From contig JAUJOT010000001.1 in assembly GCA_030447505.1 (NCBI GenBank), positions 290,295 through 354,294 on the forward strand: a stretch of DNA of 64,000 nucleotides. The letters are read 5' to 3'. Position 1 is the stretch's first letter. The number at the start of each line of letters is the position of its first letter. This stretch comes from Solirubrobacteraceae bacterium. GTDB taxonomy: Bacteria > Actinomycetota > Thermoleophilia > Solirubrobacterales > Solirubrobacteraceae. Position numbers and translations under genes: made by a program. The notes beneath the pieces were generated by a model, which worked only from the letters and a program-made list of their open reading frames with translations, ran no database searches and had not been told where the DNA came from. This document shows positions 1-64,000 of the stretch, piece after piece.

Positions 1-153
1 CAGACGCAGCCGAGCGCTGGACAGGCGGCCTCGACTGGTCTACCTCGACGCCTAGCACGCGTCTTCACCCGCGATCGCGCCGGGCCGCGGCTAGCGGCCT
101 GGCGTGGCCGCTGAGGGTCGCGCAGGCATCCCTGACGAGAAATCGAGGTTGGG

Positions 154-345
154 TCAAGCAGCGGCGGCGTCCAGCGTGACGTGCTGGTCGAGCGCTTCGA
201 GCTGGGCGATCAGGCGCTTGATCTGGCGGTCGGGGTTGCGGCGAAAGAGTCGCCGCCGGGGTCGCGGTACAGCTCGCCGATGCTCAGCATGTGCCAGATC
301 GCGGTCAGCATCGAGTGCTTGATGGCGCCGAGCGTCGTGCGCGTA
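154..345 (-). mobile_element. IS110-type transposase C-terminal remnant (decayed)
   Basis: Read on the minus strand, two adjoining frames together give the typical C-terminal end of an IS110-family (Transposase_20) transposase. One frame has AIKHSMLTAIWHMLSIGELY followed by a D-P-G-G-D turn; after a frame change near position 250 the other has NPDRQIKRLIAQLEALDQHV and ends VTLDAAAA-stop. The catalytic N-terminal RuvC-like part is missing, so this is a dead fragment. The flanks at 1-153 and 346-484 show no convincing gene. Family assignment is from remembered motifs. Confidence 0.55.
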
Positions 346-484
346 GGCGGCGAACAGTGGCGGATGAGGTCGGAGCGATACCAGGGCTGCCGCGGACCAG
401 GCGTTCGTCTGCCCAGCGAGCAGCGGCGTCCTGATCGTCATCCTGACCGCACCCGCTCCCGCCGGGATCGCGATCGGCGCCGTC

Positions 485-688
485 ATGTGGCTGCTCGGAG
501 GCCGGATGGGCACCGCAACGGTGAAGATGGCGTTCGGGCAGCGCGTCTACCGCTCCCCCGTCGACGACGAGACACGCGCGCGCTGGCTGGACCGTGAGGA
601 CCGCCTGATGATCGCCGCTTACCTGACCGTGCTGCTGATCGCGCTTCTCAAACTGACGGGATCCGCGATCGCTGATCGCCGCCTGTAG
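485..688 (+). CDS. small putative membrane protein
   Basis: The product is at least 67 residues. The frame stays open upstream of the ATG and encodes another hydrophobic stretch (V-L-I-V-I-L-T and following), so the real start may be an upstream GTG and the protein about 90-100 residues. It has an N-terminal hydrophobic segment, a charged middle rich in Arg and Asp, and a C-terminal hydrophobic helix (AAYLTVLLIALLKLTG). I do not recognise the family. It lies between the IS110 remnant and a convergent sugar ABC operon, and could be the surviving part of a gene hit by the insertion. Confidence 0.35.
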   Translation: MWLLGGRMGTATVKMAFGQRVYRSPVDDETRARWLDREDRLMIAAYLTVLLIALLKLTGSAIADRRL

Positions 689-720
689 GCAGTAGATCGC
701 CGGCAGCGTCGCCGCCCTCC

Positions 721-1560
721 TCACTTCACCGAGCCGGCGAGCAGCCCCTGCACGAAGTAGCGCTGGAAGGCCAGGAAGACGATCAGCGGGATCGCGAGCG
801 ACACGAAGGAGGCCGGTGCGATCAGCTCGATATTCGTGCCGAACTGTCGCAGCTGGGAGAAGATCGCGACCGTGATCGGCTGCGTGTCGCGGCCGAACGT
901 GAGCGCGACGATGAGGTCGTTCCAGGTCCAGAGGAACTGGAAGATGGCCAGCGAGGCGATCGCCGGGAGGCCGAGCGGCAGCACGAGCTTGAAGAAGATG
1001 CGCATCTCCGACGCGCCGTCGATGCGCGCCGACTCGAGGATGTCCTTTGGGATCCCGACGAAGAAGTTGCGCAGCAGGAAGATCGCGAACGGCATGCCGA
1101 ACGCGACGTGAAACAGCATCAGCCCCAGGGCGGTGTCGAAGAGGCCGGTGGTGTTGTAGAGCGAGAAGATCGGGATCAGCGCGACCTGCAGCGGCACGAC
1201 CAGCAGCGCGATCACGACGACGAAGAGGATGTCGCGCCCGGGGAACTCCAACCACGCGAACGCGTAGCCGGCCAGCGCTGCGACGATGACGAGGATGACG
1301 GTGTTGCCGACGGCGACCTGGACGGTCACCCAGAGCGCGGTCGTGAGCTCGTTGTTGTCGAAGAGCTTGTCGTAGTTCTCGAAGGCCGCCTTGCTCGGCT
1401 CGCTGACGAGGTTCCACCAGCCCTCGCTGCCGATGATGTCGGCCGGCATCAGCGAGGTCAGCAGGAGGCCGAGCGTCGGGACCATCCAGAGGACCGCGAC
1501 GAAGATCAGCACGAGGTGCACGGGCAGCTTGCGAGTGGCGTTCGCGATACGAGCGGCCAT
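721..1560 (-). CDS. carbohydrate ABC transporter permease, MalG type
   Basis: Inner-membrane permease of 279 residues with six predicted hydrophobic segments. The EAA loop that contacts the ATPase is seen at ESARIDGASEMRIFFKLVLP. This fits the CUT1 family (MalG/UgpE/MsmG type), which pairs with a MalF-type permease. It is the last gene of a four-gene leftward operon (ATPase, binding protein, permease F, permease G) and lies 3 bp after the neighbouring permease. The substrate cannot be read from the sequence; an oligosaccharide or polyol is likely. Confidence 0.9.
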   Translation of the reverse strand: MAARIANATRKLPVHLVLIFVAVLWMVPTLGLLLTSLMPADIIGSEGWWNLVSEPSKAAFENYDKLFDNNELTTALWVTVQVAVGNTVILVIVAALAGYAFAWLEFPGRDILFVVVIALLVVPLQVALIPIFSLYNTTGLFDTALGLMLFHVAFGMPFAIFLLRNFFVGIPKDILESARIDGASEMRIFFKLVLPLGLPAIASLAIFQFLWTWNDLIVALTFGRDTQPITVAIFSQLRQFGTNIELIAPASFVSLAIPLIVFLAFQRYFVQGLLAGSVK

Positions 1561-1563
1561 CGG

Positions 1564-2904
1564 TCAGACCTCCCTTCGAAAGCGGCGCACGTTCAGCGCC
1601 AGCACCGGGATCACCAGCAGGAACAGGAAGACCGCGATCGCCGAGCCCAGGCCGAAGTCGTTCACGCCGCCGAACGAGGTCCGCCACATCGCGAGCGCGA
1701 TGACGTTCGCGTCGTCCTGCGAGGAGCCGGGGGCGACCGACAGCACGATGTCGAACACCTTCAGGACGTTGATGAGCATCGTGATGAAGACGACGGACAG
1801 GACCGGCGCGAGCAGCGGCACGGTCACGCGCCGAAAGACCTGCCACTCCGTGGCGCCGTCGGTCCGCGCGGCCTCCAGCACCTCGCGCGAGATCGCCGAC
1901 AGGCCGGCGGCGATCACGACCATCGCGAAGCCCGCCCACACCCAGATGTAGGCGATCATCACCGCCGGCGTGATCAGCTTCGGGCCGAGCCACGACGTCC
2001 CTTCGTAGGGCGCCGCGAAGGTCTTCGCGGCGAGCGCGACGCGGTAGCTCCCCGCGTCGACCGACTCGAAGACGAAGCCGCCGTCGGCAGCGGTGGTCCT
2101 CGACGCCAGCGTCCTGCCGGCCGTGTCGCGCAGCTCGACCGTCGCGCCGGGGACGCCGAGCTCGTCGGGCTCGACTCGCCCGGGCTGCCCGCCGCCGGGC
2201 CTGAAGTCGCGCCACACCGTTCCGCTGATCGCATCCGAACCGGCCGCCGGCGTCGCGGCCTGCCGCGCCCCGCCCGGGACCTCCTTCGGCGGGATCGCCG
2301 TCAGCCCGAGCAGCGCGCTGGCGCCGGGCCGCACGGGCGTCGCCAGGACGAATCCGCGCTCGGCGCTACCTCGCAGTGCCGGCGTCGACGGGTTGGCAGC
2401 CGCGAGCACGCCGTCGTCCTTGAAGGCATCGCGCACGACGCCGATCGACGCGTTCAGCGCGCCCTTGTCGGGCGTCTTCTCGTACATGATGTGCCAGATC
2501 ACGCCCGCCGCGAACAGCGAGATCGCCATCGGCATGAAGACCACCGTCTTGAACGCCACAGACCAGCTCACGCGCTCGGTCAGCACCGCGAAGATGAGCC
2601 CGATCGCCGTCACCAGCGCGGGCACGACGCCGACCCAGATCGCGTTGTTCTTGATCGCGGTCAGCAGCGTCTCGTTCGTGAAGATCTCGCGGTAGTTGTC
2701 GACGAAGACGAAGTCGCTGCCGGAGCGGTCGAAGAAGCTGCGGATCAGCGTCCGGATCGTCGGATAGACGAGCCAGACGCAGAGGAAGATCAGCGCCGGC
2801 CCGAGGAACAACGCGGTGACGGCCTGCCGGCGCCAGCGCCCGGTCCCGGACCCTTGCGGGTCCGGCACCGTCGCCCGCGTCGGGGCTGCGCTGACGCCGG
2901 CCAC
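1564..2904 (-). CDS. carbohydrate ABC transporter permease, MalF type, with an extracytoplasmic insert domain
   Basis: Permease of 446 residues, well above the usual 290-320. TM1 is near residues 28-50. The EAA loop lies near 344-362 (EAARTDGATEWQVFRRVTVP) and further helices follow. Between about residues 143 and 308, in what should be an external loop, there is a soluble insert. Its second half (about 226-296, from SGTVWRDF through VPGATVELRD to GSYRVALAA) looks like an SdrD B / Cna-B beta-sandwich. The insert could help dock the binding protein, as the MalF P2 loop does. It works with the MalG-type permease at 721-1560 and the solute-binding lipoprotein just upstream. Confidence 0.88.
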   Translation of the reverse strand: MAGVSAAPTRATVPDPQGSGTGRWRRQAVTALFLGPALIFLCVWLVYPTIRTLIRSFFDRSGSDFVFVDNYREIFTNETLLTAIKNNAIWVGVVPALVTAIGLIFAVLTERVSWSVAFKTVVFMPMAISLFAAGVIWHIMYEKTPDKGALNASIGVVRDAFKDDGVLAAANPSTPALRGSAERGFVLATPVRPGASALLGLTAIPPKEVPGGARQAATPAAGSDAISGTVWRDFRPGGGQPGRVEPDELGVPGATVELRDTAGRTLASRTTAADGGFVFESVDAGSYRVALAAKTFAAPYEGTSWLGPKLITPAVMIAYIWVWAGFAMVVIAAGLSAISREVLEAARTDGATEWQVFRRVTVPLLAPVLSVVFITMLINVLKVFDIVLSVAPGSSQDDANVIALAMWRTSFGGVNDFGLGSAIAVFLFLLVIPVLALNVRRFRREV

Positions 2905-2910
2905 CGTCGG

Positions 2911-4232
2911 CTACTTGAACGCCCTGGCTGCCGCGAACTCGAGCTTGCGCGCGGTTGCGTCGACGTTGCTCGGCTTCTGGAGGAAGTCCTGCAGGATCTT
3001 CCACTCGCCCTGTCCGGGCGTCCCGCCGAACGCCGCCGGCGCCAGATCGGACATGTCGAAGCGGAACGTCTCGGCCTTGCCGATCGCGCTCGCCGTCTTG
3101 CGGGTGATCTCGTCGGGGTACACCGACTCGTCCACGTTCTTGTTGGCCGAGGAGAAGCCGCCGCGCCGGGCCCAGATCTCCTGCGCCTCGCTGCTCACGA
3201 GGTACTCGAACAGCGCCCGCGCCGCAGGCGTGTCCTTGAACATCACAAGCGAGTCCCCGCCGCCGACGACCGCGTTGTCGCCATCGCCGATGCTCGGGAA
3301 GGGGAACACGTCGTAGCCGGTCTTCGGCTCGAGCTTGGTCTTGTCGGCGACGACGCCGGGAACGAAGTCGCCCTCGATCACGAGCGCCGCCTTCGGCGAG
3401 CTCGTGAAGACGTTCGCGACCGACACCGGGAACTCCGTCTGCAGGGCGCCGGAGGTCCCGCCGGCGATGTTCCCCCTGTCGCCGAGGATCTTCGCCATCG
3501 TCCGCAGAGCGTCCTTCACGGACTGGTCGGTCCACTTGATCTCATGCTTGGCGAGCTGGTCGTACTTCTCCGGCCCCGCCTGGCGCAGGTAGATGTTCTC
3601 GAAGAGGTCGGTCAGCGTCCAGCCGTCGGCTCCGGCGATCGAGTACGCCGGCAGGCCGGAGGCCTTCAGCGTCTTTGCGGCCTCGAGCAGCTCCTCGAAG
3701 GTGCCCGGGGGCTCCACGCCCGCGTCCTCGAAGGCCTTCACGTTGAACCAGACCGTCGACTTGTTCGCCGCCTTGAAGACGACGCTGTAGAGCTTGCCGT
3801 TGATCGTGCCCTGCTTGACGAAGTCCTCCGAGTAGTTCTCGGCAACGGCGTCCCGCGCGAAGTCCACAGGCTTCGCTGCTCCCTTCTTGGCGAACTCCTC
3901 GATCAGGCCGGGCTGGGCGATCGTGGCGAAATCGGGCGGACGGCCGCCCTCCACGGCGGTTCCGACGACCGTCGGGAGGTTGTCGCCGGCGGACCTGTAC
4001 TTCACGCGGACGTTGGGATGCGTCTTCTTGAAGCCGTCGAGCACGGCCTGGAAGCTCTTCTGCTCGGCGCCCGTCCAGACACCGACGACCTCGACGTCGC
4101 CCGAGACGTTGGACGTCTCGGCGCCGGCGCCTGCGGCCGGCTGGTCCTGCTCGTCGTCGTCGCCGCAGCCGGTGGCGAAGGCGAGCGCGAGCGCGAGCAG
4201 CAGCGCGGGAGCGCGACTGGGGATGCGACGGT

Positions 4233-4236
<4 letters not shown>
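2911..4236 (-). CDS. ABC transporter extracellular sugar-binding lipoprotein
   Basis: Family 1 solute-binding protein of 441 residues. The N-terminus has basic residues, a hydrophobic stretch and a lipobox ending F-A-T-G-C at about residue 24, so the mature protein should be lipid-anchored outside the membrane. The body begins [20 protein letters not shown] and carries the usual periplasmic-binding fold elements. It captures the sugar and delivers it to the two permeases downstream. The start overlaps the end of the ATPase gene by 4 bp, showing translational coupling. The exact ligand is unknown. Confidence 0.9.
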
Positions 4237-5459
<1,223 letters not shown>

Positions 5460-5542
5460 GTCACTCCTCCCTGACCCTCAAAGCGAGCAGGCTAGTGCGA
5501 CTGAACGCGTCCGTCCACCCGCAACGTGCGAGGATCGCTGGG

Positions 5543-7486
5543 ATGGCGGACTTGAGGTTTGTGCAGACGCGAGCGACAGCCGCGCGCTTCACGTTCAACA
5601 AGCGCGACGGCAGGATCGTTCTCGCCGAGCGCTCCGACGGTGTCGAGGTTCGCTACGTCGAGGCGGATGCATGGACGCAGCTTGCAGCGGGTGAAACGGT
5701 GCCGGCTCCGCTTGCGTACGAGGGGCTGATGTCGGTGGTCGCGGCGCAGTCGGGCTTCTATCGCGCGCTCATCCACCACGTCGACGGCTCGGGCCGGTTG
5801 CTGGACGAGCTGTCCGTCGAGCTGCACGTCCTGCACGTGCGCGTCGACGTCGACGCCGACAGAGACGGCGTGATCGGCGACAACGAGGAGGGCAAGCGCA
5901 ACTGGGTCTGGGGCGAGCAGCAGCGCGGAGCGATCGCGCTGGTCAACAACGATCGCGACAGCGCGTCGCTGACGCTGCGCCAGGCCGAGGACTCCGAGCT
6001 CACCGAGGTGCTGGTGCGGCCGACCCGCACGCCGCTTCCGCCCGAATGCGAGCTCGTGCTCGTGCTGACGCGCGACGAGGCGGTTCGCGTCTCGATCTAT
6101 CGCGCGGTCAATCGAGGTCTCGAGCTTCTGCTGGGCCGCGACCCGACCGACGACGACGCCGAGCCGCGGACGGTCTCGCCGCCGCTGGGCGCCGAGGGCG
6201 CGCGCTGCTTCCTCGAGGCGCACGAGTACCCGGGGCCCTTCTTCGAGGGTCTGCTGACGCTCGAGCTGCAGCTGCGCGAACAGGGCCGCGCGGTCGGCAA
6301 CGATCGAGCGGTCGTGCGTGTCGCGCCCTGGATCATGACTCCCAACACGCTGCCGGTCGAGGAGGTCTACGCCTGCGACACGCGCGCGACACAGGTCCCC
6401 AACACGGAGTTCCTGCGCGAGCTCAAGGACGTCTGCCGGTCGCTCGACGTCCCGCTGCGGGTCGTGCCCGTCGACGAGCACCAGGGCGACCGCTGGATCC
6501 AGGACGAGGTCGAGTTCGGCTTCAGCGAGAGCCCGACGCACATGCTGCCCGTCGTCTGCGACAGCCCGCGCGACAGGGAGCTCGACCACTGGTCGCGCCT
6601 TCAGGTCGGGCCGGATCTCGGTCACTTCCAGCTCGCCGGCAGCACGCCGAACTCGCTGGACTCCTTTGGGAACCTCGAGGTGAGCCCGCCGGTGACCGTG
6701 CGCGGACGGCGCTACCCGTTCGGCCGCATCGTCTTCGGTGGCCGTGAGTACGGCGACTACCGCGAGGCGTCGCGGCAGATGATGCCCGAGCTGCGTCGCT
6801 TCCTGCACGCACAGCGCGTCCAGGCGCCGATCGAGCTCTACACCGACTGGCTGACCGTCGGCCACGTGGACGAGATCGTCAGCTTCGTGCCGGCACGCAA
6901 CGAGAAGGGCTTTCAGGTGCTGCTGGCGTCGCCGCGCAAGGCTCGGGCGGTGCTCGCCAGGCTCGTCGAGGAGGGGCACGGCGATGCCGTGATGTTCGAG
7001 GGCCTTCGCCGCGGTGACCCCGAGACGGGGCGCCCCGCCGCGGTCCGCGTCCAGCAGCTCACCTCGAACCTGCTGTTCTGGGAGGCGAACGAGACCTTTC
7101 AGACGAGCATGGACCTCAACCGCGAGATGCTGTTGATGGAGCTCGACGTCGGCGAGGCGGACGTCGTCGAGCTTCCGGTGCTGTTCTGGCCGCCGACGGC
7201 GTCTGACCCGCGCACGGCCGCGTTCTTCCCGGACATGGTCAATCAGCTCGTGATCGGCGACGTCAGCGTCGTGCCGCGCCCGTACGGCCCGCGGATCGAC
7301 GGCGTCGACGCGTTCGAGCGCGCGTTTCGCGACGCCCTGCCCGAGCGGGACGTGCGCTTCGTCGACGACTGGTACGCCTACCACGAACAGCTCGGCGAGG
7401 TGCACTGCGGGACGAACGCTCGTCGCCGCCCCTGGCCGGACCTGCATTGGTGGGAGCACCGCCCGGACGGCGCGTTCGACATCTGA
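5543..7486 (+). CDS. protein-arginine deiminase (PAD family)
   Basis: Predicted to convert peptidyl-arginine to citrulline with release of ammonia, using calcium. The 647-residue protein aligns by eye over its whole length with animal PADs. A middle-domain calcium loop has DVDADRDGV (residues 102-110). The catalytic domain has RWIQDEVEFGF with Asp321, SLDSFGNLEVSPPVTVRGR, WLTVGHVDEIVSFVPA with His441 and Asp443, and GEVHCGTNARR with nucleophile Cys622. These match Asp350, His471, Asp473 and Cys645 of human PAD4. There is no signal peptide, so it should be cytoplasmic. The ATG at 5543 is preferred over 5495 because the family-like sequence begins there and a GAGG precedes it. The neighbours give no hint of the target protein. 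Confidence 0.92.
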   Translation: MADLRFVQTRATAARFTFNKRDGRIVLAERSDGVEVRYVEADAWTQLAAGETVPAPLAYEGLMSVVAAQSGFYRALIHHVDGSGRLLDELSVELHVLHVRVDVDADRDGVIGDNEEGKRNWVWGEQQRGAIALVNNDRDSASLTLRQAEDSELTEVLVRPTRTPLPPECELVLVLTRDEAVRVSIYRAVNRGLELLLGRDPTDDDAEPRTVSPPLGAEGARCFLEAHEYPGPFFEGLLTLELQLREQGRAVGNDRAVVRVAPWIMTPNTLPVEEVYACDTRATQVPNTEFLRELKDVCRSLDVPLRVVPVDEHQGDRWIQDEVEFGFSESPTHMLPVVCDSPRDRELDHWSRLQVGPDLGHFQLAGSTPNSLDSFGNLEVSPPVTVRGRRYPFGRIVFGGREYGDYREASRQMMPELRRFLHAQRVQAPIELYTDWLTVGHVDEIVSFVPARNEKGFQVLLASPRKARAVLARLVEEGHGDAVMFEGLRRGDPETGRPAAVRVQQLTSNLLFWEANETFQTSMDLNREMLLMELDVGEADVVELPVLFWPPTASDPRTAAFFPDMVNQLVIGDVSVVPRPYGPRIDGVDAFERAFRDALPERDVRFVDDWYAYHEQLGEVHCGTNARRRPWPDLHWWEHRPDGAFDI

Positions 7487-7509
7487 TATCGGGCACCTGC
7501 GCGCGCGTT

Positions 7510-8103
7510 TCATTCCCGCCCCTCCCGCCCTGATGCGTCGAGCGGCCCGCTGAGGTAGCGCTGCAGGTTCGGTGCGAGCGCGGCGGCGACGGTCTCCGGG
7601 GGCAGCGACGCGAGCGGCTCGATGCCGACGATGTAGCGCGCCATGACGAGGCCGACGATCTGCGAGCCGACCAGGCTGGTGCGCAGGTCGCCGTCGTCGA
7701 CTCCGAGCGCGTCGACGATGCGGGCGAAGACCTCGCGCGTGATCAGCGCGCGGACCATGCGCGCCGCCTCGGGCTCCGAGGCGGCGGCGCGGACGAGTCC
7801 GGTGATGCGGCGACGGGCCTCGGGGTCCTCGAGCGTGGCGAGCAGGAAGTCGGCGAGGCGCCGGCCGATCTGCTCGCGGTCGCCGGCGAAGATGACCGGC
7901 ACGACCTGCTCGGGGTCGAAGGGCAGCTCGACGACGTCGACGAGGAGCCGGTGCTTCGTGCCGAAGAAGTGGGCGACGAGCGCCGGGTCGACGCCGGCTT
8001 CGCGAGCGATCGAGCGCACCGACGTGCGGTCGTAGCCCTGCTCGGCGAACTGGCGCCCGGCAGCGGCGCGGATCGCCGCACGCGTGAGCCCCACGCCGAT
8101 CAC
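7510..8103 (-). CDS. TetR family transcriptional regulator
   Basis: DNA-binding repressor of 197 residues with a GTG start. The N-terminal helix-turn-helix is clear (AAAGRQFAEQGYDRTSVRSI, then EAGVDPALVAHFF), and the C-terminal ligand domain resembles the TetR_C subgroup with YIVGIEPLASLP. It is divergent from an ABC exporter gene only 20 bp away, the usual arrangement for a TetR protein controlling a drug or metabolite exporter. That exporter is now broken, so the regulator may have lost its main target. Confidence 0.88.
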   Translation of the reverse strand: MIGVGLTRAAIRAAAGRQFAEQGYDRTSVRSIAREAGVDPALVAHFFGTKHRLLVDVVELPFDPEQVVPVIFAGDREQIGRRLADFLLATLEDPEARRRITGLVRAAASEPEAARMVRALITREVFARIVDALGVDDGDLRTSLVGSQIVGLVMARYIVGIEPLASLPPETVAAALAPNLQRYLSGPLDASGREGRE

Positions 8104-8123
8104 GCGACGACGTCGCCGCGATC

Positions 8124-8813
8124 GTGCAGGATCTCGACGTCCGCCGCGGCGGCAAGTCCGTCCTGCGCGGCATCTCCATAAGCATTCCTCGTGGCGCCGT
8201 CACCGCCCTGCTCGGCCCCAGTGGATCGGGCAAGACGACATTGATCCGCGCCGTCGTCGGCGTACAGATCGTGCACGGCGGCGACGTGACCGTTCTCGGC
8301 CGCCCCGCCGGCTCGCGCGATCTGCGCCGCCGCGTCGCCTATGTCACCCAGGCCCCGTCGGTCTACGGCGACCTGACCGTGCGCGAGAACCTCGCCTACT
8401 TCGCACGCGTCATGTCCGCGCCGCGGCGACGCATCGAGGAGGTCGTCGAGACGGTCGACCTGCGCGACGAGCTCGACCGCATCGCCGGAACGCTGTCGGG
8501 CGGCGAGCGCTCACGCGCATCGCTCGCCGTCGCTCTGCTCGGCGAGCCGGAGCTGCTGGTCCTCGACGAGCCGACCGTCGGGCTGGATCCCGTCCTGCGC
8601 CAGAGCCTGTGGGAGACGTTCCACGCGCTGGCCGCCCGCGGCGTGACGCTGCTCGTCTCCACGCACGTGATGGACGAAGCGAGCCGCTGCGACGAGCTGG
8701 TGCTGATGCGCGACGGACGGATCGTCGCCACCGGGCCGCCCGAGCAGCTGCTGCGCGAGACCGGCAGCGACGACCTCGAGCAGGCGTTCATCGAGCTGGC
8801 ACAGCGCCAATGA
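8124..8813 (+). CDS. ABC exporter ATP-binding protein
   Basis: ATPase of 229 residues, probably for a drug or metabolite exporter of the ABC-2 class. Walker A is GPSGSGKTT, the signature is LSGGERSRASLAV, Walker B is ELLVLDEPTVGLD and the H-loop is STHVMDEA. An in-frame stop upstream leaves GTG 8124 as the start, although the reading frame before it (A-A-I-V) also looks protein-like. The following permease gene overlaps by 4 bp (ATGA) but is deleted internally, so the ATPase may be without a working partner. Confidence 0.88.
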   Translation: MQDLDVRRGGKSVLRGISISIPRGAVTALLGPSGSGKTTLIRAVVGVQIVHGGDVTVLGRPAGSRDLRRRVAYVTQAPSVYGDLTVRENLAYFARVMSAPRRRIEEVVETVDLRDELDRIAGTLSGGERSRASLAVALLGEPELLVLDEPTVGLDPVLRQSLWETFHALAARGVTLLVSTHVMDEASRCDELVLMRDGRIVATGPPEQLLRETGSDDLEQAFIELAQRQ

Positions 8814-9296
8814 GCGCCCGCGTCACGCTCGCCACCGCCTGGCGGGTCGGCGCCCAGCTGCGTCGCGACCCTCGCACGCTGGCGCTCATCTTCGTCGTTC
8901 CTCCCGCACTCGTGGCGCTGCTGAAGTACGTCTTCGGCAGCGGGGCCGGTCTGGGCGGTGATCGCACTCGCGATCTCCAACGCGATCGTCGGGATGGCCC
9001 TCGGCCTCTTCCTCAGCGCGTTCGCCCGCAGCGAGTTTCAAGCGGTGCAGTTCATGCCCGCATTCATCCTGCCCCAGCTGCTGCTCGCGGGGCTGTTCGT
9101 CCCGCGCGAGCGCATGCCGCAGCTGCTGCAGGCGGCCTCCGACGCGCTGCCGTTCACCTACGCCTACGAGGCGCTGGCCAAGGTCGCCGCCGACGACGTC
9201 GACGGTCGCTTCTGGGTCGACGTCGCGGTGATCTGCGGCTGCATCGTGCTCGCGCTCGCGCTCGGCGCGGCGACCCTGCGCAGACGCACGGCGTGA
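8810..9296 (+). pseudogene. ABC-2 type exporter permease, internally deleted and frameshifted
   Basis: The first about 46 residues (MSARVTLATAWRVGAQLRRD and onward to FGSGAG) match the start of an ABC-2 permease. The last about 112 residues, in another frame from about 8950 (AISNAIVGMALGLFLSAFAR to the C-terminus), match its end. The middle of roughly 90 residues is missing and the frame changes at about 8945-8955, so an out-of-frame deletion joined the two ends. A functional relative would be about 240-250 residues. The start overlaps the ATPase stop, confirming a former two-gene exporter operon. Confidence 0.75.
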
Positions 9297-9552
9297 CCGG
9301 CGCGCGCGGGCGGCGCCACGCAACCGTCTGGTTCGCCCGCAGCCAGCGTGCCGAGCGGGAGAGCGCCCCTTCCGCGTGGTAGGAGCGCTCTGCGAACGCG
9401 ATCGCACAGCGCTTCTCGTCGCGCTGAGCGAAACGCGCGTGTTCTTGCCGCAGTCGGCCAATGCGGAGCGTCCGCAGTCTCGCGCTCGACGACCCGTGTC
9501 GCGCTCCGCCCCGCTAGCCTGGCTGCAGCCCTGACGTCAGAGGAGAGCCAGC

Positions 9553-9753
9553 GTGCAGTTCACCGGGATCGTGAAGTCCTACGACGCCGACGAGGGCGTC
9601 GGCTACATCGTGCGAGAGCCCGACCGCCACGAGATCCTGGTGCGATCCAGCGGTCTCGCGCTTGGCGTCGACGCGCTGTACGAGGGCGACCGCGTGGCGT
9701 TCGACATCGACATGGGGACCAACGCGCAGGCGCGTAACGTGATGCGCACCTGA
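9553..9753 (+). CDS. small cold-shock-domain-like protein
   Basis: A 66-residue protein with the outline of a CspA-type OB fold: FTGIVKSYDADEGVGYIV at the N-terminus, then EGDRVAFDIDMG, and AQARNV near the end. The RNA-binding RNP1 box normally reads KGFGFI and is here G-V-G-Y-I-V, so nucleic-acid binding may be weaker or altered. An AGAGGAGAG ribosome site precedes the start closely. It stands alone between the broken exporter and SelO. Confidence 0.7.
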   Translation: MQFTGIVKSYDADEGVGYIVREPDRHEILVRSSGLALGVDALYEGDRVAFDIDMGTNAQARNVMRT

Positions 9754-9959
9754 GCGGTCAGCTCTGGACCGCTCGGTGGCAGAAGCGAGCTCGTCGAGCA
9801 CGCGCCAGCTGCTCCGATTCGCGCGAAGCGAGGAGCGGGAGTGCTTTATTCCCGTGTGACGGGCGCTCCACGGCGTCACACGCCGAGTGCTCCTCCTCCT
9901 GCGGCGGGCAGTGGTTGACGTCCTGCGCCTCGCCGACGGCTGCACCTGTCAGTCGCTAG

Positions 9960-11438
9960 TTACGTCCCGCAGAACGTGCGGTACGCGCCGCAGCTCGGCG
10001 GGGCCGGTGCAGAATAGGACTCCAGGCCGGGTCGTTCGTCGAATGGCTGGGCGAGCACGTCGAGTAGTCGTCGGAACGGTTCTAAGTCGCCGTCACTCGC
10101 CGCGGCCAGCGCTTCCTCCACCTGCTGGTTGCGAGGAATGTAGACGGGATTGGCTCGGTCCATCGCTTCCGCGACCGCCTGCGGGTCGGACGCTTGGGAC
10201 GACACCTGTGCGCGCCAGCGGACTGACCACGCGTCGAACCCAGAGGGCGCGGCGAACAGCGATCGCGCAGGTGCTGCATCTCCGAGCACTGCCGAAGACA
10301 GCGCCCGGAAGCACGAGGTGAAGTCGACGCTCTGTGCATGCAACAGCACCAGCAGGTCGTCGATCAGCGCACCGTCTGGTTGGCCATCTGCGATGCCCAA
10401 CTTGGCCCGCATCCCGTGCTCCCAGTACTCGTTATAACGTTCGGGGAACGACTGCAGCACGTCGGTGGCCGCCGCAATCGCCGTATCGCTTTCGACGTCG
10501 AACAGGGGCAGCAGCGTCTCGGCGAGCCGCGCGAGGTTCCATTGCGCGATCGGCGGCTGGTTTCCGTATGCGTAGCGGCCACCGCGATCGATCGAACTGA
10601 ACACCGTGGCGGGGTCGAAGGCATCCATGAACGCGCAGGGGCCGTAGTCGATGGTCTCGCCGGAGATCGTCATGTTGTCGGTGTTCATGACGCCGTGGAT
10701 GAACCCGACGAGCATCCAGCGAGCGACCAGCGACGCCTGGGCGTCGACGACGGCCTCGAAGAACGCGAGGTACGGGTTCTCCGCCTCGAGCGCGTCGGGG
10801 TGGTGACGTGCGATTGCGTGGTCTGCAAGGCGCCGCACGAGCGTCGGGTCATCGTGCGCGGCGGCGTACTGAAACGTGCCGACACGGATATGGCTGGCCG
10901 CGACGCGGGTCAGCACAGCGCCGGGCAGCATCGTGTCCCGCGCGACGTCGCCGCCGGTCGCCACGACAGCGAGCGACCGGGTGGTGGGCATGCCCAGCGC
11001 GTGCATCGCCTCCCCGATCACATACTCGCGCAGCATCGGACCGACGGCTGCCTTCCCGTCACCAGCTCGTGCGAACGGCGTGCGACCCGAGCCCTTCAGG
11101 TGCAGGTCGCGACGGCGTCCGTGGACGTCGAGCACCTCGCCGAGCAGCAGAGCTCGGCCGTCGCCAAGGCGGGGCGAGAACCCACCGAATTGATGGCCCG
11201 CGTAGGCCTGCGCGACCGGCGACGCCCCCTCGGGCGTCGTATTGCCGACGAGAACGGCGAGACCTTCAGGTGCGCGTAGCGCATCGGCATCGACACCCAG
11301 CTCGGCGGCCAACTCCTCGTTGAGCGCCAACAGCCGGGGAGCCGGCGCCGGTGTCGCTCGCCATGGCTCGTACAGGCCCTCCAGGTCACGAACATACGAG
11401 TTGTCAAACGCGAACAGCGGCGGGACGGCAACCCTCAT
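9960..11438 (-). CDS. selO: SelO/YdiU family protein adenylyltransferase
   Basis: Kinase-like enzyme of 492 residues expected to transfer AMP from ATP to Ser/Thr/Tyr of target proteins. SelO hallmarks are present: [51 protein letters not shown] (metal-binding and catalytic-loop Asn/Asp) and the C-terminal FCGT, where eukaryotes use selenocysteine. The ATG at 11438 is preferred to the TTG at 11483 because the family begins close to this point. It is transcribed alone. SelO has been linked to oxidative-stress control; that role here is inference. Confidence 0.92.
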
Positions 11439-11628
11439 GGACTCGAGGCTAGCGAGCCGCACCGCCCCGCCCGGGTTTGCCAAAGGGTCTGGTCGTGCAG
11501 CTCTCCGCCGCGTTCGGCGAGAGTGCCGCTCTCGCCCGACGCGACAGCAGTTCGTGGTGCGACCGGTGCAGGAGGAACGGTGGGAAGCGCCGTGTCCTCA
11601 GCTTCCCCAGCGGGTAGCGCAGGTCGTG

Positions 11629-11823
11629 ATGACCAGCACCGACGATACGAAGGACTGCCCACGCTGTAGCGGCCGTGGAAAGTACGCTGATCGGCAACGT
11701 GGGCCGCTGGTGCAGATCACGTGCCAGCGCTGTGAGGGATCCGGCCGAGTTCCCGCCGACTCAGCTCACGAGCCGCCGGCCAAGGAGCCCACCCAGATCC
11801 CGTTCGGATCTGAACCCAGCTGA
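11629..11823 (+). CDS. small DnaJ-type zinc-ribbon protein
   Basis: A 64-residue protein with two CxxCxGxG repeats, CPRCSGRG and CQRCEGSG, about 20 residues apart. This is the spacing of one DnaJ-type zinc module, which would bind a single Zn ion. The tail is hydrophilic and disordered. The ATG at 11629 is chosen because the preceding frame looks non-coding. Such mini-ribbons are common in actinobacteria and their role is unknown. It is divergent from selO. Confidence 0.55.
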   Translation: MTSTDDTKDCPRCSGRGKYADRQRGPLVQITCQRCEGSGRVPADSAHEPPAKEPTQIPFGSEPS

Positions 11824-12642
11824 CGACGTGCTCGTGTGCGGCGTTCGATCGCGACGCGCTGCCCGTCTTTGCCGGGGACGCGCTGCACGGGCAGCGTGTG
11901 CTCCACATTCCGAACGCCGAGGCTACGCGGACAGATCGTCAGGCAACGCGGCAAGCGGCCGCTCCCATCGCGCGAGCTCGATCGCGTTCGGCGCGTCCTC
12001 ACGCCCGGCGGCCCACGCCTCGACGAGCCGTCGTCGATCTCGGCGAGCACACCTCGGGTCGGGAGAGCACCGCGTGTCATCGCACCGTGGATGTCGAAGC
12101 GGTGGGAGCCCGCCGGCAAGAACCGCCGCTGCGACCACGCCTGCTCGCCCACAGGTAAGTGACCGTCGACCAGTCGCCAGCCGTCCGGCCGCTTATCGAG
12201 CGGAAAATCAGCTGCGTGGCCATGAACTGCTCCAGCCCTCAGGGAGGCTGAACGGCTCGAACTCAGGCGAGTGCCGGAATACACGCCCGCAGAAACCTGG
12301 GACACCTGCCGAGGCACGTTCGACGCGCCAGGCTGGACCGGGCTAAGGCCCGACGTGCACGTAGGCTGCCCAGCGGGTCGCCAGAAGCGGATAACGGTCT
12401 CTGAGGTCCCCCATGACCGTCACCGCCCTCACGGTCGAGGGTCACCTCACCAACGCGTACATGAAGCTCGACATCAGCTCACGCGAACAGCCCCCCGTAG
12501 CACTCGCAGACACCACCGACTGAGCGGGACCTGGTCTCGGCGCAAGTGCTCCTTGTCGCGGACGGCAGCGCTGTCGTCTTGCGCCGTCAGCCGACGAAAG
12601 ACGCAGCGCCGCCGGCCGGGCTGGGTGGATGCGCTCTGGTGC
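11824..12642. other. low-coding stretch with possible gene decay
   Basis: No intact gene is convincing here. On the minus strand between about 12230 and 11925, two frames read like one broken protein. The first has RPDGWRLVDGHLPVGEQAW and GVLAEIDDGS; after a frame change near 12020 the second has EAWAAGREDAPNAIELARWE, followed by a stop. I cannot name the family. On the plus strand a 36-codon ORF starts at about 12413 (MTVTALTVEGHLTNAYMKLD), but there is no support beyond its openness. Confidence 0.3.
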
Positions 12643-12720
12643 TCAGCGGCTGGCGCGCCGACTGCGCCACGCGTCGAAGAGCCGCTTGAGCGCCATGAGC
12701 TTGAAGATGCGCGAGAGCAT
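12643..12720 (-). CDS. possible very short basic protein
   Basis: A 25-codon reading frame encoding an amphipathic, strongly basic peptide (MLSRIFKLMALKRLFDAWRS, then several Arg). Short basic peptides of this kind are often seen in Thermoleophilia-like genomes, but that is from memory and the frame could be chance. It lies downstream of the marR-type gene on the same strand. Confidence 0.25.
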   Translation of the reverse strand: MLSRIFKLMALKRLFDAWRSRRASR

Positions 12721-12771
12721 GGCGGGGCCATACCCAGCCGCGCCGCGCTGTAGCCGCGCGCCTTCCGATGC

Positions 12772-13302
12772 TCAGCGGCGGGCGTCGCACTGCCCGGCAG
12801 CGCGCGGGGCGAACTTTCCGAAGACCCGCGCGAGCGTGGCGATCTCGTCTTCGTCGAGCTGGTCGAAGAACGTCGCCTGGACGGAGGCGAAGTGCGTCGA
12901 CTGCGCCTCTATGACGAGCTTGAGGCCCGCGTCGTCGAGCTTGGCATGCACCGCGCGCGCGTCGCGCGGGCAGCTGACGCGGGCGACGAGCTTGCGCGCC
13001 TCGAGCGTGTCGATGATCCGCGAAACGCGGCTCAGGCTCAGGCCTGACGCGGCCGCGAGCGCCGACAGATGAAGCTGACGGTCGTCGGCGGCGGCGAGGC
13101 GCGCGAGCAGCTCGAGCGCGCTGAGGCTGAGGCCGTGCTGCGCCGTGAGCTCGGCGTCGAGCGCGCGCGTGAGCTGCTTGTGGGTCTCGAGCAACCCGAT
13201 CCACGCGTCGGCGTGCGTCTGCGTCCAGTGCGCGAGCCCGTCGGTGTCGGTCTCATAGGCGGGCGAGCATCTGCGAGCGGAATCTGTCGTCTTGTCGAGC
13301 AT
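12772..13302 (-). CDS. MarR family transcriptional regulator
   Basis: Winged-helix regulator of 176 residues. The recognition part is LSALAAASGLSLSRVSRIID and the wing carries the usual D-R-A-like pattern as CPRDARAVHAKLDDAG. MarR proteins bind as dimers to inverted repeats and release DNA on ligand binding or oxidation; the lone Cys before the wing could be a redox sensor, which is inference. It is divergent from a YceI gene, and two TTGC/GCAA repeats lie between them, so it likely controls both itself and yceI. Confidence 0.85.
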   Translation of the reverse strand: MLDKTTDSARRCSPAYETDTDGLAHWTQTHADAWIGLLETHKQLTRALDAELTAQHGLSLSALELLARLAAADDRQLHLSALAAASGLSLSRVSRIIDTLEARKLVARVSCPRDARAVHAKLDDAGLKLVIEAQSTHFASVQATFFDQLDEDEIATLARVFGKFAPRAAGQCDARR

Positions 13303-13332
13303 TGCGTTACGCGTCCCAGGATAGCGGGAATG

Positions 13333-13374
13333 TTGCCCCCGCAAGTATCTGGTATCATTGCGCTAGCAAGCAAT
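13333..13374. promoter_or_regulatory. candidate MarR operators between marR-type and yceI genes
   Basis: Two inverted repeats are visible: TTGC-CCCC-GCAA at 13333-13344 and ATTGC-N8-GCAAT at 13357-13374. Both fit the TTGC/GCAA half-sites often bound by MarR proteins and sit within the divergent 100-bp promoter region. Confidence 0.5.
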
Positions 13375-13403
13375 CGGACACTCCCCCTTCAGGAAGGCGC
13401 CAT

Positions 13404-13952
13404 ATGAGCACCGCAACCATCGCACCGACAGGCACCTGGACCGTCGACGCGTCGCACTCGAAGGTCGGTTTTGCCGTCAAGCACCTCGGCATCGCCACCG
13501 TTCGCGGCGAGTTCAAGGAGTTCGAGGGCAGCTTCGAGATCGGCGAGAACCTCTCTTCGAGCCGCGCGTACGGCACCGTCAAGACCGCGTCGATCGACAC
13601 GAACGAGCCGGCTCGCGACGAGCACCTGCGCTCGGCGGACTTCTTCGACGCCGCGACATACGGCGACATCGTTTTCCAGTCCACGGCGATCGAGCAGATC
13701 GACGACGAGACGCTGCGGGTCACCGGCGACCTGACGATCAACGGGGTGACCAGGTCAGAGGCCTTCGAGGCCGAGATCCAGGGCACCGAGACCGACCCGT
13801 GGGGCAACGAGCGCGTCGGCTTCGAGGTCACCGGCCAGGTCTCGCGCGGCGACTACGGGATGAAGTTCAACCAGGTCCTCGGCAGCGGCAACTCGCTCGT
13901 CGGCGACAAGGTGAAGATCGTCCTCGACATCTCCGCCGTCAAGGCCTCGTAA
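13404..13952 (+). CDS. YceI family lipocalin-like protein
   Basis: A 182-residue YceI-fold protein, a beta-barrel that binds polyprenoid or similar amphiphilic ligands. The usual opening W-T-V-D-A-S-H-S-K-V-G-F and the V-K-H-L segment are present, with later motifs SADFFDAATYGDIVFQS, LTINGVTRS and DYGMKFNQVLGSG. No signal peptide is seen, so this is the cytoplasmic variant common in actinobacteria. The start is set by the AGGAAGG at 13391. It is likely repressed by the adjacent MarR protein. Confidence 0.92.
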   Translation: MSTATIAPTGTWTVDASHSKVGFAVKHLGIATVRGEFKEFEGSFEIGENLSSSRAYGTVKTASIDTNEPARDEHLRSADFFDAATYGDIVFQSTAIEQIDDETLRVTGDLTINGVTRSEAFEAEIQGTETDPWGNERVGFEVTGQVSRGDYGMKFNQVLGSGNSLVGDKVKIVLDISAVKAS

Positions 13953-14040
13953 TCGAACGTCCGCTCGTTCCTGCCCTGCCGATCGAGCCGGCGGCGGCGC
14001 CTCCCGCCGCCCGCTCAGCGGGCACGCCAGACTGCCTGCA

Positions 14041-14862
14041 GTGACCTCACCGCTCGTCATCCAGTGCGCGGTCACCGGCTCGATCGATCCGGACTCCGAG
14101 CGGCGGCCGAACCTTCCCGCGACGCCCGCGGCGATCGTCGCCGAGGCGCTCGCCGCCTGGCGCGCCGGCGCCGCGGTGATACACCTGCACGCGCGCGAGG
14201 CCGACGGCACGCCGACGCAGGACCGCGAGGCCTATCGCGGCCTCGTCGACGCCCTGCGCGACGCCGGCTGCGAGGCGATCGTGAACCTCTCCTGCGGAAG
14301 CGCCGGCGGCCGCGCGCTGCGCGACGAGCGCCTCGGCCCGCTCGAGCTCGGGCCCGAGATGGCGAGCTTCGACTGCGGCTCGATCAACTTCCGCGAGCAG
14401 CTCTTCGAGGGGGACCTGCCGTTTCTGCGGCGGATGGCGCAGAAGTTCCGCGAGTTCGGCGTGCGGCCCGAGGTCGAGTGCTTCGATACCGGCCACGTCG
14501 GGCTGGCGCTGCAGCTGCGCGACGAGGGGCTGCTCGACGACGCGCTCGTCATGCAGTTCGTGCTCGGCGTTCCGGGCAGCGGCGTGCCCGCGACCGTCGC
14601 GATGGTCGAGCACCTGCGCTCGATGATCGCGCCCGACTGGCCGTGGTCGGTGTGCGCGATCGGCCACGCGCAGCTGCCGCTGAACGCCTACTGCATCCTC
14701 GCCGGCGGGCACGTCCGCACCGGTCTCGAGGACAACCTGTGGCTTCGCCGCGGCGAGCGCGCGACGAATGCGGCGCTCGTGAAGCGGATCGTGCGGATCG
14801 CCGCCGAGCTCGAGCGGCCGGTCGCGACTCCCGACGAGGCGCGCGCGATCCTCGGGGTGTAG
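14041..14862 (+). CDS. BKACE family beta-keto acid cleavage enzyme (DUF849)
   Basis: TIM-barrel enzyme of 273 residues that in this family condenses a beta-keto acid with acetyl-CoA and splits it into acetoacetate and a new CoA ester, using a divalent metal. Visible marks are the CAVTGSID start, the metal-binding HLHAREADG, GSINFRE, EVECFDTGHV and the C-terminal VRTGLEDNLWL. It starts with GTG and is followed by a Nudix-type regulator gene 14 bp downstream. The natural keto acid cannot be told from the sequence. Confidence 0.88.
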   Translation: MTSPLVIQCAVTGSIDPDSERRPNLPATPAAIVAEALAAWRAGAAVIHLHAREADGTPTQDREAYRGLVDALRDAGCEAIVNLSCGSAGGRALRDERLGPLELGPEMASFDCGSINFREQLFEGDLPFLRRMAQKFREFGVRPEVECFDTGHVGLALQLRDEGLLDDALVMQFVLGVPGSGVPATVAMVEHLRSMIAPDWPWSVCAIGHAQLPLNAYCILAGGHVRTGLEDNLWLRRGERATNAALVKRIVRIAAELERPVATPDEARAILGV

Positions 14863-14876
14863 GACCCGCGCGGCGC

Positions 14877-15557
14877 ATGGCCTGGACCGCCACCAACAGC
14901 GAGGGCTATGCGGCGCCCGCCGCCCTGGCGACCGACGTCGTCGTCCTGACCGTGCGCGACGCGGGTCTGCTCGCGCTGACCGTCGGCCGCGACGGCGGCG
15001 CGGAGCGCGCGCTGCCGGGCGGCTTCGTCGGCGCGGGGGAGCGCCCGCTCGACACGGCGCTGCGCAAGCTGCACGAGAAGACCGGCCTACAGGCGCCGTA
15101 CATCGAGCAGCTCGGCGCGTTTGCCGATCCCGATCGCGACCCGCGCGGCTGGATCCCGTCGATCGCCTACCTCGCGCTCGTGCCGGCGGACACCGAGGTT
15201 CCCGACGCGAGCGCGCGCTGGATGCGCGCGCGGCAGCCGGCGCCGCTCGCGTTCGACCACGAGCACGTGCTCGCCGCCGCCGTCGAGCGTCTCGAGGGCA
15301 AGCTGTGGTGGTCGAACATCACGGTCGGGATGCTGCCCGGGCCGTTCGCGCTGAGCGACGCGCGCCGCGTCTACGAGGCGATCGCGCAGGCGCGCTACGA
15401 CCCCGCGACGTTCGGGCGCGACCTCAAGGCGACCGGCCTGATCGAGGCCACCGGCGAGCAGCGCGCGGCCGGACCGGGCCGCCCGGCAGCGATGTACCGC
15501 TTCACGTCCAACCGCCCGACGTGGGGCGCCGGACGGCGCAAGCGCATCGCCGCGTAG
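14877..15557 (+). CDS. NrtR-like Nudix/winged-helix regulator
   Basis: A 226-residue protein with an N-terminal Nudix fold and a C-terminal winged helix, the layout of NrtR regulators of NAD metabolism. The Nudix box is degenerate: the catalytic R-E-U-x-E-E-x-G-U is read as R-K-L-H-E-K-T-G-L, losing one metal-binding Glu, so it probably senses rather than hydrolyses its ligand. The C-terminal half has YEAIAQARYDPATFGRDLKA and a PGRPAAMYRF wing. It follows the BKACE gene and may regulate it; the ligand is unknown. Confidence 0.75.
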   Translation: MAWTATNSEGYAAPAALATDVVVLTVRDAGLLALTVGRDGGAERALPGGFVGAGERPLDTALRKLHEKTGLQAPYIEQLGAFADPDRDPRGWIPSIAYLALVPADTEVPDASARWMRARQPAPLAFDHEHVLAAAVERLEGKLWWSNITVGMLPGPFALSDARRVYEAIAQARYDPATFGRDLKATGLIEATGEQRAAGPGRPAAMYRFTSNRPTWGAGRRKRIAA

Positions 15558-15639
15558 GCGCGCCGCGACTCGGCGCCGGGAAGCCGGAAGTCGTCGATCT
15601 CGCGTGTGGCGCGTACGCGATCGGGCAAGATTCGAAGCC

Positions 15640-16122
15640 GTGGCGAGCGACATCGAGATCGAGCGCAAGTTCCTCCTCCGCAGCGTGCCGGCGACGATGC
15701 GCTACGCGCGGCGCGAGCCGATCCGCCAGGGCTACCTCGCGCTGGACGGCGACACCGAGGTGCGCGTGCGGATCACGCCGAAGGCGGCCGTCCTGACGAT
15801 CAAGGCCGGCCGCGGCGCCGTGCGCACCGAGGAGGAGCTCACGCTCGACAAGCGCCAGGCCGACGCTCTCTGGGAGCTGACGGAGGGTCGCCGCGTCCAG
15901 AAGACGCGCCGGCGCGTGCGCGTCGGCGACGCCGAGGTCGAGGTCGACGAGTACGGCGGCGCGCTCGACGGGCTCGTCGTCGCCGAGGTCGAGTTCGCCG
16001 ACGAGGCGGCGTCGCGCAGCTTCGAGCCTCCCGCGTGGTTCGTGCGCGAGCTGACCGACGACGCGCGCTACTCCAACCGAAGCCTGGCGAGCGACGGGAT
16101 GCCGGATGACCGCGACGCCTGA
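15640..16122 (+). CDS. CYTH domain protein (triphosphate tunnel enzyme family)
   Basis: A 160-residue protein with the family signature E-I-E-R-K-F (ExExK) right after the start and a series of charged beta-strands (VRVRITPKAAVLTIKAGRG, EVEVDEYGGALDGLVVAEVE). These line the tunnel that binds triphosphate and metal. Members hydrolyse tripolyphosphate or related compounds; the substrate here is unknown. The GTG at 15640 is chosen because the ExExK motif normally begins a few residues from the start. Confidence 0.85.
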   Translation: MASDIEIERKFLLRSVPATMRYARREPIRQGYLALDGDTEVRVRITPKAAVLTIKAGRGAVRTEEELTLDKRQADALWELTEGRRVQKTRRRVRVGDAEVEVDEYGGALDGLVVAEVEFADEAASRSFEPPAWFVRELTDDARYSNRSLASDGMPDDRDA

Positions 16123-16143
16123 CCTGCCGACGAGGTGGCGGGC

Positions 16144-17304
16144 ATGACGACCGCTTCGCGCCTGCGCGCGTTCGGCACGACGATCTTCACCGAGATGTCC
16201 GCGCTCGCCGCCCGCAGCGGCGCGATCAACCTCGGCCAGGGCTTTCCGGACACGGACGGGCCGCCGGAGATCGTGACCGCCGTCGAGAGCGCGCTGCGCA
16301 ACGGCGGCGCCAATCAGTACGCGCCGCTGGCCGGCGTGCGCGACCTGTGCGTGGCGATCGCCGACCACCAGCGCCGCCGCTACGGGCTCGAGGTCGACCC
16401 GCAGGACGGCGTGCAGGTGACATTCGGCGCCACGGAGGCGATCGCGGCGGCGATGCTCGGCCTGCTCGAGCCGGACGACGAGGTCGTCGTGCTCGAGCCG
16501 TTCTATGACTCCTATCCGGCGACGATCGCGATGGCGGGGGCGACGCGGCGGGTCGTGACGCTGCGCCCGCCCGACTTCGCGCTCGACCTCGACGCGCTCG
16601 CCGCGGCGGCACCCGGCGCGCGGATGCTCGTGCTCAACTCACCGCACAACCCGACCGGCCGCGTGCTGACGCGCGCCGAGCTCGAGGGGATCGCGCGCGT
16701 CTGCGTCGACAACGAGCTGATCGCGGTCACCGACGAGGTCTACGAGCACCTCGTCTTCGACGGCGAGCACGTCCCGCTGGCAACGCTGCCCGGCATGACC
16801 GAGCGCACGCTGACGATCTCGAGCGCCGGCAAGTCGTTCTCGTTCACGGGCTGGAAGATCGGCTGGTGCAGCGGGCCGCCGCAGCTCGTCGGCGCCGTCC
16901 GCTCGGCGAAGCAGTTCCTCTCGTTCTCCGGCGGGACGCCGTTCCAGCACGCCGTCGCCGCCGCGCTGGTCGACGCCGAGCGTCACGTCGCGCCGCTGCG
17001 CGCAACGCTGCAGGCCGGCCGCGATCAGCTCTGTGCGGGGCTACGCGCAGCGGGCTTCGGCGTCTGCGTGCCGCAGGGCGGCTACTTCGTCAACGCCGAC
17101 ATCGCGCCGCTGGGCGCCGCCGACGCGCGCGAGTGGTGCCGGGCGCTGCCCGAGCGCGCGGGCGTCGTGGCGATCCCGACGAGCGCGTTCTACGACGACG
17201 CCGAGGCGGGCCGTACGCTCGTGCGCTTCGCGTTCTGCAAGCGCCCGTCGGTCATCGAGGAGGCCGTCGCGCGACTCCTGGCGAGCAGCCGTCGGGTGGC
17301 CTAG
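16144..17304 (+). CDS. class I/II pyridoxal-phosphate aminotransferase
   Basis: Cytoplasmic PLP enzyme of 386 residues, fold type I. It has INLGQGFPDTDGPPEI at the N-terminus, the NSPHNPTGRVL motif, VTDEVYEHLVFDG and the Schiff-base lysine in SSAGKSFSFTGWKIGW. The pattern is closest to the methionine/kynurenine/glutamine aminotransferase branch (YbdL, KAT), but the amino donor is unsettled. The ATG at 16144 is used; GTG at 16135 is a three-codon alternative. It follows the CYTH gene by about 20 bp. Confidence 0.9.
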   Translation: MTTASRLRAFGTTIFTEMSALAARSGAINLGQGFPDTDGPPEIVTAVESALRNGGANQYAPLAGVRDLCVAIADHQRRRYGLEVDPQDGVQVTFGATEAIAAAMLGLLEPDDEVVVLEPFYDSYPATIAMAGATRRVVTLRPPDFALDLDALAAAAPGARMLVLNSPHNPTGRVLTRAELEGIARVCVDNELIAVTDEVYEHLVFDGEHVPLATLPGMTERTLTISSAGKSFSFTGWKIGWCSGPPQLVGAVRSAKQFLSFSGGTPFQHAVAAALVDAERHVAPLRATLQAGRDQLCAGLRAAGFGVCVPQGGYFVNADIAPLGAADAREWCRALPERAGVVAIPTSAFYDDAEAGRTLVRFAFCKRPSVIEEAVARLLASSRRVA

Positions 17305-17314
17305 GCTGCGCCGA

Positions 17315-17764
17315 ATGGCGAAGCTCTCCGACAGCGCGAGCACCGACATCGCCGCCCCGCTCGACGCCGTCTGGTCGATCGTGCAGGACGTCGCAGACTG
17401 GCCTGCCTGGCAGGCCGCGCTGGGCTCGCTGGAGATCCTCGAGCAGGACGGCGACGGACGCGTGTCGCTGTGCGCCGTCGAGTTCGACGCGAAGGTGACG
17501 AAGATCAAGATGAAGCTCGGCTGCTCGTACGCGGCGCCGACGCGGATCTCCTTTGAGCGCGTCTCCGGCGACCTGTCGTCGCTGTCGGGCTCGTGGCAGC
17601 TCGACGACCTCGGCGACGGGCAGACGAAGGCGACCTACCAGCTCGACGTCAACCCGGGCCGAATCCTGAACCTGCTTCTCGACGAGGAGCGCGTCGGCAA
17701 GCTGCGCGAGACCCTCGTCGACGTGCGCCCGGGCGAGCTGAAGGCGCGCGCCGAGGCGGCGTAG
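17315..17764 (+). CDS. SRPBCC family (START-like) lipid-binding protein
   Basis: A 149-residue protein with the polyketide-cyclase/START-like pattern: TDIAAPLDAVWSIVQDVADW at the N-terminus, then strands ending in ISFERVSGDLSSLSGSWQL and a long C-terminal helix. These proteins hold small hydrophobic ligands; the ligand is not predictable here. It lies 10 bp after the aminotransferase gene and may be co-transcribed. A hairpin follows at 17808. Confidence 0.8.
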   Translation: MAKLSDSASTDIAAPLDAVWSIVQDVADWPAWQAALGSLEILEQDGDGRVSLCAVEFDAKVTKIKMKLGCSYAAPTRISFERVSGDLSSLSGSWQLDDLGDGQTKATYQLDVNPGRILNLLLDEERVGKLRETLVDVRPGELKARAEAA

Positions 17765-17807
17765 CTCGTCGCGCCCGGGGGCCGTCGACGACGAGCGCCA
17801 GGGCTCC

Positions 17808-17826
17808 TGCCCGCGCTACGCGGGCA
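17808..17826. terminator. hairpin between convergent genes
   Basis: A perfect 8-bp stem (TGCCCGCG / CGCGGGCA) with a 3-base loop sits where two convergent genes end, overlapping the last codons of the minus-strand gene. There is no clear T-run, as is usual in high-GC actinobacteria. Confidence 0.45.
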
Positions 17827-18256
17827 CCGGCTCGCGCTCGCGGTCCCACTCCGCGCGGGCGCGGTCGAAGTCGGTCCAGTCCGTGCACACGTCGCCCGGC
17901 GGGCCGCCGGCGGGCTGCGGCGGAGCGGGCGGTTGCGGGCGCTTGCGCGGGCCGCCACCGCCGTCGTCGCCGTCGTCCTCGTCGTCGGTCTTCGGCGTGA
18001 AACGGGTCGTCAGCGCCCACCACAGGCAGACGCCGACGATGACGATCGACACGCAGCCGGCGATGCCGGACTCAAACCAGCGGCCCATGAACGAGAGGGT
18101 GATCGCGACGCTCATGGCCAGGCCGCCGCCGTAGGCCAGGGCCGCACGCGCGGCCCGCACGCGCCGCGACGCGCCGCCGGAGACCGGCCTCAGCACGGCC
18201 AGCGAGAGGCGCACAGCGATGACGTACAGCACGGCGTCGAGGATCAGCACCATCAT
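17816..18256 (-). CDS. membrane protein with acidic, proline-rich tail
   Basis: A 146-residue protein with hydrophobic segments near residues 1-20, 38-55 and 62-82, then a low-complexity cytoplasmic-looking tail containing an Asp/Gly run and many Pro. I do not recognise the family. The start at 18256 (M-M-V-L-I-L-D) is preferred because the upstream extension is not hydrophobic. It is convergent with the SRPBCC gene and divergent from the phosphatase gene. Confidence 0.6.
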   Translation of the reverse strand: MMVLILDAVLYVIAVRLSLAVLRPVSGGASRRVRAARAALAYGGGLAMSVAITLSFMGRWFESGIAGCVSIVIVGVCLWWALTTRFTPKTDDEDDGDDGGGGPRKRPQPPAPPQPAGGPPGDVCTDWTDFDRARAEWDREREPVPA

Positions 18257-18342
18257 CGCATCGTCGTTCCCCGCAGGGCTCCGCTCGAATCGAGGGGACA
18301 GACCTTCCGTCCTGCGCATGACGTTATGGTCGACAGGCGGAG

Positions 18343-20100
18343 ATGGAATTCGGGATCGAGCACGCGGCGTCGTCGGCCGTCTGGCTGCGCCACACGCTGG
18401 AGGAGATCCTGTCCCAGGTGCGCGTGCTGCTCGACGTCGACGGCTGCGCGTTTCAGACCGTCGACTGGGAGCGCGGCCAGATCAGCCCGGCGGCGGCATG
18501 GTTCGAGACGCCGGAGGTGCGGACCGCGCTGCAGCCCGTGCTCGAACGCCCCTATGACGTCGACCGCGGCGGCGTCACGGAGGCCGCGATCGAGCGCGGC
18601 GAGCCGCTGCTGATCGCGGACGTCGAACGCTGGAGCGGAGCCCATGCGCTGCGCGCGCGCCTGCGCGAGCAACTCGACGACGAGGCGGCCGACACGGCGT
18701 GGGCGTGGTACCGGACGTCGTCGTTCATCTCATGCCCCGTGCAGACGACGCTCGGCCGCACGCTCGGCGTGCTCGCGCTGTCCGCCGCGCCGCCGCGCGC
18801 CCCGCTCGGCGAGGAGCAGCTGCGCGTGACGGAGGTCTTCGCGGGGCTCGCCGCGCTGGCGCTCGAGCGCACCGAGCTGCTCGAGCGCGAGGCGCGCCGC
18901 GCGGAGACCGAGGAGCTGCTGCACAACGCGGCCCAGCAGATGACGGCGTCGCTGGACCTCGACGCCGTCTACGCCGCGATCTGCAAGCAGGCCGTGCTGC
19001 TGTCAAACGCGCCGACGGCGCTGCTGCTGCGGCTCGACAGCGTGACCCAGACGCTGCGCTGCGTCGCCAGCACACGCGCATCGCAGCGGCTCGTGAGCCG
19101 GCGCTATGCGCTCGGCGAGGGGATGATCGGCGCGGTCGCCGCCGGCGGCGAGCCGTACGTCAGCCGCGCCGAGGATCGCCACCGCTTGCTGCCATGGGAG
19201 AACGACGAGGGCGTCGGATCGTTCGCCCATGTCCCGCTCGGGCTGGGGTCGCGGCGCTTCGGCGTGCTGACCGTGTGCCATCCGGTCGAGGGTGCCCTCG
19301 ACGAAGATCGGCTCGCGCTGCTCGAGTCGCTCGCGCGGCCGGCCGCGGCGGCGATCGCGAACGCGCTCGAGTTCCAGCACGAGCGGCGCATCGCAGCCGC
19401 GCTGACGCGCGGCTACATCCCCGATGCGCCGCCCGAGCTCGAGGGCTACTCGCTCGGCGTCGTGTACGAGCCGGTCGGGCACGAGGTGTCGGGGGGCGAC
19501 GTCTTCGGCGTCTGGCGGCTGCCGAGCGGCGCGCTGGCCGTGCTCGTCGGCGATGTCAGCGGCAAGGGCCTGGAGGTCGCCGCCGTCAGCGCGATGGTGC
19601 GCTTCTTCATCGAAGCCCGCACGTGGGACTCCGACTGCCCCGCCGAGGTGCTCGCGCAGACGAACGCGATCCTGCGCCGGCGGCTGCCCGGCGGCGTGGC
19701 GCTCGTGACCGCGTTTCTCGCGGTGATCGACGACGGCATGCTGCGTTACGCAAACGCCGGTCACGTGCCGCCGCTCGTCGTGACCGGGGCGGACGATGCT
19801 GCGCCACCGATCGAGCTGCCCACGACGGGACTGCCCCTCGGCGTGGTCGACGAGGTCTGCTTCGACGCGCACGAGCTGGCCTTCGGCAGCGAGCATCTGT
19901 TGTTCGCCGCGACGGACGGGCTGATCGAGGCGCGGCGGGCGGCAGAGCTCTTCGGCCAGGAGCGCGTGGCGGCGATCGTGGCCGCGAACGCGGTGGCGCT
20001 GAGCACGCAGGAGCTCGTCGAGCGCGCCTACCGCGACGCGCAGGCGTTCGCGGACGAGCTGACCGACGACGTCGCGATCATCGCGCTGCGCCGGACGTGA
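18343..20100 (+). CDS. GAF-domain SpoIIE-type serine phosphatase
   Basis: A 585-residue signalling protein. Two GAF-like sensor regions (about 15-170 and 185-340) are followed by a PP2C-like SpoIIE domain (about 370-585). The domain shows GGDVFGVWRLPSGALAVLVG, then DVSGKGLEVAAVSAMVRFFI with metal-binding Asp, and LLFAATDGLIEAR and DDVAIIALRR at the end. Such enzymes dephosphorylate STAS anti-anti-sigma factors, freeing them to act on anti-sigma factors. The STAS protein at 23388-23795 is a possible substrate, which is inference. The next gene overlaps it by 4 bp. Confidence 0.9.
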   Translation: MEFGIEHAASSAVWLRHTLEEILSQVRVLLDVDGCAFQTVDWERGQISPAAAWFETPEVRTALQPVLERPYDVDRGGVTEAAIERGEPLLIADVERWSGAHALRARLREQLDDEAADTAWAWYRTSSFISCPVQTTLGRTLGVLALSAAPPRAPLGEEQLRVTEVFAGLAALALERTELLEREARRAETEELLHNAAQQMTASLDLDAVYAAICKQAVLLSNAPTALLLRLDSVTQTLRCVASTRASQRLVSRRYALGEGMIGAVAAGGEPYVSRAEDRHRLLPWENDEGVGSFAHVPLGLGSRRFGVLTVCHPVEGALDEDRLALLESLARPAAAAIANALEFQHERRIAAALTRGYIPDAPPELEGYSLGVVYEPVGHEVSGGDVFGVWRLPSGALAVLVGDVSGKGLEVAAVSAMVRFFIEARTWDSDCPAEVLAQTNAILRRRLPGGVALVTAFLAVIDDGMLRYANAGHVPPLVVTGADDAAPPIELPTTGLPLGVVDEVCFDAHELAFGSEHLLFAATDGLIEARRAAELFGQERVAAIVAANAVALSTQELVERAYRDAQAFADELTDDVAIIALRRT

Positions 20101-20564
20101 TCGAGCTGCGCGACGAACCCTCCGGCGGTCCGTCCGCACGGGAGCTGTTCGAGCAGTACATGGCGCTCGTCCGCGCGCGATCGGGGATCGAGGACTTTTC
20201 CCCCGTCGAGCGGATCTTCGCGACCGAGGACGCCTTCGCCGCCGATGACGCGGCCTGGATCGTGGCGTATCTGCACGACTCGCCCGTCGGTTGCGGGGGA
20301 CTGCGCACGCTGTCTCCCGGTGTCGGCGAGATCAAGCGGATGTTCGTCGCGGCGCCGGCGCGCGGTCGGGGTCTGGGCCGGCGGCTGCTGCGCACACTCG
20401 AGGCACGCGCCGTGGCGGCGGGACACGAGCGAGTGCGGCTGCTGACGACGCCGATGCTCGTCGAGGCGTGCGCGTTGTACGAGGCAGAGGGCTACGCGGA
20501 GATCGAGCGCGTCGAGCAGGGCGATGGACCGCTCGAGATCTGGCTGGAGAAGCGACTGGCGTAG
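20097..20564 (+). CDS. GNAT family N-acetyltransferase
   Basis: A 155-residue acetyltransferase with a GTG start overlapping the phosphatase stop (GTGA). The acetyl-CoA loop is MFVAAPARGRGLGRRLLRTL, preceded by GVGEIKR and followed by LYEAEGYAEIERV, the usual final strand. The acceptor substrate cannot be predicted. Confidence 0.9.
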   Translation: MIELRDEPSGGPSARELFEQYMALVRARSGIEDFSPVERIFATEDAFAADDAAWIVAYLHDSPVGCGGLRTLSPGVGEIKRMFVAAPARGRGLGRRLLRTLEARAVAAGHERVRLLTTPMLVEACALYEAEGYAEIERVEQGDGPLEIWLEKRLA

Positions 20565-20571
20565 CGACGCG

Positions 20572-21054
20572 TCAGGCCGCATCCGCCGCCGGCGGAAACT
20601 GCTCGAGCACCCACTGCTCGCCGAGCAGCGGGCGGCGGTAGGAGCGCCCGCCGACGCGCACGTAGTCGCCGGTGCGCGGGTTGAGCGGCAGGTCGCGCTC
20701 GATCGGATACCAGGCATTGTGCTGCTCGATCAGCACGTTGAGCTCGTCGAAGGAGCAGCTGCGCGCGCAGGCGCGCCAGCGCGCCGCGAACAGCTCTGGA
20801 TCCCCCGCGCACTCGCTCTGCAGCACGCGGTAGGCGCGCGCCAGGCTGCGGCGCTCGCGAGCGATCCCGGCGTCGATCTCGCCGACGCGCTCCATCCAGC
20901 GCGGGCGCACCCCGGCCTTGAGGTACGCCTCGATCGACCGCTGGGTCTGCGCCGCGCGGCTCGAGAGCGGCTTGCCCTTGCCCGACTGCTCATCGAGATC
21001 CTGCCCGACGATCCGCTCGACCGGCGAGCGTCGTTCGTCGTCGTACTGACGCAT
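20572..21054 (-). CDS. conserved hypothetical protein
   Basis: A soluble 160-residue protein with no family I can name. The N-terminal half is charged and helical. The C-terminal part has an ordered-looking patch, HNAWYPIERDLPLNPRTGDY followed by VRVGGRSYRRPLLGEQWVLE, and there are three Cys near residues 82-100. It is convergent with the acetyltransferase gene. Confidence 0.65.
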   Translation of the reverse strand: MRQYDDERRSPVERIVGQDLDEQSGKGKPLSSRAAQTQRSIEAYLKAGVRPRWMERVGEIDAGIARERRSLARAYRVLQSECAGDPELFAARWRACARSCSFDELNVLIEQHNAWYPIERDLPLNPRTGDYVRVGGRSYRRPLLGEQWVLEQFPPAADAA

Positions 21055-21122
21055 CGCTCAAGGCTAGAGAATCCGGCCGGCGCGGTGGGGGGTGCGGCGC
21101 GCGAGCGCCACGAGCACGGCCG

Positions 21123-22070
21123 CTACTCGTAGACGACGAGGTCCGGCGGCGGGCGCAGCTCCAGCACCGCCCCCGGCGACATGAGGTTCGTGTCCTCCTC
21201 GTAGAAGAGCTTGAAGCCGTCGTGGAAGCGGGTCAGCTCAGACGTGAACTGCTTGTACTTGGAGATCTTGTTGGGACGGTCGCCGAAGCCGTCGACGTTC
21301 ATCGTCACGGCGACGCCGGGACGCTTCACGACGCGCTCCTTGTTCTCGATCATGTCGCTCGTGAACTGGTGCACGACGAACAGCTTCTCCGGCAGGCGGT
21401 GGTCGACGACGATCTGCGCGATGTACTCCGTCACGGCGTTGACCACGTCGGCGGAGACCGAGCCGATGACCTTGCCCGGCACCGCGTCCGGCCCGACGTG
21501 CCACTCGGGGTCAAGCGCGATCCCGACGTCCGGCTCGCGCAGCCAGCGCTTCAGCCGCTTGACCTCGCTGAGAAAGTCGCCGCGCCCGGGCTGGATGTCG
21601 AGCAGCAGTAGCGCCTTGGCCTTGCGCGCGGCGCGCAGGTAGCGGGCGATGACCGCGTGATCCTGGCGCATCCGGTACAGGCCGTCGTCGCCCGGCGCGG
21701 CGGCTGCGATCGTCGAGATCAGCTCGAACGCCGGCAGCACCGGGCGCGTCTTCTTCGCGTAGCCGCGCGCGACGCGCTCCAGGCGCCGTCCCGCCGCTGC
21801 CGGTGACCCGATCCCGAGCGCGCCCAGCTTGTCGTCCTGAGGCGCGCCGTAGAAGGCCACGACGCGGAAGTCCGGGAAGATCCGCCGCCCGCCGCGCGGA
21901 AGCTCCGCGACAGGCTTCGCGGCGGCGGCCTCGGCGGGCGCTTCGGCGGCCGTCTGCGCCGCCTCGCCGCCACACGAGCGGATCGACAGGAGCGCGAGGA
22001 CGAGCACGCCGGCGAGCGCCGCGAGCGCCGTTGCGCGGCGCCGGCGGTAGACGGAGGCCGGCTCGGTCAT
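21123..22070 (-). CDS. membrane-anchored or secreted TIM-barrel-like protein of unknown function
   Basis: A 315-residue protein with a basic N-terminus and one hydrophobic segment (about 13-28) followed by an Ala-rich linker, so the body is outside the cytoplasm. The body has alternating strands and helices with acidic strand ends: AKALLLLDIQPGRGDFLSEV, GIALDPEWHVGPD, KLFVVHQFTSDMIENKERVV, AVTMNVDGFGD. This pattern resembles glycoside-hydrolase-like barrels, with no certain catalytic pair. It stands alone. Confidence 0.65.
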   Translation of the reverse strand: MTEPASVYRRRRATALAALAGVLVLALLSIRSCGGEAAQTAAEAPAEAAAAKPVAELPRGGRRIFPDFRVVAFYGAPQDDKLGALGIGSPAAAGRRLERVARGYAKKTRPVLPAFELISTIAAAAPGDDGLYRMRQDHAVIARYLRAARKAKALLLLDIQPGRGDFLSEVKRLKRWLREPDVGIALDPEWHVGPDAVPGKVIGSVSADVVNAVTEYIAQIVVDHRLPEKLFVVHQFTSDMIENKERVVKRPGVAVTMNVDGFGDRPNKISKYKQFTSELTRFHDGFKLFYEEDTNLMSPGAVLELRPPPDLVVYE

Positions 22071-22146
22071 CGCACCATCCTGACCCGTTCGACGAAAAAA
22101 GGCGAACCGGCTCAGGAACCGGTCCAGCCCTGCCGAAGAGGGCGAC

Positions 22147-22425
22147 GTGCAACATCGCTACGAGCGCATCTCGATCGACACGCCGCGCCATCGCATCGTC
22201 GGTGTCGCGACGCTGGCGAGCGACGGCTATCGCAGCCGCCTCTCGGATCTCCTCAATGCCCCCGAGCGCGACTTCATCGCGCTGACGGACGCCACGGTGA
22301 CGGCGCTCGACGGCGACCACGAGGTCGCGCGCCACGACTTCATCGCCGTGCACCGCCAGCACGTCGTCTTCGCCGTGTCGGTGGGCGAAGTCGCCGAGCC
22401 CCGCGCGGACGGCGTCGTGGCCTGA
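22147..22425 (+). CDS. small conserved hypothetical protein
   Basis: A 92-residue soluble protein, mostly beta by pattern (RIVGVATLASDGYRSRLSDL, then DFIALTDATVTALDG, HDFIAVHRQHVVFAV). It resembles small actinobacterial proteins of unknown function with a P-x-R-D-F-I-A-L-T-D core, which might bind a ligand. It is divergent from the secreted protein gene. Confidence 0.6.
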   Translation: MQHRYERISIDTPRHRIVGVATLASDGYRSRLSDLLNAPERDFIALTDATVTALDGDHEVARHDFIAVHRQHVVFAVSVGEVAEPRADGVVA

Positions 22426-22450
22426 GCCGCAGCGGGCGTCGCGACGCTCT

Positions 22451-23068
22451 TCAGCGCACCCGCACCTCGCCGCCGAGCCGGAACGGCGCGACGAGCTCGA
22501 TTCGATCGCCGCTCCAGAACGCGCCGGGATCATAGAAGCTCGCGGGGCGCTCCTCCGGCAGCAGGCCCATCTGCTGGTAGGTGGTGGCGACGAGCTCGGC
22601 GCAGTAGATCGTCTCCAGTGCCGCGGTCGGACGGCGGCGCAGGCGGCCCGTGATCCAGCGGCGCGCGAGCCGCGGCATCGTCGGAAACGGATGCCCGTCG
22701 AAGCGCTCGATGATCTGCATCAGGCGGTCTTCGTGGTGGCGCTCGAGCGTCCCGCCGGTCAGCTGGCGAACCCACGCGCGCTGGCCGTACTTCTCGTTCC
22801 ATGTCCTGACGGCCTCGCCGAGCAGGTGCAGCTGCACTCCGCGCTGACGCTCGCCGGTCCAGACGTCCTGCAGCGAGCGCCCGAGCTCGGCGTGCCACAG
22901 CAGCGGCGGCAGGTCGTCGAGCGCGACGACCATGCCGACGTGGTTGACCGGGCTGTTCGTCAGCGTCTGGATCGCGCGGTCGGCGAGCGTGCGGCCGCGA
23001 AAGAGCCAGACGTCGCCGGTCGCCGCGACCGCGACGGCATCGTCACGCGTCAGGAAGGACTGCGCCAT
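22451..23068 (-). CDS. permuted papain-like (YiiX/YebB-type) amidase
   Basis: A 205-residue cytoplasmic protein. The pattern NSPVNHVGMVV supplies the His and IYCAELVATTYQQMG supplies the Cys of a circularly permuted NlpC/P60 fold, in which the catalytic His precedes the Cys. Family members act on peptide or lipid-linked amide bonds; the substrate is unknown. The ORF is monocistronic and divergent from a small membrane protein gene. Confidence 0.7.
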   Translation of the reverse strand: MAQSFLTRDDAVAVAATGDVWLFRGRTLADRAIQTLTNSPVNHVGMVVALDDLPPLLWHAELGRSLQDVWTGERQRGVQLHLLGEAVRTWNEKYGQRAWVRQLTGGTLERHHEDRLMQIIERFDGHPFPTMPRLARRWITGRLRRRPTAALETIYCAELVATTYQQMGLLPEERPASFYDPGAFWSGDRIELVAPFRLGGEVRVR

Positions 23069-23094
23069 CGTCGTAACCTGTGCCGGCGGTGGGA

Positions 23095-23292
23095 ATGCGC
23101 TGGAAGCTCGTCGGCCTGGCCGGCGCCGCGGGCGTCGCGGCGACGGGCGTCGCGGTCGCGCGCAAGCGTCGCGCGCAGGCGGACCTCACGCCCGATGAGC
23201 TGCGCGAGCGGCTGCGCCGGCGCCTGGCCGAGGTGCACTCGGTGGACGATGCAGCCGGTCCGCACGGCGGCGGCGAACGTCCGTCAGGGTGA
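23095..23292 (+). CDS. small membrane-anchored protein
   Basis: A 65-residue protein with one N-terminal hydrophobic helix (VGLAGAAGVAATGVAVA), a basic stop-transfer K-R-R and a charged helix rich in Arg and Glu. The function is unknown. The ATG at 23095 is chosen over the GTG at 23080. Its 3' end overlaps an antisense zinc-ribbon ORF, so at least one end is uncertain. Confidence 0.5.
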   Translation: MRWKLVGLAGAAGVAATGVAVARKRRAQADLTPDELRERLRRRLAEVHSVDDAAGPHGGGERPSG

Positions 23293-23395
23293 CGATGTCC
23301 CCGCGGGGAAGGCAGTTCGGGCAGATCGTGCCGTAGGGCGCGGGCAGCGGCCGCGGGAACGTGGCGCGACAGGCGCGGCAGTACGCGTCAGGCAT
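23186..23395 (-). CDS. possible zinc-ribbon protein
   Basis: The first about 40 residues look like a real zinc ribbon: Y-C-R-A-C-R, then a loop, then T-I-C-P-N-C-L-P, giving CxxC...CxxC. The remaining about 30 residues are Arg/Ala-rich and lie antisense to the small membrane protein gene, so the true end may differ. The start overlaps the end of the STAS gene by 8 bp, which suggests co-translation. Confidence 0.4.
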   Translation of the reverse strand: MPDAYCRACRATFPRPLPAPYGTICPNCLPRGDIVTLTDVRRRRADRLHRPPSAPRPGAGAAARAAHRA

Positions 23396-23795
23396 CGGAC
23401 TCGGGATCGCTGCGGTCGAACGGGAGCAGCGTGTCGACGCGGCAGATCTCGAAGGCGCGAAAAACGCCGTCGGTCGGCCGTCGGAGCACGAGGCGATGCG
23501 CCGAGACCTGCGCGCGGCTGCTGGCTTCGATGAGCATCCGCAGACCACTCGAGTCGACGAACGTCAGGCCGCGCAGGTCGATGACGATCGCGTTCGCGGC
23601 GGGCGCTGCCGCCTCGATGCGCTTGAGCTCCCTCTCGACGTCGGCCGCGCTCGCGATGTCGAGCTCACCGTCGACGGCGAGCACGTGCGTGCGCGCGTCC
23701 TCGTCGCGCTGCGAGCGCAGCGTGAGCGCTCCCAGGCCGAGGGCCTGGTCGGCTGTCAGTGGCGGGGGCAGCGTCTCGGTACTGGCTATTGGCAT
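23388..23795 (-). CDS. STAS domain protein (anti-anti-sigma factor type)
   Basis: A 135-residue protein with a SpoIIAA-like STAS fold: HVLAVDGELDIASAADVERE, then NAIVIDLRGLTFVDSSGLRM, where the D-S-S-G serine is the phosphorylation site. In the unphosphorylated state such proteins bind and silence an anti-sigma factor. The SpoIIE-type phosphatase at 18343 could activate it, but no kinase or anti-sigma gene is adjacent, so this is inference. Confidence 0.85.
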   Translation of the reverse strand: MPIASTETLPPPLTADQALGLGALTLRSQRDEDARTHVLAVDGELDIASAADVERELKRIEAAAPAANAIVIDLRGLTFVDSSGLRMLIEASSRAQVSAHRLVLRRPTDGVFRAFEICRVDTLLPFDRSDPESDA

Positions 23796-24014
23796 GGGAC
23801 CTCGCTGAATAGCGGTGGTCCCAGAGCGCGCTCGAATCGCGACTGGTCCGCACGGAGGACAGACGTTTCAGGCACCGCAAGACAGCACCCGAACCGACAG
23901 GTGCAGTCTAGGCATCATTTCGTCAGTGCTCAAGCAGATGACGATCGGCGAAACGTCTCGGAGATCCTGACGCGCCGACGGGCCGCGCACGGAGACCGCG
24001 GTTAGGCTTGCAGG

Positions 24015-24284
24015 ATGTGCCGAAACATCCGCCAGCTCCACAACTTCTCGCCGCCGGCGACCGATCAGGAGGTGCGCGCGGCAGCGCTGCAGTACGTGCG
24101 CAAGATCAGCGGCTCATCCAAGCCGTCGGCCGCCAACGCCGAGGCCTTTGAGCAGGCCGTCGACGAGGTCGCGGCGGCGTCGGCGCGACTGCTCGAGCGG
24201 CTCGTGACGTCGGCACCGCCGAAGGACCGCGAGGTCGAGGCCGCCAAGGCCCGCGCTCGAGCCGCCGCGCGCTACGCGGCGTAG
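24015..24284 (+). CDS. DUF2277 family protein
   Basis: An 89-residue protein matching DUF2277 from its first residues: MCRNIRQLHNFSPPAT, then EVRAAALQYVRKISGSSKPS, and AFEQAVDEVAAAS. The family is small, helical, found in many soil bacteria and of unknown function. It stands alone and is convergent with a broken flavin-binding gene. Confidence 0.88.
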   Translation: MCRNIRQLHNFSPPATDQEVRAAALQYVRKISGSSKPSAANAEAFEQAVDEVAAASARLLERLVTSAPPKDREVEAAKARARAAARYAA

Positions 24285-24312
24285 TCGCGCCTCGGTCAGC
24301 GGGACGCACGGC

Positions 24313-24784
24313 TCAGTACGACAGGTCGCGCGCGCGAAGCGCCGCCGGCGCCAAGACGACGAACCGCGTCGTGGGGTCGTCGAAGACGTCGCCCTGAAAG
24401 CGCCGCCAGTGGCGCTCGTTCGGCCCCAGGTAGCGCCTGCCCCAACGCCGCGCTCGATCGCTGTCAAAGGGCCGGACCTCCGCCCTTCCGCGGGCGGTGA
24501 CCTGCAGCACCTCTCGACGCTCGAGGTCACACGTGTCCACGACGAGCGCGACGCGCGGGTCGCGCTCGAGCAGCTCTCCGAGCTTCGACCATGCGCCCGT
24601 CAGCCACCAGAAGGCCTGCTCCTCGCAGAGGTACCAGAGCGGACCGCACGGCGGGCCCACCTCGCCCGGCCGTCGCCACACGCGCCACAAGCGGCTGGCG
24701 CAGGAACCCGTCGACATCGAACCCGTCGTCGACCCGCCAGCTGCCGTCCCCGGGCTCGTCGTGACCGGTCGCGCCAGTGCTCAT
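24313..24784 (-). pseudogene. pyridoxamine 5'-phosphate oxidase-like flavoprotein, frameshifted
   Basis: The first about 40 residues (to FLRQPLVARVATAGR) lie in one frame. The rest (CGPLWYLCEEQAFWWLTGAW to the end) continues in the next frame, the change falling at about 24660-24670. Joined together they form a normal split-barrel PNPOx-like protein of about 155 residues that would bind FMN or F420. A single-base indel or a sequencing error explains it. Neither part alone would fold. Confidence 0.65.
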
Positions 24785-24838
24785 CCCGGCATCGTGCCAC
24801 TCGCCATGAGCTGCTGCCCAAGCTGGGCGCGGCGTGAC

Positions 24839-25174
24839 CTAGGCGGGCGGCTTCGGCGCGGGCCGGCCGATGCTGACGCGGCGCTCCTGCCTGTCGCCGC
24901 GGATCTTCGTCGGATACGGCGGGCCCTTCCACGGATGCGGACCGATCGCGCCGTAGTGCTCGCGCAGGTAGGCCACGAGATCTCCGCGGTGCTCCGGACA
25001 CGCGTAGCGCGGCGGGCCGTAGGGGCCGTGCCCATGCCAGACGAGCCACTGCTCGGGCATCGCATCGACGTAGGCGCCGAACGTGACGTCGACGACGGTC
25101 TTCTCGAGGCTGATCTGCGTGAGCGGATCCGGCCGGCGCGAGCAGAACTGGCAGCGGAAGATCAGGCGCGTCAT
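24839..25174 (-). CDS. hypothetical protein with possible metal-binding cysteines
   Basis: A 111-residue protein of unknown family. It starts with LIFRCQFCSRRPDP (CxxC) and later has YACPEH, giving a possible C-C-C-H metal site. The middle has WLVWHGHGPYGPPRY and the tail is basic. It lies just upstream of the tRNA-Ser gene. Confidence 0.6.
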   Translation of the reverse strand: MTRLIFRCQFCSRRPDPLTQISLEKTVVDVTFGAYVDAMPEQWLVWHGHGPYGPPRYACPEHRGDLVAYLREHYGAIGPHPWKGPPYPTKIRGDRQERRVSIGRPAPKPPA

Positions 25175-25322
25175 CCTGTAGCGGTGCTACCCCTCGCCTC
25201 CGCCCGCAAACCCGCCCGCGCGGGCCTGCGGCGGCTGTCAGCGCCATCGCCGGCGCAGCGACGGGCGCGCCGACGGTCATGACCTGTCCAGGCGCCAGCG
25301 GGTGAAGTTCGCCCCCGCGCGA

Positions 25323-25410
25323 GCGGAGAGGGAGGGATTCGAACCCTCGGTGGGCGTTAACCCACACACGATTTCCAGTCGTGCCCGTTCAGCCGCTCCG
25401 GCACCTCTCC
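25323..25410 (-). tRNA. tRNA-Ser (anticodon GGA)
   Basis: The minus strand folds as a type II tRNA: a 7-bp acceptor stem GGAGAGG/CCTCTCC, anticodon loop CTGGAAA giving GGA, a long variable arm (GTGGGTTAACGCCCAC), the T loop GGTTCGAATCC, and discriminator base G. There is no encoded CCA. It reads UCC/UCU serine codons. Confidence 0.95.
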
Positions 25411-25440
25411 TGAGCGCTGATCAGGCTACCGCGAAGGTCC

Positions 25441-26700
25441 TCAGATCTGCCACGCGCCGCCGCGCAGGACCGGCACGCGGTCACCGCCGGCGGTCAGACC
25501 CGTGACGTCGACCTCGGGTGACCCGATCATGAAGTCGATGTGGATCTCCGAGCGGTTGATGCGCCCGAGGTCCTCCTCGGAGACGGTGAACGCGTAGGCC
25601 GAGCCGAGCGCCACGTGCGAAGCGGCGTTCTCGTCGATCAGCGTGTCGTAGAAGACGCTCTCCAGCGGACCGATCCGCCCCTCGCCGTCCACCAGCGCGA
25701 CCTCGCCGAGGCGGCACGCACCCTCGTCGCGCTGGGCGTACTGGGCGAGCAGCTCTCCGCCTTCCTCGGCCTCGATCGAGACCGCGCGCCCGCCCTCGAA
25801 GCGCGCGCGCAGGCCGCGGATGATCGTCCCGCCCACGACGAGCGGCTTGGTCGAGCGCACAACGCCGTCGACGCGCTGCGGGTCGGGCGTCGTGAAGACC
25901 TCCTCGGACGGCAGGTTCGGCATGTGCACGACGCCGTCGACCGTCTCGAAGCGCGCCGAGATCCAGCGCGAGGACCCCAGCAGGCCGACGCGCAGGTCGG
26001 TCCCCGGCCCCTCGAAGTGCAGGGCATCGAAGCGATGGCCGCTCAGGCGCTCGGCGACGCCGACCAGCACGTCCTGGCGCTCCGTCCAGGCCGCGACCGG
26101 GTCGGGCTCGTCGAGGCGGCACATGTGCAGCACTTCCTGCCACAGCCGCGCGAGCGCCTGCGCCGGGTCGAGGTCGGGGTGCACGATCCGCGCCCATGGC
26201 TCGGTCGGGCACGGCACGGCCGTCCAGTTCGTCGTGCGCGCGTTGACGACCTCCGCGGACTCGCGCAGGAACGGCAGCTGGTCGCGACCCGCGCGCTCCG
26301 GGTCCAGGTCGTTCAGCAGGCCGGGCATCGACGGCCCCGTCAGGGCGACGCGCGCCGCGCGGTGCTCGCCGAGCGCGAGCGCGCGCTCGCCGTACCACGG
26401 CGGCACGTAGTCCAGCGTGTCCTCTGCGGCGTGCAGGATCCGCGAGCGCTTGACGTGCAGGTCGAACTGCACGACGTCGACGAACTTCGCCCCGGCGCGG
26501 TAGGCGCAGGCGGCGACGGCGCGGGTCAGGTCGAGCTTGCCGGGCTCGGTCGAGATCGCCACGATCTGGCCGGGCTGGACGTTGGCCGCAAAGCGGACGA
26601 TGAGCTCGGCGAAGCGGGCGAGCGTGTCGTCGCGCGAGCCCACCGGGGCGCTTGACGCCAGGCCGTCGAGCGCAGCCGCCGTCGGCTCGGGCGCTTGCAT
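25441..26700 (-). CDS. M29 family aminopeptidase (AmpS/PepS type)
   Basis: Metallo-aminopeptidase of 419 residues that removes N-terminal residues from peptides, using a two-metal site. Family marks are QPGQIVAISTEPGKLD and AYRAGAKFVDVVQFD at the N-terminus, then the metal ligands in NLPSEEVFTTPD, LIDENAASHVALGSAYAF and SEIHIDFMIGSPEVDVTG. The ATG at 26700 is the natural start. It is divergent from an amidase gene, 18 bp away. Confidence 0.92.
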   Translation of the reverse strand: MQAPEPTAAALDGLASSAPVGSRDDTLARFAELIVRFAANVQPGQIVAISTEPGKLDLTRAVAACAYRAGAKFVDVVQFDLHVKRSRILHAAEDTLDYVPPWYGERALALGEHRAARVALTGPSMPGLLNDLDPERAGRDQLPFLRESAEVVNARTTNWTAVPCPTEPWARIVHPDLDPAQALARLWQEVLHMCRLDEPDPVAAWTERQDVLVGVAERLSGHRFDALHFEGPGTDLRVGLLGSSRWISARFETVDGVVHMPNLPSEEVFTTPDPQRVDGVVRSTKPLVVGGTIIRGLRARFEGGRAVSIEAEEGGELLAQYAQRDEGACRLGEVALVDGEGRIGPLESVFYDTLIDENAASHVALGSAYAFTVSEEDLGRINRSEIHIDFMIGSPEVDVTGLTAGGDRVPVLRGGAWQI

Positions 26701-26718
26701 GAACGTTAGTGTACAGAT

Positions 26719-28254
26719 GTGGCGAGCAAGCCTGCATCGGCCCCGCAACCGGGCGAGCGGGCCCTCGCGCCTGCGCGCTGTAGATTGCGCAGCATCGCCG
26801 TCCTTGCGCCAGCTCAGGATCTGACCGAACGATCGGCGATCGATCTCGCGCGCGCGATCCGCAGCGGCGAGACGACGTCGCGCGAGGTCGTCGAAGCCCA
26901 CATCGCGCGCCTCGAGCACATGCACGAGCGCATCAACGCCGTCGCCGTCAACCGCTACGACGCGGCGCGCGCCGACGCCGACGCCGCCGATGCGCGCGTC
27001 GCGGCGGCCGCCGATGCCGAAGCGCTGCCGCCGTTTCTCGGCGTCCCCTGCACGATCAAGGAATCGATCGCGATGGCGGGGATGCCCAACAGCGCGGGCC
27101 TCGTCTCGCGCCAGGCCCTGCGCAGCAACGCGAACGCGCCGACCGTCCAGCGCATGATCGACGCGGGTGCGATCCCGCTCGGAGTCACGAACACGCCCGA
27201 GCTGTGCCTCTGGATCGAGACCGAGAACCGCCAGTACGGGCGCACGAACAACGCCTACAGCGCCAACCGCACGGCCGGTGGCTCGTCGGGCGGCGAGGGC
27301 GCCGCGGTCGGGTCGGGCGGCTCGCCCCTGGGCCTCGGCGCCGACATCGGCGGGTCGATCCGGATCCCCGCGTTCTTCAACGGCGTCTTCGGCCTGAAGC
27401 CCTCGCCCGGCATCGTCCCGAGCACGGGCCAGTTTCCGACGACGGCGACCGCGGTCGCGGCGAAGATGCTCACGATCGGCCCGATCACGCGCCGCGCCGA
27501 GGACCTGATCCCGATGCTGCGCGTCATCGCCGGTCCCGACGGCATCGATCGCTACGCGCGTGAGGCGACGATCGGCGACCCCGCGAGCGTCGACATCGCC
27601 GACACGAAGATCCTGCTCAGCGAGGACACGTCCTATGTCCCCGTCAGCCGCGAGCTGCGCGCCGCACGGCTGCGCGCGGCGGAGGCGCTGGAGAAGGCCG
27701 GCGCGAAGGTCGAGACGATCTCGCTGCGCTCGATGAAGCGGGCGCTGGAGCTCTACCTCTCCGTGCTCAAGCTCGAGGCGGGCGTCAGCGTCTCCGATCT
27801 GATCGTCGCGGAGGGGTCGGCGAAGCTCACGCTGCGCGGCGGCCTGAAGCGCAAGGGCCCGCACACGCGCGCGCTGCGCCTGCTGATCATGAGCGAGTGG
27901 ATGACCGGCAAGGCGCCCCAGGGACGGATGAGGAAGGCCGCCGCGGCGCGCGAGGCCTTCGAGGCCGAGATGACCGCTGCGATCGGCGACGCCGTCCTGC
28001 TGCACCCCACGCACCCGCGCGTCGCGCCGCGCCATGGGCGGACCGTCGGCAAGCCGTGGCTGCTCACGACGACGGCGGTCTTCAACCTCGCCGCGGTGCC
28101 GGTCGCGCAGATCCCGCTGGGCCTGAACCCGCGCGGGCTGCCGCTCGGCGTGCAGGCCGCCGCCGGCCCTGACCGCGACCATGTCGCCGTCGCCGTCGCG
28201 CGCGAGCTCGAGCGCGCCTTCGGCGGCTGGGTGGCGCCGACGGATCCGTCATGA
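26719..28254 (+). CDS. amidase signature family hydrolase
   Basis: A 511-residue serine amidase. The catalytic Lys is in CTIKESIAMAG, the cis-Ser is in TAGGSSGGEGAAVGSGGSPL and the nucleophile Ser is in GADIGGSIRIPAFFNG. The length and the FFNGVFGLKPS motif resemble the fatty-acid-amide-hydrolase-2-like branch rather than GatA. It acts in the cytoplasm on an unknown amide. The GTG start may be a little upstream of the true one. The next gene overlaps by 4 bp. Confidence 0.9.
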   Translation: MASKPASAPQPGERALAPARCRLRSIAVLAPAQDLTERSAIDLARAIRSGETTSREVVEAHIARLEHMHERINAVAVNRYDAARADADAADARVAAAADAEALPPFLGVPCTIKESIAMAGMPNSAGLVSRQALRSNANAPTVQRMIDAGAIPLGVTNTPELCLWIETENRQYGRTNNAYSANRTAGGSSGGEGAAVGSGGSPLGLGADIGGSIRIPAFFNGVFGLKPSPGIVPSTGQFPTTATAVAAKMLTIGPITRRAEDLIPMLRVIAGPDGIDRYAREATIGDPASVDIADTKILLSEDTSYVPVSRELRAARLRAAEALEKAGAKVETISLRSMKRALELYLSVLKLEAGVSVSDLIVAEGSAKLTLRGGLKRKGPHTRALRLLIMSEWMTGKAPQGRMRKAAAAREAFEAEMTAAIGDAVLLHPTHPRVAPRHGRTVGKPWLLTTTAVFNLAAVPVAQIPLGLNPRGLPLGVQAAAGPDRDHVAVAVARELERAFGGWVAPTDPS

Positions 28255-28535
28255 GCGGGCCCGTCGTGCACCACTGCCTGTTCTACGACTACGTCGAGGA
28301 CGTCGTCGAGAAGCGCGCGCCGTTGCGCGCCGGCCACCTCGCGCTCGCGCGCGAGTGGAAGGAGGACGGGCGGATCGTCATGGCGGGCGCGCTCGCGAAC
28401 CCGCCGACGGGGGCGCTGTTCGTCTTCCTCGTCGACGATCCCGCGCAGGTCGACGAGTTCGTCGCCGTCGATCCGTACGTCTCCGGCGGGATCGTCACGG
28501 GCCACCGCGTGGTGCCCTGGAACGTCGTGATCTAG
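28251..28535 (+). CDS. YciI-like protein
   Basis: A 94-residue YciI-family protein with a ferredoxin-like fold. It has the usual H-x-x-L-A-R-E-W-K-E-D-G-R pattern and ALFVFLVDDPAQVDEFVAVD. It overlaps the amidase stop by 4 bp (ATGA), so the two are translationally coupled and may act on the same compound. The activity is unknown. Confidence 0.82.
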   Translation: MSGPVVHHCLFYDYVEDVVEKRAPLRAGHLALAREWKEDGRIVMAGALANPPTGALFVFLVDDPAQVDEFVAVDPYVSGGIVTGHRVVPWNVVI

Positions 28536-28537
28536 CT

Positions 28538-28825
28538 TCAGACGCCGGCGGCGGCGAAGTCGAAGCTCGCGGGAATCCGATCCGGCACCTGCGCCTCGGT
28601 GCCGTAGGCGATCACGATCTGCTGGTGCTCGTCGAGCACGATCCGCGTCGGGTCGGCGCGCACGGGCTTGCCGTTGACCCATACGCGCAGCTGCCGGGCA
28701 TCCTGCTCGCAACGGCTGCCGATGCAGCTCGCGCTCAGCGGCAGCCCCCATACCGCGAAGAACTGGCCCAGCAGCAGGAGCGCGACGGCCACGAGCGCTG
28801 CCGCCAGGCAGTAGCGAGGTGCCAT
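28538..28825 (-). CDS. small secreted or membrane-anchored protein
   Basis: A 95-residue protein with a hydrophobic N-terminal segment (CLAAALVAVALLLLGQFFAV), two Cys just after it (C-I-G-S-R-C) and a short beta-rich body (LRVWVNGKPVRADPTRIVLD, HQQIVIAYG). No family is recognised. It ends next to the YciI gene, convergent. Confidence 0.6.
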   Translation of the reverse strand: MAPRYCLAAALVAVALLLLGQFFAVWGLPLSASCIGSRCEQDARQLRVWVNGKPVRADPTRIVLDEHQQIVIAYGTEAQVPDRIPASFDFAAAGV

Positions 28826-28879
28826 CGGCGCTCATCACATCACATCGGCCCTGCCTGGCGAAGCCGTAGCCTGCACGCA

Positions 28880-29176
28880 ATGATCGACGACGACCGGCTC
28901 GACGCGCTCTCCTCCAAGGCGCTGCACGATCTCGCGGTGCGCTACGCGCTGCGCCACCTCGACATCCCGTTCTTCATCCGCCTAATGCAGGACCTGCCGG
29001 TCGCCGAGGCCGCCGCCGGCGAGCTCGACGAGGCGCAGGCGGACGTGCTCACCCTGCGCGCGCACATCGACGACGTCACCGATGCCGGCGAGGGCGACGT
29101 CGCCGAGCTGTTGCGGCCGGTGTACCTCGACTACCTGCGCGAGCACGGCGTGGGGCCGGAGTACGGAGAGGACTAG
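28880..29176 (+). CDS. small acidic hypothetical protein
   Basis: A 98-residue, strongly acidic, helical protein (ALHDLAVRYALRHLDIPFFI, then many Asp/Glu and a YLDYLREHG end). The function and family are not recognised. It is divergent from the small secreted protein gene and is followed by a hairpin-rich gap. Confidence 0.6.
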   Translation: MIDDDRLDALSSKALHDLAVRYALRHLDIPFFIRLMQDLPVAEAAAGELDEAQADVLTLRAHIDDVTDAGEGDVAELLRPVYLDYLREHGVGPEYGED

Positions 29177-29566
29177 TGGCCGGCGACGGCGTCTGCGGCG
29201 GGACGTGCGTTGGGGCCGATCAACGCGGCCGGGCGAGCCAGAGGCTCGCCCGTTAGCACCGCCCGGTCCTGGATCACCATCGAACTACTACGTCCCCGGA
29301 GTGTGTGTCACCGGGGTTGACGTGACACTCCCGACCACCGGGACTGGCCGCGGGCTCGAGAGCCGCGCGCGTTGCCCGGCTGAGCGCCGAGGCGCTCCAG
29401 CCGAGTGGGCGATCCGCCGGTCGACAGAGCGTAGCGGCTGTCGGCCGGCGGGCGCGATGCGGGCTCGTGAGCGCCTATGATCGGTCGCATCGCTTCAGGG
29501 CGACAGACCGACCTACCTACCTACGGCCCCTCTGGAGACCCCTCGCGCCCGACGGCCGATCGATCC
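29177..29566. other. non-coding, hairpin-rich interval upstream of the one-carbon genes
   Basis: There is no gene here. A perfect 9-bp stem with 3-base loop (GGGCGAGCC / GGCTCGCCC) lies at 29231-29251 and probably ends the previous transcript. A second paired region follows at about 29295-29345, with CCCCGG/CCGGGG and GAGTGT/ACACTC arms. I found no known riboswitch consensus. The frame of the following gene is open from 29477, so its 5' end could begin there. Confidence 0.45.
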
Positions 29567-30220
29567 GTGCCACAGACGTGCGTCGCCGCCGGCGCGGTCA
29601 TCGTCGAGCGCGACGGGCAGATGATCGCCGCGAACTACGGCTCGGTCCCGGGCGAGATCGCCGTCTGCATGAAGAGCGTCGGGCTCGCCGACCGCTCGGA
29701 CTACGGCGCGCTCGAGCTGCGCGGCGACCAGAGCCTGCTCGACCGCGCGCTGACAGCGCGCCTCGGCGATCCGCCGCTCGCCCCCGGCACGGGGCGGCGG
29801 TTGCGCAGCGTCTGGTACATGCGCCTCGACCAGCGCCGCTCGCTGCTCGTCGGCTCGCACACGGCGCTCGCCTCGGGGCCGCCGATCGGCAAGGGGCGCG
29901 ATCGCTCCGATCTGCCGCACAAGGACATCGGGTCGACGGTCGCGATCCTCAACATCATCGGGCCGCGCGCGGCGCGGCTGCTCGCCGCCGCCGAGCTGCC
30001 CGGCGAGCTCGCGATCGGCGCGATCGGCCGCGACCCGCGCGACGCCGACGTCCTGGCGATCCTCCGCGAGAGCCAGCGGCGCTTCCTCGTGCTCGTGCGC
30101 GCGTCCGGCGCAGACGCCTTCTGGATGCGCCTGTTCGCCGCCGGCGAGCCGCTCGGCGCCGCGTTCGTCGGCCTCGACGCGCTCACGCTGCTGAGCGCCT
30201 CGTCGGCCGCAGAGGGCTGA
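29567..30220 (+). CDS. GcvT/sarcosine-oxidase-gamma-like folate-binding protein
   Basis: A protein of about 217 residues resembling the folate-binding part of glycine cleavage T-protein or sarcosine oxidase gamma: VCMKSVGLADRSDYGALELR, then GSTVAILNIIGPRAARLLAA and FWMRLFAAGEPLGAAFVGLD. It may bind tetrahydrofolate rather than act as a full T-protein. The GTG at 29567 is chosen because similarity starts there; ATG 29477 would add 30 low-complexity residues. It lies just before glyA, fitting one-carbon metabolism. Confidence 0.6.
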   Translation: MPQTCVAAGAVIVERDGQMIAANYGSVPGEIAVCMKSVGLADRSDYGALELRGDQSLLDRALTARLGDPPLAPGTGRRLRSVWYMRLDQRRSLLVGSHTALASGPPIGKGRDRSDLPHKDIGSTVAILNIIGPRAARLLAAAELPGELAIGAIGRDPRDADVLAILRESQRRFLVLVRASGADAFWMRLFAAGEPLGAAFVGLDALTLLSASSAAEG

Positions 30221-30274
30221 CGCGTTCGTTTTAGCTTTGCTCGCCCTCCAGGTGGCACTGATACCGTCCGGTCT

Positions 30275-31561
30275 ATGAGCGACCTGGGAGCGGACCACTT
30301 CACGAGACCTGTCAGCGAGGTCGATCCAGAGATAGCGCAGCTTCTACGCGACGAGGCGCGCCGTCAGGAGACCACGCTCGAGATGATCGCCTCCGAGAAC
30401 TTCGTTCCCCAGGCCGTGATGGACTGCCACGGCTCGACGCTGACGAACAAGTACGCGGAGGGTCTTCCCGGCAAGCGCTACTACGGCGGCTGTGAGTACG
30501 TCGACGTCGTCGAGGAGCTCGCGATCCAGCGCGCGAAGGACGTCTTCGGCGCCGAGCACGTCAACGTCCAGCCCAACGGCGGCGCCTCCGCCAACGCCGC
30601 CGCGATGATGGCGATGCTCGATCCGGGCGACCGGATCCTCGGCATGCGCCTCGATCACGGCGGTCATCTGACGCACGGGATGAAGCTCAACTTCTCGGGC
30701 AGGCTCTACGACATCGTCGCCTACGGCGTCAGCGACAAGGACTCGCGCGTCGACATGGACGAGCTCGCGCGGCTTGCGGAGGAGACGAAGCCCAAGCTCA
30801 TCCTCGGCGGCTGGTCGGCCTATCCGCGTCAGCTCGACTGGGCCCGCTTCCGCGAGATCGCAGACTCCGTCGGCGCGTACTTGCTGGTCGACATGGCGCA
30901 CTTCGCCGGTCTCGTCGCGGCCGGCGAGCACCCGAGCCCCGTCCCCTACGCCGACGTCGTGACGACGACGATCCACAAGACGCTCGGCGGCTCGCGCGGC
31001 GGCATGGTCATGTGCAAGGAGGAGTGGGCCAAGAAGATCAACACCTCGGTCTTCCCGGGGCAGCAGGGCGGCCCGCTGATGCACATCATCGCGGGCAAGG
31101 CGGTGTCGCTGAAGATCGCCGGCACGGAGCTCTTCCGCGAGCGCCAGCGCCGCACGCGCGCGGGCGCGGAGGTCCTCGCCGAGGAGCTGATGAACGCCGG
31201 CGTCAACGTCCTGACGGGCGGCACCGACGTGCACCTCGTGCTCGCCGACCTGCGCGACTCCGAGCTCGCCGGACCCGACGCCGAATCGCGGCTCGACGAG
31301 ATCGGCATCACGGTCAACCGCAACGCCGTGCCCAACGACCCGCGCCCCGCGATGATCACCTCCGGGTTGCGGATCGGCACGTCGGCGATGGCGACGCGCG
31401 GCCTGCAGGTCGACGACTTCCGCGAGATCGGGAAGGTGATCGCCGAGGCGCTGACCGGGCCGTTCGAGGCCGCCGACGTCGCGGCGCTGGCAGAGCGCAC
31501 GCGCGCGCTCGCCGAGAAGTATCCGCTGTACCCGCACCTGAACTCGCCCGCCGCGGTCTAG
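30275..31561 (+). CDS. glyA: serine hydroxymethyltransferase
   Basis: PLP enzyme of 428 residues that converts serine and tetrahydrofolate to glycine and methylene-tetrahydrofolate. It has [20 protein letters not shown] near the N-terminus, [20 protein letters not shown], and the PLP-lysine stretch [19 protein letters not shown]. The length is normal. It is convergent with metF, which uses its product, and follows a folate-binding GcvT-like gene. Confidence 0.97.
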
Positions 31562-31583
31562 CCGCGGCGAGCGGGAGCGGGCC

Positions 31584-31597
31584 GAGCGCCGGCGCTC
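31584..31597. terminator. palindrome between glyA and metF
   Basis: GAGCGCCGGCGCTC is a perfect 14-bp palindrome placed exactly between the two convergent stop codons. It could act as a terminator for both genes; no T-run is present. Confidence 0.35.
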
Positions 31598-32505
31598 TAC
31601 GCGGGCGCCGCCGTCAGCGCGCCGAGGTTCAGGTTCTCGTGGATCGCCGCCACCGAGCGCGACTTGTTCAGCGAGTAGAAGTGAAAGCCGGGCACGCCGA
31701 AGTCGAGCAGGCCCTGGCACTGCTCGGTGCAGTACTCGATGCCGAGCTCGATCGCGGCCTCGTTGTCGTCCTCGACCTTGCTCAACAGCTCGTCCAGGCG
31801 CGGCGGGATCTTCGCGCCGCACATCTTCGCGAAGCGCCGGCACTGCTCGGCGGAGCGGACCGGCAGCATGCCCGGCACGATCGGCACGTTGATGCCGATC
31901 GCGCGGCAGCCCTCGACGTAGCGGTAGTAGTCCTCATTGTCGAAGAACAGCTGCGTGATGACGACGTCGGCGCCCGCGTCGACCTTCTCCTTGAGGTACT
32001 GCAGGTCGGCCTCACGGCTCTTGGCGCGCGGGTGGACCTCCGGAAAGCCGGCGACGGCGATCGAGAAGAAGTTCCACCATCCGTGCTGGCCGCGCTTGAT
32101 CGCGTCGACGAGCTCGCGCGAGTGCTGGAAGCCGTCGGGGTGCGGCTTCCAGGGCGCGTTCGGGTCTTCCGGCGGATCGCCGGCCAGCGCGATGATGTTC
32201 TCGACGTCGTTGCCCCAGAGGTCGCCGATGACCTCCTTCACGTCCTTCTGGTGCTGGTTGACGATCGTGAGGTGGCACATGACCTCGAGCTTCTCGCGCC
32301 ACTTCAGGCGCTTGACGACCTCGAGCGTGCGGCCCTGCGTCGATCCGCCCGCGCCGTACGTCACCGACACGAACGCGGGGTTCAGCTTCTTGAGCTCCTG
32401 GACCTCCTTGAAGAGGTTCTCGATGCCCTCGTCGGTCTTCGGGGGGAAGAACTCGATCGAGAAGGTCAGCCCGTCGCGGGCGTAGATGTCAACCAGCTTC
32501 GTCAC
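31597..32505 (-). CDS. metF: methylenetetrahydrofolate reductase
   Basis: A 302-residue TIM-barrel flavoprotein that reduces methylene- to methyl-tetrahydrofolate for methionine synthesis. It shows FSIEFFPPKTDEG, AFVSVTYGAGGSTQGRT, CHLTIVNQHQKDV, DVVITQLFFDNEDYYRYV and IVPGMLPVRSAEQCRRF, all typical of MetF. It lies 12 bp after a methyltransferase gene on the same strand. Confidence 0.96.
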   Translation of the reverse strand: MTKLVDIYARDGLTFSIEFFPPKTDEGIENLFKEVQELKKLNPAFVSVTYGAGGSTQGRTLEVVKRLKWREKLEVMCHLTIVNQHQKDVKEVIGDLWGNDVENIIALAGDPPEDPNAPWKPHPDGFQHSRELVDAIKRGQHGWWNFFSIAVAGFPEVHPRAKSREADLQYLKEKVDAGADVVITQLFFDNEDYYRYVEGCRAIGINVPIVPGMLPVRSAEQCRRFAKMCGAKIPPRLDELLSKVEDDNEAAIELGIEYCTEQCQGLLDFGVPGFHFYSLNKSRSVAAIHENLNLGALTAAPA

Positions 32506-32517
32506 GGTCGGCTCTCC

Positions 32518-33696
32518 CTACTGATGGCGGCGTGACACGACGAACTTCTCGTCGTTGAACCACAGACCGCCGTGCTTTTTGAGGACTTCCTGCGTGGCCT
32601 TCAGATACGAGCCGTTCTGGACGACCTCGTCGAGGCGCTCGTCCTCGACCTGGTTGACATAGATGACGGCGTTCCACGCGGCAAACAGGGTAGAGGTCCC
32701 GATGCGCTCGCCGATCTCGGACGGCAGCGTGTGCATCTGGTATTGGAAGAGCGCGTTCTTGTCGGGGGGCGCAGCGAGGTTGAAGTCGCCGGCCTCGTTG
32801 CCGAGTTCGTCCTCCAATGCATGCAGCAGCGCGAAGCGGTCGACGGTGAACGGGTTCTCGCCGGGCCACAGCTTCTGGACGACCTCGAGCGGCGGGTCGT
32901 CGCCGTGGGACTGCACGGTCAGCAGCCGCCCGCCGGGGCAGAGCGCGCGCGCGAGCGGCGCGAGTACCTTCTCGGCCTTGAACTCGGCTGACATCTTGGC
33001 GCGCCACGGCTGCGAGGCGAGGATGAAGTCGTACTCGACCGGATCGTCGCCGACCTGCGGGACGACGCTGTCGAGCAGGAACTCGTAGTCCTCGCGATAG
33101 ACGACGAGCACGCTCGGGCGCACGTAGATCGGGTTGCCGGTCTTCGGGCTCGGCTTCGTCTGCCAGCCGTGCGCGAGCACGGGGCTGAGCGCCTCGATCT
33201 GCTCGACGTACTCGTGTGACGAGCGCCCCCGCAGGCGGACGACCTGCCAGTTGACGTCCGCGACCTGCTCCGGATCGGACGGCATCAGCGACGGCGCGTC
33301 CTTGTAGGCGAGGTTCGTGATGACGAGCACCGTCTGCGGATGCTCGAAGAACCGGTCGGGCATCTTCTCGAGGCCCAGGCGCACATCCTCGAGGCTGATC
33401 TCCTTGGCGACCGCGAGCAGCGGAACGGTCGGGTAGTACCGGTGCACGCTGGCCATCAGGCGGCTGAGCACGTGCCCGTCGCCCATGCCCGCGTCGAAGA
33501 TCCGCAGCGCCGGCGGTCGCGGCGCAAGCTGGCTGATCTCGTCCGACGCCTTGCCTGCAACCACCGCCTTCTCGTTGCACGTGTTGACGAATGCGAGGTA
33601 CTTCTGGCGGTTGTCGTAGAAGCGGAAGGGCGTGTTGTCCGCCTGCTTGCTCACCTCCTGCGGCTTGGTCTGCACCGATCCGCCACTGCCCGCCAT
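32518..33696 (-). CDS. SAM-dependent methyltransferase-like protein upstream of metF
   Basis: A 392-residue protein with a Rossmann SAM-binding motif, ALRIFDAGMGDGHVLSRLM (about residues 64-82), and a later acidic strand and DFILASQPWRAKMSAEF, like a class I methyltransferase. The final 130 residues are unfamiliar. It probably forms an operon with metF, 12 bp downstream, so its methyl donor supply and MetF may be linked. The substrate is unknown. Confidence 0.7.
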   Translation of the reverse strand: MAGSGGSVQTKPQEVSKQADNTPFRFYDNRQKYLAFVNTCNEKAVVAGKASDEISQLAPRPPALRIFDAGMGDGHVLSRLMASVHRYYPTVPLLAVAKEISLEDVRLGLEKMPDRFFEHPQTVLVITNLAYKDAPSLMPSDPEQVADVNWQVVRLRGRSSHEYVEQIEALSPVLAHGWQTKPSPKTGNPIYVRPSVLVVYREDYEFLLDSVVPQVGDDPVEYDFILASQPWRAKMSAEFKAEKVLAPLARALCPGGRLLTVQSHGDDPPLEVVQKLWPGENPFTVDRFALLHALEDELGNEAGDFNLAAPPDKNALFQYQMHTLPSEIGERIGTSTLFAAWNAVIYVNQVEDERLDEVVQNGSYLKATQEVLKKHGGLWFNDEKFVVSRRHQ

Positions 33697-33882
33697 CGCT
33701 CGCTCCAGTCGCTCACGTTCAGGACCGCGAAAGATACCGCTTTGTCTACCTGTCGTCGGCCAACGCCTATCGGTCCTGGCACGTTCGCAGGCTCTGTCCT
33801 ATCGATCGAGGCGGCGACGCCGGAAGCGGCTGCGACAGGCGCCGTGTCAGCGCCGAACGGACCGGGTAGGCGATCGCCCGCG

Positions 33883-34881
33883 ATGGCGCAGAAGGCGAGC
33901 GAACGCGACCTCGAGCACCCGCCGCGGCAGGAGCGATCCGCCCGCCGCGACGATGACGAGCCCGACAGCCCTGCGAAGCTCGACAAGCGCTCGTGGGGCG
34001 GCGTCCTGAAGCGCACGTTCAGGGAGTTCAGACAGGACGACCTGGCCGACTGGGCGGCGGCGCTGACCTACTACGGGATCCTGTCGCTGTTTCCGGGGCT
34101 GCTCGTGCTCGTCTCGATCCTCGGGATCGTCGGCGCTTCGGCGACGCAGCCGCTGATCGACAACCTCGGGGCGGTGGCGCCAGGGCAGGCGAAGGAGATC
34201 ACGACGAGCGCGCTAGAGGGTCTGCAGAGCAGCGGCTCCGCCGGCGGCGTGCTGGCGATCGTGGGGATCGCGGCCGCCCTGTGGTCGGCGTCCAACTACG
34301 TCGGCGCGTTCATCCGCGCGTCCAATGCGATCTACGAGATCGGCGAGGGCCGCCCGTTCTGGAAGGTCCGGCCGCTGCAGATCGGGGTCACGATCGTGAT
34401 GGTCCTGATGCTCGCGCTCTCCGCGGTCGCCGTCGTCGTGACCGGCCCGCTCGCCGAGAGCGCCGGCGACCTGATCGGCGTCGGCAGCACGGCCGTCGCG
34501 CTGTGGGACATCGCCAAGTGGCCCGTCATCGCGATCGTCTTCATGGCGATGCTGGCGTTCCTGTACTACGTCGCGCCGAACGTCAAGCACCCGCGCTTTC
34601 GGTGGATCAGCCCGGGCTCGGTCGTCGCGGTCGTGATCTGGCTGGTCGCATCGGCCGCGTTCGCCTTCTACGTGGCGAACTTCGGCTCCTACAACAAGAC
34701 CTACGGGACCCTCGGCGGCGTGATCGTCTTCCTGACCTGGCTGTGGATATCGAACATCGCGGTGCTGCTGGGCGCAGAGCTGAACGCCGAGGTCGAGCGC
34801 GGCCGCCAGATCGAGCGCGGCATGGATCCTGAGAAGGAGCCGTTCCTGGAGCCGCGCGACACGACGAAGCTCGACACGTAA
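33883..34881 (+). CDS. YihY/virulence factor BrkB family membrane protein
   Basis: A 332-residue integral membrane protein with a charged N-terminal tail of about 50 residues and about six hydrophobic helices. The family start WAAALTYYGILSLFPGLLVL is clear, as are the conserved ALWSASNYVGAFIRASNAIY and YGTLGGVIVFLTWLWISN. It was once annotated as ribonuclease BN but the true role is unknown. The ATG at 33883 is used; the frame is open further upstream without coding character. Confidence 0.9.
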   Translation: MAQKASERDLEHPPRQERSARRDDDEPDSPAKLDKRSWGGVLKRTFREFRQDDLADWAAALTYYGILSLFPGLLVLVSILGIVGASATQPLIDNLGAVAPGQAKEITTSALEGLQSSGSAGGVLAIVGIAAALWSASNYVGAFIRASNAIYEIGEGRPFWKVRPLQIGVTIVMVLMLALSAVAVVVTGPLAESAGDLIGVGSTAVALWDIAKWPVIAIVFMAMLAFLYYVAPNVKHPRFRWISPGSVVAVVIWLVASAAFAFYVANFGSYNKTYGTLGGVIVFLTWLWISNIAVLLGAELNAEVERGRQIERGMDPEKEPFLEPRDTTKLDT

Positions 34882-35014
34882 GCGCGCCGGTTCACCTGAA
34901 GGCCACCACAGCGCGGTCGCGCATGACCTGCTCGACAACCAGACGCCGCCGAGCGCTCAGAGCGCTGCGCTATATCGGCGCAGCCTCCTGTGCAAAGCGC
35001 GCCGAGCGGCCGAG

Positions 35015-36061
35015 CTACCAATCGGGCGCAACCGCCGCGGGCGTAAGCGAGAACGCGTCGGCCAGCAGCTCATAGGAGTGCCGGCGGGCCTGGTGATCAT
35101 GCGTCACGGCCACCACGAGGAGCTCGTCGGTGCCGTAGTCGCCAGCGAGGCCCTGCAGAGCGGACCGAAGGGCGGCAGGCGATCCGTGCAACATCCGGGT
35201 ACGCAGCGCGGCCTGCGGCGGTTCTCTGCGAGTGCGCCGATCGATGAAACGCAGCGCGGTCTCGACGGGTGGCACGGGCGTGAACCTTCCGCGTCGCGCC
35301 AGCATCATCACCATCCGGCTGCTGGCCGCGAGGCGCTCGGCCTCCGCGTCGCTGTCGGCGCACAGCGACCACACCGCTACGACGACGCGCGGCTCGCCGA
35401 GTCGCTCGGAGGCCACGAACCGCTCGCGGTACAGCCTCACGATGTCGACGCCGCCGGCGGGATTGATGAAGTCCGCGAAGGCGTAGGGCAGGCCGAGCTG
35501 CGCCGCCCACACCGCGCTCTGCGCCGACGAGCCCAGCAGCCAGGGCGCGGGACCCTCGGGGCGGCCCGGAAGCAGCGCGGGCAGGCCGGCGAAGAGATGG
35601 TCCGATGGCAGCGCGTCGTGTAGGTAGGCCAGCAACTCCGAAAGCTGCTGGCCGAAATCGTCGAGCGCAGGGTGGTTGCGGTCGCGCTGCAGCGCGAAGA
35701 TCGTGACGGGGTCGTCCGTCCCGTCGGTGCGGCCGATTCCGAGATCGATACGATCGGGAAACAGACCGCTGAGCACGCTGAACGTCTCGGCGACCTTGAA
35801 CGGGCTGTAGTGCGGCAGCATGACGCCGCCACTTCCGACCCGGATACGCGACGTCAGCGCTGCGACCGGACCGATCAGCGCCTCCGGGGTCGTTCCCGCG
35901 AGCATCGGACCGCCATGGTGCTCGGCCACCCAGTAGCGGTGGTAGCCGCGTGCGTCGGCCAGCCGCGCCAGGTCAAGCGTGTTGCGCAACGCCTGTCCGC
36001 CCGAGCAACCCTGCGCGATCGGGGACTGGTCCAGCACGCTGAGCCGCAGTTGCGGGGACAC
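35015..36061 (-). CDS. luciferase-like flavin monooxygenase (LLM)
   Basis: A 348-residue TIM-barrel enzyme of the bacterial luciferase superfamily, group 1 (MsnO8 type) by its start LRLSVLDQSPIAQG. Other marks are RYWVAEHHGGPMLAGTTPEA, IRVGSGGVMLPHYSPFKVAE and DLGIGRTDGTDDP. It should use reduced FMN (or F420) to oxidise a small compound; the substrate is unknown. It is monocistronic. Confidence 0.9.
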   Translation of the reverse strand: MSPQLRLSVLDQSPIAQGCSGGQALRNTLDLARLADARGYHRYWVAEHHGGPMLAGTTPEALIGPVAALTSRIRVGSGGVMLPHYSPFKVAETFSVLSGLFPDRIDLGIGRTDGTDDPVTIFALQRDRNHPALDDFGQQLSELLAYLHDALPSDHLFAGLPALLPGRPEGPAPWLLGSSAQSAVWAAQLGLPYAFADFINPAGGVDIVRLYRERFVASERLGEPRVVVAVWSLCADSDAEAERLAASSRMVMMLARRGRFTPVPPVETALRFIDRRTRREPPQAALRTRMLHGSPAALRSALQGLAGDYGTDELLVVAVTHDHQARRHSYELLADAFSLTPAAVAPDW

Positions 36062-36506
36062 TTCTGATCCAGGGGGCGTCAGGCTGCTGTCCGATCAGGG
36101 CGCACGATGCCGCGGGCGAGGTCGCCGATCGTCGCAACCGCCGCTGCGTCTGGCGCGCCGGCGACGAGAACCGTGACGCGGTCGGGCGCCGTCATCGCGT
36201 GGGCTGCGGATCTCGTCGAGCGTCTGCGCGAGTTCCAGGCGTCCATCGACGGGACGGCCAGCGAAAAGAATCGACGATCGTAGATGCGGTGATCATAGAG
36301 TCCTTTCGTCGCCGGTTCTCTCCCCGCCGACGCCGGCGCCGGGGCAGCGCCCACCCGTGCAACGGGAGAAACGCCATCGGTCGCACGCCCGCACTACGGC
36401 GGGCGATGCGCCCGCGACGGCGGCGCGTCCCCGTCGCGCTGAGCGCGGTGGCGCGGAAGCTATATTCGTCCTACATCTAGCTGCCATGAGCTGTCTTGGA
36501 GGAAGC
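36062..36506. other. gap with a possible gene fragment
   Basis: No intact gene is convincing. On the minus strand at 36079-36195 a short frame (MTAPDRVTVLVAGAPDAAAV, then ATIGDLARGIV, then stop) looks like the end of a lost enzyme gene, but I cannot place it. The rest is low in coding signal. Confidence 0.3.
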
Positions 36507-37331
36507 GTGACCGCAACTCGCCATAGGATCGTCGCATTCGCCGCCGTACTCGCCGTGGCCGCCTCCGCGTCGCCGGCGCACGCCGCGACCACGAGCGCGG
36601 ACACGAGGGCGTTCGGCAAGAGCTGCCAGACCCAGAGCAAGAAGCGGCTCGCCGGCCTGAAGAGCACGTCCTTCAGCAGATGCGTCACCGCGATGTCTCG
36701 CCTGGCACGCGGCCAGAGCCGCTCCGCGCTGATCGCGTGCGCAAGCTTGAGCCGCAAGCCGTCGCGCTACGCGCGGAGGTCGGCATTCGCCAAATGCGTC
36801 GTCGCCGGCCGCCGGCTGGTCAGGCACGGCAACGGCATCGATCGCTCGTATGTCGAGGAGATGATCCCCCACCACGTTTCAGCGGTGAAGATGGCGGAGC
36901 TCGCGTTGGGCAGTGCCAGTACGCCGTACGTCCAGGCTCTCGCCCGAAGCATCATCAGTTCTCAGAACGCCGAGATCGCGCGGATGCGCGTCATGGCCGC
37001 AAAGCTGAAGGCCGCCCGGATCCCGCCCGTGAGCCTCGGGCTCACGAAGCGCGAGATGGGAATGGATCACGACATATCGCACCTCGTGGGAGCCGATCCA
37101 TTCGACATCCACTTCGTCGACATGATGATTCCCCACCATCAGGGCGCGATCACGATGTCGCGGGTGCTGTTCGCCAAGGGGGCCGGCGCCGCCACGAGGC
37201 GGCTCGCCGAGCAGATCACGGTCGCGCAGAAGCGAGAGATCGAGCAGATGCGCCAGTTCCGAGCGTCCATCACCGGCTCGCCTGCGCCTGCGCCTGCGAC
37301 CGGCGAAGGCGGCGAGGGGGGGCACCACTGA
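36507..37331 (+). CDS. secreted DUF305 protein
   Basis: A 274-residue protein with a signal peptide (hydrophobic AFAAVLAVAASASPAHAA). The first part of the mature protein is Cys- and Arg-rich. The second part is a DUF305 four-helix domain with its two M-I-P-H-H motifs, in YVEEMIPHHVSAVKMAEL and VDMMIPHHQGAITMSRV, which are likely metal (often copper) ligands. The tail is rich in Pro, Gly and His. GTG 36507 follows a strong GGAGGAAGC; ATG 36486 would add seven residues. Confidence 0.85.
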   Translation: MTATRHRIVAFAAVLAVAASASPAHAATTSADTRAFGKSCQTQSKKRLAGLKSTSFSRCVTAMSRLARGQSRSALIACASLSRKPSRYARRSAFAKCVVAGRRLVRHGNGIDRSYVEEMIPHHVSAVKMAELALGSASTPYVQALARSIISSQNAEIARMRVMAAKLKAARIPPVSLGLTKREMGMDHDISHLVGADPFDIHFVDMMIPHHQGAITMSRVLFAKGAGAATRRLAEQITVAQKREIEQMRQFRASITGSPAPAPATGEGGEGGHH

Positions 37332-37820
37332 ACCGCCGCGGACGGCGCGTTGGCCGGGAGACGACGCGCGCGCCGAGGCCGGCAACTGCGCGACGGGCAG
37401 GATTCGTCTGCCGCTATGCGCGCTGCGGGCGATGACGAGGACGACGACAGATCGCTGCTCCTGCTGACCTCTCCAGATGCGACCGATGCGGGCGGCCGGT
37501 CCCGCCCTCCAACCGTCCGGAATTCGCCGCATGGCACGTGGTGAAGGACGTGAACGGTGATGTCCGCGGGATGCGATGCCCACGCTGCCAGGCAGCCGAA
37601 GAGGTCAAGGACGCTGCGGCCGGGTCGTGATCTCGCGAGCCTGGTGCCGTCGGTGATCGCGGCAGCCGCCCGTAGGCACTCGATCGAGCAGCGGATCGAA
37701 CGCGCTTCGCGTGGCCTGCGGTGGGCGTGGCACAGGCGGGACGCGCCCCACGTGCGCGCCCTCCTGTGCCAGGCACGCGACCCACAGCGGCGCGTGAGGC
37801 GCAGATCGCGGGCGCTGCGG
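37332..37820. other. gap without a clear gene
   Basis: Several short frames are open but none has a known pattern. One 30-codon plus-strand frame at about 37535-37630 contains MRCPRCQAAEEVKDAAAG, a possible single CxxC mini-protein, without other support. Confidence 0.25.
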
Positions 37821-38111
37821 CTAGTGTGAAGCCGGTGGCTCGCGGTCGGTGCTGGGGGCGGCGTCGTGGCTGAGAGGATCGTCCTGGGTCTCCGGCTCGC
37901 TCGGTAGCCGCGGCATATCGGTCTTCGGGTCGCGTCCGCCATATCCGCCGACGCCGGGATCGACCGGCTCTCCTGGGCCCTGTTCGTCGGAGGTGGCGTC
38001 GCTGACGACATTGGGGTTCGGTTCGTCCTGACCGAACGGAGCCTGCGGCTCCTCGGTGCGCACTCGCTGGACCGGCGGTGGGTCAGATTCTGGCTTTCGA
38101 GACTCGCTCAT
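37821..38111 (-). CDS. small disordered acidic protein
   Basis: A 96-residue protein made almost wholly of Pro, Asp, Glu, Ser and Gly, with no hydrophobic core, so it should be intrinsically disordered. A good GAGGAG ribosome site lies before its ATG, which supports it being real. No family is recognised. It is divergent from the PadR gene and the AT-rich inverted repeat. Confidence 0.5.
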   Translation of the reverse strand: MSESRKPESDPPPVQRVRTEEPQAPFGQDEPNPNVVSDATSDEQGPGEPVDPGVGGYGGRDPKTDMPRLPSEPETQDDPLSHDAAPSTDREPPASH

Positions 38112-38308
38112 GCATCAACTCCTCGGTCGTGGGTTATCGCTAGGAGGACGCACTGCAATCGGTCATGCAGGCGTCTGTATGTCGGTACCCACCTGCGGCG
38201 TGCTGAGCACGCGCTTCGACCCGCCGGCCCAGGGTCTGTGCTGCGGTCGGGATCATCTCCGGAGCGGCCTCGCGAGCGGTTGCCGTGGTGGAATGACTTG
38301 ACGCCAGT

Positions 38309-38333
38309 ATATGTCTGCGTCATATATGTAGCC
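38309..38333. promoter_or_regulatory. AT-rich inverted repeat, candidate PadR operator (copy 1)
   Basis: TATATG-N7-CATATA is a perfect 6-bp inverted repeat at 38309-38327, about 135 bp before the PadR gene and 200 bp from the divergent small gene. The right half continues as CATATATGTAGC, which recurs exactly at 38902-38913. The repeat stands out in 70 percent GC DNA. The rest of 38112-38461 shows no gene. Confidence 0.55.
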
Positions 38334-38461
38334 GTGGTCTCCCTCCACGACTCCGGCGCGAAGGCCATGTGCGCGCCGGGGCGGTGGCCGCGGCCCGTGG
38401 CACCCACGGTCACGGGCCGCGCCGCCTCCGAAGCGCTCACAGGAGCCTGACTGTCCGTACC

Positions 38462-38830
38462 GTGCTCGATCCCCCCGCACCTCCCGTACCTCGATCGCTA
38501 CGCCCCCACAAGGAGCTGATGACGGCTTGGCTGCTCCTGCTGCTGGACCGTGGAGCGAGCTACGGCTACGAGCTGCGTCGCGATCTCGACGCACATCGCC
38601 TCAGCGTCGATCCGTCCGTCCTGTACCGCTCGCTGAGGAAGCTCGAACGCGACGGCTGGGTCGAGTCTCGCTGGCTGCAGTCCGCAGCCGGGCCGCGACG
38701 GCGGTTGTACCGTCTGACGGCGAAGGGGCGCCGCAACCTCGATGACATCGCCGCGCTGATCGCAGATATCCGTGATCTGAACGAGATGTTCGTGCAGGCG
38801 CACAAGGACGGCGTCAGCAAACGCAAGTAG
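38462..38830 (+). CDS. PadR family transcriptional regulator
   Basis: A 122-residue winged-helix protein. It has TAWLLLLLDRGASYGYELRR, VDPSVLYRSLRKLERDGWVE and the wing RRRLYRLTAKGRRNL, all PadR hallmarks, and a short C-terminal helix for dimerisation. The GTG at 38462 is chosen, with ATG 38519 as a shorter option. It is closely similar to the PadR protein at 56328-56663. Copies of an AT-rich repeat flank it (38309 and 38889), suggesting autoregulation. Confidence 0.85.
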   Translation: MLDPPAPPVPRSLRPHKELMTAWLLLLLDRGASYGYELRRDLDAHRLSVDPSVLYRSLRKLERDGWVESRWLQSAAGPRRRLYRLTAKGRRNLDDIAALIADIRDLNEMFVQAHKDGVSKRK

Positions 38831-39190
38831 GACAACCATCCGAGCCGCCCGTGATCCGCGCCGCCGTCCGGCGGCGCCGTCACCGGGGTGCATGTTTGCG
38901 CCATATATGTAGCGGGAACGTTATCCACGACCGACCCGGCGCTCGCGCGTGGGCGCCGGCAGCGGCGGCGGCCCGTGACTTCCTCCCTTGTCGCGGGCCG
39001 CCAGTCGCTCACGCGGCAGCGCGCTCATACTCGCGAGAGAGCACGAGAGCAACACCCACCTCGCAGATCTCAGGACGTAGCGGCGCCCTCTTGCGAGCAG
39101 CGAGAGCAGACAGACCTACCTGTTGTTCGTTCCGCCGAGCCTGAGAGCGGGGGCCAAGGGACGCTTTGCAGCGACGCTCGGCCGGCTCTG
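38831..39190. other. gap containing candidate PadR operator (copy 2)
   Basis: No gene is seen. TGCATG-N7-CATATA at 38889-38907 repeats the site at 38309, with the N7 and right arm nearly identical (T-T-T-G-C-G-C versus T-C-T-G-C-G-T, then CATATATGTAGC in both). It lies downstream of both padR and hypC, which converge here, so it may serve an unseen transcript or act as a distant operator. Confidence 0.5.
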
Positions 39191-39469
39191 TCACTCGATC
39201 GTGCTTGCTTCCAGCTCGGCAAGCTCCTCTCGGTACGGATCACCCAGCTCCTCGAGGAACTCGCGCGTGGCCTGCGCCTCCTGCTCGTCGATCTTCGACA
39301 TCGCAAAGCCTACGTGGATGAGCACCCAGTCGCCGATCGCAATGGCGTCTGCGGTCTCGGCGAGCAGGCCGACGTTGACGTTTCGGCGTACGTTGGCGAC
39401 CTGCGCCTTCGCGATGTGCAGTTCCTCGTCAACCCATTCGACGATCTGTCCGGGGATCGCTAGACACAT
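39191..39469 (-). CDS. hypC: hydrogenase maturation chaperone HypC/HupF family
   Basis: A 92-residue protein starting MCLAIPG, the HypC signature in which Cys2 carries the Fe(CN)2CO unit from HypD to the hydrogenase large-subunit precursor. It has the usual beta-barrel (VANVRRNVNVGLLAETADAI, then IGDWVLIHVGFAMSKID) and an acidic helical tail. It is the last gene of the leftward island. No hypD, hypE, hypF, hypA or hypB is in the window, so those must be encoded elsewhere. Confidence 0.93.
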   Translation of the reverse strand: MCLAIPGQIVEWVDEELHIAKAQVANVRRNVNVGLLAETADAIAIGDWVLIHVGFAMSKIDEQEAQATREFLEELGDPYREELAELEASTIE

Positions 39470-39538
39470 GACCTGACCTTCCTGATGAGACAGATACCGG
39501 AAGGGGAAACCTGGTCGTGTGACGCCATTGCCGGCCGC

Positions 39539-39916
39539 TCAGTAGTTCGTGTAGGAGCTGGTGCTTGCCGGCGGAGCCGGCTGTCGCGGAGTTGCCGCTG
39601 CGCTCGCTCCCACCGGGAGGTACTCGTGTTCGCTCGCCTGCTCCCGCTGAGACTCCTCCGAGTAGCCCTTGCGCACCTTGAGCCGCTCGACCGCCCCGTC
39701 GATGGCGGCGTGACCGTCGGCGATGTCGGCCTTGATCTCCGAGATGATCGGATCGAGGACGACCGTCTTCTCGATGACGCCGGCAACGGCGCCGAGAATC
39801 GAGTTCAGGCGCGAATACACCTGGTAGAGCTGGTAGACGACCGTGATGAGGAACGCCGCGATGACGGCGATCGCGAGGCCGACGGCGATGAGCGTGACAA
39901 GGGGGGCTGCTTCCAT
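39539..39916 (-). CDS. small single-span membrane protein 5 of the hydrogenase island
   Basis: A 125-residue protein with one N-terminal hydrophobic helix (about 5-30), a helical soluble part (IISEIKADIADGHAAIDGAV) and a disordered Pro/Ala/Ser tail ending in Tyr. It is the fifth of five consecutive genes with the same layout and the longest. No family is recognised. It lies 13 bp after gene 4 and 69 bp before hypC. A membrane-tethering or electron-coupling role for the hydrogenase is inferred from context only. Confidence 0.7.
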   Translation of the reverse strand: MEAAPLVTLIAVGLAIAVIAAFLITVVYQLYQVYSRLNSILGAVAGVIEKTVVLDPIISEIKADIADGHAAIDGAVERLKVRKGYSEESQREQASEHEYLPVGASAAATPRQPAPPASTSSYTNY

Positions 39917-39929
39917 GTTGTCCTCCTAC

Positions 39930-40178
39930 CTAAAGATTGTCGACCGCTCTGGCATAGCGCCCGACCTCGGGACCGGCCTGCTTGACGAGATCCCTCGTCT
40001 TGACCAGCTCTTCCGCGATCGCGTCCAGGTGCGGACCGAACTGCGCTCCGTACTCCAGGATGTCCTCGGCGTACTGCCTGATCTGGAAGATCGGGACGAG
40101 AACCTGAATGAGGATCGCGACGACGACCGGGATGACGACGGCGATCAGGATGATGTTGCCGATCCACCAGAGTGTCAT
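39930..40178 (-). CDS. small single-span membrane protein 4 of the hydrogenase island
   Basis: An 82-residue protein with an N-terminal transmembrane helix (about 5-30) and an amphipathic helical tail (YAEDILEYGAQFGPHLDAIA, then VKTRDLVKQAG). Its ATG overlaps the stop of gene 3 by 4 bp, so they are translated together. No family is recognised. Confidence 0.72.
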   Translation of the reverse strand: MTLWWIGNIILIAVVIPVVVAILIQVLVPIFQIRQYAEDILEYGAQFGPHLDAIAEELVKTRDLVKQAGPEVGRYARAVDNL

Positions 40179-40444
40179 GTCCGCCTCCCGGTCCGACGGT
40201 CGACGGCATCGGAGAGCGCGGGCAGCACGGTCGCGGCATCCGTCAGCCCCGCGTTCACCTCACGCAGGTTATGGGGAACGGCGCGCAGCTGCCGCTCGAC
40301 TGCGCGGGCGCCGAACGTCACCTCGGCGAGCGTCGAGACGATCGACCGCAAGCCCTGTGAGACGACGAGCAGATACAGGCCGAGGACGGCCACGAGGGCC
40401 ACGATCTCGACGACCGTGATCACGGTCAGCAGACCTTTGCTCAT
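40175..40444 (-). CDS. small single-span membrane protein 3 of the hydrogenase island
   Basis: An 89-residue protein: transmembrane helix at about 7-29 (VEIVALVAVLGLYLLVV), then a helical soluble part (LAEVTFGARAVERQLRAVPH) and a basic end. Its ATG overlaps the stop of gene 2 by 1 bp (TGATG). No family is recognised; the layout matches its four neighbours. Confidence 0.72.
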   Translation of the reverse strand: MSKGLLTVITVVEIVALVAVLGLYLLVVSQGLRSIVSTLAEVTFGARAVERQLRAVPHNLREVNAGLTDAATVLPALSDAVDRRTGRRT

Positions 40445-40704
40445 CAGTGCCCTGCCCCGAGCAGCTTCTCGTGGCGCAGCAGCTCCTCGCGCAGCGCCCG
40501 GACGACCGATGCGGTGCCGGCGATCTGGTAGAGGCCGGTCGTGTTGGTTGCCAGGAGCTTGGTGTCAGTCCACAGCTGGACGACGTTGCGGTCGATCGAC
40601 CGAACCGTCCATAGCAGCAGCGTCAGCAGGCCGATGACCGCGAAGACCAGGATCAGGCCCGCGACCAGCACGCCCTTCCAAAGTGTTACTTCCTCAGGCG
40701 ACAT
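40444..40704 (-). CDS. small single-span membrane protein 2 of the hydrogenase island
   Basis: An 86-residue protein with a transmembrane helix at about 10-33 and a helical tail (VRSIDRNVVQLWTDTKLLAT, then VRALREELLRHEKLL). The ATG at 40704 overlaps the stop of gene 1 by one base (TAATG). The open frame extends upstream but is shadowed by gene 1. No family is recognised. Confidence 0.72.
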   Translation of the reverse strand: MSPEEVTLWKGVLVAGLILVFAVIGLLTLLLWTVRSIDRNVVQLWTDTKLLATNTTGLYQIAGTASVVRALREELLRHEKLLGAGH

Positions 40705-40985
40705 TATTTCCCTTCCAGAACCTTGCGAGCGGACTCCGCCGCGCGCCAGATACCCGTGGCGGACCGATTGACGTCCCGCAGGCCCCAGACCGCATTGGTG
40801 TTGGCGTACGCGTCCAACATGCCACGGGACCCAGCCGTGGCCTGGCCGGCGATCTTGTGAGCGAGCGTGATGATCGTCATGACCAGGATGACCACGACGA
40901 CCACGATGGCGAGGCCGATGCCGATCCCGAGCCACCAACCTCCAGTGGAAGCTAGTGCAGGATCCCCCAGCGTTAGGATGCTCAT
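40704..40985 (-). CDS. small single-span membrane protein 1 of the hydrogenase island
   Basis: A 93-residue protein, the first of five tandem small membrane genes. The transmembrane helix is at about 17-42 (LGIGIGLAIVVVVVILVMTI), followed by a helical soluble tail with NAVWGLRDVNRSATGIWRAA. The ATG at 40985 fits the start of coding character. About 150 bp separates it from the VWA gene, with hairpins and a GTGT-N7-ACAC repeat, so it may have its own promoter. Confidence 0.72.
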   Translation of the reverse strand: MSILTLGDPALASTGGWWLGIGIGLAIVVVVVILVMTIITLAHKIAGQATAGSRGMLDAYANTNAVWGLRDVNRSATGIWRAAESARKVLEGK

Positions 40986-41007
40986 CGGCGGAGCGTAACA
41001 CAACACT

Positions 41008-41098
41008 GTGTGTGTCGTACACCTATCGTGCGCCAGGTCGCGAGGGACCTCGCGAGAGCACGCTGCATCACGTGCCTGCCCTGCAAAGCGCAGCTTTG
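41008..41098 (-). promoter_or_regulatory. hairpins and inverted repeat between the VWA gene and the membrane genes
   Basis: Three symmetrical elements lie in this 146-bp gap: CAAAGC-gca-GCTTTG at 41084-41098, TCGCGAG-ggac-CTCGCGA at 41038-41055, and GTGT-N7-ACAC at 41008-41022. The first two may terminate or attenuate the upstream transcript. The last sits near the start of the membrane-gene cluster and matches the inner part of the repeat before hydrogenase 1. Confidence 0.4.
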
Positions 41099-41131
41099 TC
41101 GACGTGCTGCAGGCGCGCGTCAGGCGCCGCG

Positions 41132-42400
41132 CTACCGAGCGCCAGCCACGACCTTGCGCGCCGGCCGGTCGCTGGCGAGACCGCCGATCAGCTGGGCGAG
41201 ACCTGCGACCGCGCGCGGGTCGTGTCCGGGAACGAAGTCGTCGATGTACGGCATCGCCGCGCGCATGCCGATCGCGAGCGGCTGCTGATCGACGGCCATC
41301 GGCCGCGGGTTGATCCACACCAGCCGCCGCGCCTGTAGCTGCAGGCGCCGCACCTCGGCCTCGAGGATCTTCGGATCGCCGCGGTCCCAGCCATCGCTGA
41401 CCACCAGCACGATCGCGCCGCGAGCGAACCCGCGGCGGCCGTAGATCGTGTTGAAGTCCGCGAGCGCCTGGCCGATCCGCGTGCCACCCGACCAGTCCGG
41501 GACGGCCGCGCGAGCGGTTTCGAGCGCCTGCTCGAGGTCGCGACCGTCGAGCGTCTTCGTAAGGCGCGTCAGCCGTGTGGCGAAGACGAACGCCTCCGCC
41601 CGCCTCGCTGCGCCGACCGCCGCCTTGAGCGATGCGAGCAGCACACGCGAGTAGCGCTCCATCGAGCCTGAGACGTCGCAGAGAAACAGCAGCCGGCGCG
41701 GCCGTAGCGTGGGCGCGCTGAATGCCAGACGGAAGGCCTCGCCGTCGGTCGCGAGCGATTCGCGAATCGTCCCGCGCACGTCGAAGCGGTGACCGCCGGC
41801 CGAGGGGCGGGCGCGGCGAGAGCGGCGCGCGGGCGCCTGGCGCTTGATCTCCTGTGCGAGAAGACGCAGCGCGAGCAGCTCGTCCTCCTGATACTCGAGG
41901 TTCTCGCGTCTGCTCAGGGTCTCCTCTGCGCTCCACGCCGCGAGGATCCCCCGCTCCTGGTTGCTGGTGCCCTCCTCGCCCTCGGCAGTCGGGATGTCCT
42001 GCGCGCCGCGGTTGCGGTCGCCGTCCAGCGGAACCGCGGTGCGCGCCTCGCCGCCGAACTGCGGCAGCGCCTCGCCGCCGTGGTGGGAGCCCTGCATGCG
42101 GGCGTCGCTCTCGCCGTGCTCGGAGCCGGCTTCCTGGAGTATGAGCGGCCGGCCCTCCCAGAAGCGCTCGAAGACGGCTTCATAGATCGGCACGTCGTTG
42201 GGGCTGTGGACGAAGGCGGCGTAACCGGCCCAGAACACCTGCGTGCGCTCGCGAACGTCGATTTCGGCGAGCGCGCGCAGGAACGTGTGCTCCGCGTCGA
42301 CGCTGGCCGACAGGCCGAACTCGCGCAGCGCGCGCGCGAAGCCGACGGCGGCCGACATGATGGCCTGGTCGGGAGAGCTCTGCGGCGGACCCAGCCTCAC
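41132..42400 (-). CDS. CoxE-like VWA domain protein
   Basis: A 422-residue protein that partners MoxR-type ATPases. The C-terminal von Willebrand A domain has the metal-site motif FLCDVSGSMERYSR and a second acidic loop, VLVVSDGWDRGDPKI. The N-terminal part is helical and charged. The GTG at 42400 overlaps the MoxR stop (GTGA), so the two are coupled. In CO dehydrogenase clusters the similar CoxD/CoxE pair helps active-site maturation; here it would serve the hydrogenase, which is inference. Confidence 0.85.
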   Translation of the reverse strand: MRLGPPQSSPDQAIMSAAVGFARALREFGLSASVDAEHTFLRALAEIDVRERTQVFWAGYAAFVHSPNDVPIYEAVFERFWEGRPLILQEAGSEHGESDARMQGSHHGGEALPQFGGEARTAVPLDGDRNRGAQDIPTAEGEEGTSNQERGILAAWSAEETLSRRENLEYQEDELLALRLLAQEIKRQAPARRSRRARPSAGGHRFDVRGTIRESLATDGEAFRLAFSAPTLRPRRLLFLCDVSGSMERYSRVLLASLKAAVGAARRAEAFVFATRLTRLTKTLDGRDLEQALETARAAVPDWSGGTRIGQALADFNTIYGRRGFARGAIVLVVSDGWDRGDPKILEAEVRRLQLQARRLVWINPRPMAVDQQPLAIGMRAAMPYIDDFVPGHDPRAVAGLAQLIGGLASDRPARKVVAGAR

Positions 42401-43284
42401 GAGTAGTTGCCCCTGCGCAGCTCCTGCGCCCGCTCCGCCGATCGGGCGACGAGCGCGTCGAGGCCACCCGCGCGGATGCGCTCGAGGTCGTCGCGCTCCT
42501 TGAGCAAGGTGCCGAGCGTGCTGCTGGCCGTCCGCGCGTCGACCTGGTGATGCCCCAGTGCGTGGAACGCCTGAACCCAGTCCAGCGTTTCGCCGACCCC
42601 CGGCGAGCGGTACAGGTCCAGCCAGCGGAGGTCCTGCACGAACGCACACACCTGGTCGGCGAGATGCTGGCCGACGTGGGGCAGCCTTGCGCGCGCGATC
42701 GCGACCTCGCGCTGCAGGTCCGGATGGTCGATCCAGTGGTAGAGGCAGCGGCGCTTGAGCGCCTCGTGCAGGTCGCGCGTGCGGTTGGACGTGATGATCA
42801 CGATCGGCGGCTCCTCCGCGCGCACGACGCCGACCTCGGGGATCGTGACCTGGAAGTCAGACAGGAACTCGAGCAGGAATGCCTCGAACTCGTCGTCGGC
42901 GCGGTCGAGCTCGTCGATCAAGAGCACCGACCCCGGCTGCGCGAGCGCCTCGAGCAACGGCCGGCGCAGCAGGAACTCCTCCGAGTACAGCAGCGCCGAG
43001 CCCCCTGCCCGCAGCTGAAGGAGCTGACGCGGGTAGTCCCAGTCATAGAGCGCGTGGTGAACGTCGATGCCCTCGTAGCACTGCAGCCGGATGAGCGGTG
43101 CCCCGGTCGCCGTCGCGAGCGCCTTTGCCAGCTCGGTCTTTCCGACTCCGGGTTCCCCCTCGACCAGCAGCGGCTTGCGCAGGCGTAGCGCCAGAAACAC
43201 GACCGTGGCGAGCCCTTCGTCCATGAGGTAGCGCTGATCGGTCAGCGCAGCGCGCAGCTCGTGAATGGAGTTAAAGCCAGGCAT
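42397..43284 (-). CDS. MoxR family AAA ATPase
   Basis: A 295-residue AAA+ chaperone of the MoxR/CoxD type. Walker A is GEPGVGKTELAKALA, Walker B is SVLLIDELDRADDEFEAFLL, sensor 1 is IVIITSNRTRDLHEALKRRC. It remodels a partner protein complex together with the VWA protein encoded next (4-bp overlap). The start overlaps the endopeptidase gene by 14 bp, so it belongs to the hydrogenase 1 operon. Confidence 0.92.
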   Translation of the reverse strand: MPGFNSIHELRAALTDQRYLMDEGLATVVFLALRLRKPLLVEGEPGVGKTELAKALATATGAPLIRLQCYEGIDVHHALYDWDYPRQLLQLRAGGSALLYSEEFLLRRPLLEALAQPGSVLLIDELDRADDEFEAFLLEFLSDFQVTIPEVGVVRAEEPPIVIITSNRTRDLHEALKRRCLYHWIDHPDLQREVAIARARLPHVGQHLADQVCAFVQDLRWLDLYRSPGVGETLDWVQAFHALGHHQVDARTASSTLGTLLKERDDLERIRAGGLDALVARSAERAQELRRGNYS

Positions 43285-43762
43285 GTACCGTCTCCTCGAT
43301 CCTTTTTACCGCGCTGGCCAGAGCACGCTGAACGGGCGGCGAAAGCCCCTGGTGAAGCTCCTCCGTGTCTGCCGGCTGGCAACCGATGATCACGACGCGC
43401 TCCGGAAGCACGCCCATCGTCTTGGCCATCGAAAGGACGCGGGCCGGATTGGCGAGATGCACGTCCGGCACATGGCCGGTCTTCTCGATCTCGGGTTCGA
43501 TGTAGAAGACCGTTCCCGGAGGAGCTCCGCGTTCCACCGCGTCGATGAGGATGAGCCCGGAGCAGCCGACCATGAGCTCCTGCAGCAGCGCGATCCCCCC
43601 GATTCCGGTCTCGATGACCTCCGCGCCCTCGGGCAGCCCGACCAGTAGCTCGGTGACAGCAGGGCCGAACCCGTCGTCGCCGCGCAGCAGGTTGCCCACG
43701 CCGGCGACGAGCACGCGCTTGGACCGAACGTCGAGCGGCTCGGAGGGGAGCGCCGTGCTCAC
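43271..43762 (-). CDS. hydrogenase maturation endopeptidase (M52 family)
   Basis: A 163-residue protease of the HyaD/HybD/HycI family, which cuts the C-terminal tail from the large subunit after nickel insertion. It has the family start VLVAGVGNLLRGDDGFGPAV, whose Asp binds nickel, then GCSGLILIDAVERGAPPGTV and VHLANPARVLSMAKTMG with the His ligand. The expected substrate is hydrogenase 1 large subunit, which has a 25-residue tail. The GTG start overlaps the upstream gene by 4 bp. Confidence 0.93.
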   Translation of the reverse strand: MSTALPSEPLDVRSKRVLVAGVGNLLRGDDGFGPAVTELLVGLPEGAEVIETGIGGIALLQELMVGCSGLILIDAVERGAPPGTVFYIEPEIEKTGHVPDVHLANPARVLSMAKTMGVLPERVVIIGCQPADTEELHQGLSPPVQRALASAVKRIEETVHAWL

Positions 43763-44634
43763 GCCACGTTCGCTGCGACCCGGAGGATGCCGTCGGTGAC
43801 GGTGATCGGCAGGACGGCCAGCGAGGGCTCGTCGGGCTCGTCGTCCACGCGCTTGCCCGAGCGGGCGTCGTACGCGCAGTTGTGCCAGGGACAGACGATC
43901 ACCGAGCTCGTGAGGCGAGCGCCGTCGAGGGGCAGCCGGGCGCCCGCCGTGGGGCAGACGTTGGCGAACGCGTACGGCTCACCAGCCAGCTTGAGAATCA
44001 GGACCGAGCGGCCCTCGACGTCCACGGCCTTCATCTTCCCCTCGGGCAGATCGTCGAATGCGCCAACCTCGACGAACACCGGCCGCCGCAGCTTCTCGAT
44101 CTGCAGGAGCTCGGGGTTGGCGCCCCCGTTGCCCGCGCCTGCCTTGGAAAGCGGCTCGATGTGCAGCAGCGGCAGCGACGCCCCACCGTTGTCCTGCTCG
44201 CCCTCGTCGCCTGCGGGGTCCAGCGCCACGACCTCCTTGAACCAGTCGAGCCGCTCGCGAAGCTTGCCCTCGATCCCCCGCCGAAGCGTCATGGCCGAGG
44301 CCGCGCAGCCGTTGCAGGCTCCGCTCATGCGAACGCTGATGACTCCGTCCTGTACGTCGACGAGCTCCAGCGCGCCGCCGTGCGACTCGATGTAGGGCCG
44401 GATCTCGTCGAGCGCCTCCTCTGCCTCGATCCGCTGGTCGACCGGCGCGAGGCCGTACATCGACAGCAGCGCGACCGCAACCGGGTGGTCGGGCCGGCCG
44501 TCGACGATCAGCTCGAGCCCTGGGCGGTGGATGTCGTCCATCAGCCCGAGCAGCAGAAGCGCTCGCTCGTCGCCCTCGCGCTCGAGCGTCTCCACGAGCG
44601 TGGCGAGCTGGGCTACAGCCTGGTCAAACTCCAT
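43759..44634 (-). CDS. NifU-like / Rieske-like fusion protein
   Basis: A 291-residue protein. Residues about 70-140 are a NifU C-terminal domain with its cluster-binding CxxC in SGACNGCAAS (Cys107, Cys110). Residues about 185-290 resemble a Rieske ferredoxin: VCPTAGARLPLD (Cys227) and VIVCPWHNCAYD (Cys248, His251). The first Rieske ligand pair is normally C-x-H but here is C-P-T, so one His is missing. Mycobacterial hydrogenase operons carry comparable accessory proteins (HucE/HhyE) proposed to relay electrons; a relay or cluster-assembly role is likely. The start overlaps the preceding gene by 22 bp. Confidence 0.85.
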   Translation of the reverse strand: MEFDQAVAQLATLVETLEREGDERALLLLGLMDDIHRPGLELIVDGRPDHPVAVALLSMYGLAPVDQRIEAEEALDEIRPYIESHGGALELVDVQDGVISVRMSGACNGCAASAMTLRRGIEGKLRERLDWFKEVVALDPAGDEGEQDNGGASLPLLHIEPLSKAGAGNGGANPELLQIEKLRRPVFVEVGAFDDLPEGKMKAVDVEGRSVLILKLAGEPYAFANVCPTAGARLPLDGARLTSSVIVCPWHNCAYDARSGKRVDDEPDEPSLAVLPITVTDGILRVAANVA

Positions 44635-45086
44635 ACCGTCTCCATGATCTCAGGCAGCTTAGCCTCGATCTCGGGACTGAAGCCTTCGCCCCAGGTCTCG
44701 TCCGCGGGCTCGATCTCAACGATCCACACGTCGTCTGGCAGCGCCTTGAAAGCCTCGGACACGATCACGAGGTTATAGAGCGAGATCGATCCCGTGACGG
44801 AGTCGCCCACACGTTCCTGGACCTCTTTCGCGTCCGGGAGCACATGGTCGTAGCGAACTGCCGTGACCGTGCCCGGAGGGCGGTCGCGCTGAACCGCCCC
44901 CACGAACACGATGCGGTCGTAGTCGGGTCGTTCGTTGAGGTTCTGCGTGAATCCGACCGGGTGATAGCCGAGATCCTCGAACTCGATGCCGTTGCTCGCC
45001 TGCGGCGCCAGGGTGTCGGTCAGCCAGAGCCCGACCGCGTTGTCGCGAAGGAAGCGATAGCCGACGCCGCAGACGAGGACCCGCAC
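44613..45086 (-). CDS. M52-like hydrogenase maturation protease homologue
   Basis: A 157-residue protein with the M52 fold start VLVCGVGYRFLRDNAVGLWL. The family normally has G-x-G-N and D-D; here Asn becomes Tyr and the second Asp becomes Asn. It later has YDRIVFVGAVQRDRPPGTVT and VIVSEAFKALPDDVWIVEIE. It may be a non-peptidase scaffold or a specialised protease paired with the classical one at 43271. It starts with GTG, 14 bp after the hydrogenase 1 large subunit. Confidence 0.75.
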   Translation of the reverse strand: MRVLVCGVGYRFLRDNAVGLWLTDTLAPQASNGIEFEDLGYHPVGFTQNLNERPDYDRIVFVGAVQRDRPPGTVTAVRYDHVLPDAKEVQERVGDSVTGSISLYNLVIVSEAFKALPDDVWIVEIEPADETWGEGFSPEIEAKLPEIMETVWSLTRL

Positions 45087-45100
45087 CCGACTACCGCTTC

Positions 45101-47011
45101 CTAATGGTCATGCGGACCATCAGACCCGCAGGCGCAGCTGATGATCTCACGCGTGATCGTCCGGTCGTCCATGTGGAGGTGCGTCGTGCACGGCATGCAC
45201 GGATCGAAGCTCCGAATCGCCCGCAGCACGTCGATGCCCTTGAAGTCCTCGGGCTTCTCGTAGTTCTCCAACAGCGGCGTCGCCATGACCGCCTCCTCGT
45301 ATGGGCCGGGGTTGCCGAAGGGGTCCTTCGGCGAGGCCATCCACGTGGAGGGCGTGAGGATCTGGTAGTTCTCGATCACGCCCTTGTCCATCTCCATGTG
45401 GTGCGTGAGGTAGCCCCGCCCGGCGCTCCACAGGCCGACGCCCATGCGCTCATCCTTCGGCACCTTGTAGGGCGTCGACATCTTGGCGTCCGGCCCGCCC
45501 TTGCGCAGCAGGTCGTAGGCGAGCAGGATGTTCTCGTAGGCGATCGCCGCGGTGAACGGAATGCAGTAGGCGCGCGCCCGGTTGCGCTCGAAGGCGCCCC
45601 AGGTCTCGGGGATCGTCCACTCGATCAGCGGGTTGGGCAGCTCGGCCTTGGGCAGCTGGACCTTGAGGCTGCGCCCCGTGGCCTCGATGTAGTCGCTCGT
45701 GCGGTAGTTCTGGTACATCGCGGCCGTCCAGATGCGCGAGTACGCGCCCGTCTCCATCGCCTGGCGATCCCAGCGTGGCGCGGTCGACCAGGAGTACTTC
45801 TCCTTCCAGCTCGTCGCCGTCGGCTTGGGGATCGTCTGCTTGTTCCAGGGGTGGTAGGGCGACAGCGGGTTCCCGGCCGGGTCGGTGGCGAACTTCTGGT
45901 CCTGCCCGCTGCCGGTCCACTCCTCGTAGAAGGCGTGCTCGACGAACTCCTCGACGCCCGCGTTGAGCATCTGGATGCTCGTCGTGACGAGCTCGCCGTC
46001 GACGATCACGCCAGGCGGCGCCCAGCGCTGCCGGGCCCAGTCGTCGGCGTTCTCGAACGTGGCGTCGTAGGCATACGGATCGTCCCACTGCCCGGGCTCG
46101 ATCATGCTCTTGGGCCGCGTCCCGATGTCGCGGTACTTGGGGTTGACGTCATAGAAGAAGTCCGCGAGGTCATCCCAGATCGCCACCGTCTTGCGGCCGT
46201 AGTCGAAGTACTTGACGACCCGCAGCAGGATCTCGTTGAGGTCAGAGGCGGTGAGCGACGCGCTGACCCCGCCGGGCACGACCGTCTGTGGGTGGGGGAA
46301 CTTGCCGCCGATCAGGACGTAGGCCTCACGCGCCAGCCGAGTGTAGTGCAGGCCCTCGAGGTAGAGCTTGCCGGTCAGCGGCGTGAGGTCGGTCATGAGC
46401 TCGGACATGAACTCGTAGCCGTGGATGGCGCGCCCCGGCAGGCGCGTGTCCAGGGCGCGCTGCCAGATCTCCGGGTTCGTCTCGCGCACCGCCTCCTCCG
46501 AGAAGTCCGGACCCGCGAGCAGCGACAGGTGGATCGGGTGGTCGTAGAGGTACTCCGTCGACTGCAGGATGTTGCGTGCGACGACGCCCATCGGGGGTGG
46601 CTTGACGCCGAAGGCCATCTCGCAGGCGAGCGCCGAGGCCATCGCGTGCACGCCGCCGCAGACGCCGCAGGCGCGGCTCGAGATGAAGATGGCATCGCGC
46701 GGATCGCGGCCCTGGAGAATGATCTCGTAGCCACGGAACAGCGTCGCCATCGAGGCGGTCTCCATGACCTGGCGGTTCTCCAGGTCGACGACGGTGTGGA
46801 AGGCCAGTGCGCCCGCCACGCGGGTCACGGGGTCGAAGTCGACGCGGCGAATCGCGCCGTTGCGAGCGAACAGCTGCCGCATCCGCTCGGGATCGTCTTC
46901 GATCGGCGTCGGCAGTGGCGTCTCAGTGTACGTGTACGGGTTTGCGACACCCGCCTTCAGCGTCGCGTTGCCCGCCGCGTCGAACTCGATCGGCAGGTTC
47001 TTAAAGCACAT
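45101..47011 (-). CDS. [NiFe]-hydrogenase 1 large subunit
   Basis: Catalytic subunit of 636 residues that splits H2 at the NiFe site. The N-terminal ligand motif is SSRACGVCGGVH (Cys115, Cys118) and the C-terminal one is SFDPCMPCTTH (Cys605, Cys608). A 25-residue tail follows the last His and should be cut off by an M52 protease. The length, the MCFKNLPIEFDAAG start and the overall pattern recall the large subunits of the actinobacterial high-affinity group 1h/1l-type uptake enzymes; this grouping is from memory. The ATG follows the small-subunit stop directly, with its GGGAGG site inside the preceding gene. There is no membrane segment. Confidence 0.95.
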   Translation of the reverse strand: MCFKNLPIEFDAAGNATLKAGVANPYTYTETPLPTPIEDDPERMRQLFARNGAIRRVDFDPVTRVAGALAFHTVVDLENRQVMETASMATLFRGYEIILQGRDPRDAIFISSRACGVCGGVHAMASALACEMAFGVKPPPMGVVARNILQSTEYLYDHPIHLSLLAGPDFSEEAVRETNPEIWQRALDTRLPGRAIHGYEFMSELMTDLTPLTGKLYLEGLHYTRLAREAYVLIGGKFPHPQTVVPGGVSASLTASDLNEILLRVVKYFDYGRKTVAIWDDLADFFYDVNPKYRDIGTRPKSMIEPGQWDDPYAYDATFENADDWARQRWAPPGVIVDGELVTTSIQMLNAGVEEFVEHAFYEEWTGSGQDQKFATDPAGNPLSPYHPWNKQTIPKPTATSWKEKYSWSTAPRWDRQAMETGAYSRIWTAAMYQNYRTSDYIEATGRSLKVQLPKAELPNPLIEWTIPETWGAFERNRARAYCIPFTAAIAYENILLAYDLLRKGGPDAKMSTPYKVPKDERMGVGLWSAGRGYLTHHMEMDKGVIENYQILTPSTWMASPKDPFGNPGPYEEAVMATPLLENYEKPEDFKGIDVLRAIRSFDPCMPCTTHLHMDDRTITREIISCACGSDGPHDH

Positions 47012-48352
47012 CTACAGTTCCTCCCGGGTGACCCAATGCTCTTGCAGCACGGGTGTGCTGGCTTCCATGTCGATGCCCTTCTGGCGCAGGATGTCCCGGC
47101 TCTGGGGCAGCGGCTGATTCTTGTAGCGCTTGGCCTGATTGACCGAGCCGCTGTACTGCAGCTTCTTATAGAAGAACGAGTTCACCTTCGCGACGGGGTT
47201 CTTCGTGCCCGAGGCGCGCCCCCACCCCGAGGGAATCTCGCCGGCGTTGTCCCACAGGGGCTCGCTGTTGCCGTTGGCCATCGACATGCGCCGCAGCCGG
47301 CGGATCGCGCCACCCGTGACCTTCGAGACGCCGCCCGAGATCGCAGACCCCGGCGGCGCCTTGTAGAACGGGCTGAACTTGTCCGGGAAGCCCGGCATCG
47401 TGCAGCCGATGCACGCCCCGCCGGCGACCATGCAGCCACCCATGTGGTTGATCGCGCCGCGCTCGACGATGTTGCACTGCACGACCGGGCCCCAGCAGCC
47501 GATCTCGACCAGGCACTCGTGGTCGCCCGGCTCCTCGGCGAAGACGCCCTCCTCGTAATACCCCGCCTTCGGGCAATGGCGATGCACCGTCTCCCCGAAC
47601 AGCCACGCCGGCCGCCCCAGCTCGTCGAACTGCGGCAGCGGCGCCAGGTTCTGGAGGAACAGGAGCACCGCGGCGACGGTCTCGGTGAAGTTGTCTCCGA
47701 TCGGCGAGCAGCCCGGGACGTTGACGACCGGGACGCCCAGCGCAGAGCGGTAGTCCTTGCCGAGGAAGTCGGCGAGGCTCATCGAGCCCGTGATGTTGCC
47801 GGCCGCGGCCGGGATCCCGCCCCACGTCGCGCAGGTACCGATCGCGACGTACGCGGCGGCGCCGGGGGCCAGCTTCCACAACCAGTCGGTGACGCGGTTG
47901 GGCTGGTCGGTCTCGGACTCGGGATCGAAGCCACCGGCTCCCATCGCCGAGAAGTAGCCGTGCTCGGTGGGGAACGCCTGATCGTCGGGCACGGAGCCCT
48001 CGAGCACCACCACGTAGGGCGCGCCCAATGTGCCGTCGACGGCCGCCCTGAACGGTCGGATGAACTCGGTGCCGGCGCCCGGCGAGAGCACCGGATGATG
48101 CAGCACCACCTTCGGCAGGTTGGGGATCCTGCCCAGCAGCAGATCCTCGACGGAAGGGTTCGTCGCACCGCTGGCCGCGATCGAGCAGCCATCGCAGCTC
48201 ATTCCCGCGATCCAGAAGACGTGGACGATGTTGAGGGGTCCGTCGGGGCTCCCGCCGAGCCCACCGAGCCCCGGATCGACGTCGGTGCCGAAGACGCCGC
48301 CGGCGTTCGGCACTGTCTGCAGCCTCTGCTTATGCCCCGTGTCGTAGGCCAT
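47012..48352 (-). CDS. [NiFe]-hydrogenase 1 small subunit
   Basis: Electron-transfer subunit of 446 residues with three Fe-S clusters. The proximal site is GMSCDGCS (Cys53, Cys56) with later GTCATWGGIPAA and NVPGCSPIGDN. The distal/medial part has HRHCPKAGYY, EIGCWGPVVQCN and GGCMVAGGACIGCTMPGFPD. The proximal motif has Cys where the oxygen-tolerant group 1h enzymes I recall have Asp (CDGD). There is no twin-arginine signal or C-terminal anchor helix, so it should stay in the cytoplasm. It is the first gene of the hydrogenase 1 operon. Confidence 0.95.
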   Translation of the reverse strand: MAYDTGHKQRLQTVPNAGGVFGTDVDPGLGGLGGSPDGPLNIVHVFWIAGMSCDGCSIAASGATNPSVEDLLLGRIPNLPKVVLHHPVLSPGAGTEFIRPFRAAVDGTLGAPYVVVLEGSVPDDQAFPTEHGYFSAMGAGGFDPESETDQPNRVTDWLWKLAPGAAAYVAIGTCATWGGIPAAAGNITGSMSLADFLGKDYRSALGVPVVNVPGCSPIGDNFTETVAAVLLFLQNLAPLPQFDELGRPAWLFGETVHRHCPKAGYYEEGVFAEEPGDHECLVEIGCWGPVVQCNIVERGAINHMGGCMVAGGACIGCTMPGFPDKFSPFYKAPPGSAISGGVSKVTGGAIRRLRRMSMANGNSEPLWDNAGEIPSGWGRASGTKNPVAKVNSFFYKKLQYSGSVNQAKRYKNQPLPQSRDILRQKGIDMEASTPVLQEHWVTREEL

Positions 48353-48387
48353 CAGCCCGCGTTCTCCTTCCCAGACGTAGCAAGCGG

Positions 48388-48404
48388 TGTGTGAATCCTA
48401 CACA
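48388..48404. promoter_or_regulatory. inverted repeat before hydrogenase 1
   Basis: TGTGT-N7-ACACA is a 5-bp inverted repeat about 40 bp upstream of the hydrogenase 1 small-subunit start and 85 bp from the divergent gene at 48490. Its inner part, GTGT-N7-ACAC, is also found at 41008-41022. On the minus strand the flank reads TATGTGTAG, close to the TATATGTAG arm of the PadR-associated repeats. Confidence 0.45.
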
Positions 48405-48489
48405 TAGGATGGCCGGCAACATACAGAAGTGTGCCCGATGGCGCACTAGCATCCGTTCGCCTCGTCCTTCCGCAGGAGGATCATGAGCA

Positions 48490-49077
48490 ATGTCGACTGA
48501 TCACGGCCGCTACGTCCCGGTCAACACCACCGTCTTGCTGCAGACGCTCGTCGAGGCCGTCCACGAGCAGGTTCAGGAGCGGCTCGCGGCGCGGGCGCTC
48601 CTCGCGACACCGTCGGCGCTCGATGCCGACCAGGCGCTGATCGGCGACAACGACCCCGCGCTGGACCGCAACCTGCGCGTTTCGGGGTACCTCGCGCGGC
48701 TTGTCGAGGTCGAGCTCTTCGAGCCTGCCCAGGGTGTCGCCGAGTGGGTGCCGGACCGAGTCAGAGCTCATACCGAGGACACAGAAGACGTCGATCAGGC
48801 GGTCGCCGTCCTCTGCGGCGAGTTGGCGCGCGCGGAACCGATCGGCAAGCCGAGCCCCGACGACCCGGCCGCCATGAGCTGGCAGGTGCCCGGTCCCGGC
48901 GGCCACGTCCGCCATTTCCTCGCACGGCGCGCGATCGAAGAGGTTCTGCGGGGCAGAGAGAACCCGATCGAGGGTGACCCGGCCGATCTCAAGCGCGCGT
49001 GGATGTACGGATTCTTCGTGCGCACCTGCGAGGAGGCGCTGGCGGATGAGGCGGCGGTCGACTCAGCCGACGGCTGA
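48490..49077 (+). CDS. hypothetical protein between the two hydrogenases
   Basis: A 195-residue soluble protein I cannot assign. It opens with VPVNTTVLLQTLVEAVHEQV, is helical and acidic, and ends with RAWMYGFFVRTCEEALADEA. It has two Cys and no metal-binding cluster. An AGGAGG lies about 10 bp before the ATG. It is divergent from the hydrogenase 1 operon and convergent with hydrogenase 2, and is the only plus-strand gene inside the block from 39.2 to 52.1 kb. A chaperone or regulator for hydrogenase is a guess from position. Confidence 0.7.
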   Translation: MSTDHGRYVPVNTTVLLQTLVEAVHEQVQERLAARALLATPSALDADQALIGDNDPALDRNLRVSGYLARLVEVELFEPAQGVAEWVPDRVRAHTEDTEDVDQAVAVLCGELARAEPIGKPSPDDPAAMSWQVPGPGGHVRHFLARRAIEEVLRGRENPIEGDPADLKRAWMYGFFVRTCEEALADEAAVDSADG

Positions 49078-49112
49078 GCGACGGCCCGGCAGCAGGCTGA
49101 TCGGCGCTCACG

Positions 49113-50837
49113 TCAATGGGTGGCACAGTACATGCACAGGTCGAAGCTGCGGATCGCACGCAGCACGTCGATGCCGTGCTGAGACGGGTCCGAGCTCACG
49201 AGCGGCGTGGCCATCACCGCCGCCTCGCACGGCCCCGGCCTGCCGGCGCCATCCCGTGGCGAACCTGAGAACGTCGAGGGCCCGACGATCTGGTAGTTCT
49301 CGATCACGCGGTCGGCGAGCTGCACGTGGTGGCTCACATAGCCACGCGCGCCGCCCCAGTAGCCGGCCCCCGTGACGCCGTCCTTGGGGATCTTGTAGGG
49401 GTTGAAGATCCTCGCGTTGGGACCGCCCCTGCGAGCAAGGTCCAGTCCGATCACGACGTTCTCGTAGGCGGCAAGCGTCGCCTGCGCCAGCGCATAGGCG
49501 CGGGCGCGGTTGCGCTCAAAGGCATTCCAGCGCTGGGGTATCTGCCACTCGAGCAGCGTGGCCGGCATCTGGGCCTTGGGCATGCTCATCCTGAGGCTGC
49601 GGCCCGTCGACTCGACGAAGCTGCCGTGCGGCTGCTGGGCTGCCAGCGCCGTTGCCCACATGCGCGCCTGCGCGCCGGTCTCCATCGGGTGGCCCTGCCA
49701 GCGGGCCGCCGTCGACCAGGAGTAGCGGCCGCCGGGATCCGTGCTGCCCGGCTGGGGAAGCGTGCGCTTGTTGGACGGGTGACGCTGGGAGAGCGGGTTG
49801 CCATGCAGGTCGCTCGAGCGCGATTCCCCGCTCCAGTTCTCATAGAAGGAGTGCTCGACGAACTCCTCGACGCCCGCGTCGATCTGCCGCGGATCGGTGC
49901 TCTGCAGCACGCCGTCGACGATCGCGCCCGGCGTCGACCAGCGGTTCTCGCCCCAACTCGCGGCGTTGGCAAAGCGGCCGTCGTACGAGAGCGGGTCGTC
50001 CCACAACCCGAGGTCGAGGAAGTTCTTCGGTCCCTCGCCGACCGCGGCGAACCGCCCGTCCGCCTCGTAGAAGTAGCTCGTGAGGTCGTCCCACACGGCC
50101 ACGACGCGGCGGCTGTAGTCAAGGAACTTCGTCGCGCGTAGCAGCACCAGGTTGAAGTCGGTCGTGTCGACGGTCGAGCTCACGCCGCCCGGGGTGATCG
50201 TCTGCGGATGCGGATACTTGCCGCCGATCACGACGTTCGCCTCGCGCGCGACGCGCGACATGTGCAGCGCCTCTCGGTAGAGGCGCCCGCGGTTGCGCGT
50301 CAGCGCGGTCATGATGTCCGACACCCGAGCGAACCGGTGCACCGCGGCGCCGGCAGCAGGGGTCGCCTCGGCGCGCGTCCACAGCTCTGGACTCGTATGC
50401 CGCACGACCGGCTCGGAGTAGTCCGGCCCGGCGCGCAGGAACAGGTGGCCCGGGTGATCGGTCAGGCACTCGGTCGCCGAAAGGAAGTTGCGTGCGACGA
50501 TCCCCATCGGCGGCGGCTGGATCCCGCACGCCATCTCCAGCGCGAGCGCGGAGCAGATCGAGTGCGCATCGCCGCACACGCCGCAGGCGCGGCTTGAGAT
50601 GAAGACGGCGTCACGCGCGTCGCGCCCGGCGCAGATGATCTCGTAGCCGCGGAACGTCGTCGCCATCGCGACCGCGTCGCCAACCCTGCGGCTGCCGCCG
50701 AAGTCCGCAGACGCGTGCACCGCGAGGTCACCGCTGACGCGCGTGACCGGATCGAAGCGCAGGTTCCGGGCGGCGGCGCCGGTCGCGGTCGATTCGTTGT
50801 ATCCGTCGGGGCCGGGACGAGACGTCTGGGTGGTCAT
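49113..50837 (-). CDS. [NiFe]-hydrogenase 2 large subunit, lacking a C-terminal extension
   Basis: A 574-residue paralogue of the hydrogenase 1 large subunit. The N-terminal ligands are intact in SSRACGVCGDAH (Cys85, Cys88). The C-terminal motif reads SFDLCMYCATH and the stop codon follows the His directly, so there is no tail for a maturation protease to cut. The Pro of DPCxxC is replaced by Leu. Untailed large subunits are known in H2-sensing hydrogenases and some group 4 enzymes. It may be a sensor or an enzyme matured without proteolysis. The N-terminus is shorter than in hydrogenase 1. Confidence 0.93.
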   Translation of the reverse strand: MTTQTSRPGPDGYNESTATGAAARNLRFDPVTRVSGDLAVHASADFGGSRRVGDAVAMATTFRGYEIICAGRDARDAVFISSRACGVCGDAHSICSALALEMACGIQPPPMGIVARNFLSATECLTDHPGHLFLRAGPDYSEPVVRHTSPELWTRAEATPAAGAAVHRFARVSDIMTALTRNRGRLYREALHMSRVAREANVVIGGKYPHPQTITPGGVSSTVDTTDFNLVLLRATKFLDYSRRVVAVWDDLTSYFYEADGRFAAVGEGPKNFLDLGLWDDPLSYDGRFANAASWGENRWSTPGAIVDGVLQSTDPRQIDAGVEEFVEHSFYENWSGESRSSDLHGNPLSQRHPSNKRTLPQPGSTDPGGRYSWSTAARWQGHPMETGAQARMWATALAAQQPHGSFVESTGRSLRMSMPKAQMPATLLEWQIPQRWNAFERNRARAYALAQATLAAYENVVIGLDLARRGGPNARIFNPYKIPKDGVTGAGYWGGARGYVSHHVQLADRVIENYQIVGPSTFSGSPRDGAGRPGPCEAAVMATPLVSSDPSQHGIDVLRAIRSFDLCMYCATH

Positions 50838-52133
50838 CTACAGCTCCTCCCGGGAGATCAGATGCTCTTGCAGGACGGGGACGCTGGCTTCCATGTCGAC
50901 GCCCTTTTGGCGCAGGATGTCTCGGCTCTGTGGCAGCGGCTGCTTCTTGTTGCGCTTGGCGTGGTTGACCGAGCCGGCGTACTGCAGCTTCTTGTAGAAG
51001 AACGAGTTGATCTTGCGGACCGGGTGCGTGATGTCCGCGGCGCGGCTCCACGCGGTCGGGATCTCATGCGCGTTGTCCCACAGCGGCTCGGTGTTGGCGT
51101 TGGCCATCGACATGCGCCGCAGGCGCCGGATCGCGCCACCCGTGACCTTCGAGACGCCGCCCGAGATCGCAGACCCCGGCGGCGCCTTGTAGAACGGGCT
51201 GAACTTGTCCGGGAAGCCCGGCATCGTGCAGCCGATGCACGCCCCGCCGGCGACCATGCAGCCACCCATGTGGTTGATCGCGCCGCGCTCGACGATGTTG
51301 CACTGCACGACCGGCCCCCAGCAGCCGATCTCGACCAGGCACTGGTTGTCGCCCGGCTCATGCGAGAAGACGCCCTCCTCGTAATACCCCGCCTTCGGGC
51401 AGTGACGATGCACGGTCTCCCCGAACTGCCACACCGGCCGGCCCAGCTCGTCGAACTCGGGCAGCGCGCGGCTGCCCTCGAAGTACCCGAGCAGGTCCTT
51501 GAGGGTCTCCGTGAAGTTGTCGCCGATCGGCGGGCAGCCAGGCACGTTGACCACGGGCAGCCCCCGGGCGGAGCGGTAGCTCGGACCCAGATAGTCGGTC
51601 AATCCCATCGAGCCGGTGATGTTGCCGGCCGCGGCCGGGATCCCGCCCCACGTCGCGCAGGTGCCGATCGCGATGCACGCCGCCGCGCCCGGTGCAAGCG
51701 CCCACATCCAGTCCGTCGCGCGCAGCGGCTGCTCGCCGTACGCCGCGCTTCCCTTGGACTGTGGCCAGTCCGAGCCGCTCCCCATGGCTGCGAAGTGGCC
51801 CGGCCCGCCAAAGCTCTGGTCGTCGGGGACGGATCCCTCGACGACGACGACGTACGGCGCCTCGAGCGTTCCCTCGGCCGCCTGCCGAAAGGCCTCCATG
51901 AACCCCGCGCCGCAGTCCTCGTCGAGCATCGAATGATGCAGCACGACGCGTGGAACACCCGGGATCGTGCCGAGCGTGAGATCCTCGACGCTCGGCGAGA
52001 TCGCGCCGAGCATGGCGACGGAGCAGCCGTCGCAGCTCATCCCCGAAAGCCAGAAGACGTGAACGACTCGCCCGCCGTCCAGGCTTGTCTCGCCGCCGCT
52101 GAACCCGCCGAAGTCGCCGACCGCATAGGCCAT
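50838..52133 (-). CDS. [NiFe]-hydrogenase 2 small subunit
   Basis: A 431-residue paralogue of the hydrogenase 1 small subunit, nearly identical in the C-terminal two thirds (GACIGCTMPGFPDKFSPFYK and onward). The proximal cluster motif is GMSCDGCS (Cys33, Cys36). The ATG at 52133 is chosen because GGGAGG lies 9 bp before it and the sequence starts M-A-Y like its paralogue; an in-frame start at 52184 lacks support. It has no Tat signal or membrane anchor. The stop codon is immediately followed by the large-subunit ATG, as in hydrogenase 1. Confidence 0.94.
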   Translation of the reverse strand: MAYAVGDFGGFSGGETSLDGGRVVHVFWLSGMSCDGCSVAMLGAISPSVEDLTLGTIPGVPRVVLHHSMLDEDCGAGFMEAFRQAAEGTLEAPYVVVVEGSVPDDQSFGGPGHFAAMGSGSDWPQSKGSAAYGEQPLRATDWMWALAPGAAACIAIGTCATWGGIPAAAGNITGSMGLTDYLGPSYRSARGLPVVNVPGCPPIGDNFTETLKDLLGYFEGSRALPEFDELGRPVWQFGETVHRHCPKAGYYEEGVFSHEPGDNQCLVEIGCWGPVVQCNIVERGAINHMGGCMVAGGACIGCTMPGFPDKFSPFYKAPPGSAISGGVSKVTGGAIRRLRRMSMANANTEPLWDNAHEIPTAWSRAADITHPVRKINSFFYKKLQYAGSVNHAKRNKKQPLPQSRDILRQKGVDMEASVPVLQEHLISREEL

Positions 52134-52318
52134 GTTCCAGTTCCTCCCGTCTAGGTGTGCCGAGCATATAAGTACCACGGACACACGGCAAGTGTCGCAG
52201 GCAGATGCCGCCGCAGGACGCAGGCGATGCGAACGACGACGGTCCGCAGTGCCAAGCGCGTGGGCGTCTCGGTGCTATGTGTGGCAGCCACTGACCGAGT
52301 TGGATACAGTTCCGAGCT
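52134..52318. promoter_or_regulatory. divergent promoter region, hydrogenase 2 / CooC-like ATPase
   Basis: This 185-bp interval serves two divergent genes. It contains GACAC-N7-GTGTC at 52180-52196, and CATATA followed by A-G-T-A-C-C at 52165-52176, which resembles the right arm of the PadR-associated repeats at 38322 and 38902. Shared control of hydrogenase 2 and the ATPase genes is likely. Confidence 0.45.
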
Positions 52319-53089
52319 ATGAAGCTCGCTATCGCTGGTAAGGGTGGCTCGGGAAAGACGTCGATCTCAGGCACCATGGCGCGGTTGCTCGCCCGCGACG
52401 GTTGCAACGTCCTCGCGATCGACGGCGACTCGAACCCCAATCTCGCGCTCACGCTTGGCATCGCCGCCGAACGGATGAGCGACATGCCCGTGCTGCCGTC
52501 CAACCTCTTGCGGCGCACCGAGGCCGGACCGATGCTCACGCAATCGCTCGAGGACATCAAGGCGTCGCACTCGGTGACGGGACCGGACGGCGTCGAACTG
52601 CTCGTCATGGCGCATCCGCAGCACGCCGACACCGGCTGCCTTTGCAGCATGCACGCCACCGTGCGCCGGATCATCGAAGCCGCCTCGGACGAGGATCGCG
52701 ACGTCTGCATCCTCGACACCGAGGCGTCGCCTGAGCACCTCTCGCGTGGCACTGCGAGCTATGCCGACGTGATGCTCGCGGTCGTCGAGCCCTACTTCAA
52801 GTCGCTCGAGACGGGCCGGCGGATGGCCGCGCTCGCCAACGACCTCGGCCTCGATCGCGTCGCGCTGGTGGCCAACAAGGTCAAGGACGAGCGCGAGCAG
52901 GAGGCCGTCGAGACCTTCGCCGCCAACCACGATCTGGAGATCGCCGCGATCGTCCCCTTCGACGAGACGTTCGCGCTCGCCGAGCGCGCCGGCGTGGCGC
53001 CGCTGGATTTCAATCCCGACTCGCCGGCGATCGCGCCGATCCACCGGCTCGCGATGGCCTGGGGGGCGAACGTGCATGGACGAGCTTGA
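52319..53089 (+). CDS. CooC-type nickel-insertion ATPase (CxC-containing)
   Basis: A 256-residue MinD/CooC-family ATPase. The deviant Walker A is AGKGGSGKTS at residues 6-14. The CxC motif, which in CooC binds Ni(II) at the dimer interface, is in TGCLCSMH (Cys107, Cys109). It has DVCILDTEASPEHLSRG and VALVANKVKDEREQEA. CooC loads nickel into CO dehydrogenase; no CO dehydrogenase is in the window, so the hydrogenases are the probable clients. It is divergent from hydrogenase 2 and overlaps the next gene by 14 bp. Confidence 0.9.
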   Translation: MKLAIAGKGGSGKTSISGTMARLLARDGCNVLAIDGDSNPNLALTLGIAAERMSDMPVLPSNLLRRTEAGPMLTQSLEDIKASHSVTGPDGVELLVMAHPQHADTGCLCSMHATVRRIIEAASDEDRDVCILDTEASPEHLSRGTASYADVMLAVVEPYFKSLETGRRMAALANDLGLDRVALVANKVKDEREQEAVETFAANHDLEIAAIVPFDETFALAERAGVAPLDFNPDSPAIAPIHRLAMAWGANVHGRA

Positions 53090-53441
53090 GGTCCTCCGCG
53101 TCCGCGACGAGGTGCTCCAGGCGATGTACTGGATGCACAGCGAGGGCATCTCGACGGAACCGACCGCGACCGAGCTCAGCCGCTTCCTGGCTGTGCCGGA
53201 CACCGTGCTGACGGCGTACCTCGATCGGTTCGTCGAAGACGGCCTGCTCGAGTGCGGCGGCGGACGGTATGTTCTCAGTCCGCGCGGCATGGAGAACGGC
53301 AAGCGGACGTTCGCCGACGAGATGGCCGACCTCACGCGGCCGACGCACGGCGAGTGCGACGCCGACTGCTGGTGTCATGATTCGCCGGAAGCCGCAGCAG
53401 AATGTCTCCACGAGCGGGTCGGTACCAGCCATTCCCACTGA
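53076..53441 (+). CDS. winged-helix protein with Cys/His-rich C-terminal tail
   Basis: A 121-residue protein. Residues about 8-72 form a winged helix (VRDEVLQAMYWMHSEGISTE, then YLDRFVEDGLLECGGGRYVL). The tail after residue 90 has His91, Cys94, Cys98, Cys100, His101, Cys110, His112, His119 and His121, in HGECDADCWCHDSPEAAAEC and HSH. It could sense or carry a metal such as nickel. It overlaps the CooC-type gene at its start and a PadR gene at its end, so it is part of this operon. Confidence 0.75.
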   Translation: MDELEVLRVRDEVLQAMYWMHSEGISTEPTATELSRFLAVPDTVLTAYLDRFVEDGLLECGGGRYVLSPRGMENGKRTFADEMADLTRPTHGECDADCWCHDSPEAAAECLHERVGTSHSH

Positions 53442-53817
53442 TCTCACAGCAGCGCAGGTCCTGCCCAAGAACTTCCTGCGCCCATGCCTGCTTCTGCTCC
53501 TGCGCGAGCAGCCGGCGCACGGCTATGACCTGCTCGAACGTCTGCGCCCGCTCGGTTTCAACCGCGACGACCCCGGCCGGCTGTACCGAGCCCTGCGCAC
53601 GCTCGAGACCGACGGGCTCGTGCACTCGGTGTGGGAGAAGTCGACGACCGGTCCCGACCGGCGCATGTACGAGCTGACCCGCACGGGCATGGAGGAACTG
53701 CACGCTTCGGCCGCGGCACTGATGGCAACCGACCAGATCCTCGGCGTGTTCCTCAGCCGCTACTCCGAGTTCGTCGCGCTGCAGCCGCGCAAGCGCACGC
53801 GAACTCGCAGCGATTGA
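53377..53817 (+). CDS. PadR family transcriptional regulator
   Basis: A protein of about 146 residues with the PadR winged helix: FLRPCLLLLLREQPAHGYDL, DPGRLYRALRTLETDGLVHS and a DRRMYELTRTGMEEL wing, then a dimerisation helix. The ATG at 53377 overlaps the upstream gene by 65 bp; no better start is visible between it and the domain. It lies between two CooC-like ATPase genes and likely controls this plus-strand cluster or the divergent hydrogenase 2. Confidence 0.8.
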   Translation: MIRRKPQQNVSTSGSVPAIPTDLTAAQVLPKNFLRPCLLLLLREQPAHGYDLLERLRPLGFNRDDPGRLYRALRTLETDGLVHSVWEKSTTGPDRRMYELTRTGMEELHASAAALMATDQILGVFLSRYSEFVALQPRKRTRTRSD

Positions 53818-53827
53818 CACTGCTGCG

Positions 53828-54622
53828 ATGACCACAGCAACGGCCGCTGGGATGCGGCTGGCCGTCGTCGGGAAGGGCGGCTCCGGCAAGTCCGTGGTCG
53901 CGGCCACTCTCGCGCGCCTGCTCGCGCGGCGCGGGCACCGCGTGCTCGCGCTGGACTCCGACACGCTTCCCGGATTGTCGATCAGCCTCGGTGCCGACGT
54001 GCCCGACGACGCGCCGCTGAACGCGGCCGCCGAGCGCAACGAGAAGGGCCGCTGGCACCTCGTCAAGGGTGTCGGCCCCGCGCGCGCGGTGCAGCGTTAC
54101 GCGACAGACGCACCCGACGGCGTGCGCCTGCTGCAGCTCGGCAAGACCGACAAGCGCGGCCTTGCGCCCAACAGGGCCTCGCACAATGCGTTCTACCAGG
54201 TCATTCACCGGCTCGGCGACGTGCGGTCGCTGGACGACTGGGTAATCCTCGGAGACCTCCCGGCGGGGCCGCGTCAGACCGCCTTTGACTGGGCGCCGTA
54301 CGCCCGGCGCTTCCTGCTCGTCGTGGAGCCGACATGGCAGTCGATGCTCACCGCGCGGCGCATCATCCGGATCGCGCGCGAGCAGCGCGACGACGCCGAG
54401 TTCTCGCTTGTCGTCAACAAGGTGACGCCCGAGGCGGATGTGCAGCGAGCAGAGCAGTTCCTCGGCGTGCCGCTGCTCGGCACCGTTCCCGCCGACGACG
54501 ATGTGCGCGCCGCGGAACGCGCGGGCGTCGCATTGCTGGACCTCGCGCCCGACGCGCCCGCCGTTCACGCGATCGAGCGGTTGGCGGACGCCCTAGATGT
54601 GCGTAACATAGACCGTCTATGA
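53828..54622 (+). CDS. MinD/CooC-like ATPase lacking the CxC motif (A-type, pair 1)
   Basis: A 264-residue P-loop ATPase with VVGKGGSGKSVVAATLARLL at the N-terminus and LALDSDTLPGLSISLG. It has no Cys at all, so it cannot bind metal the way CooC does. It carries ILGDLPAGPRQTAFDWAPYA, a motif shared with the protein at 60707-61555 but not with the CxC members. Its stop overlaps the next ATG by 4 bp, so it is made together with the CxC partner and may form a heterodimer with it. Confidence 0.85.
   Translation: MTTATAAGMRLAVVGKGGSGKSVVAATLARLLARRGHRVLALDSDTLPGLSISLGADVPDDAPLNAAAERNEKGRWHLVKGVGPARAVQRYATDAPDGVRLLQLGKTDKRGLAPNRASHNAFYQVIHRLGDVRSLDDWVILGDLPAGPRQTAFDWAPYARRFLLVVEPTWQSMLTARRIIRIAREQRDDAEFSLVVNKVTPEADVQRAEQFLGVPLLGTVPADDDVRAAERAGVALLDLAPDAPAVHAIERLADALDVRNIDRL
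54607..54621. promoter_or_regulatory. palindrome at the start of the CxC ATPase gene
   Basis: CATAGAC-C-GTCTATG is a palindrome with perfect 7-bp arms that includes the ATG at 54619. It could be an operator or an mRNA hairpin affecting translation. It lies inside coding sequence of the upstream gene, so chance is possible. Confidence 0.3.
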
Positions 54623-55359
54623 AAATCGTTGTCGCAGGAAAGGGTGGCGTCGGCAAGACGACCGTATCGGGCACGGTGTCGCGCGCGCTCGCGCGCGCGG
54701 GACATGATGTGCTCGCGCTCGATGCCGACACGAATCCGATGCTCGGCGTCTCGCTTGGTGTCGGCCCCGAGGAGACGGACCTCCTCGTCGCGGTGCGTCA
54801 GGGACTGGAGACCGGCGAGACCGAGCATGAGCAAACGACGGCGGGCTTCGTCGAGCGCTTCGGGCGCGATGCGCCCGACGGCGTGCGGCTCGTCGTCGCC
54901 TCCCGCATCGAACGCGCGAACCCCGGCTGCACATGCTGCGGCGTGTCTCCCGAGAGCCTGCTGCTCGAGCTCGAGTCCGACGGCAAGATCATCATCGGTG
55001 ACCTCGAGGCCGGTATCGGCACGGTGATGCGACTGCAGGAGGGCCAGGCCGACGTCGTGCTCGTCGTCGCGCAGCCGACCGCGAAGTCGCTGAACATCGC
55101 ACGGCGGGCCGTCGAGATGGCCGACGACCGCGGCGGGCGCGTGATCGTCATCGCCAATCGCGTGCGCGACGACGAGGATCTCGCAGTCATCCGCGAGGCG
55201 GTCGGCGAATGCGAGATGGTCGTCGTGCCCGACGACGCGGCGATCGCTCAAGCCGACCGCGAGGGCCGCGCAGCGATCGACGTCGACGAGAACTCGCCCG
55301 GCGTCAAGGTGCTGATCGAGCTCGCCGACCGGCTGGCGAGCATGGCTGTCCCGGCCTGA
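54619..55359 (+). CDS. CooC-type ATPase with CxCC motif (B-type, pair 1)
   Basis: A 246-residue CooC-family ATPase. Walker A is AGKGGVGKTTVSGTVSRALA and the metal motif is NPGCTCCGVS (Cys104, Cys106, Cys107). The switch region is IIGDLEAGIGTVMRLQEGQA and the adenine-binding part is VIVIANRVRDDEDL. It is very similar to the protein at 59943-60710. A nickel-loading role for the hydrogenases is inferred from the CooC family and the locus. It is the last gene of the plus-strand cluster and is followed by a hairpin. Confidence 0.9.
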   Translation: MKIVVAGKGGVGKTTVSGTVSRALARAGHDVLALDADTNPMLGVSLGVGPEETDLLVAVRQGLETGETEHEQTTAGFVERFGRDAPDGVRLVVASRIERANPGCTCCGVSPESLLLELESDGKIIIGDLEAGIGTVMRLQEGQADVVLVVAQPTAKSLNIARRAVEMADDRGGRVIVIANRVRDDEDLAVIREAVGECEMVVVPDDAAIAQADREGRAAIDVDENSPGVKVLIELADRLASMAVPA

Positions 55360-55370
55360 CGCAAGCTGGA

Positions 55371-55398
55371 GGTGACGGCTGCTCAGCGCACCGTCACC
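55371..55398. terminator. hairpin between convergent genes
   Basis: GGTGACGG and CCGTCACC form an 8-bp stem with a 12-base loop, just after the CxC ATPase gene and over the last codons of the convergent lipoprotein gene. It is a likely terminator. Confidence 0.4.
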
Positions 55399-56303
55399 TC
55401 GTTGATCATCCCCAGCTCCAGGTGCGGCGGCCCGCCGCCGCGCCCGCGTACGAAGCAGATCAGTGCGTACCTGCCCGCCGGCAGATCGAGTTGCGTGACC
55501 TGACGATCGCCGCCCTCGAGCACCGCGGTCTCACGCGTCTGCTCTGTGTCCACTGGCGGTGCGCCGATCGACGTGCGCGAGCCGAAGAACCGGCGCACGT
55601 CCTTGATGTCGGCAGCCGCCCGCATCGGGGTGAGGAACGCATGATGCTGCTGGGCGCCGGTGTTGTCGAAGTCCACGCTGTTGCGTCCGGCCCTCAGGCC
55701 GGAGACGCGAAACGAGAAGTCGAGGGCCTCGATCCGGGCGGGCGCGCGCGGTGGCGCGGGAACGGTACGCGGACCGGTGACGGTGAACGACGCGACGATC
55801 CCCGGCGTATCGAGGACCCCGGCGGCGTAGTAGCGGCCGGCCGGCAGCGCTTGCAGCGTGCTGCTCATCTCCCCTGGTTCGGTGAGGCTGACGCCACCGG
55901 CTGTCCGCAGCCAGTCCGGCTGTGGGTGCCTGATGCGCAGCGCCTCCCTGATGGTGTGATCTCCCTCGATCCTCCACAGCTGCGCCTTGCGCGGCGCGTC
56001 GCCGATGTTGCGCAGCCGGATCTCCACCAGCCCGCCCCGCACGCTGCGCGGCGCGCGGTAGCGGAACCGGCCCCGTCCGACGTCCTCGACGGTGATCGTC
56101 ATCCGGGCCGCGCTCGCGCGTGCGCCACGCAACCGATCGATCTTCGTGGTGCCGCCGGCCCGCGGCGCGACACCGCGTTCCTTTGCGGTCGGGGCTTCCT
56201 GCACGACGACGTCGTCGCCGCCGCCGCAGCCCGACAGCACGAGGGCCAGCACGAGCAGCGCCGATGTCGCTGATCGCAACGCAGCCGCACTCACGACCTC
56301 CAT
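55383..56303 (-). CDS. lipoprotein with cupredoxin-like or Ig-like domains
   Basis: A 306-residue exported protein with a hydrophobic N-terminus and lipobox L-V-L-S-G-C. Two beta-rich halves follow (about 65-175 and 180-306). They contain GGLVEIRLRNIGDAPRKAQL and AGRNSVDFDNTGAQQHHAFL, the strand patterns seen in cupredoxin-like domains. His residues in the second motif could bind metal, but a full copper site is not certain. It is convergent with the ATPase cluster and lies upstream of a PadR gene on the same strand. Confidence 0.7.
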   Translation of the reverse strand: MEVVSAAALRSATSALLVLALVLSGCGGGDDVVVQEAPTAKERGVAPRAGGTTKIDRLRGARASAARMTITVEDVGRGRFRYRAPRSVRGGLVEIRLRNIGDAPRKAQLWRIEGDHTIREALRIRHPQPDWLRTAGGVSLTEPGEMSSTLQALPAGRYYAAGVLDTPGIVASFTVTGPRTVPAPPRAPARIEALDFSFRVSGLRAGRNSVDFDNTGAQQHHAFLTPMRAAADIKDVRRFFGSRTSIGAPPVDTEQTRETAVLEGGDRQVTQLDLPAGRYALICFVRGRGGGPPHLELGMINEVTVR

Positions 56304-56327
56304 TGGATCATCCCGCTCCGACGGCGG

Positions 56328-56663
56328 TCAAGGCCGCCCGGGGTCGTTGCTCGGATCGCGTTCGAGCGCCATGAGGAACGCGTTCTGAGCGTCGCGCGTG
56401 CTCTTGATCGCTTCGCCCATTCGCGCCAGCTCGACGTGCCCCACCGCGGTGATGTCGTAGACGCGGCGCTTCGGGCCGGCCTTCGAGTGCATCCAGCGCG
56501 AGCAGAGCAAGCCAGCGCGCTCCATGTCGCGCAGGCTGCGATACATCACCGCCGGATCGAGCTCCATCGCGCGGATCCGGAGCTCGCGGCGCAACTCATA
56601 GCCGTAGCTGGCGCCGTCGCGCAGGAGAAGTAGAAGCCATGCCGTTCGAAGGTCTTTCTGCAT
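56328..56663 (-). CDS. PadR family transcriptional regulator
   Basis: A 111-residue PadR protein: DLRTAWLLLLLRDGASYGYE, LDPAVMYRSLRDMERAGLLC and the wing PKRRVYDITAVGHVELARMG. It is close to the regulator at 38462 (shared T-A-W-L-L-L-L-L and G-A-S-Y-G-Y-E-L-R-R). An inverted repeat lies 9 bp before its start, suggesting autoregulation and control of the divergent CobW-type gene. Confidence 0.88.
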   Translation of the reverse strand: MQKDLRTAWLLLLLRDGASYGYELRRELRIRAMELDPAVMYRSLRDMERAGLLCSRWMHSKAGPKRRVYDITAVGHVELARMGEAIKSTRDAQNAFLMALERDPSNDPGRP

Positions 56664-56671
56664 CGCGCGCA

Positions 56672-56690
56672 CTATGATCCAATCACATAG
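56672..56690. promoter_or_regulatory. inverted repeat upstream of padR-type gene
   Basis: CTATG-N9-CATAG lies between the divergent PadR and CobW-type genes, immediately before the PadR start. The spacing and AT content fit a PadR operator. Confidence 0.45.
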
Positions 56691-56789
56691 CGGCGCAGAT
56701 GCCCGGCGCAGTCCCCGCCCTCGCAGACAGAGCACCCAGTCGGCAACATCTTCTCCGTTTAGCCAGAACAGAAAGGAAGCGATGTCGTC

Positions 56790-57761
56790 GTGACAGAGCA
56801 GCTCGCCGCGCAGGGCCCGATTCCGATCACCGTCGTCACGGGCTTCCTCGGCGCCGGCAAGACGTCGCTGATCAACCGCCTCGTCACCGCGCGAGCGGGC
56901 GCCGAGCGGATTGGGGTCGTCGTCAACGAGGCGGGGGAGATCGGGCTCGACGGGCAGCTGCTGGGCGACGCGACCAACGATGTCGTCGAGATCGCCGACG
57001 GCTGCGTGTGTTGCACGAGCCAGGGCGAGCTGCTCGACGCGATCACGCGCTTGCATCGTGCCGCAGGGCAGCTCGATCGCATCATCGTCGAGACGAGCGG
57101 CCTTGCCGATCCCGGTCCCGTCGTCGACGCGCTGGCGAGCATCACCCACGTCCTGCGCCTGGACACGATGGTCACGGTCGTGGATGCCGTCCACATGCTC
57201 GACCAGCTCGATCGCGTCGACAGCCCCGAGGCGCGCCAGCAGCTTCAGCTCGCGACGCACGTCGTCGTCAGCAAGATCGACCTCGCGACGCAGGCCGACG
57301 TCGAGGGCGTGCGTGCGCGTGCCGGCAGCCTCAATCCCGACGCGCAGGTCATCGTCGCCGCGCGCGACGAGCTCGACGTCGAGCTACTGCTCGATCGCTT
57401 CGCGTTCGCGGCCGACGACGAACGCGCCGGAGGAGATCACGCTCACCATCACGACCATGATCATCTCGACGTGGAGATCTTCTCCGTCGAGCTCGCGGGC
57501 GAGCTCGATCCCGGCCGCTTCGAGGGCTGGCTCGGTGGGGTGCTCATGCTCAACGCGCCCGACGTCTTTCGCATCAAGGCGATCGTCGCGCTCGCCGGCG
57601 AGCCCCGGCGCCAGATCGTGCACGGTGTGCAGACGTACGTCGAACAGGGTCCCGGCGCGGAGTGGGAAGCCGGCGAGCCACGCACGAGCCGGATCGTCGT
57701 CATCGGGCGAAACCTCGAGTGCGAGCGCTGGCGCGACGAGCTCGAACGCTGCGTCAGCTGA
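56790..57761 (+). CDS. CobW/COG0523 family GTP-binding metallochaperone
   Basis: A 323-residue G3E GTPase. Walker A is TGFLGAGKTSLINR, the metal motif is DGCVCCTSQGE (Cys72, Cys74, Cys75) and the G4 motif is S-K-I-D-L rather than N-K-x-D. A His-rich stretch DHAHHHDHDH (about 225-234) precedes the CobW C-terminal domain. Members deliver Zn, Co or other metals; the His-rich loop is like that of HypB, so nickel supply to the hydrogenases is possible. It starts with GTG and is divergent from a PadR gene. Confidence 0.88.
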   Translation: MTEQLAAQGPIPITVVTGFLGAGKTSLINRLVTARAGAERIGVVVNEAGEIGLDGQLLGDATNDVVEIADGCVCCTSQGELLDAITRLHRAAGQLDRIIVETSGLADPGPVVDALASITHVLRLDTMVTVVDAVHMLDQLDRVDSPEARQQLQLATHVVVSKIDLATQADVEGVRARAGSLNPDAQVIVAARDELDVELLLDRFAFAADDERAGGDHAHHHDHDHLDVEIFSVELAGELDPGRFEGWLGGVLMLNAPDVFRIKAIVALAGEPRRQIVHGVQTYVEQGPGAEWEAGEPRTSRIVVIGRNLECERWRDELERCVS

Positions 57762-58457
57762 TCAGCGATGCAGCGCCGCTGCCGTGTAGACGATCTGGAT
57801 TGGTTCGCACCAGATCACGATCGAGCGCACGCGGTCCGGATCTACGCTGCGCGGCAGCACGTAGTTCTGCTCGCCGATCGTCGACTTGAGGGCGACGAGC
57901 GGTCCCAGCCGTCGCGCGGCGACCGCCTGCTTCGTCGTCCGTGGCCGCGCCGCGGCGCTCAGCCACACGAACAGATCGCCAGGTGCGCGCATCGCGGCGA
58001 GGGCAGGCTCGCGCAGCGGCGTGTCGACCTGCTGCTCGACGACGACGCTCCAGCGCCCGCCGCCGGAGACGCGCAGTTGCTGATCGCCGGTCTGCACCCA
58101 CGTCGCCTCGCCCGCGCCCGGACAGTGTCCGCCGGGCTTGTCGGCGGCCGTCCTTGGCGCCGGCTCGACGGCCAGCGCGAGGCGACCGCTCGAGCAGCGC
58201 CAGCGCGCGCGCCACTGGATCGCGCCGCGGGCGATGCTGACCCGATGGGCCGCCGGCGCAGTGCCGGCGAAGCGTGCGACCCGCTCCCAGCGCGGCGCCG
58301 CGCGGCGCGCGGTCCGAGTGAGGCTCGGCTCGCGGCTGACCTGCGTGAACGGATCTGACGCCGGGCGTGCCTTCGAGCCGCCGTCGTCGCCACCGCCGCA
58401 GTCCGTCGCGGCAAGCGCGGCGACGAGGACAACCCCGGCGCAGGCCGCTCGGCTCAC
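57762..58457 (-). CDS. secreted DM13-domain lipoprotein
   Basis: A 231-residue exported protein with a hydrophobic N-terminus and a Cys followed by Gly residues (A-T-D-C-G-G-G) that may be a lipobox. The C-terminal about 50 residues match a DM13 domain: LVALKSTIGEQNYVLPRSVD and SIVIWCEPIQIVYTAAAL, with the conserved Cys. The middle is beta-rich with a Cys pair. The GTG at 58457 overlaps the stop of the PAP2-type gene by 4 bp, so they form one operon. DM13 domains are proposed redox modules. Confidence 0.7.
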   Translation of the reverse strand: MSRAACAGVVLVAALAATDCGGGDDGGSKARPASDPFTQVSREPSLTRTARRAAPRWERVARFAGTAPAAHRVSIARGAIQWRARWRCSSGRLALAVEPAPRTAADKPGGHCPGAGEATWVQTGDQQLRVSGGGRWSVVVEQQVDTPLREPALAAMRAPGDLFVWLSAAARPRTTKQAVAARRLGPLVALKSTIGEQNYVLPRSVDPDRVRSIVIWCEPIQIVYTAAALHR

Positions 58458-59882
58458 GCCTGCGCACCGTCGCGCTTGGCGCGCTGCACGACGAGGTTGC
58501 CGACCTGGCGGCCCATCTTCAGACCCTCCTGGATGTCGATGTGCCAGTGCACGCCACCCCACAGGCGCGACATCGCGGCCTCGACCGCCCGCGCTCGCCA
58601 CATCTCGGCGTCGTCGGGGAACACGTGCGCGAGCACCTCGCCCGCAGCTCCCGAGTAGTTCGACGTGCCCGACGGATAGGCCGGAAACAGCGGCGTGTCG
58701 AGATACGGCTCCCAGGTCTTGTCCAGCCCGAGGTTGCGAATGGCGTTGATCGGTCGCGGATCCCACCAGCCGGTCTGGTACTTGGCGTTCCAGGCTGCGG
58801 CGCCGGCATCCGTCATCGCGACGTTCAGCATCGCGAACAGGCGCGCCTGCTGCGGCACGGAGAGGTTCTTGTCGCGTGTGTAGGCGATCGCGACCCTGTT
58901 CCAGACGCCGGCGGGAAGTGCGGTGCCGGGACCGGCTTCCCAGAACTTCGCCAGGCGCTTCTGCTCGGGCGTCAGCGCCTCCTTGACGCGCATCACGTCG
59001 CGGGCGTTGGCGATGAACTGCGGCGTGCCGTACTTCGGCGGAGCGGGCGGCTGAAAGCGGTCGACGGGATCCAGCAGCCATGTGTCCCACGTGCCGGCCA
59101 GGGGCTGGATCGGCTGCCCCGTCGAGCCGGGCGGGGCTCCCAGTGCTGCGGGCCGTGCGGCCGCTTGCCATTCCACTTGCGCGTGGAGCCGTCGTGCCTG
59201 GCCTTCTCGATGTACCGATCGGCGATCTCGCGGCCGAGCTTCAGGCCGGCTTGCACGTCACTCGGGTAGTTCGCTCCGGAGGCGACCCGAGCCTGTGCCA
59301 CGTCCTGCGCGCGCTCTTCGAGGCGCGCCTTCGGATACTCCGGATACAGGTGAGCGATGAGGCGCGACGCGACTCCGGCGATCGCGGCGTGCTCGGAGGG
59401 GTAGGACGGCTCGGCCGCGCGCTCGCCGGACTCGACGTCGGGCGCGGCACGCTCGTATTCGTACTTCCAGCGGCGGCGAGGACGGCGTCCTGGATCGCGG
59501 CGCTGACGTAGGAGTACGAGCGCGAAGAGCCCGGCGGGTCCTTCGGCCGGCGCGCGACAAGCTCCATCGTCTGCTCGAGCCACGGCTCGACGACCGGCGC
59601 CGAGCTGTACTCGCGCGCGAGCGCGATCTGCTCGGGCGTTCGGGCACGCAGCGCCGCTTCGAGCTCGCGGGCGTCGCGCCGGCCCGCCGCCGAGTCACTG
59701 CGCGGCGGCGGCGCAACGCGGATCTCGCCCGGCGAGGACAGAACCCACGTCTTCCACGATCCGGCCGTCGGCTCCGCCGGCGGTCACGCAACGCCGCTGT
59801 CGGACCCGCCACAGCCGGCTCCCAACACGCCGACGGCGACCGTCGCGAACACAGCCAGCAGGGAGATTCGGAGTCGACTCAT
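58454..59882 (-). pseudogene. tandem PAP2/vanadium haloperoxidase-like lipoprotein, disrupted
   Basis: Starting at 59882, a lipoprotein signal (LLAVFATVAVGVLGAGCGGS) is followed by an in-frame TGA at about residue 32, then a first PAP2-like domain that changes frame near 59478. It carries YPSEHAAIAGVASRL. Another frame change near 59113 leads to a second domain (GTWDTWLLDPVDRF, FPAYPSGTSNYSGAAGEVL, MSRLWGGVHWHIDIQEG) that stays open from 59176 to 58454. The two domains begin alike, so this was a tandem duplication. One stop and two frameshifts make it a likely pseudogene, unless the sequence has errors. The second half might still be translated. Confidence 0.65.
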
Positions 59883-59942
59883 TCAGTGATCGAACGATAG
59901 CTGGATAGTGCCTCAAACACTTACCCGCACCGCGAGACGAGC

Positions 59943-60710
59943 CTAGCGCTGCGACGCGGCGTACTTCTCGCGCGGGCGCGCGACGAGCCACTCGCTGATC
60001 TCGACGATCGCGCGGACGCCGGGCGACGTCTCGTCGAGGTCGATCGGCGCACGGCCCTCGGCGTCTGCGCGCGCGATGACCGCGTCCTCGGGCACGACCG
60101 CCATCTCGTGCTCACCGAGCACGCTGCGGATCGCGTCGAGATCGTCGGCGCTCGTGACGCGGTTGGCGACGACGAGGACCTTCGTCTCCCGCGCTACCGC
60201 GGCCTCCACCGCGCGGCGCGCGACCTCGATCGACTTCGGCGTCGGGTTCGCGACGACGAGCACCACGTCGAGGCTGCCGACCTCCATCCGCGTCAGCACG
60301 CCGATCCCGGCCTCGAGATCGCCGAGCACGGTACGCCCGCCGGCCTCGATTTCGCGTAGCAGCCGGTCGGCGCTGACGCCGCAGCACAGGCAGCCGTGGT
60401 CGGGCATGTCCACCCGGGAGGCGACGACGACGCGCACGCCGTCGGGCGCGTCCTCGCCGAAGCGCTCGATCAGTCCGTCGATCGTGTGCTCGTGGATCGC
60501 GTCCTCGGCTGCGCTCTCGCTGAGCTCCTGACGGATCCCGGCAAGCCGCTCGGTGCGGTCCATGCCGAGCCCGAGCGAGATCCCCAACATCGGGTTGACG
60601 TCGGCGTCGACGGCCATCACCGCATGGCCCGACCGCGCGAGCGCGCGAGCGATCGTTCCCGAGATCGTCGTCTTGCCCGCGCCGCCCTTGCCGGCTACCG
60701 CAATCTTCAT
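59943..60710 (-). CDS. CooC-type ATPase with CxCC motif (B-type, pair 2)
   Basis: A 255-residue CooC-family ATPase: AGKGGAGKTTISGTIARALA, metal motif DHGCLCCGVS (Cys107, Cys109, Cys110), and TVLGDLEAGIGVLTRMEVGS. It is close to the protein at 54619-55359. The ATG overlaps the stop of the A-type ATPase by 4 bp, exactly as in pair 1. It is the last gene of the ftsH-like operon. Nickel delivery to a hydrogenase is inferred. Confidence 0.9.
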   Translation of the reverse strand: MKIAVAGKGGAGKTTISGTIARALARSGHAVMAVDADVNPMLGISLGLGMDRTERLAGIRQELSESAAEDAIHEHTIDGLIERFGEDAPDGVRVVVASRVDMPDHGCLCCGVSADRLLREIEAGGRTVLGDLEAGIGVLTRMEVGSLDVVLVVANPTPKSIEVARRAVEAAVARETKVLVVANRVTSADDLDAIRSVLGEHEMAVVPEDAVIARADAEGRAPIDLDETSPGVRAIVEISEWLVARPREKYAASQR

Positions 60711-61555
60711 GATGACTCCATCCGTCGCTGCTCGATGACGTCTGCCAGTCCTTCGACGGCGCGTACGACCGGGGCTTCGGGGGCCGCGTCGATCACCGCC
60801 AGCCGCCGGCGCTCGGCGTCGCGCACGGCCTCGTCCGCCGGGATCTCCAACTCGACGCTCTCACCGAGCAGCCGCTCGACGCGGCGGCGCTCGTCCGCAC
60901 CGCCGACCTTGCTCGCGACGAAGATGACGTCGGCGCCCAGCGGGCCGCGGGCGATCCGCGCCACCCGCCGGCCGGTCATCGCCGACTGGCTCGTCGGCTC
61001 GACGACGACGACGTAGATCCGCGCGTAGGGCGAGAAGCCGGCGGCGAGCTGGCGCGGCCCGGCCGGCAGGTCGCCGACAACCGCCCAGTCGTGTAGCGAG
61101 CGCGCCTCGTGCATGCGCCGAACCGTGCCCAAAAAGGCGTTCACCGATCCGTTGACCGGGTTCAGCCCGTCCTTGCCGGCCTTGCCGAGCTGCAGCATCC
61201 GCACCCCGTCCGGCGCCGGCGTCGTGTAGCGCCGCACGACGGTCATCGGGCCGATGCAGGACTTCAGTCGCCAGGGGCCCTGCGCGGGCTTCTCGGCGGC
61301 GCCCATCAGCAGCGGCGTGTCGGGTTCCTCGACACCGAGCGAGTGCGCAAGGCCGGGCATCGGGTCCGAGTCGATCGCGAGGACGTGGTAGCCGCGGCGA
61401 CCGAGCACACGTGCGAGCGTTCCGCAGAGCACCGACTTCCCCGCGCCGCCCTTGCCCGCGACGCCGATCCACAACGGGCCGCGCGGGCGCGGCTGCAGCG
61501 GCATGTCGACCGGCCACAGCGCCGGCTTGGGAACCGGAACTGCGACCGGGCTCAT
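60707..61555 (-). CDS. MinD/CooC-like ATPase lacking the CxC motif (A-type, pair 2)
   Basis: A 282-residue ATPase with an extra Pro-rich N-terminus of about 28 residues, then VAGKGGAGKSVLCGTLARVL. It has VVGDLPAGPRQLAAGFSPYA, matching the A-type protein of pair 1, and no CxC. The ATG at 61555 overlaps the ftsH-like stop by 4 bp, and its own stop overlaps the B-type gene by 4 bp, so three products are made in a coupled chain. Confidence 0.87.
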   Translation of the reverse strand: MSPVAVPVPKPALWPVDMPLQPRPRGPLWIGVAGKGGAGKSVLCGTLARVLGRRGYHVLAIDSDPMPGLAHSLGVEEPDTPLLMGAAEKPAQGPWRLKSCIGPMTVVRRYTTPAPDGVRMLQLGKAGKDGLNPVNGSVNAFLGTVRRMHEARSLHDWAVVGDLPAGPRQLAAGFSPYARIYVVVVEPTSQSAMTGRRVARIARGPLGADVIFVASKVGGADERRRVERLLGESVELEIPADEAVRDAERRRLAVIDAAPEAPVVRAVEGLADVIEQRRMESS

Positions 61556-64000
61556 GCCCGTGCCACCGGCAGCGGCCCCGCGATCTCCCCGACGTCCTCG
61601 AGCGTGAGCGTCTCGCGCTCGAGCAGCGCCTCGGCGACGCGGTCGAGCGACGCGCGCTGCTCGCCGAGAACCCGGCTGGCGAGCTGCTCGGCCTCGGCGA
61701 CGATCCGTCGCGCCTCGGCGTCGATCAGCTGCGCGGTGTCGTCGGAGTAGTGCACGCCGTTGAGGCCGCTCTCGTCGGCGTAGTTGAGCGGGCCGACGAC
61801 CTCGCTCATGCCCAGGATGGTCACCATCCGCCGCGCGATCGCCCCGACCTGGGCGAGATCGTTCGCCGCGCCGTCGGCGGGCTCGCCGAACACGAGCTGC
61901 TCGGCGACGCGGCCGCCGAGCAGCGTCGCCATCCGCTCGATCAGCACGCTGCGCGAGCGCAGCCGGCGGTCGCCGGCCTCGGGTATCCACGTCACGCCCG
62001 CGGCACTGCCGCGCGCGACGATGCTGATCTTGTGCAGTACGCGTCCGCCCGGCAGCGCGCGTGCCACCAGCCCGTGGCCGGCCTCGTGATAGGCGACGAC
62101 GAGCCGGTCCTCGGCCGACAGCGGGCGGGAGTTGGCGATCCCGACGCCGACTCGGTCCAGCGCGTCCTCGAGGTGCGCCTGTGAGACGCTGGCGTCGCCG
62201 CTGCGCGCGGCGAGCAGCGCGGACTCGTTGAGGAGGCTGTTCAGATCCGCCCCCGAGAACCCGTACGTCAGCCGCGCGATCACGTCGAGGTCGATGTCGC
62301 TGCCCATGCGCCTGTCGCGAGCGTGGAGCGCGAGAATCTGCCTGCGCGCTTCGAGGTCGGGCATCTCGAGGTTGAGCCTGCGGTCGAAGCGGCCGGGCCG
62401 CATGAGCGCGGGATCGAGCATGTCGGGCCGGTTCGTCGCCGCCATCACGATGACCGTCGAGCTCTTGCCGAAGGCATCGAGCTCGATCAGGAGCTGGTTG
62501 AGCGTCTGCGCGCGCTCGCTGTTGTCCGCCGCCCCGCCGCCGCGGTGACCGCCGATCGCGTCGATCTCGTCGATGAAGACGATCACGGGCGCGACCCCGC
62601 GCGCCTGGGCGAAGAGATCGCGCACGCGTGCCGCGCCCTCGCCGATGTATGTCTCGTTGAACTCGGTCGCCGCGACGGAGACGAAGGCCGCGTTGGACTC
62701 GCCGGCCAGCGCGTGCGCGAGCAGCGTCTTGCCCGTGCCCGGCGGGCCCGTCAGCAGGTAGCCCGTCGGGACGCGCGCGCCGATGCGCTCGAAGCGCTCG
62801 CGGTCGGCGAGGAACTCCCGTACCTCCGCGAGCTCGTCGATGACGTGGTCGATCCCCGCGACATCGGCGAACGTCACCCGCTCCCCGTGCAGGAAGGACT
62901 GCCCGATCCGCCGGTCGCGCATCGACAGGCGCCGCTGGCGCTCGGGCGCGTCGCGCACCCGCTCGAGCGCGTCCTCCAGATCCCGCGCCAGGATCGACGA
63001 GCGCCGCGCGCGCGCCGTCAGCAGCGCCGCCTCGTTGAAGAGGCTCGCGAGGTCTGCGCCGGTCATGCCGACCGTCCGCTGAGCGATCGAGGGCAGGTCG
63101 ACGTCCGATCCGAGCGGCTTGCCACGCGCGTGGACCTCGAGGATCCCGAGACGCCCGCGCTCGTCGGGCAGCTCGAGCCCGACCGCACGGTCGAAGCGGC
63201 CGGGACGCAGCAGGGCGGGGTCGAGTACGTCGGGCCGGTTCGTCGCGCCGACGACGATGACCCCCTGCGCGGGCTCAAAGCCGTCGATCTCCGCCAGCAG
63301 CTGGTTGAGCGCCTGGCCCTGCTCCTCGGCCGAGCCCTGGCTGCCGGGGCCGGTGCCCGCACGCCGCCGTCCGACCGAGTCGAGCTCGTCGATGAAGACG
63401 ATCGACGGCGCCTCCTCGCGTGCCTCCTTGAAGAGGTCGCGCACGCGACGCGCGCCGATCCCGACGTACATCTCGACGAAGTCCGAGCCCGAGATCGAGT
63501 AGAACGCCGCCCCCGCCTCGCCGGCCAGCGCGCGCGCCATCAGCGTCTTGCCGCAGCCCGGAGGCCCGTAGAGCAGGATCCCGCGCGGGATCTGGGCGCC
63601 AAGCTCGGCATAGCGCTCGGTGTGCAAGAGGAAGTTCGAGATCTCCTTCAGCTCGGTCACCGCCGCGTCCTGGCCCGCCACGTCGTCGAACGTCACGTCG
63701 ACGTCGTCGACCCGAGCGGAAGACCTGCTGCGTGCGAACAGGCCGTCCCCGCCGCGCACGGACAGGATGAAGTACAAAAAGACGATCGTGAGGATCAGCG
63801 CCGGCAGGAGCGTGGTGGCCGGTCCGATGATCCGCTTGAGCAGCTGCTGGTCGACGGTCGTCCGCACGCCCTCCGTGGCGAGCAGGTTGAGCAGGGCGTC
63901 GACGGACGTCGTGACGTTGCGCGAGAACGGCATGTAGTACCGGCGCTTGGATCCGTCACCCGCCTCGTAGACACCGATGATGACGCGGTCGACGTCGAGC
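61552..64000 (-). CDS. FtsH-like membrane metalloprotease with two AAA domains (5' end outside the window)
   Basis: The frame is open to the right edge, so the N-terminus is missing; the first in-window Met is at 63933 and numbering starts there. A transmembrane helix lies at about 40-58. AAA module 1 has GPPGCGKT (123-130) and FIDELD. AAA module 2 has GPPGTGKT (396-403) and FIDEID. Both have N-R-P-D sensor and R-P-G-R-F-D arginine motifs. The M41 protease follows with zinc motif HEAGH (616-620) and a later N-D-L. Normal FtsH has one AAA module, so this is a tandem form. It should extract and degrade membrane or misassembled proteins. Two CooC-like genes follow with 4-bp overlaps. Confidence 0.9.

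What the first reader, a model, noticed from the sequence alone, without database searches (positions are those of the whole stretch)
49113..52133. Second hydrogenase whose large subunit ends at the C-terminal ligand motif
The stop codon follows the His of DLCMYCATH directly, while hydrogenase 1 has a 25-residue tail after DPCMPCTTH. No proteolytic maturation would be possible or needed. The Pro of DPC is also Leu. Untailed large subunits are known from H2-sensing regulatory hydrogenases, so hydrogenase 2 may be a sensor controlling hydrogenase 1, or an enzyme with protease-free maturation.
Basis: partly seen in the sequence, partly recalled or inferred. Interest (0 to 1): 0.75.

Follow-up and report, generated by a model that had tools for sequence, protein, structure and literature searches.

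The report
Tail-less, eroding hydrogenase twin
Beside a normal hydrogen-oxidising enzyme, these soil actinobacteria keep a second copy whose large subunit never carries the usual cut-off tail and whose hydrogen-splitting site is drifting and usually has an arginine in its main gas entrance, so it is probably a helper of the first enzyme rather than a second uptake hydrogenase.

Summary
Hydrogenase 2's large subunit (49113-50837, -) ends exactly at DLCMYCATH; hydrogenase 1 has a 25-residue tail. It is not a sequencing error: ten genomes of one order carry tail-less orthologues (TGA or TAG stop, no tail remnant in any frame). They form one clade (100/100) beside tailed hydrogenase 1, and none appeared elsewhere among about 1,100 genomes. 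Pro-to-Leu is minor (3 of 10).

The untailed clade is losing its catalytic site. Of 14 active-site columns invariant in 40 tailed relatives, 7 vary (0-1 in five control clades). One species lost two of the four Cys ligands, two lost the terminal His, two the canopy Asp, and 8 of 10 have Arg at the gas-channel bottleneck (Leu122 of D. fructosovorans; Phe110 in the H2 sensor HoxC). The small subunit keeps all FeS cysteines.

It is a tail-less paralogue of a group 1m-like hydrogenase, not a group 2b sensor: wrong clade, RH His-to-Gln signature absent, no adjacent kinase found. Best guess: an auxiliary partner of hydrogenase 1 that needs no protease. A catalytic, protease-free enzyme is not excluded, least of all in four species. 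Tail-less large subunits are documented in groups 2b, 2d, 4c, 4e and 4g, not group 1.

The parts
49113..50837 (-). L2: tail-less [NiFe]-hydrogenase large subunit, 574 aa
   Evidence: orthologues
49113..49142 (-). C-terminal ligand motif DLCMYCATH followed directly by TGA
50562..50591 (-). N-terminal ligand motif RACGVCGDAH of L2 (residues 83-92)
50433..50435 (-). CGC codon, Arg135 at the gas-channel bottleneck position (Leu122 of D. fructosovorans, Phe110 of HoxC)
   Evidence: PMC12337149
50838..52133 (-). S2: small subunit, 431 aa, all FeS cysteines kept
45101..47011 (-). L1: hydrogenase 1 large subunit, 636 aa, tail LHMDDRTITREIISCACGSDGPHDH
47012..48352 (-). S1: hydrogenase 1 small subunit, 446 aa
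51127..51314 (-). 188-bp tract of S2 identical to S1 47301-47488 (probable gene conversion)
48490..49077 (+). conserved 195-aa ORF between the two hydrogenases; belongs with hydrogenase 1 (present in genomes without L2)
43271..43762 (-). canonical M52 (HycI/HybD) maturation protease, hydrogenase 1 operon
44613..45086 (-). M52 homologue lacking the metal-binding residues, hydrogenase 1 operon
43759..44634 (-). NifU-Rieske fusion, hydrogenase 1 operon
52319..53089 (+). CooC/MinD-like ATPase divergent from S2; flank of the S2-L2 cassette
39194..39538 (-). HypC
39930..40444 (-). two small proteins of 82 and 89 aa, each with one hydrophobic segment by eye
   Evidence: fits the group 1m cluster in PMC9561532

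Best explanation
S2-L2 is an ancient tandem duplicate of a group 1m-like high-affinity hydrogenase. In the ancestor of the order, L2 lost the C-terminal tail (with its conserved CxC) and the N-terminal extension, so it is made in its final length and needs no M52 cleavage. Constraint on its H2-splitting site then relaxed: most species still keep the four cysteines, but canopy, bottleneck and terminal residues drift, and one species has lost two ligands. The small subunit with its FeS clusters stays intact. I infer that S2-L2 is no longer a stand-alone H2 uptake enzyme but an auxiliary (structural or electron-relay) heterodimer working with hydrogenase 1, with little or no turnover of its own. 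Shown: taillessness, single origin, active-site erosion, intact FeS ligands, dependence on hydrogenase 1 in gene content. Inferred: low catalysis, physical partnership.
For: One clade, 100/100 support, sister to tailed hydrogenase 1. 7 of 14 active-site columns vary in L2 against 0-1 in each of five tailed clades; 11 of 122 changed cells at otherwise invariant columns are active-site cells, against 1 of 197 in the controls, Fisher P = 1.5e-4 (cells are not independent, about 8 events). G011: Cys88Ser, Cys568Ser and Asp566Asn (window numbering) with an intact ORF. Arg at the bottleneck in 8 of 10. dN of L2 is 1.5-4.8 times that of L1 for the same species pairs. All 11 cysteines kept in 8 of 8 S2 sequences examined. 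All ten genomes with L2 also hold hydrogenase 1, at least in part, while G006 and others have hydrogenase 1 without L2.
Against: Four species (G004, G013, G043, G215) keep all Cys, the canopy Asp/Arg/Asp and the terminal His, differing among the listed sites only at the bottleneck; catalysis there is not excluded. No data on expression, complex formation or activity. G011 could be a lineage-specific loss. S2-L2 is on a different contig from hydrogenase 1 in G056, so partnership rests on co-occurrence.
Confidence: 0.48

Rival explanations
1. Catalytic enzyme with protease-free maturation: L2 receives the NiFe(CN)2CO site from the shared Hyp machinery and oxidises H2, the Arg at the bottleneck tuning gas access (for example keeping O2 or CO out).
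For: Four Cys in 9 of 10, Arg509-equivalent in 10 of 10, purifying selection overall; an engineered tail-less MBH large subunit still receives the cofactor (PMC7294309); residues at this bottleneck modulate gas and inhibitor passage (PMC11134402).
Against: Canopy Asp, terminal His or ligand Cys lost in 4 of 10, never in 40 tailed relatives; a charged residue in a hydrophobic bottleneck would be expected to hinder H2 too; other engineered tail removals gave inactive enzyme.
Confidence: 0.27
2. H2 sensor controlling hydrogenase 1, functionally like the regulatory hydrogenase HoxBC.
For: Tail-less like HoxC; changed at the same gas-channel position (Arg135 against Phe110); sits next to the enzyme it would control; PadR regulators nearby.
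Against: Phylogeny is group 1, not 2b; RH His-to-Gln signature absent; no strong histidine-kinase hit near it (weaker matches were not all listed); two of four ligands lost in G011.
Confidence: 0.12
3. Cofactor-assembly scaffold for hydrogenase 1, like HoxV/HupK, a large-subunit relative that holds Fe(CN)2CO.
For: Large-subunit paralogue with partial loss of ligands; HoxV keeps only a remnant motif.
Against: HoxV is not encoded with a small subunit of its own, whereas S2 is kept in full with all FeS cysteines; hydrogenase 1 occurs without L2 in several genomes.
Confidence: 0.08
4. A decaying pseudogene pair with no present function.
For: Faster evolution, active-site losses; broken reading frames in G033.
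Against: Intact ORFs in 10 genomes of two families; dN well below dS; all S2 cysteines kept; G033 also breaks its hydrogenase 1 frames, which suggests assembly errors.
Confidence: 0.05

Closest known systems
Group 1m [NiFe]-hydrogenase HhmSL (PMC9561532, 2022)
   Same: Adjacent small and large genes, HybD-type peptidase, FeS assembly protein, CooC-type ATPase, two small ~82-90 aa proteins; Actinobacteriota; L1 is the tailed neighbour
   Different: L2 has no tail and no N-terminal extension, and its active site is eroding; the paper's main text mentions no C-terminal feature or paralogue of the large subunit
Group 2b regulatory hydrogenase HoxBC/HupUV
   Same: Natural absence of the tail; altered gas-channel bottleneck residue
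   Different: Different clade; His kept where RH has Gln; Arg not Phe at the bottleneck; no kinase partner found
Group 1h (AH/Hhy; HofG, PDB 5AA5)
   Same: Best solved relative of L2 (E 9e-116); Glu28 position also not Glu
   Different: Tailed (MYLGKGK...), about 36-40% identity; two separate copies of this type lie elsewhere in the genome
Tail-less groups 2d, 4c, 4e (Ech), 4g
   Same: No C-terminal extension (PMC7294309)
   Different: Other subgroups; no further similarity tested
HoxV/HupK scaffold
   Same: Large-subunit paralogue with incomplete ligand set
   Different: HoxV is 383 aa, with no own small subunit and only remnant motifs

Membership tests
[NiFe]-hydrogenase large subunit (PF00374) | Homology and L1/L2 CxxC motifs | tested here: met
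   (window copy has all four Cys)
Group 1m (HhmL) | Small and large subunit genes adjacent | tested here: met
Group 1m (HhmL) | Cluster with HybD peptidase, FeS assembly protein, CooC ATPase, two small TM proteins | tested here: met
   for the hydrogenase 1 cluster; TM segments by eye; TPR, BirA and DUF1059 not found or not looked for in full
Group 1m (HhmL) | Phylogenetic position with published 1m references | not tested
   reference sequences not at hand; L2 is sister to L1
Group 1m (HhmL) | C-terminal tail with CxC after DPCMPC[TV][TV]H, as in all tailed relatives found here (own criterion, not one from the paper) | tested here: not met
   40 of 40 tailed relatives have it, L2 does not
Group 2b regulatory hydrogenase | No C-terminal tail | tested here: met
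Group 2b regulatory hydrogenase | RxCGxCxxxQ (as read in HoxC) | tested here: not met
   His in all L2
Group 2b regulatory hydrogenase | Ile62/Phe110 gas channel | tested here: not met
   Val (9 of 10) and Arg (8 of 10)
Group 2b regulatory hydrogenase | Adjacent histidine kinase | tested here: not met
   weaker matches not all listed
Group 2b regulatory hydrogenase | H2-dependent regulation | not testable with these tools
   needs an experiment

The most novel reading that the evidence does not exclude
A dedicated pseudo-hydrogenase heterodimer: a [NiFe]-hydrogenase copy that gave up tail-controlled maturation and H2 turnover, has an arginine in its main gas bottleneck, and now serves as an FeS-bearing partner that sets the affinity, O2 tolerance or assembly of the atmospheric-H2 enzyme beside it.
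Probability: 0.35. Interest if true: 0.78.

Novelty: new variant of a known kind. Interest (0 to 1): 0.6.

Why it matters
The tail is thought to be the checkpoint that ties Ni insertion to folding. A natural group 1 pair, one tailed and one not, encoded side by side in the same cell, would allow a direct test of what the tail and its conserved CxC are for. The L2 clade also gives natural variants of the gas bottleneck, canopy and ligands, and, if the favoured reading is right, would add a non-catalytic partner to the enzymes thought to draw H2 from air in desert soils.

Tried and rejected
Sequencing error or hidden tail: rejected (ten genomes, two stop codons, no remnant). Absence of hydrogenase 1 in G011: first suspected, then rejected, because its operon and the end of its L1 lie at a contig edge. 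Pseudogene reading from G033: its frames are also broken in hydrogenase 1, so probably assembly errors. AlphaFold model of L2 from five sequences: mean pLDDT 36, unusable, so no distances could be measured. One genome-contig scan gave only two loci, one of them a tailed hydrogenase from a SAR324 MAG. NCBIfam hits were all below cut-off. A first S1/S2 comparison for the window used a wrong start and was discarded (repeated with the right start).

Full report
What is there. The window belongs to a Solirubrobacteraceae-like actinobacterium (nearest named relative a Solirubrobacteraceae MAG). Two S-L hydrogenase pairs lie in tandem on the minus strand: S2-L2 (52133-49113) and S1-L1 (48352-45101), separated by a conserved 195-aa ORF on the plus strand. 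L1 ends DPCMPCTTH plus 25 residues; L2 ends DLCMYCATH and TGA. The genome has two further large subunits elsewhere, both of the group 1h type with tails of 19 and 21 residues.

The stop is real and old. Searches of about 1,100 genomes found tail-less orthologues in ten (G000, G001, G003, G004, G011, G013, G043, G056, G214, G215; plus broken fragments in G033), all in the window's order and in two families. All end exactly at the ligand motif, with TGA in eight and TAG in two, and none shows a tail remnant downstream. A maximum-likelihood tree of 56 large subunits puts the ten in one clade with full support, sister to the tailed hydrogenase 1 clade of the class, so the tail was most simply lost once. 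In seven genomes the untailed and tailed pairs are in tandem; G006, of the same genus, has the same flanks without S2-L2.

The active site is not kept. In E. coli Hyd-1 numbering (mapped from the alignment), 40 tailed relatives are invariant for Glu57, Cys76, Cys79, His83, Asp118, Arg509, Asp574, Pro575, Cys576, Cys579 and His582. In the ten L2: Cys79 and Cys576 are Ser and Asp574 is Asn in G011; Asp118 is Ser in G056 and G214; His582 is Gln in G003 and G056; Pro575 is Leu in G000, G001 and G003. Among 110 columns invariant in all tailed sequences, L2 varies in 7 of 14 active-site columns and 31 of 96 others, so the site has no special protection; five tailed control clades vary in 0-1 active-site columns. 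By cells, 11/122 against 1/197, Fisher P = 1.5e-4; shared ancestry makes cells non-independent, and by parsimony about eight changes are involved. dN in L2 is 1.5-4.8 times that in L1 for the same species pairs; dS is equal to about 1.5 times higher, and dN stays below dS. The E28 position is Ala in all tailed relatives and Ala or Ser in L2, so its loss is not special to L2.

The gas channel. The residue 47 positions after the second N-terminal ligand cysteine is Leu122 in D. fructosovorans (from its published numbering), Leu125 in HoxG and Phe110 in the H2 sensor HoxC; the HoxG and HoxC positions were counted here. Val74-Leu122 is the main bottleneck for gas access (PMC12337149, PMC11134402). 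It is Arg in 8 of 10 L2 and Leu or Met in all tailed relatives. An arginine there is unusual; whether it blocks gas or is neutralised by a neighbour could not be tested, since the structure prediction failed.

The small subunit. All 11 conserved cysteines are present in all eight S2 sequences examined, including G011. In the window S1 and S2 share a 188-bp identical tract in the cysteine-rich part of the gene, and other genomes also show blocks far more alike within a genome than the rest of the gene: probably gene conversion, though a strongly conserved region explains part of it.

Which kind. Hydrogenase 1 fits group 1m (PMC9561532) by gene layout: adjacent S and L, peptidase, NifU-like protein, CooC-type ATPases, two small proteins of 82 and 89 aa. 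Published 1m sequences were not at hand, so this is by layout only. L2 is a paralogue within this kind but lacks its tail and motif. It is not a group 2b sensor: wrong clade, RH Gln signature absent, no strong kinase hit near it in six genomes. Naturally tail-less large subunits are listed for groups 2b, 2d, 4c, 4e and 4g (PMC7294309), and the sensory and Ech types are named as the exceptions in PMC6769069; group 1 is not on those lists.

Mechanism. Taken together: L2 needs no protease, its catalytic site is drifting, the FeS subunit is intact, and the pair is always found with hydrogenase 1 while the reverse is not true. I therefore favour an auxiliary heterodimer of hydrogenase 1 (0.48) over a protease-free catalytic enzyme (0.27) and a sensor (0.12). 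The four species with an intact set (G004, G013, G043, G215) are where the catalytic reading is strongest.

Noticed in passing
45101-47011 (tail of L1) and all tailed relatives: The C-terminal tail of this hydrogenase kind carries a conserved CxC near its end in 40 of 40 sequences (e.g. REIISCACG), and in 0 of 20 group 1h tails. A possible metal-binding role of the tail.
   Followed up: partly
44613-45086: First gene after L1 is an M52 protease homologue that has lost the metal-binding residues, yet is conserved in every complete hydrogenase 1 cluster seen, next to a canonical M52 protease.
   Followed up: partly
47301-47488 and 51127-51314: 188-bp perfect identity between S1 and S2, probable gene conversion.
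   Followed up: partly
52319-55359 and 59943-60710: Four CooC/MinD-like ATPases in one stretch, three of them close together next to S2, with two PadR regulators and a CobW protein.
   Followed up: no
L048 2549-2980: In G011 a partial duplicate of the 3' end of the tail-less gene, with the same NPSMSCATH end.
   Followed up: no
48490-49077: 195-aa ORF conserved opposite to hydrogenase 1 in most clusters, no Pfam match.
   Followed up: no
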